A stretch of 41,022 bases of DNA from Bacteroidales bacterium (GTDB lineage Bacteria; Bacteroidota; Bacteroidia; Bacteroidales; UBA932). The notes beneath the pieces were generated by a model, which worked only from the letters and a program-made list of their open reading frames with translations, had not been told where the DNA came from and searched no databases. The position numbers were made by a program, and so were the translations under genes. The first letter of the stretch is position 1, and each line of letters begins with the position of its first letter. The DNA lies in NCBI GenBank assembly GCA_017429765.1, contig JAFROJ010000029.1:1-41022 (forward strand), in the 5' to 3' direction. Below are positions 1 to 41,022 of the stretch, piece after piece.

Positions 1-3000
1 ATGGACGGAAGGACAAATAGGATCCCCCCGTTCTCGGTTGTGCTGATCATGGTGGCGCTGTCTCTCATCGGGGTGGCGTCATTGCGGTGCCTGAACATCC
101 AGTACACCCCGACCGCCGAGGAGAGGACTCTCACCGTATCCTTCAACTATCCGAACGCCTCGGCCGAGACGGTCGAGGCGGAGGCCACCTCCAAACTGGA
201 AGGGGTGCTGTCAGGACTCGACCATGTGTCAGGCGTGTCCTCGACCTCGTCCAAGGTAGGAGGCACGATACAGGTCTCCTTCAACAAGGGGACCGACATG
301 GACGCGGCCCGTTTCGAGGCGGCATCAGCGGTCCGGAACATCAGGTCCTCGCTTCCGAGGGAGATTACCTATCCGACCATATCCAGAGGAAGCGGGGAGT
401 CGGTCTCAAGGGTATCGTACCTTGTCAAGGGAGACATTCCCTCCAGGGAGATCTCACGCTACCTTAATGAGCATGTCCTCAGTCCTCTTGCGGCCGTCCC
501 CGGGGTTGACAAGGTTGAGATCGGAGGCGGGGTCCCATTCCATTGGGTGATCACTTTCGACGCCACGAAGGCAGCCTCGGCCGGGATAACGGCGGACGAG
601 ATCGCCAGCGCCTTCCGCTCCTATTATGGCTCCGAGATCGTAGGTATGGCCAGGACCGGCGACGGTATGATGTCCGTGCGTCTGGAGGAAGAAAGCGGCC
701 CGGATTTCGGGGCGGTCCCCGTGAAGAACGTCGGCGGGGAGATCATCCACTTGAGAGACATAGCGACCTGGCGCCACGAGGAGTCCCTTCCGACCTACTA
801 CTACAGGGTGAACGGCCTGAACACCATCACCATGACAGCGGAGATAGCCTCCTCGGCCAACCTGCTGACCACAGCCGCGGCGGTGAGGGCGATGATGACC
901 GAGCTGCGGCGCGGCTTTCCCGGCGAGATCACGGCCTCGGTGGCCTACGATTCCTCTGAATATGTCCAAAGCGAGTTGAACCGGATCTACCTGAGGACAG
1001 GCCTCTGCGTGCTGATCCTTCTGCTGTTCGTCTTCATCATCTACCGGTCGTGGAGGTACATGATGATAATCCTCTCCACCCTCGCCGTGAACATACTGAC
1101 GGCCCTGGCGATCTATTCGTTCGCCGGGCTTCAGATCCATATCTACACCCTGGCCGGAATCACGGTCTCGCTGGGGATCATCATCGACACGTCGATAGTG
1201 ATGATCGACCATTACAGCCGTTACCGTGATCGGAAGGTTTTCCCGGCCATCCTTTCCGCGGTGGCGACCACGGTGGGCGCACTCCTGATGGTACTACTGC
1301 TTCCCGAGAGCGAGAAGGCCAACCTCGTGGACTTCATCTGGGTCATAGTCATCAACCTTTGCCTCTCGCTTCTCATATCCTATCTCTTTATCCCATCGTT
1401 GATGGAGTATATTCCCGTCAAGGCAGGTGACCGTTCCGGATCCGTTAGAGGGAAGAGAAGGACAGTCAGGCGAAACAGAATGTACTCCCGTTATATAGGC
1501 TGGGGTGTCCGGCACCGTTGGGTGTACATAGTGTTATTCATCGCGGCGTTCGGCCTTCCTTTCCGCGCCCTTCCCAAACCCCTCCTTGAGAATGAGAAGA
1601 CCACCGCCAGCCGGTTCCGCAAGGCGGTGGACAAGTTCGTGACGTGGAAGCCATACGAGTCCAACCGGGTCAAGATCGACAAGTACGCCGGCTCCTCTTT
1701 CGCCCTGTTCTACAGCGCCTTGGACCGGTTCAACTTCTACCGCCAGCCGCAGAAGAAGCGACTCAGCATCAGCGCCGGCATGCTCGAGGGCTGCACCGTG
1801 AACCAGCTCAACGAGGTAGTGAAAGCCATGGAGAACTACCTCTCGAAGTTCGACGAGATCTCCGTGTTCACGACAAGGATCAGTTCCTACAACGACGCCA
1901 ACATCACCGTCGAGTTCAAACCGGAGTATGAGAACACCTCCTTCCCCTCTACCCTGAAATCCGAGGTCACGAGGATGGCGATCAATTTCGGAGGTGCCAA
2001 CTGGAGAGTATGGGGGATTGACGACAACTCATTTAACAACAACATAGTCTCGAGCTACAAGAGCGACGGGATAATCCTCAGGGGCTATAATTACCAGCGT
2101 CTCCACGACTACGCCTCTATGGTGGTGGAATATGTTTCCGGCAACCGAAGGGTTCAGGAACCCGAGATCTGGGGCGGGGGCCGGTACGGCAGGCCGTCAT
2201 CCGAGTTCGTCCTCGACTATGACTTCGGCAGGATGACGATGGCAGATGTGAATCCATATTCGTACTTTGGAACCCTGTCGTCCCTTCTGTACGAGGAGGT
2301 CATCGGGAAGGCGGATCACGACGGGGAGCTGTCAGATGTGGTGTTGAGATCTTCTGACCTGGACTCTTACGACCTGTGGCATGTCGTCAATTCCCCGGTC
2401 GAGATAGGGGAGTCAAAGGTCACGCTCTCCGGCTTGGGCTCGATAGACAAGAGGCGCACCGGACTGGAGATACAGAAGGAGAACCAGTCATACACCCTTG
2501 AGGTCCGTTACGATTTCATCGGAAGCTACGAGCTCTCCAGACGACTTAGGGAACAGGTGGTGGATCACTTTAATAATGAGATACTTCCGGTAGGTTTTAA
2601 GGCCGAGGATCCATCCGGGGGATGGTTCTATGGTAACAAAGAAAGGTACGCGTGGCTGATATTCCTTATCATCGCCGTGATCTATGTCATGCTCGCCATG
2701 ACCTTCGAGTCGTTCAGGTATCCGCTGCCGGTGATATTCATGATCCCGATCTCGTTCATCGGACTCTTCCTCGTGTTCGGACTCTCGGACTTCGCCTTTG
2801 ACCAGGGCGGCTTCGCCGCTTTCGTGATGCTATGCGGCATCGTTGTCAACGCGGGAATATATCTGGTCACGACCTATCAGGAGACGCGCGATTACATCAA
2901 GGCCTTCTCCCGGAAGATCACCCCGATCAGCCTCACCATCGTGTCAACCATCCTGGGCCTTCTGCCGTTCCTCTCCGACGGCCCCGAGGAAGTCTTCTGG

Positions 3001-3090
3001 TTCGACTTCGCCATAGGCACCATCGCCGGCATGGCCTTCTCGGTGATAGCGATCATCTTTGTCCTGCCGGTGTTCTGTGTGAGGAAGTAG
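1..3090 (+). CDS. RND-family efflux permease (AcrB/CusA-like)
   Basis: Inner-membrane proton-driven pump of the resistance-nodulation-division superfamily, expected to work with a periplasmic adaptor and an outer-membrane channel, neither of which is in the window. The 1029 residues match the family length. A first membrane helix (about residues 12-28) is followed by a large periplasmic loop, a helix block at about 330-500, a second periplasmic loop, and a terminal helix block at about 880-1027. The relay region of helix 4 has one acidic residue, D396, followed by threonine, whereas AcrB has two Asp; CusA-type pumps also have one. The helix-10 segment VVNAGIYLVTTYQ lacks the relay lysine of AcrB. 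The frame opens at the first base of the window with ATG and a normal-looking N terminus, so it may be complete, though an upstream start cannot be excluded. Substrate unknown. Confidence 0.88.
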   Translation: MDGRTNRIPPFSVVLIMVALSLIGVASLRCLNIQYTPTAEERTLTVSFNYPNASAETVEAEATSKLEGVLSGLDHVSGVSSTSSKVGGTIQVSFNKGTDMDAARFEAASAVRNIRSSLPREITYPTISRGSGESVSRVSYLVKGDIPSREISRYLNEHVLSPLAAVPGVDKVEIGGGVPFHWVITFDATKAASAGITADEIASAFRSYYGSEIVGMARTGDGMMSVRLEEESGPDFGAVPVKNVGGEIIHLRDIATWRHEESLPTYYYRVNGLNTITMTAEIASSANLLTTAAAVRAMMTELRRGFPGEITASVAYDSSEYVQSELNRIYLRTGLCVLILLLFVFIIYRSWRYMMIILSTLAVNILTALAIYSFAGLQIHIYTLAGITVSLGIIIDTSIVMIDHYSRYRDRKVFPAILSAVATTVGALLMVLLLPESEKANLVDFIWVIVINLCLSLLISYLFIPSLMEYIPVKAGDRSGSVRGKRRTVRRNRMYSRYIGWGVRHRWVYIVLFIAAFGLPFRALPKPLLENEKTTASRFRKAVDKFVTWKPYESNRVKIDKYAGSSFALFYSALDRFNFYRQPQKKRLSISAGMLEGCTVNQLNEVVKAMENYLSKFDEISVFTTRISSYNDANITVEFKPEYENTSFPSTLKSEVTRMAINFGGANWRVWGIDDNSFNNNIVSSYKSDGIILRGYNYQRLHDYASMVVEYVSGNRRVQEPEIWGGGRYGRPSSEFVLDYDFGRMTMADVNPYSYFGTLSSLLYEEVIGKADHDGELSDVVLRSSDLDSYDLWHVVNSPVEIGESKVTLSGLGSIDKRRTGLEIQKENQSYTLEVRYDFIGSYELSRRLREQVVDHFNNEILPVGFKAEDPSGGWFYGNKERYAWLIFLIIAVIYVMLAMTFESFRYPLPVIFMIPISFIGLFLVFGLSDFAFDQGGFAAFVMLCGIVVNAGIYLVTTYQETRDYIKAFSRKITPISLTIVSTILGLLPFLSDGPEEVFWFDFAIGTIAGMAFSVIAIIFVLPVFCVRK

Positions 3091-3157
3091 AAAACTCGTT
3101 TTCCGTTTTTTATTGCTATATTGGGCGAGATTTTATCGCAAGAACGTTACAAATAGT

Positions 3158-4525
3158 ATGAAGAAGACCCTTATTCCTGTCTTGGCCGCCTTGCTGTTCG
3201 GCGCCAGCCTGGGGGCGCAGACGCTGCAGACAGCCTATTTCTCCGATGATTTCACATATTCCTACAGGCTCAACCCCGCCTTCCACCCGAACTACAGTTT
3301 CGTGGGCCTGCCGGTGGTCGGGGCGGTGTCGGGATCTTACAAAGGAGATTTCTCCCTGAGGGACATATTCTACAAGAGCGGCGGCGAGACTGTCACGTTC
3401 ATGAATGAGTCCGTGGCGGCGTCCGATTTCCTCGGGAACTTCAAGAAAGGCTTGAACAAGTTCAGCACCGAGTCCTACACCAATCTTCTGGGGATCGGTT
3501 TCAAGGCCGGCGGGCTGTACAACATAGTCGATGTCAATGTCAGGAACTACTCGAGCGGGAAGATCCCTTACGATTTGGCCCGTTTCCTCAAGGAAGGGAT
3601 GTCGGGGGACGGCTCCTTCGACCTTTCCGGGCTGAACGCCCGTTCCACCTCCTTTTTCGAGCTAGGCATAACCTCCTCCTGGAAGGCGAACCGTAAACTG
3701 ACCGTCGGGATGCGATTCAAGGGTGTCATCGGCTTCGTGAACTCCTACATCGACATGGACAGGATGACCATCTCACACTCCGGGGACAATTGGTCGGTCT
3801 CGTCCGCGGGAGTCATCGCAGCCGCCTACGACGGCCTCAGCATCGCCGGTGTACCCTCGACCCAGGATCCCTCGGTCGAGATGATGGATCTCCGCCACAC
3901 AAAGGTCGGCAAGCCTAAGGGGCTCATGAACGGTTATGGAGTCGGGGCCGATGTGGGCATCCTCTATGACGACAGTTCCTGGCAGATCTCCGCCTCGGTC
4001 TCGGACATAGGTTGTGTCTTCTGGTTCCACAATCTCTACGGCCACGCCTCCTCAGGATCAAACTCTTATTCCGCCAGCTACGAGTCCCGCTCCCACGGCG
4101 CCAAAGCGATCGATAACGAGTTCAATCTCATCGGTGCCATGCTCGGGGACGCCCTGGATTTCGTCAAGGAGGATGAGTATCAGTCCCTTGAGTCCCTCCC
4201 TCTGACAGTCCGTCTGGGGGCGAGGTACCTCTATCTGTCCGATCTTTCCTTCGGAGGCCTCGCCACTTTCCGTTACGACGCCATCTGCCCGTTCTGGGAG
4301 GCCAGAGGCAGTGTCAATTACAGGCCTGTGAAGCAGGTTGAGCTGGTCGGAAGCCTCGGTCTCGGCACCCTGGGTGTCTGCGCCGGTCTCTTCGCCAACG
4401 CCCACCTCGGGTTCGTCAATGTTTTCGCCGGCACCGACAATCTTATCGGCACCTCCGGATCGGCTTTCATTCCCTCGACGAAGGGAGCCCCGAATTTTGT
4501 CGCGGGGCTCAACTTCGCCTGGTAG
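3158..4525 (+). CDS. DUF5723-type outer-membrane/secreted protein
   Basis: A 455-residue exported protein with a clear signal peptide (MKKTLIPVLAALLFGASLGA, cleavage just before QTLQ). The mature part is rich in alternating hydrophobic/aromatic stretches and Gly/Ser turns, as expected of an outer-membrane beta barrel, and ends in a hydrophobic-aromatic residue (NFAW). It resembles the Bacteroidetes DUF5723/PorP-SprF-like proteins; its role is unknown. I chose the ATG at 3158 because it begins the signal peptide; the frame is open 15 codons further upstream but those residues do not look like a signal. It lies 67 bp after the RND gene in the same direction and ends 4 bp before the end of the convergent rhamnosidase gene. 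Confidence 0.75.
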   Translation: MKKTLIPVLAALLFGASLGAQTLQTAYFSDDFTYSYRLNPAFHPNYSFVGLPVVGAVSGSYKGDFSLRDIFYKSGGETVTFMNESVAASDFLGNFKKGLNKFSTESYTNLLGIGFKAGGLYNIVDVNVRNYSSGKIPYDLARFLKEGMSGDGSFDLSGLNARSTSFFELGITSSWKANRKLTVGMRFKGVIGFVNSYIDMDRMTISHSGDNWSVSSAGVIAAAYDGLSIAGVPSTQDPSVEMMDLRHTKVGKPKGLMNGYGVGADVGILYDDSSWQISASVSDIGCVFWFHNLYGHASSGSNSYSASYESRSHGAKAIDNEFNLIGAMLGDALDFVKEDEYQSLESLPLTVRLGARYLYLSDLSFGGLATFRYDAICPFWEARGSVNYRPVKQVELVGSLGLGTLGVCAGLFANAHLGFVNVFAGTDNLIGTSGSAFIPSTKGAPNFVAGLNFAW

Positions 4526-4529
4526 GCTC

Positions 4530-7184
4530 TTAGAAGATGTGGTGGCCGGGCCCGGCCTCGTGGATGGTGTAACTCTGGTCAGACATCGGATCGGACTCCG
4601 CCGCCTGGACACTCTTCGGCACGTAAACAGTCGCCGTCGAGCCGGCGGGGATAGTCACCTCGACCTTGACTGTCGAGCCGTCGTGGCTCACATGGGACTC
4701 GACCTTCCCGTAAGGGGTGTCCGTGGAATAGTTGACTTCCTTGAGTTCCCCGGTCGGGATGGGGCGGATTATGATGTGCTTGAACCCGGGCTTCCCGGGG
4801 TCGGTGTCCACACCGGCCAAAACCCTTGAGAACCAAGTCAATCCGCCACCGAACATGGGATGGTTCCTGGAATCCCTCCCGTTCCACTGCTCCCAGGTGG
4901 TTGTGGCTCCTTGCTCCAGCCACCAGCCGAAACTGGGGAAGTCGCGCTGGTTCATGATGGTGTAGGCGAGGTCGCCCATCCCGTTCATCGAGAGGGTCTC
5001 GAAGAGGTAACGGGTCCCGATGATTCCGGTGTTGAGGTGGCCGTTGTTCTTGACCTCGAGCTCTTCCCTCAAAGTCGCCCTGACATCCTCCAGCCTGTCC
5101 TCCGGCACCCCGATGTAAAGCGCCAGCACATTGCTGCCGTTGTCGCCGTAGGACTTGGTCTCGGGATCATAGAAGGTCTCGTTGAAAGCGGCGGCGATCT
5201 TCTCGAGGAGGGCTGAATATTCAGCCTCGGCCTCCTTGTCGCCAAGGATGTTGGCGGTCAGCGCGGTGTTCCGGACGCAGAGCCAGTAAATGAAAGTGTG
5301 GACGAGGGCCTCAGAGGGGATCTCGTTGTTCTGGGGCGGCAGCCAGTCACCGAGGTTGTACCAATAGAATGGATTGCCGTCAGGGGTTGTCTTCGCCACG
5401 AGTAAGGTGCCGTCCTCCCTGGTCCAGGTGGACAGGTAGCGGTCATATCCCTTCATCGCCTCGAAGCTTTTCTCCAGCACACTCTTGTCCCCGTAGCGGA
5501 GATAGAACTCCCAGGGCATCACGCAGATGGCGGCTCCCCAAGCGGGCCCGCCGCCGCACATCGGCTCCCAGGGGGCGCCGTTGGGCACATAGCCTGTCTC
5601 GGGGTTCTGGCTCCCGATCACGTCGTCTATCCATTTGTTATAGAAAGATGAGGCGTCGAAATAGGAGACCACGGAGGCCATAGCCACCTCACCGTCGCCG
5701 GTGTAGGGGAGACGCTCGCGGTGCGGGCAGTCGGACGCCACGGCGCTGTGCATGTTGTCGATCTGAGCCCGCTGGAAAATGGTGAGTATCCGCTCGAACA
5801 GGGGGTTGGAGCTGGTGAAGGTGGAGTTGACAGGGACATAGGTGTTGACCGCCTCGGCGACAACCTGGCTCTCGGAGAGTTCCTTTATTCCCGAGACCAC
5901 GGCCTCCCTGAACACGAACCAGGTGAAGCGGGGAGCGAAATCGACAGGATCGTCGCCCGCGAAAATGTACTCGCAGCGTGGGCTGGGATACTCGCCGAGG
6001 TACTCGACCTTGAGTGTGTCGCCCTCATGGCCCTTGATGCCCTTGAAATGGGCCCATCCGGAGATGACGGTGCCGAAATCAATCTTGTAGGAGCCGTCCT
6101 CCAGTCTCTCGAAGGACACCGGCTTGAACACCTCCGTGACCTTGTCGGTGGGGCCGTTGTTGGCGGTCAGGTGACCGTCGGGGGTCGAGCGCTCGACAGC
6201 GGCCGTCCAGGCCGAGTCGTCGAAACCGGCCTTGTCCCAGCCGGGCTGCTCCTCCCTGGCGTCGTAGGCCTCTCCGGCCCAGATGTCCCCGAACACGAAG
6301 GGGGACTCGGCGGCTTTCCAGGACGTGTCGCTGGAGATGTGCTCGCTGTGCCCGTCCTTGTAAGTCAACTCGATACGGGCGATCAGCCTGGGGACCCCGT
6401 AGGGCTCGCACTGGGCCGACTGGGCGGTCGGGCGGGTGTGGAAATACCCGTTGCCGAGGGTGACGCCGATGGCGTTGGCGCCTTCCTTCAACATTCCGGT
6501 GACATCGTGGCAGAGGTACAGGGCCCTGTACGCCGTGACTTCCGGGTCGAGCGGGATGCGGGGGTTCTCCTTGAGGAACGGGCGGAGGGTGTAGTCGGTC
6601 AGGCCGGGAGCGAGGAAGTCGTCCCCGACTTTCTCCCCGTTGAGGCGGGCCTCGTAGTAGCCGAGACCGCTGATGAACAGGTCGGCTCTCTCAAGGCCGG
6701 CCCCCACGTTGAATTCCTTGCGGAACATCGGGTAGCGGGTGTACCAGTTGCCCCTGACGTCCTCCTGCCAGGCGGCGCCGATCCATCGGGCGTCCCAGGC
6801 GTCCTCGGCGGGACCCGTGGTCCATCTAGACGGCCGGCTCCATTTGGAGGTTTTGCCGTCCTCGCCCCAGGTTCTCACGGTCCAGAAATACGCTTTCATG
6901 GGCTCCAGGGCCGGGCCGCCGTAAGGGACAAGGTGGGACTCGCCGGACTCCACGGGGCCCGAGTCCCAGACCACGTCGCCCTTGGGAGCCTTACCGGACG
7001 TTGAGACAATGATCTGATAGGCCATCTGGGGCCTGGAGTTGATCCAACTCATTCTCGGAGTCGAGCCCGCCTCGACCAGGACATTCCCGGCCTGGAACTC
7101 GCACCGCAGCCCTTCGGGCCTCTCGCTGACGCACCCCGCCAGCGCCGTCATAGCGACAGCTATTATCAATGTTAACTTTCTCAT
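4530..7184 (-). CDS. GH78 alpha-L-rhamnosidase, lipoprotein
   Basis: Hydrolyses terminal alpha-L-rhamnose from plant glycosides or rhamnose-bearing polysaccharides with inversion. The 884 residues begin with a lipoprotein signal (MRKLTLIIAVAMTALAGC, lipid-modified C18), so the enzyme is probably anchored at the cell envelope. An N-terminal beta-sandwich region (about 25-330) precedes the (alpha/alpha)6 catalytic barrel. The barrel carries the family signature: D485, E490 and D497 in DCPHRERLPYTGD, with the same 5- and 12-residue spacing as D567, E572 and D579 of the Bacillus enzyme RhaB, and E765 in TTTWEQWNG, which corresponds to its E841. A C-terminal beta-sandwich follows. No SusC/SusD pair or rhamnose catabolic gene is nearby. 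Upstream lies apt, separated by structured element copy 1; no own promoter box was seen, so co-transcription with apt is possible. Confidence 0.95.
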   Translation of the reverse strand: MRKLTLIIAVAMTALAGCVSERPEGLRCEFQAGNVLVEAGSTPRMSWINSRPQMAYQIIVSTSGKAPKGDVVWDSGPVESGESHLVPYGGPALEPMKAYFWTVRTWGEDGKTSKWSRPSRWTTGPAEDAWDARWIGAAWQEDVRGNWYTRYPMFRKEFNVGAGLERADLFISGLGYYEARLNGEKVGDDFLAPGLTDYTLRPFLKENPRIPLDPEVTAYRALYLCHDVTGMLKEGANAIGVTLGNGYFHTRPTAQSAQCEPYGVPRLIARIELTYKDGHSEHISSDTSWKAAESPFVFGDIWAGEAYDAREEQPGWDKAGFDDSAWTAAVERSTPDGHLTANNGPTDKVTEVFKPVSFERLEDGSYKIDFGTVISGWAHFKGIKGHEGDTLKVEYLGEYPSPRCEYIFAGDDPVDFAPRFTWFVFREAVVSGIKELSESQVVAEAVNTYVPVNSTFTSSNPLFERILTIFQRAQIDNMHSAVASDCPHRERLPYTGDGEVAMASVVSYFDASSFYNKWIDDVIGSQNPETGYVPNGAPWEPMCGGGPAWGAAICVMPWEFYLRYGDKSVLEKSFEAMKGYDRYLSTWTREDGTLLVAKTTPDGNPFYWYNLGDWLPPQNNEIPSEALVHTFIYWLCVRNTALTANILGDKEAEAEYSALLEKIAAAFNETFYDPETKSYGDNGSNVLALYIGVPEDRLEDVRATLREELEVKNNGHLNTGIIGTRYLFETLSMNGMGDLAYTIMNQRDFPSFGWWLEQGATTTWEQWNGRDSRNHPMFGGGLTWFSRVLAGVDTDPGKPGFKHIIIRPIPTGELKEVNYSTDTPYGKVESHVSHDGSTVKVEVTIPAGSTATVYVPKSVQAAESDPMSDQSYTIHEAGPGHHIF

Positions 7185-7200
7185 ATCAAACTGTTTCCAC

Positions 7201-7338
7201 CGGATGCCGGCAGGGCCTTCATCCCCGAACCGCCGCTTCGCGGCCCCATCGTTCGCCTCGTTTCACGAGGCTCCGGTCTCCCCTCTTAACGTGCCGAGGG
7301 TGGCAGTGGTTCGGGTGACGAAGCCCTGCCGGCATCCG
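7201..7338 (+). repeat. Structured dispersed element, copy 1
   Basis: First of three copies of an element with a conserved core and copy-specific pairing arms. Outer arms 7201-7215 and 7324-7338 are a perfect 15-bp inverted repeat; inner arms 7224-7231 and 7308-7315 (CCCGAACC/GGTTCGGG) give 8 more pairs. The core holds hairpin A (GCCGC 7232-7236 with GCGGC 7240-7244, loop TTC), hairpin B (7255-7271, 7 bp, loop TTC) closed by ATCG/CGGT, and a segment 7281-7305 that can form either CCCTC/GAGGG or TGCC/GGCA pairing, or both as a pseudoknot. It fills the gap between apt and the rhamnosidase gene, which are both on the minus strand, so here the core lies antisense to its neighbours. Strand is given only to show that all three copies share one orientation. 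Function unknown. Confidence 0.85.
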
Positions 7339-7344
7339 AGATGA

Positions 7345-7908
7345 CTAGATGTGGGCTATTGAATAAACAGGGGCGATCTCGGCGAGGCGGTCGCGGCCAT
7401 TCAGGCCGTCGAGCTCCACGATGAATATGAACTCGTTGACCTTGACGGAGTATTCCTTGCCGTCGACCACTATGGGTTTGGAGATGATGGTCTTGGCTAT
7501 ACCCTCGGCGGTGCCTCCGGTCGCCAGCACGTCATCCACGATCGAGACATGGATCACCCCGTCCTCCGCCGGCCCTGCCGCGATGTCGGAGTTCCTGTAG
7601 ATCAGCTTGTCCGCCCCGTATTCTTTCATGATCTCGATGGTCTGGAGGTCATCTCCGCTGTAGGGGAGTTTGCCCCTCTTGCGGAACAGGATTATGTTCT
7701 GGACCCCGCAGTCCGCGAGGAGCAGGGGGGAGGCGAAAAGGAAGGCCCTGGCCTCCGGGCAAGCCACGGAGGGGGCTGAGACTAATTTGCCGACCTCGGC
7801 TGTCACATCGGCGAAAACTTTCCTGTCCTGGAGATAGGGGATGATGTCCACGAACTTGATCCCGGGAGAGGGAAAGTCCTGGTAGAATTTCAAGTGTTCC
7901 TCAAACAT
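7345..7908 (-). CDS. apt: Adenine phosphoribosyltransferase
   Basis: Converts adenine and PRPP to AMP in purine salvage (cytoplasmic). The 187-residue protein shows the family landmarks in order: the N-terminal DFPSPGIKFVDI motif, PEARAFLFA, the RKRGKLPYSGD loop, and the PRPP-binding motif IVDDVLATGGTAEG. The length is slightly above the usual 170-180 residues. It is transcribed away from a Tsx-like channel gene and an NCS2 purine permease, which supports a purine-uptake and salvage role for the locus. A perfect Bacteroidetes -7 box (TATCTTTG on the minus strand, 7941-7948) lies 32 bp upstream of the start. Confidence 0.93.
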   Translation of the reverse strand: MFEEHLKFYQDFPSPGIKFVDIIPYLQDRKVFADVTAEVGKLVSAPSVACPEARAFLFASPLLLADCGVQNIILFRKRGKLPYSGDDLQTIEIMKEYGADKLIYRNSDIAAGPAEDGVIHVSIVDDVLATGGTAEGIAKTIISKPIVVDGKEYSVKVNEFIFIVELDGLNGRDRLAEIAPVYSIAHI

Positions 7909-7940
7909 GGCTGTTGAAAACTTTGTGGATTATTGTATAA

Positions 7941-7948
7941 CAAAGATA
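7941..7948 (-). promoter_or_regulatory. Predicted -7 promoter box for apt
   Basis: On the minus strand this reads TATCTTTG, a perfect match to the Bacteroidetes -7 consensus TAnnTTTG. No convincing TTTG -33 box was found at 19-21 bp, so the call rests on the -7 box and its position ahead of apt. Confidence 0.5.
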
Positions 7949-7971
7949 TGGATTTTATCTGACTATCAGGC

Positions 7972-7979
7972 TAAATTTG
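7972..7979 (+). promoter_or_regulatory. Predicted -7 promoter box for the DUF5020-permease pair
   Basis: TAAATTTG matches TAnnTTTG exactly and lies 38 bp before the ATG at 8018. Together with the box for apt on the other strand it makes a compact divergent promoter region. The -33 element is not obvious. Confidence 0.5.
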
Positions 7980-8017
7980 TGAGGATAAATCCAGACTATA
8001 GTCCAACTTCAATAATT

Positions 8018-8737
8018 ATGTCAACAAAACCCATTATCGCGGCCGCTATCGCGGCGCTGGCCTTTTCTCTAGGAGCCAAGGCCCAGACCAATGTCCAGAC
8101 GTTCTACGACTTTGGAAAGGATCGTCAGTACGTGACCACAACCTTTGAGATGTTCAAGGGTGACAAGTTCGGTGACACTTTCTTCTTCATTGATCACTAT
8201 TACACGACAAAGGATCAGCGTCCCGACGTGGGCGGCGCCATCAACGGAAGTTACTATGAGATCGAGCGCGGTCTCAATTTCTGGCAGGAGTCCAGCCTCA
8301 AGGATCTCAGCGCCCATCTCGAGTACGACGGCACGACCTGGGGACAGGGCACTTGGTGCTTCGGAGCGAAATATTTCCTCCACTCGAAGGACTACTCCAA
8401 CATGTTGACTCTCTACGCTATGTACGAGACCTTCCGCGGGTTCGGCGAGGCCGATATTCCCGTGAAGTTCACCGCTGTGTGGAGCATGGGCAATCTCTTC
8501 GGACTCAAGGGCCTCACTTTCAAGGGCTTCGCCGACCTCTGGGGCAACAACACCGCCTGGCTTGACGGCTCCATCACCAAGTGGACCTTCCTGACCGAGC
8601 CTCAGCTCTGGATGAACCTCGGCAGCGCCTTCGACGGTCATCTCGACATCGGTGGCGAGGTTGAGCTCTCCTACAATTTCGCCGGGAACAAGGGCTTCAT
8701 GTGCAACCCTTGCGCCGGTCTCAGGTGGTCGTTCTAG
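8018..8737 (+). CDS. DUF5020 outer-membrane protein, Tsx-like
   Basis: A 239-residue exported protein with signal peptide MSTKPIIAAAIAALAFSLGA (cleavage near AKAQ). The mature chain has many aromatic amphipathic strands and ends in RWSF, a typical barrel-terminal phenylalanine. It looks like the Bacteroidetes DUF5020 family, related to the nucleoside-specific channel Tsx. I chose the ATG at 8018; the frame is open further upstream but that part lacks signal character and overlaps the promoter. It is followed after 33 bp by an NCS2 purine permease and faces apt. The context fits a channel admitting nucleosides or nucleobases across the outer membrane; that specificity is inference. Confidence 0.8.
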   Translation: MSTKPIIAAAIAALAFSLGAKAQTNVQTFYDFGKDRQYVTTTFEMFKGDKFGDTFFFIDHYYTTKDQRPDVGGAINGSYYEIERGLNFWQESSLKDLSAHLEYDGTTWGQGTWCFGAKYFLHSKDYSNMLTLYAMYETFRGFGEADIPVKFTAVWSMGNLFGLKGLTFKGFADLWGNNTAWLDGSITKWTFLTEPQLWMNLGSAFDGHLDIGGEVELSYNFAGNKGFMCNPCAGLRWSF

Positions 8738-8770
8738 TCTCCCCGACACACACTCTAATCACATAACACT

Positions 8771-10099
8771 ATGGCAGAAACCCAAGTCAAAGCCCCCGAG
8801 AAGAGGGGCTGGCTGACAAAGCTCTTCGGTTTCGACGGCTCCAAGATGAAGGTATCCACCGAGATCGTCGCCGGTATCACCACCTTCCTGGCGATGTCCT
8901 ACATCCTGGCCGTCAACCCGTCTATCCTCGGCGACACCGGAATGGACAAGAACGCCCTGTTCACCGCCACCGCGATCGCCTCGATCTTCGCCACCTTGAT
9001 CATGGCCTTCTACGCGAAGCTGCCGTTCGCCCTCGCCCCCGGCATGGGACTGAACGCCTTCTTCTGCTACACGGTCTGCATCGGGATGGGATATTCATGG
9101 CAGTTCGCCCTCACCGCCGTCCTGATCGAAGGTCTCATCTTCGTGATCCTGACATTGACGAATGTGCGCGAGGCGATCGTGAACTCCCTGCCGAAATCGA
9201 TGCGAAGCGCCATCGGGGCCGGTATCGGGCTCTTCATCGCGCTGATCGGTCTCAAGGGAGGCGGCATCGTCGTTGACAGCCCCGCCACCCTCGTCGATCT
9301 CGGCACCCTCACAAGCGGCCCCGGCCTCCTCTCGGTGATCGGACTGATCCTGACAGGCATCCTCGTCATCCTGAATGTCCCCGGCGCCCTGCTGATCGGT
9401 ATCATCCTGACGGCCATCATCGGTATCCCCATGGGGATCACCAAGTTCGCCGGCTTCGTCTCCGCTCCTCCGAGCGTCGCCCCGATCTTCTGCAAGTTCG
9501 ATTTCTCCCAGGTCTTCTCCCTTGACATGCTCGTGGTCGTGTTCACCTTCCTCTTCGTGGACATGTTCGACACCATCGGCACCCTGGTCGGTGTGACCAC
9601 CAAGGCTGAGATGACCGACGAGAAGGGCAGGCCGATCCGCCTGAACCAGGCCTTCCTCGCCGACGCTGTCGGTACTATGGCAGGCGCCTGCCTCGGTACC
9701 AGCACCGTGACCACCTATGTCGAAAGCGCCTCCGGAGTCGCCCAGGGCGGACGCAGCGGTCTCACCGCCGCCTCGACCGCGGCCTGCTTCGTGCTCGCGC
9801 TCTTCTTCGCCCCTGTCTTCACGGCCATCCCCGGCTCAGCTGTCTGCCCGGCTCTCGTCATAGTCGGTCTGTTCATGCTCAGCCCGATCAAGAACATCCC
9901 TCTCGACGACTTCTCCGAGGCTATTCCCGCCTACCTGACGATGATCCTGATGCCCATGACCTATTCCATCTCCCATGGTATCCTCATCGGTCTCATCGCC
10001 TATGTGGTCCTGAATCTCTGCACCGGGAAGAAGTCCAAGGTCAGCTGGTTCATGATCGTTCTGGCGATTCTGTTCGTCCTGAAGTACATATTCCTGTAA
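8771..10099 (+). CDS. NCS2-family purine permease (AzgA/PbuG type)
   Basis: Proton-coupled uptake of adenine, guanine or hypoxanthine across the inner membrane. The 442 residues are almost entirely hydrophobic helices (about 12-14), the usual size for this branch. Recognisable segments are the N-terminal TEIVAGITTFLAMSYILAVN, the helix-3 motif APGMGLNAFF, and the substrate-region segments FVDMFDTIGTLVGV and GTSTVTTYVESASGV, all typical of the AzgA/PbuG group rather than the UraA or xanthine groups. The gene sits downstream of the Tsx-like gene in the same direction and close to apt, giving an outer-membrane channel, inner-membrane carrier and salvage enzyme in one locus. Confidence 0.92.
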   Translation: MAETQVKAPEKRGWLTKLFGFDGSKMKVSTEIVAGITTFLAMSYILAVNPSILGDTGMDKNALFTATAIASIFATLIMAFYAKLPFALAPGMGLNAFFCYTVCIGMGYSWQFALTAVLIEGLIFVILTLTNVREAIVNSLPKSMRSAIGAGIGLFIALIGLKGGGIVVDSPATLVDLGTLTSGPGLLSVIGLILTGILVILNVPGALLIGIILTAIIGIPMGITKFAGFVSAPPSVAPIFCKFDFSQVFSLDMLVVVFTFLFVDMFDTIGTLVGVTTKAEMTDEKGRPIRLNQAFLADAVGTMAGACLGTSTVTTYVESASGVAQGGRSGLTAASTAACFVLALFFAPVFTAIPGSAVCPALVIVGLFMLSPIKNIPLDDFSEAIPAYLTMILMPMTYSISHGILIGLIAYVVLNLCTGKKSKVSWFMIVLAILFVLKYIFL

Positions 10100-10101
10100 G
10101 T

Positions 10102-10165
10102 TGTTGATAACAAAAGAATTAACAACTACGTTTCGAGGCTGTTGATAACTTTAGTTAATTCTTTT
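10102..10165. repeat. Inverted and direct repeats upstream of nrdD
   Basis: AAAAGAATTAAC (10112-10123) and GTTAATTCTTTT (10154-10165) form a perfect 12-bp inverted repeat with a 30-bp spacer. TGTTGATAAC occurs twice in direct orientation (10102-10111 and 10140-10149). The pattern lies between the permease stop codon and the nrdD promoter and could be an operator for two regulator dimers. The AT-rich stem and long loop argue against an intrinsic terminator. Confidence 0.55.
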
Positions 10166-10195
10166 ACAGAAGGGACGAATTATCTATTATCTTTG
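10163..10195 (+). promoter_or_regulatory. Predicted nrdDG promoter
   Basis: The -7 box TATCTTTG (10188-10195) is a perfect match to TAnnTTTG. A weak -33 box TTTA (10163-10166) lies 21 bp upstream and coincides with the right half of the upstream inverted repeat. The implied leader is about 85 nt. Confidence 0.6.
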
Positions 10196-10204
10196 CCGAA
10201 GAAT

Positions 10205-10233
10205 GGTTCGGATCGCCGCTGTCGGTCCGAACC
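10205..10233 (+). promoter_or_regulatory. Hairpin in the nrdD leader
   Basis: GGTTCGGA (10205-10212) pairs perfectly with TCCGAACC (10226-10233). Inside, after a 3-nt bulge, CCG pairs with CGG around a CTGT loop. It lies about 6 nt downstream of the predicted transcription start, 51 bp before the nrdD start codon. The following stretch TATTTTCCCCC is not a convincing U tract, so this is more likely a stability or regulatory structure than a terminator. Confidence 0.55.
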
Positions 10234-10283
10234 TATTTTCCCCCAAAGAGGGATAAGGCGAGAAATCAATCGACACAATATAT

Positions 10284-12533
10284 ATGGATGTAACTGTACG
10301 CAAGACCAACGGTACGTTTGAGGAGTACGACAAGGTCAAACTGATGAATGGCATACGCGAGGCCTACAAGACGGCGGGTCAGGAGTGTCCCGAGGCCGTG
10401 GTGGTCTCGATCGCCGAGAACCTCTATATCTACGACAAGATCACGAGCCGCGAGATCCGCCGCCAGGTGGAGGATAGCCTCATGTCCATCAACAAGAAGG
10501 TGGCTGTGGCTTACATCGAGAAATTCGACGCCGGCCTCGACCTTCGCAAGAAGAGGGACTTCATCAAGGACTACATCAACGCCTCCAACGCCGCCACAGG
10601 CTCGAAGTTCGACGCCAACGCCAACGTGACCCGCAAGAACATAGTGACGCTCGGCCAGGAACTCTACAAGGAGAACAACATCAAGCAGAACCGCTACATC
10701 ATGAAGGACAAGATCAAGTCCATGTACGGCCGCGCCATCGCGAACCAGTACATCAAAGACCTTGAGAGCCATGTCCTCTACAAACATGACGAGAGCGGCA
10801 CTCCCGGCTACCCTTACTGCGTGGCCATCACGATGTATCCTTTCCTAGTCGACGGTCTGCGGAACCTCGGTGGCGTCTCCATCGCCCCCACGGATTTGAA
10901 GTCTTTCTGTGGCGAGTTCATCAACCTCGTGTATTCCATCTCCTCCCAGTTCATGGGAGCGGTGGCCACACCCGAGTTCCTGATGTACCTGGACTACTTC
11001 ATCCGCAAGGACTACGGAGACGACTACATCGAGCATCTCGAGGATGTCGTCGAGATGAACGTCAAGAAGAGGACCCTCGTCAAGGTCATCGACAACTATT
11101 TCCAGCAGGTGGTGCATTCCATGAATATGCCCGCCGGCAACCGCGGCTATCAGACCGTGTTCTGGAACATCAGTTACTTTGACGAGCCCTACTTCCGCGG
11201 CGTTTTCGGCGACTTCCGTTTCCCTGACGGGACCGCTCCCAGATGGGACACTCTATCCTGGCTCCAGAAGCATTTCATGAATTGGTTCAACGAGGAAAGG
11301 AACCACTACATCCTGACTTTCCCCGTCGAGACCATGGCTTTGCTCACCGACGGGGCCGATGACTTCGCCGATCCCGACTACGCCGACTTCACCGCCGAGA
11401 TGTGGTCGAAGGGTCACAGCTTCTTCTGCTATCTCTCCGACAGCCCGGACAGCCTCGCCAGCTGCTGCCGTCTGCGCAACTCGCTGACCGACCTGGACAA
11501 GTCGGACGAGAAGCACAACCACACCACCCATCAGTACTCCATGGGCACGGCCTCCGTCTCGACCGGTTCCAAGTCCGTCATGACCATCAACCTCAACAGG
11601 CTCATCCAGATCGCCGCGAGGCGTTACTTCCTTGAGAGGAAGGGTGTCATGATCGACGGCGGCAAGGCCCTCCAGAGAGGTGACTACGACAAGAACCAGC
11701 TCTATGAGTACATCCGTGAGGCGGTCACCGACGAGACGGAGAAGGTTCATAAGTACCAGAACGCCTTCAATGAGATCATCAAGGACTTCCTGAACGCCCG
11801 CATGCTGGATGTCTACCAGGCAGGCTTCATCGACATGAGGCGCCAGTACCTGACGGTCGGTGTGAACGGTCTGACGGACGCCGCCGAGTTCCTCGGCCTG
11901 ACCATCAGCCCGAATCCGGAGTACAATGAGTTCGTGGACACCATCCTCGAGACCATCAACCGCTCCAACAGGAAGGACAGGACTCCCGACGCCATGTTCA
12001 ACACCGAGTTCGTCCCCGGCGAGAACCTCTCCGGAAAGAACTACAGGTGGGACCAGAAGGACGGCTTCTACGTGTCTCCCAAGCACAACATGTACAGCTC
12101 GTACTTCTACAACCCGGAGGACGACACCCTCTCGATGATCGACAAGTTCAAGCTTCACGGCAACGACTATGTCAAGCATCTGGACGGTGGCTCCGCCCTC
12201 CACATGAATGTGGCCGAGCACCTCTCCAAGGACCAGTACAGGCAGCTTTTGAAGACAGCGGCCCACTACGGGACCAACTACTTCACATTCAACTGCCGCA
12301 ACACGGTCTGCAACAGCTGCGGGTACATCAGCAAGGACACTCTTGAGGTCTGCCCGAAGTGCGGAAGCCGTAACCTGGATTACCTGACCCGCGTCATCGG
12401 CTACCTGAAGAGGGTCTCCTCGTTCAGCGAGATGCGCCAGGAGGAGGCGGGACGCCGCTTCTACATCCACGAGGGATCCAGGGAGGCTGTGAAAGCCTCG
12501 GCTCCCGTGTACGTGACCAAGGCGAAGGTATGA
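10284..12533 (+). CDS. nrdD: Anaerobic ribonucleoside-triphosphate reductase
   Basis: Class III enzyme reducing ribonucleoside triphosphates to deoxyribonucleotides with a glycyl radical; essential for DNA synthesis without oxygen. The 749 residues contain an N-terminal ATP-cone (about 1-95, beginning VRKTNGTFEEYDKVKLMNGI), the ten-stranded barrel, a C-terminal zinc site with two Cys pairs (CNSCGYISKDTLEVCPKCG), and the glycyl-radical loop RVIGYL with G706 as the expected radical residue. Length and motifs are complete. It overlaps nrdG by 4 bp (ATGA), indicating translational coupling. A promoter, an operator-like repeat and a leader hairpin lie upstream. Confidence 0.97.
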   Translation: MDVTVRKTNGTFEEYDKVKLMNGIREAYKTAGQECPEAVVVSIAENLYIYDKITSREIRRQVEDSLMSINKKVAVAYIEKFDAGLDLRKKRDFIKDYINASNAATGSKFDANANVTRKNIVTLGQELYKENNIKQNRYIMKDKIKSMYGRAIANQYIKDLESHVLYKHDESGTPGYPYCVAITMYPFLVDGLRNLGGVSIAPTDLKSFCGEFINLVYSISSQFMGAVATPEFLMYLDYFIRKDYGDDYIEHLEDVVEMNVKKRTLVKVIDNYFQQVVHSMNMPAGNRGYQTVFWNISYFDEPYFRGVFGDFRFPDGTAPRWDTLSWLQKHFMNWFNEERNHYILTFPVETMALLTDGADDFADPDYADFTAEMWSKGHSFFCYLSDSPDSLASCCRLRNSLTDLDKSDEKHNHTTHQYSMGTASVSTGSKSVMTINLNRLIQIAARRYFLERKGVMIDGGKALQRGDYDKNQLYEYIREAVTDETEKVHKYQNAFNEIIKDFLNARMLDVYQAGFIDMRRQYLTVGVNGLTDAAEFLGLTISPNPEYNEFVDTILETINRSNRKDRTPDAMFNTEFVPGENLSGKNYRWDQKDGFYVSPKHNMYSSYFYNPEDDTLSMIDKFKLHGNDYVKHLDGGSALHMNVAEHLSKDQYRQLLKTAAHYGTNYFTFNCRNTVCNSCGYISKDTLEVCPKCGSRNLDYLTRVIGYLKRVSSFSEMRQEEAGRRFYIHEGSREAVKASAPVYVTKAKV

Positions 12534-13027
12534 TCAAATATGTTCCCGAGATGACCTCCGTGGTCATCGAGGAGATACCCGATCGCGTTACCTTGGCGGT
12601 TGACATCAGCAACTGCCAAGGTAATTGCGTTGGGTGCCACTCACCTTTCTTGAAAGAGGATGTCGGTGAGGAGCTGACCCCCGCTGTCATCGACCGTCTG
12701 GTCGCTGAGAACTACGGGGTCAATTGTTTTCTTTTCCTTGGGGAGGGCAACGATCCGGAGACCTTGATCGCTTTGGCTGACCATGTCCGGGAGATCGGGC
12801 TTGAGTCGGCTCTGTATTCCGGAAGACGTGACGTCGAGAGAGCCTTCTACATGACTTTCGACTATGTCAAGATCGGCCCGTACATCGAGCATTTCGGCCC
12901 GCTCAACTCTCCCACGACCAATCAAAGGCTCTATAAAGTCACCCACGACACTTCCTCCAAGCCAGACTATCGCCTCACCGACCTGACCTCCCGCTTCTGG
13001 CGCCGCGGCATCGACCCGAATAAATAG
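12530..13027 (+). CDS. nrdG: NrdD-activating radical SAM protein
   Basis: Generates the glycyl radical on NrdD using S-adenosylmethionine and a [4Fe-4S] cluster. The 165-residue protein has the cluster motif CxxxCxxC at C29, C33 and C36 (sequence CQGNCVGC) and the expected small size of the family. The start codon overlaps the nrdD stop codon. The gene is followed 1 bp later by copy 2 of the structured element, which may end or shape the nrdDG transcript. Confidence 0.95.
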   Translation: MIKYVPEMTSVVIEEIPDRVTLAVDISNCQGNCVGCHSPFLKEDVGEELTPAVIDRLVAENYGVNCFLFLGEGNDPETLIALADHVREIGLESALYSGRRDVERAFYMTFDYVKIGPYIEHFGPLNSPTTNQRLYKVTHDTSSKPDYRLTDLTSRFWRRGIDPNK

Positions 13028-13028
13028 C

Positions 13029-13163
13029 CGGCCATAAAGGGTACGGCAGACTGGACGCCTCGCTCCGCTCGGCCCCACCGTTCGCCTCGTTTCACGAGGC
13101 TCCGGTCCCCCCTCTTAACGTGCCGAGGGTGGCAGTGTCCCTCTGCCGTACCCCTTATGGCCG
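13029..13163 (+). repeat. Structured dispersed element, copy 2
   Basis: Same core as copies 1 and 3, but with unrelated arms. Arms 13029-13050 and 13142-13163 pair over 22 positions with a single mismatch, and an inner GGAC (13053-13056) pairs with GTCC (13137-13140). Hairpin B is identical to copy 1. Hairpin A is longer and less perfect here (GCC..GC, loop TCC, GC..GGC with a 2x2 internal mismatch). The CCCTC, TGCC, GAGGG, GGCA order of the pseudoknot-capable segment is unchanged. It begins 1 bp after the nrdG stop codon and ends 83 bp before the DUF4837 promoter. Confidence 0.85.
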
Positions 13164-13245
13164 CCTAGAAATGGGCCGGAGAGATTTTTGTTTTTGAAGC
13201 CATTGATTATCAGTGGCTAAGGTGTTCCTTGCGAGAGATAGGATT

Positions 13246-13278
13246 TTTGGAGTTGTGGGAGAAAAAGTCGTAACTTCG
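13246..13278 (+). promoter_or_regulatory. Predicted promoter of the DUF4837 gene
   Basis: TTTG (13246-13249) and TAACTTCG (13271-13278, one mismatch to TAnnTTTG) are separated by 21 bp. Transcription would begin near 13282, so the first in-frame ATG at 13283 would be practically leaderless; this favours the ATG at 13307. Confidence 0.6.
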
Positions 13279-13306
13279 CGGTATGGAAATGAAAAAACGT
13301 GTGTTT

Positions 13307-14299
13307 ATGATAAAGTATTTCAAAGTTATTTTGATCGCGGTGGCGGTTCTTGCCGTTGTGTCCTGCAAGAGCAACGGCAAGGCCTTGCTGCCCAATGTCA
13401 GCGGAAAGGCCGGCGAGGTGATCGTGGTCATCGACCGCGAAGGTTGGGAAGGCAATCTGGGCAATGAGGTCAGGGGACTCCTGGCCAGGGACTGCGAGTT
13501 CCTGCCTCAGAGGGAGCCTCTCTACTCTCTTGTGAATCTCGCTCCCGGCTCATTCTCCGACATGTTCAAGTACCACAGGAATATTGTCATATTCAATATC
13601 GACTCAACCGTCACCAAGCAGGGGGTTGTCTACCGCACCAATGTCTGGGCCAAGCCCCAGTGCGTCATCCAGCTCAACGCGTCCTGCCAGGACTCCGCGA
13701 TAGTCGTGTTGGGCAAGAACGGGGAGAACATCGCCGGCGCTCTCGAGCAGGCGGAGAGGAACAGGGTCATCGCGAACACCCTTCTCTATGAGGAGGGGCA
13801 GCTGGCCGATGTCGTCGACAAGATGATCGGCGGCAAGGTCCATTTCCCGATGGGCTATAACCTCAAGAAGGTCACCGACGACTTCATCTGGATCGCCGAC
13901 GAGAAGCAGTACACCACACAGGGAGTTTTCGTCTATAAATATCCCGCCACCGATGACGAGCCTTTCACAGAGGAGCGGATCATAGCCCACCGTGACGAGT
14001 TCCTCAAGAAATATGTCCCGGGGATGTTCGACAACACCTACATGATCACGAGCCCGTTCATCACTCCGGGAGTCAAGTTCCTGAAATACCACGACATGGA
14101 CTTCGCCGAGACCAGGGGATTGTGGGAGGTTTACAATGACTTCATGGGCGGTCCTTTCGTCTCGCACTCTTTCTACAGCAAGGACGGAAAGGAGATAATC
14201 GTGCTGGAGGCTTGGGTTTACGCGGCCAAGTACGACAAGCGCCAGTACCTCCGTCAGGTGGAGTCTCTGTTGTACTCGTTCGAGTGGGATAAAGAGTGA
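13307..14299 (+). CDS. DUF4837 family lipoprotein
   Basis: A 330-residue lipoprotein with signal MIKYFKVILIAVAVLAVVSC, the Cys being the lipidation site. The mature part matches the Bacteroidetes DUF4837 family in length and layout (GKAGEVIVVIDREGWEG near the start, then a mixed alpha/beta domain). The function of the family is not known. In-frame ATGs also exist at 13283 and 13289; I chose 13307 because the predicted promoter ends at 13278 and because this start gives a standard lipoprotein signal. It is monocistronic: element copy 2 lies before it and the tRNA-Glu promoter begins 7 bp after its stop codon. Confidence 0.82.
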   Translation: MIKYFKVILIAVAVLAVVSCKSNGKALLPNVSGKAGEVIVVIDREGWEGNLGNEVRGLLARDCEFLPQREPLYSLVNLAPGSFSDMFKYHRNIVIFNIDSTVTKQGVVYRTNVWAKPQCVIQLNASCQDSAIVVLGKNGENIAGALEQAERNRVIANTLLYEEGQLADVVDKMIGGKVHFPMGYNLKKVTDDFIWIADEKQYTTQGVFVYKYPATDDEPFTEERIIAHRDEFLKKYVPGMFDNTYMITSPFITPGVKFLKYHDMDFAETRGLWEVYNDFMGGPFVSHSFYSKDGKEIIVLEAWVYAAKYDKRQYLRQVESLLYSFEWDKE

Positions 14300-14306
14300 T
14301 TTTTAT

Positions 14307-14337
14307 TTTGTCGGCTCGAAAATAATCTCTATATTTG
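14307..14337 (+). promoter_or_regulatory. Strong predicted promoter of the tRNA-Glu-rpsT-tRNA-Pro unit
   Basis: TTTG (14307-14310), 19 bp, then TATATTTG (14330-14337): both boxes match the Bacteroidetes consensus perfectly and the spacing is optimal. Transcription would start near 14341, 34 bp before the mature tRNA-Glu. Confidence 0.8.
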
Positions 14338-14374
14338 CAACCCAATTTGGCCTAGGCCGTCTTAGTGGGAACCT

Positions 14375-14446
14375 GGTGGGTTCGTATAACGGTTAGTACT
14401 CGGGATTTTCATTCCCGCAATAGGAGTTCGATTCTCCTACCCACTA
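14375..14446 (+). tRNA. tRNA-Glu (anticodon TTC)
   Basis: A full cloverleaf can be drawn: acceptor GGTGGGT with ACCCACT (first pair G-T), D stem GTAT/GTAC, anticodon stem CGGGA/TCCCG around the loop TTTTCAT with anticodon TTC, and T arm AGGAG-TTCGATT-CTCCT. The 3-prime CCA is not encoded. It is 24 bp upstream of rpsT. Confidence 0.93.
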
Positions 14447-14470
14447 CGAAAATATTAAAAAATAGAAACG

Positions 14471-14725
14471 ATGGCAAATCACGCATCAGCAAAAAAAGCC
14501 AATCGCCAGAGCGAGAGGCGCAGGTTGCATAACAAGTATTATGCGAAGTCGACGCGGAACGCGATCCGCGACATTAGGAACACAACTGACAAGAAGGCCG
14601 CCGAGGAGGGAGCTCCCAAGGTGTACGCCATGATCGACAAACTCGCGAAGATCGGCGTCATCCACAAGAACAAGGCTTCCAACCTCAAGAGCGGTATCGC
14701 TCTCTACATCAACAAGCTCGGTTAA
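14471..14725 (+). CDS. rpsT: 30S ribosomal protein S20
   Basis: An 84-residue basic helical protein that binds 16S rRNA in the small subunit. The N terminus [18 protein letters not shown] and the central NAIRDIR segment are diagnostic, and the length is normal. It sits between two tRNA genes with gaps of 24 and 8 bp and has no promoter of its own, so it is probably read from the tRNA-Glu promoter and released by tRNA processing. Confidence 0.97.
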
Positions 14726-14733
14726 AGAGCAAT

Positions 14734-14810
14734 CGGGATGTAGCGCAGTTGGCTAGCGCACTACGTTCGGGACGTAGGGGTCGTCCGTTCGAGTCGGATC
14801 ATCCCGACCA
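14734..14810 (+). tRNA. tRNA-Pro (anticodon CGG)
   Basis: Acceptor CGGGATG pairs with CATCCCG. The anticodon stem CTACG/CGTAG encloses the loop TTCGGGA, giving anticodon CGG. The T arm contains GTTCGAGTC, and the 3-prime ACCA is encoded, unlike in the neighbouring tRNA-Glu. Confidence 0.95.
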
Positions 14811-14820
14811 GTTTTAAAAG

Positions 14821-14854
14821 CACAGTCAGGTAAAAAGCCTGGCTGTATTTTTTA
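14821..14854 (+). terminator. Intrinsic terminator after tRNA-Pro
   Basis: ACAGTCAGG (14822-14830) and CCTGGCTGT (14838-14846) form a 9-bp stem with one G-T pair and a 7-nt A-rich loop, followed by ATTTTTTT. It closes the tRNA-rpsT-tRNA unit. Confidence 0.88.
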
Positions 14855-14961
14855 ATTGTTCACTGGCCAGGCGATCCGATAACGACAAATCAAATAAAGC
14901 GGCAATCTCTTTGTGGAAGTCGATCTCGTGGCTCTGGGATCCTGACATGCGAATATCCCAA

Positions 14962-14986
14962 GCGGTTATAGGCCCCAAATAACCGC
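14962..14986. repeat. Short inverted repeat ahead of the acyltransferase gene
   Basis: GCGGTTAT and ATAACCGC are perfect 8-bp inverted halves separated by 9 bp, 45 bp before the start codon at 15031 and about 19 bp before a TATATTTA (15005-15012) that resembles a -7 box. It could be an operator. The rest of the gap 14855-15030 holds nothing else I recognise. Confidence 0.4.
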
Positions 14987-15030
14987 CGTATGGAAAATAA
15001 TCAGTATATTTAACGGTTTATTTGAGGTCG

Positions 15031-16851
15031 ATGAGCGAGAAAGTACTGATTAGCAAAGATGGCCTGCGGCAGGCGTTGGGGCTGAAAGGTCTTTTGGGGA
15101 AGTGTGCGGCGGGGGCGCTGTACAGTGTCCTCGGGATCGGGAAACTTAACCGTGAGTATCCTGTGGTGGCCGGCCTCACCGGTCCCGACTTCTCGGAAGA
15201 AGTCCTCAGAAGGTTCGGGATCTCTTACGAGATTCCCCGGGAACAGTTCGGGAACATCCCTTCCGAAGGGGGGTTCCTCACAGTGTCCAACCATCCTTTC
15301 GGAGGGGCAGACGGCCTGATTCTCAATGCGATAATAGGCTCAAGGAGAAAAGATTTCAAGATCTTGACCACCTTCCTGCTCGCCAAGGTGAGGAATCTCG
15401 CGGACTGGTTCATCCCCGTTGATAATTTCTCGACAGGCGGCGCCAGGAGCGTGGCAGGAATCAGGGAGGCTCTTGGGCACATCGACAGTGGCGGCGCCCT
15501 GGGTCTCTTTCCGGCCGGGGAGGTCTCCACATGGCAGAAGAAGGGAGTAAGAACCGCCGTCTCCGGGAAACGGGTCGTGGAGGACAAGCCCTGGGCCGCT
15601 AACATCATCAAATTGGTCAGGAACTCAGGGTTGCCGGTTGTCCCGGTTTATTTCGACGGCGGAAACTCCAGGTTATTCCACGTTCTCGGGCGTGTCCATC
15701 CGGCGCTCAGGACCATCAGGCTGGTCAGGGAACTCACTGGTAAAAAAGGTACCGTCGTCAAAGTCAGGATAGGGAGGCCCATCCCTGCCTCTGAGGTGGC
15801 GAATATGGATATCCTCACATTGAGGGATTATTTGAGGAACCGCTGCTATGCCCTTGAGGCTGAGTGTGTTCCGAGGAAGAGGGACAGCTTCCTTGCGACC
15901 ATGTCCCCGCTGGCTGACCCCGCGGATCCGGAGGTCATCCGCTCCCATATGGGGCAACTTGAGGATAAGGTGGTCTTCCAGACGGGGGACTACCAAGGCT
16001 ATCTCCTGGAAGAGTCTGACGCGCCCGAGGTCATGAGGGAACTCTACCGCCTGCGCGAGGAGACATTCCGCGCGGTCGGGGAGGGGACCGGGAATCCCGA
16101 GGACACCGATCCCTATGACTCTTATTACAAGCACCTTATCCTTTGGAATATTCCCAAGGGAGAGATCGCTGGAGCCTACCGGGTCGGTTATGGTTCCCAA
16201 ATCGTCCCCCGCATGGGCAAGGCGGGGCTTTACACCGACAGCCTGATCACTTACGGTCCCGCGGCAGACGCCCTGCTCCCTCATTGCATGGAGCTCGGCA
16301 GGTCCTTCGTGTCCCTTAAGTTCCAGAAGGAGGTCCTCCCTTTGAAGCTGATGCTCTCAGGCCTCACTGTCGCTCTGGCTCGGGATCCCGAATCCACCTT
16401 CTGCACAGGCGCCGTGAGCATGAGCGACAGTCTCCCGGACCTCTACAAGAGCCTGGTGGTGTACTTCCTCGAGAGGGACTTCAGTTTGCCTGACGCCCGG
16501 ATGTTCGCCAGGCCCACCCATCCTTTCAAGCCTGATTTCCTCCGGGTCGACCCCGAGGGGCTGTTGGCCCGTGTCCCGAGGGGGGATATCGACGCCCTGG
16601 ACAAACTGCTCTACTCGATGTCTGACGGTAAGTACCGGCTGCCGGTCCTGCTCCGGAAATATTTCAGTTGCGGGGCGAAGGTGTCTTGCATGAATGTGGA
16701 TCCTTTGTTCCACGACAGTCTCGACGCGATCATTGTCTTGAAAGCCGGCGACTTCCCGGTTCCGATGCTGCGCTCTATCGCGAGACCCCTCTCCAAGGAG
16801 GCCCGGGAGGTGGTTTTCAATCATTTCTACGGCACCACAGACCCTGAGTAG
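15031..16851 (+). CDS. PlsC-GNAT bifunctional acyltransferase (aminolipid synthase type)
   Basis: A 606-residue fusion of two acyltransferases. Residues about 60-290 are a lysophospholipid acyltransferase (PlsC-like) domain with NHPFGGADG (H88, D94) and FPAGE near residue 160. The His-Asp spacing is one residue longer than the classical HX4D. Residues about 305-490 are a GNAT-fold N-acyltransferase domain like OlsB (REETF near its start, then MELGRSFV). Bifunctional proteins of this kind (OlsF in other phyla, the GlsA/GlsB pair in Bacteroides) N-acylate an amino acid such as ornithine or glycine and then O-acylate the product to make phosphorus-free membrane aminolipids. The amino acid used here cannot be read from the sequence. 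Start ATG 15031 is preferred to an in-frame TTG at 15022. The next gene begins after 2 bp, so the two form an operon. Confidence 0.82.
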   Translation: MSEKVLISKDGLRQALGLKGLLGKCAAGALYSVLGIGKLNREYPVVAGLTGPDFSEEVLRRFGISYEIPREQFGNIPSEGGFLTVSNHPFGGADGLILNAIIGSRRKDFKILTTFLLAKVRNLADWFIPVDNFSTGGARSVAGIREALGHIDSGGALGLFPAGEVSTWQKKGVRTAVSGKRVVEDKPWAANIIKLVRNSGLPVVPVYFDGGNSRLFHVLGRVHPALRTIRLVRELTGKKGTVVKVRIGRPIPASEVANMDILTLRDYLRNRCYALEAECVPRKRDSFLATMSPLADPADPEVIRSHMGQLEDKVVFQTGDYQGYLLEESDAPEVMRELYRLREETFRAVGEGTGNPEDTDPYDSYYKHLILWNIPKGEIAGAYRVGYGSQIVPRMGKAGLYTDSLITYGPAADALLPHCMELGRSFVSLKFQKEVLPLKLMLSGLTVALARDPESTFCTGAVSMSDSLPDLYKSLVVYFLERDFSLPDARMFARPTHPFKPDFLRVDPEGLLARVPRGDIDALDKLLYSMSDGKYRLPVLLRKYFSCGAKVSCMNVDPLFHDSLDAIIVLKAGDFPVPMLRSIARPLSKEAREVVFNHFYGTTDPE

Positions 16852-16853
16852 CG

Positions 16854-18386
16854 ATGGACAGTCCGGTCTGGGTATATTTGCTGGGACTAGCCGGAATGGG
16901 CATCTATGGCCTGCGGCTCCTGATCCAATGGTACTTGTCGGAGAAATCCCGCCACGTGGAGTCTCCCGGAATCTATTGGGTGCTCAGCAGCATCGGCGCG
17001 GTGGTTCTCTATCTCTACGGCTGGTTGAGGAAGGATTTCTCCATCATATTCGGGGAGAGCGTCGGGTATTACATCTACATGTGGAACATCGGCGTCCTCG
17101 GCCTCTACAAAAGAGTCCCGCGTTTCCTGGTTGTCCTCCAGGCTCTGTTCCCTGTGGCGATCCTTGTCCTGATAGTCAGGGACTTACCGACTTTCACGGA
17201 GACCTTCCTGCATAATGAGTATGTCCCCCTTAGGCTTCTCTTGTTCGGAGTGCTGGGGCAGTCCGTCTATGAGCTCCGGTCGGTCTACCAGCTTGTCTAC
17301 AGCTACAAGCGCAAGGCCTCGATCCTGCCGATGGGGCATTGGGTGATGGCGGTGACCGGATCTGTGCTGATCATCATCTACGGTTTAATCCGGCACGACT
17401 GGGTGCTGGTTCTCGGGCAGTTCTCCATAGTCTTCTCGATCCGCAACATCATGATCTCCGTCTCTTCCTCGAGACTGATGAGTAGTGTCGCGACCTTGCT
17501 GATGGTGAGGCCCACCCAATTCGGTTTCAATGAGCAGACAGCCCCTGACAATCATTTCCAGAGGCAAAGCTCCGAGAAGGATTTGCGGGAATATGCCTTG
17601 GGGGAGTTCGACGGGATGGTTAATGTCCTGAGAGAGCGTGATATCCCGGTGCTGGTCACCGAGGACGCCCAGGGCTACGGGAGCCCTGACTCCGTGTTCC
17701 CGAACAACTGGTTCTCGACCCATTCCGACGGCACCCTGGTCCTCTATCCCATGTTCGCCTCCAACAGGAGGAACGAGAGGGATCCCGCCATCATCAGGGA
17801 GGTCATGCGGGTCGCGGGGACGAAAAGGATCGTTGACCTTTCCCACTGGGAGGACAAGGGAAAGTTCCTGGAGAGCACGGGAAGCATGGTGCTGGACAGG
17901 AAAGCCCGTGTGGCCTACGCCTGCCGCTCGCCCCGAACCTCGGAGGCGGTGCTGGATGACTTCTGCCGCAAGATGGGCTACCGTTCCATCCTGTTCGACG
18001 CCGTGGATCGTGACGGCAACCCTATCTACCACACCAATGTGATACTGTCTCTCGGCGGGGACTTCGCTCTTCTTTGCGAGAGCGTCATCATCTCGCCTCC
18101 GGAACTGACTGAGATTGAGGCGAGTTTGTTGGCTGGAGGGAAGAAGGTTATCCGTGTCTCTTACGAGCAGATGCGGTGTTTCGCCTGCAATTGCCTTGAG
18201 GTCAAGAATCGCGACGGGAAGCGTTACCTGGTCATTTCCGACACGGCTGAAAAGACGCTTACCGCCGCCCAGAGAACTGTCATCGGCGAGAGCGCCGAGC
18301 TGCTCCCAGTCCATATTCCCCACATAGAGGAAGTCGGGGGAGGGTCGGCCCGTTGCATGATGGCGGAGGTGTTCCCCCGCGGCTGA
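16854..18386 (+). CDS. Fusion: two LAB_N membrane modules plus CtlX-type hydrolase
   Basis: A 510-residue protein in one uninterrupted frame. Residues about 1-205 contain six or seven hydrophobic helices made of two copies of the LAB_N module (PF07578, in the PQ-loop/SemiSWEET clan): the first has IQWYLSEKSRHVESPGIYW, the second YSYKRKASILPMGHW, and each is followed by a YG..R segment. Residues about 215-510 are a guanidino-group-modifying hydrolase of the CtlX/FN0238 type, starting LMVRPTQFGFNEQTAPDNHFQ. The likely triad is E340 (in ESTGSM), H393 (in YHTNV) and C501 (in GGGSARCMM), with FPNNWFSTHSDG as the substrate loop. CtlX enzymes turn citrulline into ornithine; arginine or related substrates are possible. 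Position 2 bp behind the aminolipid acyltransferase suggests a joint membrane role, which is inference. Confidence 0.82.
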   Translation: MDSPVWVYLLGLAGMGIYGLRLLIQWYLSEKSRHVESPGIYWVLSSIGAVVLYLYGWLRKDFSIIFGESVGYYIYMWNIGVLGLYKRVPRFLVVLQALFPVAILVLIVRDLPTFTETFLHNEYVPLRLLLFGVLGQSVYELRSVYQLVYSYKRKASILPMGHWVMAVTGSVLIIIYGLIRHDWVLVLGQFSIVFSIRNIMISVSSSRLMSSVATLLMVRPTQFGFNEQTAPDNHFQRQSSEKDLREYALGEFDGMVNVLRERDIPVLVTEDAQGYGSPDSVFPNNWFSTHSDGTLVLYPMFASNRRNERDPAIIREVMRVAGTKRIVDLSHWEDKGKFLESTGSMVLDRKARVAYACRSPRTSEAVLDDFCRKMGYRSILFDAVDRDGNPIYHTNVILSLGGDFALLCESVIISPPELTEIEASLLAGGKKVIRVSYEQMRCFACNCLEVKNRDGKRYLVISDTAEKTLTAAQRTVIGESAELLPVHIPHIEEVGGGSARCMMAEVFPRG

Positions 18387-18389
18387 TCC

Positions 18390-19817
18390 CTACTTGTTCT
18401 CCTCTTCCAGAGTGAAGGAGGAGGACCCGTCGAAGCAGTGGAGGCAAAGATCCTCCCTGGGCAGGCCGATGCTGTCCACCAAGGTCTCTATGGTGTTGAA
18501 CTTCAATGAGTCAAGGTTGAGCTGACGGGCGATCTCCCTGACCATTCGGGCATATTCCGGAGTGGTCGAGTCGGTGTATTTATCCACGTTCTTGTCGCTG
18601 TCGCCCTCGAAATCCTTGATGATTCTTCGGGTGATCAGCTCGAGCTCTGTCTTGCTGGTGGAGAAGTTGAGGAAGGGGCAGCCGAACACGAGGGGAGGGC
18701 AGGAGATGCGCATGTGGACCTCCTTGGCGCCGCTCTCGTGGAGCTGGCGGGTGTTGTCCTTGAGCTGGGTGCCTCTGACAATGCTGTCGTCGCAGAAGAG
18801 AACCCGGCGGTCCCGGAGCATGTCGGAGTTGTGGATAAGTTTCATCTTCGCGACAAGGTCCCTTGTGCTCTGGTACGAGGGCATGAAAGAGCGGGACCAG
18901 GTCGGGGTGTATTTGGCGATGGTGCGCATGTACGGGGCCCCGTGGCCAGCGGCGAATCCGACTGCCATCCCGATGCCGCTGTCAGGCACTCCGCAGACGC
19001 AATCCACCTCCGTCTCCTCCTTCTCGCCCAGCGATTTGCCGCACAGGAAGCGCGCCCGCTCGACATTTGTCCCGTCGTAGCAGGATGTCGGGAAGCCGTA
19101 ATATATCCACAGGAAGGAGCAGACCTGCTTGCGGGGGTTAGGCTTCCGGAGCCGCTCCATGCCGTCGGCCGTGAGCCGGACTATCTCCCCAGGTCCGATG
19201 TAGCTTGTCGTCTCGAAGCCGAGGTTGGCGAACGCGGTGCTCTCGGAACTGACCGCCATCGCGCCTTCCTTGGTCCCGACAGCCATCGGGGTGCGGCCCC
19301 AGGAGTCCCTGGCTGCGATTATGCTGTCCTCGGTGAGGATCAGCATCGAGCAGGAGCCTTTCACCTCCCTGTACACGTTCTCGATGCCTTCCACGAAGTT
19401 CTTCCCGCGGACGATCAGAAGGCTGATAAGCTCGGTGATGTTGATCTTCCCGCTGCTGAACTCGGTGAGGTACATCCCCTCGGCGAGTAACTTCCGGGTC
19501 AGGTCCTCGGCGTTGTTCACTCTCGCTACTGTGACGAGCGCGAAGCGGCCGAGGTGTGAGTTCACGAGCATTGGCTGGGCGTCGGTGTCGCTGATGACAC
19601 CTATTCCGGCGTTGCCTGTGAATTTGGAGAGCTCGTCCTCGAAGCGGTTACGGAAGTAGCCGTTCTCAAGGCTGTGGATCCCGCGCATGAAGCCACGGTT
19701 GGGGTCGAAGGTGGCGAGTCCACCCCTGCGGGTACCAAGGTGGCTGTTGTAGTCTGTGCCGTAGAACAGGTCGTTGGCGCATCCTCTTTTTGAAATAGTC
19801 CCGAAAAAACCTCCCAT
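18390..19817 (-). CDS. PurF-like amidophosphoribosyltransferase lacking catalytic Cys
   Basis: A 475-residue homologue of glutamine PRPP amidotransferase. The N-terminal Ntn glutaminase-like domain (about 1-230) retains GTRRGGLATF and the general fold motifs, and the C-terminal phosphoribosyltransferase domain has a good PRPP motif (VLFCDDSIVRGTQ) plus SGIGMAVGFAAG. The nucleophile that canonical PurF exposes after Met removal (MCGI...) is missing: the protein begins MGGFFG, so Cys is replaced by Gly. It therefore probably cannot hydrolyse glutamine and may use free ammonia, another donor or another reaction. The start agrees with the conserved N terminus, so mis-annotation of the start does not explain the loss. 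It is the last gene of a minus-strand run and ends 3 bp from the convergent LAB_N-CtlX gene. Confidence 0.85.
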   Translation of the reverse strand: MGGFFGTISKRGCANDLFYGTDYNSHLGTRRGGLATFDPNRGFMRGIHSLENGYFRNRFEDELSKFTGNAGIGVISDTDAQPMLVNSHLGRFALVTVARVNNAEDLTRKLLAEGMYLTEFSSGKINITELISLLIVRGKNFVEGIENVYREVKGSCSMLILTEDSIIAARDSWGRTPMAVGTKEGAMAVSSESTAFANLGFETTSYIGPGEIVRLTADGMERLRKPNPRKQVCSFLWIYYGFPTSCYDGTNVERARFLCGKSLGEKEETEVDCVCGVPDSGIGMAVGFAAGHGAPYMRTIAKYTPTWSRSFMPSYQSTRDLVAKMKLIHNSDMLRDRRVLFCDDSIVRGTQLKDNTRQLHESGAKEVHMRISCPPLVFGCPFLNFSTSKTELELITRRIIKDFEGDSDKNVDKYTDSTTPEYARMVREIARQLNLDSLKFNTIETLVDSIGLPREDLCLHCFDGSSSFTLEEENK

Positions 19818-19883
19818 GAGAAATATGAATGTTAAATCCGTCTTTCTAAAAGAAAGGCGAATTTAATCATTTCCCGTGAAATA

Positions 19884-21221
19884 TCAATGGAAGAGACGGC
19901 GGATATCGTTCCCGAACGCCAGTACCATCAGCAACGCCAGCAGGGCCATCCCGATGATCTGCGCCACCTCCAGGAACTTGTCGCTGGGCTTGCGGCCGGT
20001 GATCATCTCGTAGAGGCAGAACACAATGTGTCCGCCGTCGAGAGCCGGGATGGGGAGGAGGTTCATGACCCCGAGCATTATGGACAGCAGGGCCAGGATC
20101 TGAAGGAACCTGAACCAATCCCATGTGGAGGGGAAGACCTGGCCGATGGCGATGAAACTGCCCACTGATTTGTAGGCCTCGGTGCTCGGCGAGGCGACGA
20201 GCTTGAGATCCCTGAGGTAACCGCCTATGGTGCTGAATGTCAGCTTGAAACCGGCGGGGATCGCCTCCAGCAAGGTGTAGGTCTTGACTGTGTAGGAGGG
20301 CATCTGGCTGTACACTCCGATCCTTCCGGCGGTGTCCACCAGGACAGGGATGGCCAGGGTGTCGGCGCCTCTTAGGACCGAGGCTTTGACCGAGTCTCCC
20401 GGCACGGTGGCGAGATAGGCCTTCATGTCTTGGATGAAGGGTGTCGGGACAGAGTCAAGGGCGATGATCCGGTCGCCTTTCTCAAATCCGGCCCCGACAT
20501 TGTGTGAGCCGCTCATGACCGAGTCTATCACGAATGGCACGGCGAGGTCGAACATGCCGGGGGTGTTCAGGACCTCCCCGATCTTGGAGTGGTCGATGTA
20601 GACCTCGACGGTGTCGCCGTCCCTCAAGACCACCACTTTCTCGACATTCCGGCGGGCCAGGTCGATCTGGAGAGCCCCGAAGTTCTCCGGGACGTAATCA
20701 TCCATCCTCAAAATCTTGTCTCCGGCCTTGAATCCCATCTCGACCCCGAGCTCGTTCGGATAGATGAGGCTGTCCTCGTTCTTGAAATAGGAGCTTCCCC
20801 AGATGGCCATGATGCCTATGTAGCAAATGATGGCGAATATGAAGTTGTAGAGGACGCCCCCGACCATGACGAGCAGCCTCTGCCAGGCCGGCTTTGTCCT
20901 GAACTCCCAGGGCTGGGGGTCTTTCCTCATGGCCTCTGTGTCCATGCTCTCGTCGATCATGCCGCTGATCTTGCAGTACCCTCCGAGAGGAAGCCAGCCG
21001 ATCCCATATTCAGTCTCCCAGTCTTTCGCCTTGGGGAACAGGCGGGTGAACCATTTTCCCTTGGTGCTGAATATCTTGCTTGTGCCGATGTCGAAGAACA
21101 GGAAGAACTTCTCCACCCGGATGCCGAAGAGTTTGGCGAAGGTGAAGTGTCCGGCCTCGTGGATGACGATCAGTATGGAGAGGGCAAGGATGACTTGCAG
21201 AACCTTCATTAGGACTACCAT
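19884..21221 (-). CDS. rseP: RseP site-2 intramembrane zinc metalloprotease
   Basis: Membrane-embedded protease that cleaves transmembrane segments, for example of anti-sigma factors or leftover signal peptides. The 445 residues carry the zinc motif HEAGH at H21-H25 in the first helix, a central periplasmic PDZ region (about 200-320), and the second active-site motif NLLPIPALDGGH near the C terminus. The gene is 4 bp downstream of dxr, an arrangement common in Bacteroidetes, and part of the minus-strand run M23-dxr-rseP-purF-like. Confidence 0.95.
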   Translation of the reverse strand: MVVLMKVLQVILALSILIVIHEAGHFTFAKLFGIRVEKFFLFFDIGTSKIFSTKGKWFTRLFPKAKDWETEYGIGWLPLGGYCKISGMIDESMDTEAMRKDPQPWEFRTKPAWQRLLVMVGGVLYNFIFAIICYIGIMAIWGSSYFKNEDSLIYPNELGVEMGFKAGDKILRMDDYVPENFGALQIDLARRNVEKVVVLRDGDTVEVYIDHSKIGEVLNTPGMFDLAVPFVIDSVMSGSHNVGAGFEKGDRIIALDSVPTPFIQDMKAYLATVPGDSVKASVLRGADTLAIPVLVDTAGRIGVYSQMPSYTVKTYTLLEAIPAGFKLTFSTIGGYLRDLKLVASPSTEAYKSVGSFIAIGQVFPSTWDWFRFLQILALLSIMLGVMNLLPIPALDGGHIVFCLYEMITGRKPSDKFLEVAQIIGMALLALLMVLAFGNDIRRLFH

Positions 21222-21225
21222 GGCG

Positions 21226-22395
21226 TCAGTTTTTCTTCATGGAGCGGACCAGCGCCTCCGCTGCGGCGCGGGCCCTTGAGTTTGTCTCGAATATGTCCTC
21301 GATCGACGGCTCGGCGACGAACGGGGTTCTTTCCGCGCACTCCCCTGCGATGTCGGATATCCCGTAGAAAGGGATCTCGTCCCGCAGGTACGCGGCGACC
21401 GCGGTCTCGTTGGCGGCGTTGAGGGCGCAGGGAATATTCCCGCCTCTTCCTATGGCGTCGTAGGCAAGCCTGAGGGCGGGGAACTTGTTGAGGTCGGGCT
21501 CGAAGAAGGAGAGCCCGCCGACTTTGGAGAAGTCAAGCTTCTTGTTGCCGAGGGGAAGCCTCTCGGGGAAGCCGATGGCGAACTGGATCGGCTCCCTCAT
21601 GTCCGGCTCGGCCATCTGGGCGATCACCGCCCCGTCCTCGAACTCCACCATGGAGTGGATGATGGACTCCGGATGGACAACCACATTGATCTTGTCCACG
21701 GGGGTGTCGAACAGCCACCTGGCCTCGATCACCTCGAAGCCCTTGTTCATCATCGTGGCGGAGTCGATGGTGATCTTGGCTCCCATGCTCCAGTTGGGAT
21801 GCTTCAGGGCCATCTCTTTAGTGGCGGCCGCTATCCGCTCCTTGTCCCATGTCCTGAAAGGGCCTCCGGAGGCCGTCAGGTGGATCTTCCTCACTTTGTT
21901 GCCTTGGGCGGCGAGGAGGCATTGGAATATCGCCGAGTGCTCGGAGTCCACAGGAAGGATCGGCGCGTTGTGTTTCCTGGAGAGCGCCATCACTATCGGT
22001 CCGGCGGCCACGAGGGTCTCCTTGTTGGCCAGGGCAATGACTTTCCCCGCCTTGATGGCCGACAGTGTGGGTGCCAGCCCGCTGAATCCCACCATGGAGG
22101 CCACGACGATGTCGATACGGTCGGAGGTCACGAGGTCGCACACCGACTTCATGCCGCCGAACACCTTGGTGTCAGTCCCTTCCAGGGCGTCGCTGAGCTG
22201 TTTGTATTTGGTGTCGTCGCAGATGACGGCGTTGTTGGCGTCGAACTCCCTGGCCTGCATGGCCAGACGGGCGAAACTGCTGTTGCATGTGAGGAGCTCG
22301 ACCTCGAATAGGTCCCTGTGCTCCCTGATGACCTCAAGGGCCTGCATCCCGATGGATCCGGTGGACCCCAGTATCGCTATCCTTCTTCTCTCCAT
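21226..22395 (-). CDS. dxr: 1-deoxy-D-xylulose 5-phosphate reductoisomerase
   Basis: Converts DXP to MEP with NADPH, the committed step of non-mevalonate isoprenoid synthesis. The 389 residues include the NADPH motif GSTGSIG, ANKETLVAAG, the metal-binding PVDSEHSAIFQCL and the TASGGPFR loop; length is standard. I use the ATG at 22395, one codon inside a TTG that also opens the frame. That ATG overlaps the stop codon of the upstream M23 gene (TGATG), which implies translational coupling. Confidence 0.97.
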   Translation of the reverse strand: MERRRIAILGSTGSIGMQALEVIREHRDLFEVELLTCNSSFARLAMQAREFDANNAVICDDTKYKQLSDALEGTDTKVFGGMKSVCDLVTSDRIDIVVASMVGFSGLAPTLSAIKAGKVIALANKETLVAAGPIVMALSRKHNAPILPVDSEHSAIFQCLLAAQGNKVRKIHLTASGGPFRTWDKERIAAATKEMALKHPNWSMGAKITIDSATMMNKGFEVIEARWLFDTPVDKINVVVHPESIIHSMVEFEDGAVIAQMAEPDMREPIQFAIGFPERLPLGNKKLDFSKVGGLSFFEPDLNKFPALRLAYDAIGRGGNIPCALNAANETAVAAYLRDEIPFYGISDIAGECAERTPFVAEPSIEDIFETNSRARAAAEALVRSMKKN

Positions 22396-23249
22396 CAAAA
22401 ACTAATGTATTTCGCGGGATCCACCGCCTCGCCCTTATGCCACAACTCGAAATGCAGATGCTCCCCGTCGGCGGTCGAGCCTGTGCCGCCAACGATCGCT
22501 ATGGGGGTTCCGGCGGTGACTTTGTCCCCGGTCTTCCTCATCAGCTTCTGGTTGTGCTTGTAGACGGAGATGATGTCCCCGTCGTGCTGGATCCGGATGG
22601 TGTAGCCTTCCTCGTCGGTCCATCCGGCCGAGATGACTGTCCCGTCCAGGGTGGCCATGACCACCGAGTTGTCGGGGGCCGTGATGTCGATGTAGGGGTG
22701 CAGGGCCTTGTCATATCCTTGGGAGATGACACCCTTCAGGGGGATGAAAAAATGCATTCCCTCGATCGGAAGGGTCCTGGGGCTGCCTGAGGCTATGTCG
22801 AACTTGTCCTCGGAGGCCACTTCCTTGCGGAGCAGGGAGTCTTTGGCCGCGATCCCGGCCATGTCCCTCTCTCCCTCTTCCCTCGACTTCGCCCTCGCTC
22901 TCATGAGGCTGTCGATCTTCAAGGGATCCTCGCCGTCGACGACCCTCCTGAGATTCTCTGAATAGAGCTCCCATTTGGTGATGACATTCTCGAGCGAGTC
23001 GATCCTTATGGCGTTCTGGATGGCGTCCCGGTTGGTCCTCGCGTCGGGGTACCCGGGGATCAATGTCCTGACCGGGGTCAGGGCGACCAGGCACCAGAAC
23101 AGGGCTAGCGTCACCACGAGGGCGGTGATGGCGGTGATGATCAGGTTCAGCTTGGTGAACTTCCTCACCCACAGCTGGTCGTGGGTGTCGTCGTCCACCA
23201 GGGTGAGCCTGTAGTTGACCGTGGATTGATGTCTCTTATCTTTAGGCAT
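22395..23249 (-). CDS. M23 family metallopeptidase, membrane-anchored
   Basis: Predicted peptidoglycan endopeptidase or cell-division regulator acting in the periplasm. The 284 residues have a cytosolic head, one transmembrane helix (about 35-57), a charged helical linker (about 75-150), and a C-terminal LytM/M23 domain with the zinc ligands in HPYID and HLHFE and a catalytic-region His in VYKHNQ. All key residues are present, so it should be active. It heads the minus-strand run with dxr and rseP and is divergent from ruvX across 44 bp. Confidence 0.9.
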   Translation of the reverse strand: MPKDKRHQSTVNYRLTLVDDDTHDQLWVRKFTKLNLIITAITALVVTLALFWCLVALTPVRTLIPGYPDARTNRDAIQNAIRIDSLENVITKWELYSENLRRVVDGEDPLKIDSLMRARAKSREEGERDMAGIAAKDSLLRKEVASEDKFDIASGSPRTLPIEGMHFFIPLKGVISQGYDKALHPYIDITAPDNSVVMATLDGTVISAGWTDEEGYTIRIQHDGDIISVYKHNQKLMRKTGDKVTAGTPIAIVGGTGSTADGEHLHFELWHKGEAVDPAKYISF

Positions 23250-23255
23250 ATAATT

Positions 23256-23286
23256 TTTGACTTCAGAGTCTTTTTGATTATCTTTG
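23256..23286 (+). promoter_or_regulatory. Predicted ruvX operon promoter
   Basis: TTTG (23256-23259), 19 bp, TATCTTTG (23279-23286): both boxes are perfect. The start is expected near 23290, only about 4 nt before the ruvX ATG, implying a very short 5-prime leader. Confidence 0.75.
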
Positions 23287-23293
23287 TAAGTTC

Positions 23294-23710
23294 ATGGACA
23301 GGATATTAGGCATAGATTTCGGGCGTAAACGCGTTGGGGTCGCGGTCAGTGACCCTCTTGGAATCTTCGCCTCTCCCCTGGACACGGTTCCTGCTGCAAA
23401 GATAATAGATTATCTCAAAAAATACGCTGAAACCGAGTCCGTGACCAGGTTCGTTGTCGGCTATCCTGTCAACATGGACAACAAGCCCTCCGAGGCCGCG
23501 GCTGATGTGGACATATTCCTGAAGACTCTCTCCAGGCATTTCCCGTCGGTGCCTGTGACCCTGGAGGACGAGAGGTTCACCTCGGTCCTGGCGCACAGGG
23601 CCATGATTGAGGGTGGAATGAAGGCTAAGGACAGGCGCGACAAGAGCTCGGTGGACAAGATCAGCGCCGCCATCATCCTCCAGAGCCACCTGGATAAAAA
23701 CAACCGTTGA
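23294..23710 (+). CDS. ruvX: Putative Holliday junction resolvase / pre-16S rRNA nuclease YqgF
   Basis: RNase H-fold nuclease of the YqgF/RuvX family, implicated in pre-16S rRNA 5-prime maturation and possibly Holliday junction processing. The 138 residues start with the diagnostic MDRILGIDFGRKRVGVAVSD and include GYPVNMD, EDERFTS and DRRDKSSVDKISAAIILQ, which hold the catalytic acids. The canonical N terminus fixes the start at 23294. First gene of the plus-strand set ruvX-def-phosphohexomutase-M23. Confidence 0.93.
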   Translation: MDRILGIDFGRKRVGVAVSDPLGIFASPLDTVPAAKIIDYLKKYAETESVTRFVVGYPVNMDNKPSEAAADVDIFLKTLSRHFPSVPVTLEDERFTSVLAHRAMIEGGMKAKDRRDKSSVDKISAAIILQSHLDKNNR

Positions 23711-23714
23711 TTTT

Positions 23715-24269
23715 ATGGTAAGACCGATATATGTTTACGGCTCGGAGGTCCTGAGGAAAACCGCCGCCCCGGCGGACATCTCCGACAAGGAGTACATCTC
23801 CTCGTTGGTCACGGATCTCAAGGAGACCCTCGCCAAGGCGGAGGGATGCGGGCTGGCCGCCCCCCAGATCGGGGAGAGTGTCAGGGTCCTGATAGTGGAC
23901 GGAAGGGAGATGACCGATGTCTATCCCTATCTCAAGGACTTCACCAGGGTGATGATCAACCCCGTGGTCATCGAGGAGAGTTCCAAGACCTGTGTTTACT
24001 CTGAGGGGTGCCTCAGCGTGCCGGGGATCTATTGCGACGTGACCAGGCCCGAGAGCATGACAGTCGAGTATCTCGACGAGAACCTCGTCAAGCGGACGGA
24101 GACTTTCGACAAGTTCGCGTGCAGGATGGTGCAGCACGAGATGTCCCACCTCGACGGGGACCTGTTCGTGGACCATGTCGCCCCGATCCGGAAGAAGATC
24201 ATCTCCAAGAAGCTCGCGAACATATCGAAGGGACGTGTCCCCGCCCGCTACACCACCAAGATCAAATAA
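23715..24269 (+). CDS. def: Peptide deformylase
   Basis: Removes the formyl group from the initiator methionine of new proteins. The 184 residues contain all three family motifs: GCGLAAPQIG, EGCLSVPG (metal ligand C99) and QHEMSHLDG (ligands H141 and H145, catalytic E142). The third motif has Ser in place of the usual Asp (HEMSH for HExDH), a position that is not a ligand. The gene begins 4 bp after ruvX, so the two are co-transcribed. Confidence 0.97.
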   Translation: MVRPIYVYGSEVLRKTAAPADISDKEYISSLVTDLKETLAKAEGCGLAAPQIGESVRVLIVDGREMTDVYPYLKDFTRVMINPVVIEESSKTCVYSEGCLSVPGIYCDVTRPESMTVEYLDENLVKRTETFDKFACRMVQHEMSHLDGDLFVDHVAPIRKKIISKKLANISKGRVPARYTTKIK

Positions 24270-24284
24270 CGACAGCCGTTTTTT

Positions 24285-25643
24285 ATGGGAGCTTTCCACG
24301 CCTACGACATACGCGGAATCTTTGGCGTTGATTTCGACAGGACGACAGCCTTCAAGGTAGGCTATTTCATCCCGGAGCTTCTTTCCGCCGACAAGGTGCT
24401 TGTCGGGAGGGATTGCAGGCTCTCCTCGCCCGAGATCCGGGACAGCCTCGTGGAAGGGATCACTGAGGCCGGGGCCGATGTCCACGACATAGGCCTCAGC
24501 ACCACTCCCATGGTCTATTTCGGGACGGCCGAATATGGCTACAAGGCCTCCGTCCAGATCACCGCGTCCCACAACCCGAGGGAATATAACGGGATGAAGG
24601 TCTCCAGGGAGAACGCCCTCCCGGTGGGTCTCGACACAGGCCTCGGGCAGATCCGGGACTGGATAGAGTCAGGAAGGCCCACACCCGCCGCCAGGAAGAA
24701 GGGGAAGGTGGTCAAGATGGATATTCATGAGGACTATCTCCGCTTCCTTTCGGGGTTCAAGGGGGATTACTCCGGCCTGCGGATCGCTTTCGACCTCTCG
24801 AACGGGATGGCCGCCCTCTTCGCCCGGGAGATTTTCGGCGACAGCCCTTTCTACATCTTCGAGGATCTTGACGGGAGCTTCCCGAACCATGAGCCTAACC
24901 CGCTCATTCCCAAGAACGTGGAGCCCCTTCAGGCTCTTGTCCGCGAGACTGGAGCCGACGTGGGTGTGATCTACGACGGCGACGCCGACAGGGTCATGTT
25001 CGTGGACAACGAGGGGAATTTCATCTCCCCGGACCTGATGATAGCGGTCCTCGGCCATTATTTCGTTGAGGAGAGGGGCCTGAGAGGGACTGTGCTGCAA
25101 GACATCCGGAGCTCGAAGGCTGTGGGCGAGTACCTCTCGCCCATGGGTTGCGAGATGAGGACGTGGAAGGTTGGCCGGGCTTTCGCCGCCAAGAGGCTCC
25201 GCGAGCTGGACGGAGTCTGGGGAGGGGAGCTGGCCGGACACTATTACTTCAAGGATTTCTTCTATTCCGACAGCGGACTGCTCGCCTCGATGTTGATCCT
25301 GAGGGTGGTGGCCGCTATGAAGGGCCGCGGGGTCACCCTGAGCGAGCTGGTCTCGAGGATCGCCCGCTACAAGAACTCCGGGGAGATCAACTTCAGGGTG
25401 GAGGACAAGAAAGGGGCCATGGAGGCGGTCAGGGATTATTTCACCTCTGCCGAGACCCCCACGGCATCCATGGATTTCGACGGTTACAGGGTGGAGTTCC
25501 CGGACTGGTGGTTCAACATCCGCCCTTCCAACACGGAGCCTTACCTCAGGTTTATCTGCGAGGCCACTTCCGAGGCCTTGCTTGAGGAGAAGGTGGCCAT
25601 GACAAAAAGTTTGCTTATTGAGAGATTCGATGCGAGGATTTAA
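24285..25643 (+). CDS. Phosphomannomutase/phosphoglucomutase
   Basis: Alpha-D-phosphohexomutase interconverting hexose 6-phosphate and 1-phosphate for sugar-nucleotide and envelope glycan synthesis. The 452 residues show the phosphoserine loop TASHNP (S95), the metal loop DGDADR (D231, D233, D235), the sugar-binding GELAGHYY and the C-terminal phosphate-binding segment RPSNTEPYLR. The N terminus FHAYDIRGIFG is typical of ManB-type enzymes. Whether mannose or glucose is preferred cannot be told. It starts 15 bp after def and overlaps the next gene by 14 bp. Confidence 0.93.
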   Translation: MGAFHAYDIRGIFGVDFDRTTAFKVGYFIPELLSADKVLVGRDCRLSSPEIRDSLVEGITEAGADVHDIGLSTTPMVYFGTAEYGYKASVQITASHNPREYNGMKVSRENALPVGLDTGLGQIRDWIESGRPTPAARKKGKVVKMDIHEDYLRFLSGFKGDYSGLRIAFDLSNGMAALFAREIFGDSPFYIFEDLDGSFPNHEPNPLIPKNVEPLQALVRETGADVGVIYDGDADRVMFVDNEGNFISPDLMIAVLGHYFVEERGLRGTVLQDIRSSKAVGEYLSPMGCEMRTWKVGRAFAAKRLRELDGVWGGELAGHYYFKDFFYSDSGLLASMLILRVVAAMKGRGVTLSELVSRIARYKNSGEINFRVEDKKGAMEAVRDYFTSAETPTASMDFDGYRVEFPDWWFNIRPSNTEPYLRFICEATSEALLEEKVAMTKSLLIERFDARI

Positions 25644-26685
25644 CATTCTATATTCAGCCGCGGTCGCCGCGGCCTGCCTGTTCTCTTTAGGAGCCAAGGC
25701 GCAGGACACTGTGATCACCACCAAGAAGCAGGCCGAGCTGATCATCCCCAGGCCGGCCTTCCAGCCGGTTCAGTCGATGGATCCGACCAACGCCCAGGCG
25801 ATGGACACCATCTCGACCGCCAACCCGTACATCAAGATCATCCTTTTCTCGGATTATTCCTGGAAATACATCAAGGATCCCGAGTTCGTCGCTTCCAACG
25901 AGGTGTTCTCCGAGTACTGGACGCATGACTACCCAGACCCTTACCGGGCGTCCCTTGAGAGCCTTCCCAATGAGATAGGGATATGGGTGGTGGACTCGCT
26001 CAGCCAGTACCGTTGCCCCAACCAGACGAAGGTCTACTCTAAGTTCGGCTACCGCCACAGGCGCCGTCACCAGGGTGTCGACCTGCCTTTGCAGACCGGG
26101 ACCCCGGTCTACGCCGCTTTCGACGGCAAGGTCAGGCTGGCGAAATATTACAAAGGCTACGGCAACCTGGTTGTGCTTAGGCACGAGAACGGCCTGGAGA
26201 CTTTCTACGGCCACCTCTCGAAGATCATGGTCTCTGACGACGAGTGGGTCAGCGCCGGCTCGATCATCGGCCTGGGCGGCTCAACGGGCCGCTCGACAGG
26301 TCCCCACCTCCATTTCGAGACCCGTTACCGCGGCTACGCCTTCGATCCCGAGTGGCTGATTGACTTCGAGTCAGGAGTGCTCAGGCACAGGTTCTTCACC
26401 CTGAAGAAGAAATATCTCAACGCTTCCAGCAATTATGTCCCCGAGGACGAGCAGGAGGAGATCGACATCATCGAGGGCGACACCCTGGACAAGGAGGAGG
26501 CCGAGAGGAAGGCCGAGGAGGCGAGGAAGGCGGCCGCCGCCGCGCAGTATCACACGATCAGGCAGGGTGACACCCTTGGCGCCCTGGCGGTCAAATACCA
26601 CACGACAGTTAAAAAGCTTTGCCAGCTGAACGGGATCTCCGAGAGAACGATCCTGAGGCTCGGCAGAAAAATCCGGGTAAAATAG
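25630..26685 (+). CDS. M23 peptidase with C-terminal LysM domain
   Basis: Secreted peptidoglycan endopeptidase of 351 residues. A signal peptide (MRGFNILYSAAVAAACLFSL, then GAKAQ) is followed by an M23 domain (about 135-250) with HQGVD, FYGHLSKI and PHLHFE supplying the zinc and catalytic residues. An acidic and Ala-rich linker (about 270-305) leads to one LysM repeat (YHTIRQGDTLGALAVKYHTT onward) that should bind glycan strands. I chose ATG 25630 rather than the TTG at 25618 because it gives a clean signal peptide; the start overlaps the mutase gene by 14 bp. The signal peptide coding end is nearly identical in DNA to that of the DUF5020 gene. Confidence 0.92.
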   Translation: MRGFNILYSAAVAAACLFSLGAKAQDTVITTKKQAELIIPRPAFQPVQSMDPTNAQAMDTISTANPYIKIILFSDYSWKYIKDPEFVASNEVFSEYWTHDYPDPYRASLESLPNEIGIWVVDSLSQYRCPNQTKVYSKFGYRHRRRHQGVDLPLQTGTPVYAAFDGKVRLAKYYKGYGNLVVLRHENGLETFYGHLSKIMVSDDEWVSAGSIIGLGGSTGRSTGPHLHFETRYRGYAFDPEWLIDFESGVLRHRFFTLKKKYLNASSNYVPEDEQEEIDIIEGDTLDKEEAERKAEEARKAAAAAQYHTIRQGDTLGALAVKYHTTVKKLCQLNGISERTILRLGRKIRVK

Positions 26686-26690
26686 TTTTT

Positions 26691-29600
26691 ATGAAACGTC
26701 TTTTCCTTGCCTTAGCCGCGGCATTCGCCCTTTCCCCCGGCTTCGCGCAGGATGTCTCTCAGAAGGCCGGAGACGGGGATGACGTCAGGACCCTCCTCAC
26801 CAGAGGACAGGTGTCCCGGCGTTACTCTTTCTTTACCTTCAACGGGACTCCGTACATCGACACATTGGGTTTTGTCCCCGGTGTGGTGATTTTTAATGGG
26901 GTAAAGTATAACGGCGTTTTCCTCAACTACGACGCTCTCGAGCAGGAGATCGGGGTCAAGACCCAGAAGGACCAAGTCTCCGTGACTCCCATCCGAGACC
27001 AGGTCTCATGGTTCGAGAGGGCGGGTCGCAGGTACGTCAACCTCAATTATCTTGGTGTGAAGAACGCCCCCGCGGGCTTCTTCGAGGTGGTCTACGACGG
27101 GGACCAGGTCCTGCTGACCCGGACTGAGAAGAACTACAGGTCCGTGCCGGGCAACTACAACGGGACCCGCGGGATCGGTTACGACGACCCGAACTACAAC
27201 ACCTCCCTCATCAACTACTACACCCCCATCATCACTTACTGGACGCTGGACGGGAACACGTTGACCAAGCTCAGGGCCAGGCCTTTCAAAAAGACACTCA
27301 AGAGGTTGTACTCCGAGGAGGAGACAGGTTCTCTGAAGGAGAGAGCCTCCATATGGCGGCCCACGGAGACCTCCGATCTTCATTACGAGGCCCCGTCGTT
27401 GGCGGTGAAGAAGCCGAACGTGTCGTTCTACTCCCTCCCCGAAGGCTTCTTCAGGGAGGAGATCAGCGAGGACGCGGCTTACGCCGATTCCCTGTCGGAC
27501 GCCATAAGGGCGATGTACCAGAACAAGATCTACGAGATCGGCGACGCCTCAAGACCCAAGCGCTCCAAGGCTGTCGTCTCCGGCACCGTGACCGACGCGG
27601 TCACAGGCGAGCCTCTCCCCGACGTGTCTGTCTGGGACGACAACACCAAGACTTATTGCATGACCGACGGCAAGGGTCACTATTCGTTGAGCGTCCCCGT
27701 CGGTGAGAACGTCATAAATCTCGCCGAGCCCACCAAGCAGGACATGAGGCTGAAAGTGCTCGTCCACAATGACGGCTCCCTGGATGTGACCATGACAGAG
27801 AGGGTCACGATGCTCAACAGCGCCATGATCTCGGCCGACAGCCGTATGAGCCACAGGACCGCCAGGATGGGATTGGAGAAGGTCAGCATAAAGACTATCA
27901 ACAAGATACCTTCCGCTTTCGGCGAGGGTGACGTCTTGAAAGCCGTCCTCACCCTTCCCGGTGTCAAGTCGGTCGGCGAGGCCTCCGGAGGATTCAATGT
28001 CAGGGGCGGCTCCTCGGACCAGAACCTCATCCTCTTCAACGAGGGGACCATCTATAACCCGAGCCACATGTTCGGCGTGTTCTCCGCTTTTAACCCCGAT
28101 GTCATCGAGGGAGTGGACCTGATGAAGAGCTCCATCCCGGCAGAGTACGGCGGAAGGGTCTCCTCAGTGCTTGAGGTCAAGGGCAAGGAGGGAAGCATGG
28201 AGAAGGTGAAGGGCTCTCTCGGAGTCGGGCTGATGACCAGCCGTTTCCACCTCGAGGGACCCCTGAAGAAAGGCAAGACCAGTTTCCTCCTCGGAGGCAG
28301 GACCACCTATTCCGACTGGATGCTCAAGAGGATCAAGAGCGCTAACTACAACGACGGCTCGGCCGATTTCTCGGACGCCAACTTCGGGCTTTCCCACAGG
28401 CCCGACAGCCTCAATAACATAGTTCTCTCCGGCTATTGGTCAAGGGATAATTTTTCCTTCAGCCCGGACACCACATTCCGCTACAAGAGCCTGAACGGCT
28501 CGCTCAAGTGGACCCACAAGGGTAGGGGAAAGACCTCGTTCGCGGTCAGCGCCGGTGTGGACATGTACGGCAACATTCTGGAGGAGACCCCTCATTTCTC
28601 CGAGTTCGAGGCGTATTCCCTCACCACGGAGATCAACCAGGCCTTCTTCAGGTTGAAGTTCGACACCAAGGCGGGCCCTCACACCGTGACTTACGGCACC
28701 GAATTGCTTGGCTACGGGTTGGCCGGCGGGCACATCTCTCCTTTCGGGGAAGGATCCGCCGTCATTGACAGGACACTCGGTGTCGAATATGCCATCCAGC
28801 CCTCCCTCCACCTGGGAGATGTCTGGACTCTCGGCGAGAAATTCATGCTGGACTATGGCGCCAGACTCTCGTCGTTCTATTCGATGGAGTCGGGGAAGAC
28901 CTACGCCGGGCCGGAGTTCAGGCTTTCCTGGAAATACTCGGCGACCCCTGACTTCTCCCTCAAGGCCGGTGTCAACACAATGCGGCAATATATCCACCTG
29001 ATCTCCAACACGACGACCATCTCCCCGATGGACACCTGGAAGCTTTGCGACGAGAAACTCCTTCCCGTACAGGGCTGGCAGGCCGCCGGAGGAATGTATT
29101 GGACTGTCTTCAACGGCGCGATGGATCTCTCGGTGGAAGGTTATTGGAAAAACGTCAAGAACTCCCTGGACTACAAGTCCGGAGCCACCCTGGTCATGAA
29201 CGAGAACCTCGCCGACGACCTTGTGCGCACCAGGGGCAAGGCCTACGGTGTCGAGTTCATGGCCAAGAAGACCGTGGGCAAGCTCAGCGGCTGGCTGTCA
29301 TACACCTATTCCCGGACCCTTCTCCAGGAGATGGAGGACAGGGGAGTCAACACCATCAACGGTGGTGACTGGTATCCCGCCCCCTATGACAAGCCTCACG
29401 ATTTCAAGCTTGTCGCCAACTTGGCCATGACGGCCAGGTACAGCCTCTCGGCCAATGTCGACTATTCCACCGGGCGCCCCGTGACCGTCCCGGTCGGATT
29501 CTTCTATTACGGAGGGGGATACAGGCTCGCCTATTCCGAAAGGAACAGCTACAGGATCCCGGACTATTTCAGGCTTGACCTCGCTTTGAACATCGATCCG

Positions 29601-29780
29601 GGTCACTACCTGAAAGCTCTAACACATTTCTCGTTCTCTCTCGGCTGTTACAACGTGACAGGCCGAAAGAACACGTACTCCGTCTTCTACAACACGGACC
29701 AGGGCCGCGGCCTCCAAGGCTACCGCGTCTGTGTGTTCGCCACGCAAGTGCCTTATGTCAACTTTAATATCCTCTTCTGA
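26691..29780 (+). CDS. TonB-dependent receptor with unusual N-terminal domain
   Basis: Outer-membrane active transporter of 1029 residues. After the signal peptide (MKRLFLALAAAFALSPGFAQ) comes a region of about 260 residues that is not the usual STN domain and that I do not recognise. Next is a carboxypeptidase-regulatory-like fold (about 291-380, starting VVSGTVTDAVTGEPLPDV), a plug domain (about 390-510, with GGFNVRGGSSDQNLILFN and SSIPAEYGGRVSSVLEVK), and a 22-strand barrel to the C terminus. It is coupled by a TGATG overlap to a DUF4249 lipoprotein gene, a pairing frequent in Bacteroidetes. The start ATG 26691 begins the signal peptide. Substrate unknown; no glycan- or metal-specific gene is adjacent. 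Confidence 0.9.
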   Translation: MKRLFLALAAAFALSPGFAQDVSQKAGDGDDVRTLLTRGQVSRRYSFFTFNGTPYIDTLGFVPGVVIFNGVKYNGVFLNYDALEQEIGVKTQKDQVSVTPIRDQVSWFERAGRRYVNLNYLGVKNAPAGFFEVVYDGDQVLLTRTEKNYRSVPGNYNGTRGIGYDDPNYNTSLINYYTPIITYWTLDGNTLTKLRARPFKKTLKRLYSEEETGSLKERASIWRPTETSDLHYEAPSLAVKKPNVSFYSLPEGFFREEISEDAAYADSLSDAIRAMYQNKIYEIGDASRPKRSKAVVSGTVTDAVTGEPLPDVSVWDDNTKTYCMTDGKGHYSLSVPVGENVINLAEPTKQDMRLKVLVHNDGSLDVTMTERVTMLNSAMISADSRMSHRTARMGLEKVSIKTINKIPSAFGEGDVLKAVLTLPGVKSVGEASGGFNVRGGSSDQNLILFNEGTIYNPSHMFGVFSAFNPDVIEGVDLMKSSIPAEYGGRVSSVLEVKGKEGSMEKVKGSLGVGLMTSRFHLEGPLKKGKTSFLLGGRTTYSDWMLKRIKSANYNDGSADFSDANFGLSHRPDSLNNIVLSGYWSRDNFSFSPDTTFRYKSLNGSLKWTHKGRGKTSFAVSAGVDMYGNILEETPHFSEFEAYSLTTEINQAFFRLKFDTKAGPHTVTYGTELLGYGLAGGHISPFGEGSAVIDRTLGVEYAIQPSLHLGDVWTLGEKFMLDYGARLSSFYSMESGKTYAGPEFRLSWKYSATPDFSLKAGVNTMRQYIHLISNTTTISPMDTWKLCDEKLLPVQGWQAAGGMYWTVFNGAMDLSVEGYWKNVKNSLDYKSGATLVMNENLADDLVRTRGKAYGVEFMAKKTVGKLSGWLSYTYSRTLLQEMEDRGVNTINGGDWYPAPYDKPHDFKLVANLAMTARYSLSANVDYSTGRPVTVPVGFFYYGGGYRLAYSERNSYRIPDYFRLDLALNIDPGHYLKALTHFSFSLGCYNVTGRKNTYSVFYNTDQGRGLQGYRVCVFATQVPYVNFNILF

Positions 29781-30922
29781 TGAGACGCGCGTTAGTTTTG
29801 TTGGCTTCGGCCCTGATCTCGTTCGGCTGTGTCTATGAGTTCACACCCGAGATCGACCCCGTCGACTCTGTCGGACTGGTCGTGGAAGGGGATATCGTGA
29901 TCGGCGATGTCTCGACATTCACCTTGACCGCGGTGGAGCCTCTATCGTCCCCGTTGTCGGCCCGGACCCCCTTGAATGGCAAGGCTTGGGTGGAGGATGA
30001 CCAAGGGAACCAGTATCTGCCCGAAAAGAGCGGATCCGCCTCCTCTTTCTCTATAGACATGACCGGCGCTCCTCTTGACCGTGAATATCGGTTGAGAGTG
30101 ATATTGGACACCCCTATCACCGCAGGGACCGGCTCATATTCATCCGAGTTCAAGCCTGTCCAGCAGGCTCCCTCGATCGACGAGTTGACCTACACTTATG
30201 ACAACTCTGATGTGCACCTGTGGCTGAGCCTCTCGTCTCCCGGCGGTTCCGGATGCTTCCGTTGGGACTACGAGGAGATCTGGGAATATCACGCCGACAG
30301 TCTCGCCTCGTACTATTTCGACGTCACTGACGGGAGAGTCAAGTCTTATGACGGGGCTATTCCTCCCCTCTACTGGTGCTGGATGTACAAGAACTCCACA
30401 CAGGCGGGGCTGGCGATAGCGAAGAGTACCGGCGGGGAGCGGATCTCCGGCTACAAGTTCCTCGATTTCGGCCGTATGGAAAAGAGGACCCAGAAACTCT
30501 ACTACATCAAGCTCAAGGCCAGGGGAATCTCCGAGGAGTGCTACGAGTATCTGCACGCCATAGAGGTCAATTCCACCTCCACAGGCTCTCTTACCCAGCC
30601 TGACCCGAGCAGGATCGTGGGTAATATCCGTTCGGACGACAACCCCCTCGAGGTCGTGTACGGCTACATCGAGGTGGCCAAGATGGCCACGAGGAGCATG
30701 TACATCGATGATAAGTACGTCTTCATCCCTCAGCCGAAGGCCGGCGGCGACGTCCATCCCCCCGAGCCGATCAGTGGACCGATCACTTACTGGGAGCTGT
30801 ATGAGGGTGGCAGCAGGCCTTTCAACGCCCCGAATGTCTGGCTTAGCTACAAATGTGTCGAGTGCACCGCCGAGGGAGGCGTCAAGATCAAACCGGACTT
30901 TTGGCCCACAGATACTGAATGA
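29780..30922 (+). CDS. DUF4249 family lipoprotein
   Basis: A 380-residue lipoprotein (signal MRRALVLLASALISFGC, lipidated C17) of the DUF4249 family, which accompanies certain TonB receptors and is thought to act on the cell surface in substrate capture or processing; that role is not proven. The mature start EFTPEIDPVDSVGLVVEGDI is typical of the family, followed by beta-rich domains. It overlaps the receptor gene by 1 bp (TGATG) and is followed after 4 bp by the MG2/plug gene, making a three-gene surface operon. Confidence 0.88.
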   Translation: MRRALVLLASALISFGCVYEFTPEIDPVDSVGLVVEGDIVIGDVSTFTLTAVEPLSSPLSARTPLNGKAWVEDDQGNQYLPEKSGSASSFSIDMTGAPLDREYRLRVILDTPITAGTGSYSSEFKPVQQAPSIDELTYTYDNSDVHLWLSLSSPGGSGCFRWDYEEIWEYHADSLASYYFDVTDGRVKSYDGAIPPLYWCWMYKNSTQAGLAIAKSTGGERISGYKFLDFGRMEKRTQKLYYIKLKARGISEECYEYLHAIEVNSTSTGSLTQPDPSRIVGNIRSDDNPLEVVYGYIEVAKMATRSMYIDDKYVFIPQPKAGGDVHPPEPISGPITYWELYEGGSRPFNAPNVWLSYKCVECTAEGGVKIKPDFWPTDTE

Positions 30923-30926
30923 CGAG

Positions 30927-32600
30927 ATGAGAAAGATATTATTATCATTGATAACGCTGGCTCTCGCGGCTTCCACCATGACCGCTGAGCGTGTGTCGGA
31001 GAGGGTGTACCTCTCCACTGACAAAGAGGTTTATCTCGCCGGGGAGACCATCTGGTTCTCCGCGTTTTGCGTAGACCCTTCCAAAGGTGTCCTCTCCGAA
31101 GCCTCGTCTGTGGCTTATTTGGAGATCTCCTCCACCGAGGGTGTTCTCCTGACCGGGAAGATAGCCCTGGTGAGCGGCCGCGGCTCGGGAGCGCTTCAGT
31201 TACCGGCGACAACCCCGACCGGAAACTATTCGGTCCTGGCTTACACTGCCCCGTCGAAAGGGCGCGACGATCTGATGGTCGACTCCAAGACAGTGTCGGT
31301 GTTCAATACCCTGTCCCGGGTGAGGGTCAAGAACGGGGTAGAGATAGTCGAGGCGGAAGATGTTGGGAAACAATCTGTTTCAGACGGATCTTACGGGAAT
31401 GTGATTATTCTCGCCGACACTCAGGCCGTCCCTTCCTCCGTGTCTGTGGTGGGATTGCGTAACGACATGTTCTCCAAGGTGACCCTCAGCCTGTCGGTCA
31501 GCCTGGATGACGGGATACCCGCCCCGGCGGCGTCGGATATACGCCGTTTCCTCGGCACCCCTTACAGCGGGTTCAAGGGAGAGGCCTCCGACAAGGAGGG
31601 CGAGACATTCCGCGGCAAGCTTATCGGCCAGGACGCCGGGGCCGCCCATAGGGAGGGCCTCATCGCGGTGGTAGCTTTCCCGGGTCACGCCCAGGACGCC
31701 TACGCTGGCAGGATCGACGCCGACGGCACAGTGTCCTTCGTGACTGACAATGTCCACGGCGCAAGGGATATGGTCTGCGAGATCCTGGGCCAGGACGAGT
31801 CGATGGACTGCAGGCTTGTGATCGACCAGCCTTTCCTCAATGTGAAGACCGGCGGGATTCCGGCGTTGAGCCTCTCGAAGTCGTTCGAGTCAGCTCTCCT
31901 TAAGCGGCACCAGTTGCTGGGATCCTCTTTGCCGGCCGCTCCCGACACCCTGTTCGAGTTCCTCCCCAAGCGCTCGGGCCTTTTCCTTTCAGACTCTCAT
32001 TGCAGGAGGTTCCATCTTGACGACTACAACCGTTTCCCCACAATCAGGGAGACCTTGATCGAGATCACACCCGGACTGAGGATCAGGAGGGGCCAGGACC
32101 GCAAGACCCAGATCCAGACCAGGCTTGAGGGTGTCATGAAGGATAACACTGAATATTCAGGGAATATGCTTGTCCTCATCGACGGGGTTCCGGTCAAGGA
32201 CGTGGACCGGCTTCTCGAGTTCGACACTTACCTGCTGTCCGACATCCTCGTGTACCCCTATTCTTATTCATTCGGGGACGCCATTTTCAACGGTGTCGTG
32301 GATTTCGTCACCAAGAAAGGGGACATCTCTTCCTTCAAGTTCGACAAGAACGTTGTGATCGTGGACTGGCAGGGAGCTTGCTATCCGGTCGCCCTCACCT
32401 GCGAGGGGATGACCCCCGGAGCGAACGACACCCGATCGACCCTCTACTGGCATCCGACTTTGGAACTCTCTCCAGGAGAGAAGGTTGACATCCAGGTACG
32501 TACCCCGGCCTATTCAGGGAATTTCAAGATTGTGGCGGAGGGCCTGGCCGCCGATGGCAAACCCTTCCGCTCGGAGAGTTCGCTGAAGGTCGCCCCGTGA
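30927..32600 (+). CDS. MG2 (macroglobulin-like) protein with plug-like domain
   Basis: An exported protein of 557 residues (signal MRKILLSLITLALAASTMTA). Residues about 25-140 resemble the MG2 fold of alpha-2-macroglobulins (VYLSTDKEVYLAGETIWFSA). Residues about 380-480 resemble a TonB-receptor plug (MLVLIDGVPVKDVDRLLEFD then FNGVVDFVTKKG), yet no beta barrel follows; the chain ends about 75 residues later in a beta domain. Such MG2-plug proteins occur in Bacteroidetes without a firm function. The gene is 4 bp after the DUF4249 gene and is the last of that operon; the citrate lyase promoter begins 22 bp after its stop codon. Confidence 0.78.
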   Translation: MRKILLSLITLALAASTMTAERVSERVYLSTDKEVYLAGETIWFSAFCVDPSKGVLSEASSVAYLEISSTEGVLLTGKIALVSGRGSGALQLPATTPTGNYSVLAYTAPSKGRDDLMVDSKTVSVFNTLSRVRVKNGVEIVEAEDVGKQSVSDGSYGNVIILADTQAVPSSVSVVGLRNDMFSKVTLSLSVSLDDGIPAPAASDIRRFLGTPYSGFKGEASDKEGETFRGKLIGQDAGAAHREGLIAVVAFPGHAQDAYAGRIDADGTVSFVTDNVHGARDMVCEILGQDESMDCRLVIDQPFLNVKTGGIPALSLSKSFESALLKRHQLLGSSLPAAPDTLFEFLPKRSGLFLSDSHCRRFHLDDYNRFPTIRETLIEITPGLRIRRGQDRKTQIQTRLEGVMKDNTEYSGNMLVLIDGVPVKDVDRLLEFDTYLLSDILVYPYSYSFGDAIFNGVVDFVTKKGDISSFKFDKNVVIVDWQGACYPVALTCEGMTPGANDTRSTLYWHPTLELSPGEKVDIQVRTPAYSGNFKIVAEGLAADGKPFRSESSLKVAP

Positions 32601-32622
32601 CCTTTAAAAGTTATTAAAACGC

Positions 32623-32653
32623 TTTGAAATTATAAGGGAAAGGCATAATTTCG
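32623..32653 (+). promoter_or_regulatory. Predicted citrate lyase operon promoter
   Basis: TTTG (32623-32626), 19 bp, TAATTTCG (32646-32653; one mismatch to TAnnTTTG). Transcription would start near 32657, giving a leader of about 24 nt before citD. Confidence 0.7.
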
Positions 32654-32680
32654 CGAATAAAATATAATCAATATTCGACA

Positions 32681-32953
32681 ATGGAATTGAAAAACGCCGT
32701 GGCCGGAACCCTTGAGTCTGGAGACATCATGATCCAGATCGGACCGGGTGAAGGTTTGCAGGTAGAGCTTCAGAGCTCGGTGGAAGCCCAGTTCGGGCGC
32801 CAGATCAAAGAATTGATCAAAGAGACTCTCACGGGTCTGGGTATAGACAACGCCTATGTCAAGGCGACCGACAAGGGCGCCCTTGACTGCACCATCCGCG
32901 CCAGGGTGACCGCCGCCGCGGTCCGCTCCACAGGGGTTGATGTCTGGAAATAA
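32681..32953 (+). CDS. citD: Citrate lyase acyl carrier (gamma) subunit
   Basis: Carries the phosphoribosyl-dephospho-CoA prosthetic group that shuttles acetyl and citryl thioesters during citrate cleavage. At 90 residues it has family length; S13 in GTLESGDIMI is the expected attachment site. It is followed by citE and citF, and the enzymes for making and attaching the cofactor (CitG, CitX) are encoded further down. Confidence 0.95.
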   Translation: MELKNAVAGTLESGDIMIQIGPGEGLQVELQSSVEAQFGRQIKELIKETLTGLGIDNAYVKATDKGALDCTIRARVTAAAVRSTGVDVWK

Positions 32954-32965
32954 TCCTTGGAAGAT

Positions 32966-33856
32966 ATGGAAAGACTCAGAAGAACGATGATGTTCGTTCC
33001 GGGCAATAATCCCGGGATGATGGCGGACGCGCATATTTACGGTCCCGACTCGATCATGCTCGATCTCGAGGACTCTGTCACGATGGCTGAGAAGGACGCC
33101 GCCCGCCTCCTTGTCCACAACGCCCTCAAGTCCATCGACTACGGAACCACCGAGATGGTGGTCAGGATCAACCCGTTGAGCACTCCTTACGGCCGTAAGG
33201 ACGTGGAGGCCGTGGTCAAGGCCGGTGTCGATGTCATCCGTATGCCCAAGACCGAGACCGCCGATGAGGTCCGTGAGCTTGAGGCTGAGATCATCAAGGT
33301 GGAGGAGGAGATAGGCTGTGTGGGCCGGACCCAGATCATGGCCGCGATCGAGAGCGCTCTCGGAATAGTGAACGCCTACGAGATCGCCACCGCCTCCAAG
33401 CGCATGATGGGCATCGCCCTCGGCGCCGAGGACTACACCGCCAATCTCAAGACTCCCCGCACTCCCGAGGGCTCGGAGCTCCTGCTCGCCCGCGAGACCA
33501 TAGTCGTGGCCGCCCGCGCCGCCGGTATAGCCTGTTTCGACACCGTGTATTCCAATCTCGACGACATGGAGACCTTCCGCAAGGAGGTCGAGCTGATCAA
33601 GAATCTCGGGTTCGACGGGAAGTCCATCATCAATCCCCGCCAGATAGAGGTGGTCAACGAGGTCTTCGCTCCCAAGCGCAAGGACATTGACAAGGCTCTC
33701 AAGATAATAGCCGCCATCAAGGAGGCCCGCGCGAAGGGTTCCGGTGTCATCGCCGTCAACGGCAAGATGGTCGACCGCCCTGTCGTGCTGAGGGCCGAGA
33801 GGGTGATCGCCCTCGCTGTCGCTTCAGGAATATTGAATGAGGAGGAATTGTCATGA
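32966..33856 (+). CDS. citE: Citrate lyase beta subunit (citryl-ACP lyase)
   Basis: Cleaves citryl-ACP to oxaloacetate and acetyl-ACP. The 296 residues form a HpcH/HpaI-type TIM barrel with RRTMMFVPGNNPGMM, DSIMLDLEDSV, the Glu of MAAIESALG, and GAEDYTANL. ATG 32966 was chosen over a TTG at 32957; either start is possible. The stop codon overlaps the citF start (ATGA). Confidence 0.96.
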   Translation: MERLRRTMMFVPGNNPGMMADAHIYGPDSIMLDLEDSVTMAEKDAARLLVHNALKSIDYGTTEMVVRINPLSTPYGRKDVEAVVKAGVDVIRMPKTETADEVRELEAEIIKVEEEIGCVGRTQIMAAIESALGIVNAYEIATASKRMMGIALGAEDYTANLKTPRTPEGSELLLARETIVVAARAAGIACFDTVYSNLDDMETFRKEVELIKNLGFDGKSIINPRQIEVVNEVFAPKRKDIDKALKIIAAIKEARAKGSGVIAVNGKMVDRPVVLRAERVIALAVASGILNEEELS

Positions 33857-35271
33857 GAAACAGTAAAGTAGTCTCTTTGGAGGAGGCCATCCGCCGCTCC
33901 GGCTTGAAGGATGGCATGACCATATCGTTCCACCACCACTTCCGTGGCGGTGACAAGGTCGTCAACATGGTGGTTGACAAGCTGGCCGGGATGGGTTTCA
34001 AGGATCTGAAGCTCGCCGCCTCCAGCCTTTCCGATGTCCACTCCCCGCTGATCGAGCATATCAAGAACGGTGTCATCACGGGAATATCCACCTCCGGTCT
34101 CCGCGGCCAGCTGGCCAGCGAGATCTCCCACGGCTTGATGAGTGAGCCTGTCGTCTTCCGTTCCCACGGGGGACGCGGGAGCGCCATAGCCAATGGTGAC
34201 CTTCATATCGACGTGGCCTTCCTCGGCGCCTCTTCCTGCGACTGTCTCGGCAACGCCTCCGGCTGCCCCAGGAGCGAGAACGCCAAGTCCATCTGCGGCT
34301 CCCTCGGGTACGCCCTCCCCGACGCCAAACACGCTGACCATGTGGTGGTTCTGACCGATGATCTCGTGGACTATCCCAATGTTCCAAAGTCCATCTCCGC
34401 CTGTGACGTGGAGTCAGTGGTGGTGGTCGAGTCAGTGGGGGACAGCTCCAAGATCTCATCCGGGGCTATCCGCGACTCCAAGAACCCCCGTGACATATTG
34501 CTCGCCCAGCAGGCCGCCAAGGTGATCATCAACAGCGGCTATTTCGTGGACGGGTTCTCCATCCAGACCGGTACCGGCGGGGCCTCCCTGGCCGCCGTCA
34601 AGTACATCCGCGAGAGCATGATAGAGAAGGGTATCAAGGCTTCCTTCGCTCTCGGAGGCATCACCGCCCACATGGTGAAGCTCCACGAGGAGGGTCTTAT
34701 CGGCCGTCTGATCGACGTCCAGTCATTCGACAAGGTGGCCGCCGAGTCCATCGCCTCCGACCAGCTCCATCAGGAGGTCTCGGCCGTTGAATACGCCAGT
34801 GCCGACAATCCCGGATCCGCCGTCCACGCCCTTGACATCGTCATCCTTTCCGCCCTTGAGGTGGATGTGGACTTCAATGTCAATGTGCTCGTGGGTTCCG
34901 ACGGAGTCATCCGCGGCGCCATCGGAGGCCATCCTGACACCGCCGAGGACAGCGCGCTGTCGATAATAGTCTGCCCCCTTCTCCGCGGACGCATCCCTTG
35001 TGTGGTCCCTAAGGTGACCACCTTGATCACCCCCGGCGCCGGTGTCGATGTCGTTGTGACTGAATATGGGATAGCCGTCAATCCGAGGCGTCCCGAGATC
35101 GCCGCGCGTCTCAAGGAGGCCGGGCTTAAGGTCGTGGACATCCACGATCTCGCCGCCAAGGCCACCAGCGTGATCGGGGTTCCCGACCCGCTGCCCTTCG
35201 GGGACAAGGTCGTTGGGATCGTCATGGACCGCCACGGTAAGGTCCTCGACAAGATCTACAACATCAAATAA
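33853..35271 (+). CDS. citF: Citrate lyase alpha subunit (citrate:ACP transferase)
   Basis: Exchanges acetyl for citryl on the acyl carrier protein. The 472 residues are a little shorter than many CitF proteins (about 500), the difference being at the N terminus. Features seen are SFHHHFRGGDKVVN, GASSCDCLGNASG and GTGGASLAAVKYI. It overlaps citE by 4 bp. Its stop codon directly abuts copy 3 of the structured element, which separates the structural genes citDEF from the maturation gene citX. Confidence 0.95.
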   Translation: MRNSKVVSLEEAIRRSGLKDGMTISFHHHFRGGDKVVNMVVDKLAGMGFKDLKLAASSLSDVHSPLIEHIKNGVITGISTSGLRGQLASEISHGLMSEPVVFRSHGGRGSAIANGDLHIDVAFLGASSCDCLGNASGCPRSENAKSICGSLGYALPDAKHADHVVVLTDDLVDYPNVPKSISACDVESVVVVESVGDSSKISSGAIRDSKNPRDILLAQQAAKVIINSGYFVDGFSIQTGTGGASLAAVKYIRESMIEKGIKASFALGGITAHMVKLHEEGLIGRLIDVQSFDKVAAESIASDQLHQEVSAVEYASADNPGSAVHALDIVILSALEVDVDFNVNVLVGSDGVIRGAIGGHPDTAEDSALSIIVCPLLRGRIPCVVPKVTTLITPGAGVDVVVTEYGIAVNPRRPEIAARLKEAGLKVVDIHDLAAKATSVIGVPDPLPFGDKVVGIVMDRHGKVLDKIYNIK

Positions 35272-35403
35272 AGATGGCAAGGCGCCTCGCTTCCCCGACC
35301 GCCGCTTCGCGGCCCCACCGCTCGCTTAGCTTCGCTAAGCTCCGGTCCCCCCTCTTAACGTGCCGAGGGTGGCAGTGGTCAGGAAGCGAACGCCTTGCCA
35401 TCT
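35272..35403 (+). repeat. Structured dispersed element, copy 3 (inside cit operon)
   Basis: Same core as copies 1 and 2 with a third, unrelated set of arms. AGATGGCAAGGCG (35272-35284) pairs with CGCCTTGCCATCT (35391-35403), TCGCTTCC (35287-35294) with GGAAGCGA (35382-35389), and GACC (35297-35300) with GGTC (35377-35380). Hairpin A equals copy 1. Hairpin B (35324-35340) keeps the length and the TTC loop but changes three of seven base pairs by double compensatory substitution. It occupies nearly the whole citF-citX gap and reads sense to the operon, so an mRNA would fold here between the structural and maturation genes. Confidence 0.87.
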
Positions 35404-35411
35404 GAACAGTG

Positions 35412-35921
35412 ATGGAGTTATCAGAAATATTGAAGAGCCGGGAGGCCCGGGTGGAACGGCAGCGGGAGTTGCTGGAGTCCAATCCGGGTCTTTCGCTTTT
35501 GTGCCTCACTGTGCAGCCTCCCGGCCCTGTCAAACGGAATGAGAGCTCTCTTGTGATCGCCTGCGCCGGTGTCGAGGCGATCCGCGACTCTTTCAGGCCT
35601 GAGTATGAGGAACTTCGGGATCTTGAGACCGGCCTCGAGGGCTTCTTTCTGGTCTCCTTGACTCCCGCTGAGGCGAAGCGCCGGGCCTGCCGGATCGAGG
35701 ACACTCACCCTCTTGGCCGGCTTATGGACATTGATGTGGTGGTTCGACAGGCTCACCAACCACTCCCTGAGCCTCTCGGCCGGGAGTCCCTGGGCCTGCC
35801 GCCCCGAAAGTGCCTCTTGTGCGACAGACCCGCCCGGGAATGCATGCGGGCGAGAACCCACAAGACAGAAGAGCTGCTTGAGAAAATAGATGAAATGGTC
35901 GAAAGCTATTTAAAATCGTAA
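35412..35921 (+). CDS. citX: Apo-citrate lyase phosphoribosyl-dephospho-CoA transferase
   Basis: Attaches the prosthetic group to the serine of CitD. The 169 residues match the CitX family in the ordered features IEDTHPLGRLMDIDVV, RKCLLCDRPARECMRARTH and a C-terminal amphipathic helix. The ATG at 35412 is preferred to a GTG one codon upstream. It begins 8 bp after the structured element copy 3, and the predicted promoter of citCG starts 7 bp after it. Confidence 0.93.
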   Translation: MELSEILKSREARVERQRELLESNPGLSLLCLTVQPPGPVKRNESSLVIACAGVEAIRDSFRPEYEELRDLETGLEGFFLVSLTPAEAKRRACRIEDTHPLGRLMDIDVVVRQAHQPLPEPLGRESLGLPPRKCLLCDRPARECMRARTHKTEELLEKIDEMVESYLKS

Positions 35922-35928
35922 GAAAAAC

Positions 35929-35959
35929 TTTGTTAATCGGTAACGATTCATTACCTTAG
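35929..35959 (+). promoter_or_regulatory. Predicted internal promoter for the citC-citG fusion gene
   Basis: TTTG (35929-35932), 19 bp, TACCTTAG (35952-35959; one mismatch). Transcription would start near 35963, which makes a TTG start at 35965 unlikely for the downstream gene and supports a GTG start. Confidence 0.6.
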
Positions 35960-36012
35960 CGGAGTTGTTCCATAGCAGGCGGAACCGGGTGTATTGGAAA
36001 GCTTGCAACAAG

Positions 36013-37710
36013 GTGCATACGGACGGATACATAGCTGACATTCAGAGAATTCCTCTAGGCTCTCCTCATTTCAGGAGACAGGTCGAGACCTTCCTCGCGG
36101 CCAATGGCTTGCGTTTGGAGCATGTCGATGATTATTTCTGTGCCATAAGGGAGAACGGCTCGATAGCCGCCGGAGCGGGCCTGGCCGGAGACCTTGTCAA
36201 ATGCGTGGCCGTCGATTCCCGCGAAAGATCCCAAGGCCTTCTCGCCCCTTTGATCTCACACCTGGTCAGCGTGGCTTCAGGGAACGGGGTCACCAACCTT
36301 AAGGTATTCACGAAACCATCCAACGAAACCATATTCCAGAGCCTCGGTTTCCGCGTCATCGCGAGAGCCCCTCTCGCCGTTCTGATGGAGAACGGTCGGG
36401 GGCTGGAGGACTATTCATCTTATCTCCGCGGTCTGCGTCATCCTGGTTCGGCCGGAGTCGTCGTGATGAACGCCAATCCATTCACCCTCGGGCATCGTTA
36501 CCTTGTCGAGAAAGCTTTGGAGCGTGTCAATCACCTGTTCTTGATTCCTGTCCGCGAAGACAATTATTTCCCATACAAGGAACGCCTGGCGATGATCCGC
36601 GCTGGTGTGGCCTCTTTCGGGGACAGGGTGACTGTCGCCGACGGCAGTGCCTACTGCATCTCAGACGCCACGTTCCCGACCTATTTCCTGAAAGAGCTCT
36701 CCGACGTCTCGGAAACGCAGATGCGCTTGGATGTCAACCTGTTCCGTTCCCACATAGCCCCGGCGCTCGGCGCCTCGACCCGTTTTGTCGGTACAGAGCC
36801 GTCCGATCCGCTCACCGCTCGCTACAACGAGATTCTCCAGGAGTCCATGCCGGGGCAGGTCGTCGAGATCCCTCGCCTGGAAGGAATAAGCGCCTCCAGC
36901 GTCCGTCGTGGCCTCGACGGGGGCCGCTTCCTCGCCGCCTCGCGCCTTACCCCAGCCTCCACTCATCCCTACCTTCTCGCCTCTCTGGCCGCGAGGGCGT
37001 TGAGGCTTGAGTTGGACACTCCGTTGAAGCCGGGTCTTGTCTGCCCGGACAGTGCTGGCGCCCACAAGGACATGGACTATTCCCTCATGCTTAAGGGTAT
37101 CGCGGCGATAAGGCCTTTTTCCCCGAATATGGCCATGGCAGGCTCTCCCGATGAGCTTCGCCTTTTAGGAATAGACGCTGAGAAGGCCATGCTGGCGGCC
37201 ACCGGCGGGGTCAACACCCATCGAGGGGCGATATTCGCCCTCGGCCTGGCTCTAGCCGCCGCTGGATCCGCCATGGGGCGTGATCTGGAAGTCGCTGAAT
37301 ATGAGCGTTTTGTCCAAAGTCGCATAGTTGAATTAGCCCGGGCGATTATAGGTAACAATTTGATAGATAACAATTTACGGATCACGCTGACACCCGTGAG
37401 GGGGGCCAGGGAGATGGCGCTCGGTGGCTACAAAGAGCTTTTTGAGGACTGGCTGCCGTACTACCGCGCCCAGGGACTACAGAAGACTTTGCTGAGAATA
37501 ATGTCCACCCTGGACGACACCTGCGTGATCCACAGGGCTGGATCCGAGAGGGCCAAGGAGGTGAAGGATGAGGCGAAGAGACTGCTGGATGGCTTCAGCG
37601 AGGAAGGGTTGAAAGAGATGAAAGCGAGACACGACGCCGAGGGCATATCCCCCGGCGGGGCCGCCGACATGCTCGCCTTGACAATATTCATGGATACATT
37701 AATCAATTAA
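36013..37710 (+). CDS. CitC-CitG fusion: citrate lyase ligase and cofactor synthase
   Basis: One frame joins two citrate lyase maturation enzymes. Residues about 1-325 are CitC, the ATP-dependent acetate:SH-citrate lyase ligase that acetylates the carrier: a GNAT-like part (LAGDLVKCVAVDSRERSQGL) and a nucleotidyltransferase part (VVMNANPFTLGHRYLV, RFVGTEPSDPLTARYN, SASSVRRGL). Residues about 330-565 are CitG, which makes triphosphoribosyl-dephospho-CoA from dephospho-CoA and ATP (KPGLVCPDSAGAHKDMD, GGVNTHRGAIFALGL, LDDTCVIHR, SPGGAADMLALTIF). The CitG part is shorter than stand-alone CitG (about 235 against 280-290), mainly at its N side. There is no early ATG; GTG 36013 gives an N terminus comparable with E. 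coli CitC, while GTG 35989 and TTG 35965 are alternatives. Followed after 25 bp by aconitase. Confidence 0.87.
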   Translation: MHTDGYIADIQRIPLGSPHFRRQVETFLAANGLRLEHVDDYFCAIRENGSIAAGAGLAGDLVKCVAVDSRERSQGLLAPLISHLVSVASGNGVTNLKVFTKPSNETIFQSLGFRVIARAPLAVLMENGRGLEDYSSYLRGLRHPGSAGVVVMNANPFTLGHRYLVEKALERVNHLFLIPVREDNYFPYKERLAMIRAGVASFGDRVTVADGSAYCISDATFPTYFLKELSDVSETQMRLDVNLFRSHIAPALGASTRFVGTEPSDPLTARYNEILQESMPGQVVEIPRLEGISASSVRRGLDGGRFLAASRLTPASTHPYLLASLAARALRLELDTPLKPGLVCPDSAGAHKDMDYSLMLKGIAAIRPFSPNMAMAGSPDELRLLGIDAEKAMLAATGGVNTHRGAIFALGLALAAAGSAMGRDLEVAEYERFVQSRIVELARAIIGNNLIDNNLRITLTPVRGAREMALGGYKELFEDWLPYYRAQGLQKTLLRIMSTLDDTCVIHRAGSERAKEVKDEAKRLLDGFSEEGLKEMKARHDAEGISPGGAADMLALTIFMDTLIN

Positions 37711-37735
37711 TATTATTCTTAAAAACCGTTGTATT

Positions 37736-39991
37736 ATGGTAGAACTGATTCCACACGGAGTGTATCTCCTTGACGGACAGACGATTGTAGACAATCCCGA
37801 AGGCCTCCCGGCGAAAGATGAGGCTCGTGAGAACACTATTGCTTACGGAATTCTCCGCGCCCATGACGTTGACTCCTCGACCGGAGCAGGGACCGGAAAA
37901 AAGCAGTTCCGTATTCATTTCGACGCGATGGCGTCTCATGACATCACCTATGTCGGTATCATCCAGACGGCGCGCGCCAGCGGTCTCGAGACCTTCCCGA
38001 TCCCTTATGCCATGACCAACTGCCACAACTCATTGTGCGCTGTCGGCGGCACCATCAACGAGGATGACCATGTGTTCGGTCTCTCCGCGGCCAAGAAGTA
38101 CGGCGGCATCTATGTCCCCGCCAACCAGGCTGTTATCCACCAGTATGTGCGCGAGGCCCTCGCCACCTGCGGCGGGATGGTTCTCGGCTCCGACTCCCAC
38201 ACCCGTTACGGCTCGCTCGGTTGCATGGGTGTCGGCGAGGGAGGTGGAGAGCTTGTCAAGCAGCTCCTGCACAACACCTGGGACATCAACGCCCCCGAGG
38301 TTGTCCTCGTCTGGCTTGAGGGCAAGCCCAAGCATGGTGTCGGCCCCCACGATGTGGCCATATCCCTTGTCAAGGCGACATTCGAGAGCGGCTTTGTCAA
38401 GAATAAGGTGCTCGAGTTCGCCGGTCCCGGCGTCAAGGAGCTCCCGATCGACTTCCGTAACGGGATCGACGTGATGACCACGGAGACCACCTGCCTCAGT
38501 TCTATCTGGATCACCGACGAGAAAGTTAAGGAACACTACGAGACCCATCGCCGTCCCGAGGCCTTCAAGGAGCTCAAGCCCGGCAAGGTCGCCTGGTACG
38601 ACAGCGTGATCCGTGTCGACCTCTCCACCCAGGAGAGCATGATCGCCCTTCCTTTCCACCCGTCCAACGCGTTCACTATCCATGAGTTGCAGGCTGATCC
38701 CGAGGGCATTCTCAAGGCCGTCGAGGAAGACGCCAGGAAGCGTTTCGGCGACAAGGTCCAGATCGACCTCCTCTCCAAGATCGTGGACGGCAAGGTCCGC
38801 GCCGACCAGGCTCTCATCGCCGGTTGCTCCGGAGGAACCTACGACAACCTCGCCGAGGCCGCCTCGATAATGAAGGGCAAGACCATCGGCAACGACTATT
38901 TCACGATGAGCGCCTACCCCCAGTCGACTCCCGTGTATCTCGCCACTACCCGCAACCACATCGCCGAGGAACTCCTCGAGGCCGGAGTGGTGATCAAGCC
39001 CGCTTTCTGCGGACCTTGCTTCGGCGCCGGTGACGTGCCAGCCAACAACGGTCTCTCGATCCGCCACACCACCCGCAACTTCCCGAACAGGGAGGGTTCC
39101 AAGCCCGGCCAGGGCCAGCTCTCGCTCGTGTCCCTGATGGACGCCCGCTCGATCGCCGCCACAGCCGCTAACGGTGGAGTGATCACCGCGGCCACCGACA
39201 TCGACTATGAGGACACCCACAAGAGGTACGAGTTCGACGACCGTATCTACAAGAGCCGTGTCTATGAGGGATTCGGGAAAGCCGACCTCAGCGTCGAGCT
39301 GCGCTACGGGCCGAACATCAAGGATTGGCCCAAGATGTACCCGATGGAGGAGAACATGCTCCTCGAGCTCGCCGCCGTCATTCACGACCCTGTGACCACC
39401 ACCGATGAGCTCATCCCTTCGGGAGAGACCTCCAGCTATCGTTCCAACCCGCTCAAACTCAGTGAGTTCGCCCTTTCCAGAAGGGTTCCTGAATATGTCG
39501 GGATCTCCAAGAGGATCCAGTCCCAGGATCTCGAGCGCCGCGCCGGGAATGTCCCCGCCAGCGTCGCCGAGGCCCTCGCTAAGGTCGGCGCCTCCGCCGA
39601 TGACACATCCTTCGGCTCCTGCGTCTTCGCCAACAAGCCCGGCGACGGTTCCGCCCGCGAGCAGGCCGCCTCTTGCCAGAAGGTTCTGGGCGGCGACGCC
39701 AACATCTGCTACGAGTACGCCACCAAGCGTTACCGCAGCAACTGCATCAACTGGGGTATCCTCCCGTTCACGATCGCTCCCGAGACTCCGTTCGACTATG
39801 TCCCCGGTGACTTCGTGTTCGTTCCCGGTGTCCGCCAGGCGGTGCTTTCAGGAGCCGAGGAGATCGAAGCCAAGGTCATCACCAAGGATGGTGTCCAGCC
39901 TATTCACCTCTATTTCAAGAACTTGACCGCCAGCGAGCGCCAGATTCTCGCTGACGGCTGCCTCATGAACTATTACAAAAACCGGAAATAG
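37736..39991 (+). CDS. Aconitate hydratase
   Basis: Isomerises citrate and isocitrate with a [4Fe-4S] cluster. The 751 residues show [21 protein letters not shown] near residue 150, the cluster cysteines in [10 protein letters not shown] and CGPCFGAGD, and the C-terminal swivel domain with [14 protein letters not shown]. The size and order of domains correspond to the aconitase branch found in Bacteroides, distinct from E. coli AcnB. It lies 25 bp behind the CitC-CitG gene, so it may be co-transcribed with the citrate lyase maturation gene, and precedes isocitrate dehydrogenase. Confidence 0.93.
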
Positions 39992-40050
39992 ATACTTCGG
40001 CAAGATGCCTCAGGATGACAGTTGTCATTCTGAACGAAGTGAAGAATCTC
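39991..40050. repeat. Head-to-head pair of short dispersed repeats
   Basis: Two related units face each other around the palindrome ATGACA-gt-TGTCAT (40015-40028). The right unit reads TGTCATTCTGAACGAAGTGA and continues GAATCTC to 40050; the left unit on the minus strand begins TGTCATCCTGAGGC. They belong to the widespread TGTCAT(T/C)CTGAGCGAAG repeat type. The pair fills most of the aconitase-icd gap and may act as a bidirectional hairpin. Confidence 0.65.
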
Positions 40051-40064
40051 AAAAAAGCAACAAT

Positions 40065-41022
40065 ATGGAAAAGATCAAAATGACGACTCCGCTGGTCGAG
40101 ATGGACGGCGATGAGATGACAAGGATCCTTTGGAAGATGATCAAGGACGAGCTTATCCTCCCCTTCGTCGACCTTAAGACCGAGTATTACGACCTTGGCC
40201 TGCCCAACCGTGACAGGACCTCAGACCAGATCACCATTGACGCCGCCAACGCCACCAAGAAATACGGTGTCGCTGTCAAGTGCGCCACCATCACCCCCAA
40301 CGCCCAGAGGATGACCGAGTACAACCTCAAGGAGATGTACAAGAGCCCCAACGGGACCATCCGCTCCATCCTGGACGGCACCGTGTTCCGCACCCCCATC
40401 ACCATCCCTTCCATCCACCCCGCCGTGAAGTTCTGGAAAAAGCCCATCACCATTGCCAGTCACGCCTACGGTGACGTTTACCGTGACGTGGAGATCCAGA
40501 CCACAGAGCCCGGCGTTGCAAAACTTGTGTTTGAAGGCGTTTCCGGCCAGAAGATAGAGGAAGTTATCCACGAGTTTGCAGGTCCCGGCGTCATCGAGGG
40601 TATGCACAACACGGATAAATCCATTGCAAGTTTCGCCCACTCCTGCTTCAAGTATGCCCTTGACGTAAAGGAAAACCTGTGGTTCGCTACCAAGGACACC
40701 ATCTCCAAGAAGTACGACGGAAGGTTCAAGGCCATCTTCGAGGAAATCTACGAGAAAGAGTACAAGGAGAAGTTCGAGGCCGCCGGCATCGAGTACTTCT
40801 ACACCCTCATCGACGACGCCGTAGCACGCGTAATGCGCTCTGAAGGCGGTTTCATCTGGGCCTGCAAGAACTACGACGGAGACGTAATGAGCGATATGGT
40901 TTCCACCGCTTTCGGCTCCCTGGCCATGATGACCTCCGTCCTGGTGAGCCCCGACGGCAAGTACGAGTACGAGGCCGCCCACGGCACCGTCACCCGTCAC
41001 TATTACAAGTACCTGAAGGGTG
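40065..41022 (+). CDS. icd: NADP-dependent isocitrate dehydrogenase, 3-prime truncated
   Basis: Oxidatively decarboxylates isocitrate to 2-oxoglutarate, or works in reverse when reduced cofactor and CO2 are abundant. The 319 visible codons, about three quarters of a 400-residue eukaryote-type homodimeric enzyme, run off the window end. Motifs seen: [14 protein letters not shown] at the N terminus, [16 protein letters not shown] for substrate binding, the metal site [30 protein letters not shown], and [10 protein letters not shown] near the cofactor site. No frameshift is present. Codon usage changes midway: from about 40500 onward GCA, GTA and GAA codons become frequent although GCA and GTA are absent from the first half. 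Citrate synthase is a likely next gene but is outside the window. Confidence 0.95.

Follow-up and report, generated by a model that had tools for sequence, protein, structure and literature searches.

A dispersed palindromic element of Bacteroidales with a conserved core and site-linked outer arms, comparable to the coding palindromes of Rickettsia

How can copies of one repeat keep a near-identical core and yet carry outer arms that differ from copy to copy while still pairing within each? This question is raised by a 41,022-nt stretch of a Bacteroidales genome (contig JAFROJ010000029.1; hereafter the window), in which a motif recurs at 7201–7338, 13029–13163 and 35272–35403 (repeat family D1, inverted repeats I1 and I3). 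Rereading of the sequence and repeat finding confirmed a first-pass annotation that the three copies share a near-identical core and lie in one orientation. In copy 1, the left arm (7201..7231, plus strand, as for all features of the copies given here) pairs with the right arm (7308..7338) around a conserved core (7232..7307) whose second helix is backed by covariation in relatives. Copy 2 consists of a left arm at 13025..13056, a core at 13057..13136 and a right arm at 13137..13167, and copy 3 of a left arm at 35272..35300, a core at 35301..35376 and a right arm at 35377..35403. Stop codons abut the last two: the outer end of the left arm of copy 2 includes the TAG (13025–13027) of the ORF at 12530–13027, and copy 3 begins immediately 3' of a TAA (35269–35271), with the start of the following ORF 5 nt away by mechanical ORF calls. 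Copy 1 is flanked by two minus-strand ORFs, the stop of one (7345) 6 nt off and the start of the next (7184) 16 nt off; its orthologous sites are filled in L076 and L108 and empty in L123. The window copies are ordinary intergenic members of the family that adjoin stop codons.

The core runs in the order hairpin A (7232–7244 in copy 1), CCCC, hairpin B (about 7248–7277) and CCCTC-TT-A-(few nt)-GCC-GAGGG-T-GGC, the last part being represented in copy 1 by CCCTC (7281–7285), TGCC (7292–7295), GAGGG (7296–7300) and GGCA (7302–7305). The bases around GCC and GGC covary in divergent members of the genus, and among 40 distinct types found with a search pattern that itself required GCC and GGC, the closing pair of this second helix was TA in 26, GC in seven, AT in four, TG in two and TC in one. 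CCCTC and GAGGG are unchanged across 54 aligned cores. Because GAGGG lies within the loop of the GCC/GGC helix, pairing of CCCTC with GAGGG would make a pseudoknot, and the core, as read from the alignment, probably consists of two hairpins and such a pseudoknot. In the complementary strand, the loops of the pseudoknot would measure 1 and about 3 nt, a geometry that we take to be sterically easier. The whole element has a median length of 130 nt (10th to 90th percentile 114–144, 124 copies with an arm score of at least 25) and contains no gene of its own. At L059 and L052, elements seem to lie in tandem or nested, the right arm of one continuing into the left part of the next.

The source genome (2.36 Mb, 75 contigs) contains 30 matches to a 28-nt core motif with up to three mismatches, and none to the reversed control. 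The covariance-model search proposed by the first-pass annotation returned 36 matches in this genome at E≤0.001, together with further copies in other Bacteroidales. With stricter filters, the model matched 22 of 37 genomes sampled from the same genus, the source genome counted, and none of the 24 genomes sampled from other families. At least 107 stretches in a genome collection match the element; for 80 among these, the contig titles name uncultured Bacteroidales or Bacteroidia MAGs, many of them from rumen or omasum. When 393 genomes were drawn evenly from the order, the exact core pattern was present in two, the source and one from another genus of the same family (G162). The covariance model, with low sensitivity, added two more from two further families (G214 and G244), giving an order-wide total of at least 4 of 393 with ten candidates scored by the model per genome. 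G244 has three copies with copy-specific arms. G214 has nine model matches (eight at E≤0.01); its left arms differ from one another by no more than single changes, and the same is true of the eight right arms not truncated by a contig end. On this sequence evidence, the same core can exist in a fixed-arm form. The G214 copies (L224, L225, L228, L231, L233 and L235–L240) also share some 15 nt past the arms. Copies within one species tend toward one version of the second helix (L138–L157; for example, GGCC/GGCC in G019), which suggests recent bursts or concerted evolution within species. As for known families, the earlier view that the element belongs to no recognised class has held: in Rfam, only tRNA matched within the window at the gathering score, and ten loci searched at E≤10 gave seven matches, none of them at the element. 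An earlier description of it was not found in the literature searched, most subscription papers being outside its reach.

The arms pair within a copy and not between copies, as the first-pass annotation had stated: the median within-copy arm score is 40 (137 of 147 copies scorable) against 14 for 2,000 between-copy left/right pairs, a control in which orthologs were included (95th percentile 19, 99th 25, maximum 90). The accompanying statement that the arms have no sequence in common is correct for the three window copies, but subfamilies share their inner 10–15 nt, and identical arms genome-wide, although absent from the source genome, are very nearly what G214 presents. The inner and outer parts of the stem behave differently. 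For pairs of copies at unrelated sites whose cores differ at no more than three positions, the outer arms were at least 0.75 identical in none of ten pairs, which have several loci in common, and 8–10 of the inner 10 nt matched; at homologous sites with equally similar cores, the outer arms reached this identity in 10 of 12 pairs. L001 and L015 of the source genome, for example, differ at one core position and have outer arms 0.53 identical, the background being 0.49. The mean outer-arm identity for the unrelated-site pairs is 0.63, above that background, so these outer arms have some relation to one another, and inner and outer stem are not sharply divided. By these comparisons, the core and inner stem appear to travel together and the outer stem to stay with the site. 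Gene conversion that made cores alike across copies would yield the same pattern.

Where might the outer arms come from? By our own reading of purD in the source genome, the host codons AAGGCA and GATGCCTTC make outer pairs, and between them the left arm TCGCCG mirrors the host CGGCGA; similarly, at ispH the left outer arm GCCCC mirrors the host GGGGC. These two coding sites, read closely, suggest that outer arms may be derived from the host. A comparison for the host origin of the L015 arm found the C-terminus of L015 to be unlike that of L063. Once present, the arms change in concert. In 40 same-orientation ortholog pairs, the arm positions comprised 851 unchanged, 55 single, 57 compensated and four other double changes, and in 40 inverted pairs 801, 70, 58 and 12, respectively (18 of 98 pairs with an arm score below 14 were dropped, and gap columns, 59 in each class, lie outside these counts). 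The arm covariation score was 0.593 against a shuffled mean of 0.204, and none of 500 shuffles was as high; an absence of covariation in the arms, which the first-pass annotation had named as refuting, is not what is seen. At the closest orthologs (L039/L047, L099/L106 and L104/L107; 87–97% flank identity), there are only one-sided arm changes, which indicates that arm homogenisation is not fast.

The first-pass annotation had described copies beside genes, but many lie inside them. Among 129 copies with an arm score of at least 20, 50 lie in long ORFs (200 codons or more) that read across the element in one or other of two phases, a count that may hold a few chance ORFs. The in-frame cases number 55 (36 antisense, 19 sense), with five copies open on both strands; ten further ORFs in other phases look like chance overlaps. 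All nine host proteins tested from the source genome match Pfam families: class III and class I/II aminotransferases, GARS (purD), an RsmF-type methyltransferase, LytB (ispH), RrnaAD (ksgA), the 2-oxoacid dehydrogenase E2, a YhhN-aldehyde dehydrogenase (ALDH) fusion and a periplasmic binding protein. Our own reading of the sequence adds pdhC and GH3 as host gene names. Orthologs without the insert were found for purD (28) and ispH (15, the search pattern having missed 13 of 30 ispH loci). An element excised from the mRNA would have no need of an open frame.

Other in-frame repeats were also seen. A second repeat (GAGGGGAACGCCCCTCA..CCCCC with GGAGCGAAGCGAC) adjoins element copies in L007 (about 1550–1650) and, in ksgA, in L043 and L064. 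The aminotransferase loop that holds the element in the source genome holds two different in-frame repeats in relatives, at L301 (G033) and L304 (G464), namely PVPEPVEGPVEG and a REP-like CHPEQQRRIS repeat with a 12-bp inverted repeat, so that this one loop has three kinds of insert across genomes.

Comparison of orthologous sites provides a further view of how the element behaves. Among the loci compared there were 256 homologous flank pairs, and of the 108 orthologous pairs filled at both sites, 56 had the core inverted, including one of the seven at a flank identity of at least 88%. At that mean identity, six pairs had the same orientation (one being the same copy twice), one was inverted and four had an empty partner; at 80–88% the counts were 23 same, 28 inverted and 18 empty, and below 80% they were 23 same, 27 inverted, 20 empty and 11 other. 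These counts draw on copies and ortholog pairs that share phylogenetic history; duplicates were removed by identical sequence alone, and the 'empty' and 'other' classes were not de-duplicated. Clear flips with matching outer arms and flanks are seen in L112/L065, L032/L055 and L032/L071; some pairs classed as 'inverted' could have arisen by independent insertion into one loop. Both orientations are also found within a gene: among copies in the E2 linker, all with an open frame, those of L099, L106 and L115 lie in the sense direction and those of L024, L089, L117 and L136 are antisense. In ten filled/empty alignments, the core is missing from the empty genome, as are both arms, wholly or for the most part; the flanks are mostly 70–95% identical, and by eye there is no consistent target duplication. 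Between species, the aligned sequences thus present dispersal, filled and empty sites, in-frame insertion and opposite core orientations at one site.

We consider that these features are best explained, with a probability of about 0.6, by a mobile coding palindrome like the Rickettsia palindromic elements (RPEs), of which the core and inner stem move, and the outer stem is made at the site and kept by template switching that also flips the core. Of the options offered by the first-pass annotation, the mobile hairpin is thus favoured. The moving unit would be the folded core with the inner 10–14 bp of the stem, and it would insert beside genes and, in frame, within them. The outer stem would be assembled from DNA of the site, either during insertion or later, and host flank as its source is what we infer from the coding sites. 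Polymerase template switching between the arms (quasi-palindrome correction) would then hold the outer arms complementary, and the same switching would invert the core between them. Template switching as the cause is drawn from between-species comparison of non-independent pairs, in which an event in progress was not caught.

An alternative origin for the site-specific arms is that the core inserts into the loops of existing palindromes, such as terminators and small hairpins, as the first-pass annotation had suggested. Three element-free sites in close relatives are palindromic: purD in G017, where AAGGCCTC-t-GAGGCCTT aligns with the source outer arms AAGGCATC/GATGCCTT; ispH in G464 (CCGGAAG-ggg-CTTCCGG); and ALDH in G464 (GCCGGAGC-g-GCTCCGGC, with a control fraction of 0.041 for the one element-free site read, L309/L312). 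The intergenic copies are also placed where terminators would be. However, at 28 purD and 15 ispH element-free sites the best inverted repeat was no longer than in control windows: the share of controls that equalled or exceeded a site averaged 0.73 for purD and 0.76 for ispH and was below 0.05 at one of 28 and one of 15 sites, and no palindrome was seen by eye at the empty site in L115. Pre-existing palindromes are therefore not the rule, and we regard this origin as rather unlikely; the three palindromic empty sites are exceptions, which may be deletion scars or targets.

A structured RNA domain, with its long outer stem kept by selection on the transcript for processing, stability or regulation, would account for the strong covariation of the stem, for the covarying second helix in the core, and for the stop codons found no more than 15 nt from 45 of the 65 intergenic copies (chance ORFs add or remove some from this set, nine more copies lie at locus edges, and the open-phase count given above is cleaner). 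Selection on one RNA strand would, however, leave G.U far above A.C, and the arm mispairs over 161 copies are close to symmetric, at 198 G.T and 181 A.C. By class, the assignment being likewise affected by chance ORFs, G.T to A.C was 104:84 for intergenic copies, 56:52 for those antisense to an ORF and 38:45 for those in the sense direction; the tRNA control, consisting of 12 tRNAs in the same loci called by ARAGORN, which itself favours G.U, gave 32:0. The symmetry fits a process acting on DNA. Also against a selected transcript are the open-frame genes that hold the element, some in the sense and others in the antisense direction, and the orthologs in which it is inverted. One part of the element does show strand bias. 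Mispairs in hairpin B are 18 A.C to one G.T, with A.C fixed at one position in 11 loci, which is a hint that one strand (the complement) folds when single-stranded. The closing pairs of the second helix, with two T.G and no A.C, point in the opposite direction; a bias in hairpin A (nine A.C, two G.T) was set aside because most such pairs extend into the arm. Compensated arm changes, strand-symmetric mispairs and site-linked outer arms are all shown by comparing species. The proposal that the stem is kept by structure rather than by sequence is thus upheld insofar as pairing persists through compensated changes, but an RNA stem under selection is not what the mispairs indicate, and a structured RNA with such an outer stem now seems unlikely.

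We judge equally doubtful the possibility that this is an element of REP/REPIN type moved by a host RAYT transposase (IS200-like, HUH). The element is small and palindromic, and the genome encodes three RAYT-like proteins with weak Y1_Tnp and NCBI REP_Tyr_transpos matches, under the NCBI cut-off. The 370–500 nt on each side of these RAYT-like genes, read by eye, nevertheless hold other repeats instead of this core. In the source genome, the flanks at L191 and L192 contain two such repeats, CAGGATGAC.. and GGCGCAGGCGCGACATGC... Nor does the number of Y1 matches track that of elements among these incomplete genomes (six Y1 matches and one element in G006, none and 11 in G014, four and none in G021), and the search of Y1 transposases found no link to the element. 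REP and REPIN sequences, as described, are small palindromes that form hairpins, but they are 20–40 bp long with a GTAG tag and often lie near a RAYT gene (PMC3733652).

A still less probable reading is a terminator or 3'-end stabilising element that has spread through its benefit to upstream genes. The proximity to stop codons noted above would favour it, as would the 19 of the 65 intergenic copies that have a stop no more than 40 nt away on each side, although insertion near stops may just be the least harmful. Copies in purD, ispH and ksgA could hardly terminate transcription, and the three window copies lie between co-directional ORFs, with the next start only 16 nt from copy 1 and 5 nt from copy 3 and, by eye, no T run after the arms. 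A known riboswitch or ribozyme was set aside, as none matched and the in-gene copies on both strands speak against it.

The mobile, site-remodelled palindrome that we favour has its closest likeness in the RPEs, which were reportedly studied by Ogata et al. in 2000 and 2002. These are described as long stem-loops of about 105–150 bp, present in many copies, both intergenic and in frame within conserved protein genes (PMC2229807, PMC10969869). The Bacteroidales element is a stem-loop of about 100–150 bp that is likewise found in many copies between genes and in frame within conserved genes, with the frame open through the repeat. This likeness is drawn from descriptions of RPEs. The differences are that it belongs to another phylum, that its core is strongly conserved and probably pseudoknotted, and that its outer arms follow the site, with the core found both ways round at one site and both strands coding. 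RPEs are reported to lose repeat identity over time (PMC6649704). A palindrome sequence shared throughout was not found here, the outer arms differing despite near-identical cores; without one shared palindrome sequence, we place the element among the coding palindromes as a variant, outside the RPEs proper.

The behaviour of the arms finds its parallel in template-switched quasi-palindromes. Template switching is described as homogenising the arms of inverted repeats and inverting their spacers, also in coding DNA, the published spacer inversions being short with 2–5 bp changed (PMC8604942), and it is reported to be capable of creating and maintaining RNA hairpins (PMC8794818). Here, too, the arms are made alike, coding DNA is included, and the spacer is inverted between the same outer arms (L112/L065 and L032/L055). 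However, those cases are single local repeats with short spacers in yeast, whereas this is a mobile family with a spacer of 75–110 bp. Inverted repeats in coding genes are also described from nematomorph mitochondria, and template switching is among the causes suggested for their concerted arms; the account in PMC6649704 does not present them as scattered copies of one family built on a common core. MITEs such as ERIC and Correia resemble the element as small non-autonomous repeats with some in-frame fusions, but most are described as having terminal inverted repeats and target duplications (PMC2229807, PMC10969869). Here, each copy has outer repeats of its own, and conserved terminal inverted repeats linked to a transposase element, Y1 being the transposase family searched, were not found.

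This work has several implications. With this element, selfish palindromes in frame within conserved proteins appear to have a second and independent example, outside Rickettsia. Covariation of a stem is the usual proof of a functional RNA; here it comes with strand-symmetric mispairs, and the strong stem covariation therefore probably stems from DNA replication errors, which is a direct warning for RNA-motif searches. The copies are also natural replicates, with the same core, site-specific arms and filled, flipped and empty sites, so that the birth, upkeep and inversion of inverted repeats can be tested by comparison. Finally, and more tentatively, we raise the possibility that the element builds site-specific inverted repeats from host DNA and so acts as an invertible cassette, giving enzymes reversible two-state loops without a site-specific recombinase. 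As one frame is open on each strand, a flip within a gene keeps the reading frame, and if the idea is correct, each flip would exchange one loop of about 40 residues for another in housekeeping enzymes of the genus such as the 2-oxoacid dehydrogenase E2, KsgA and PurD.
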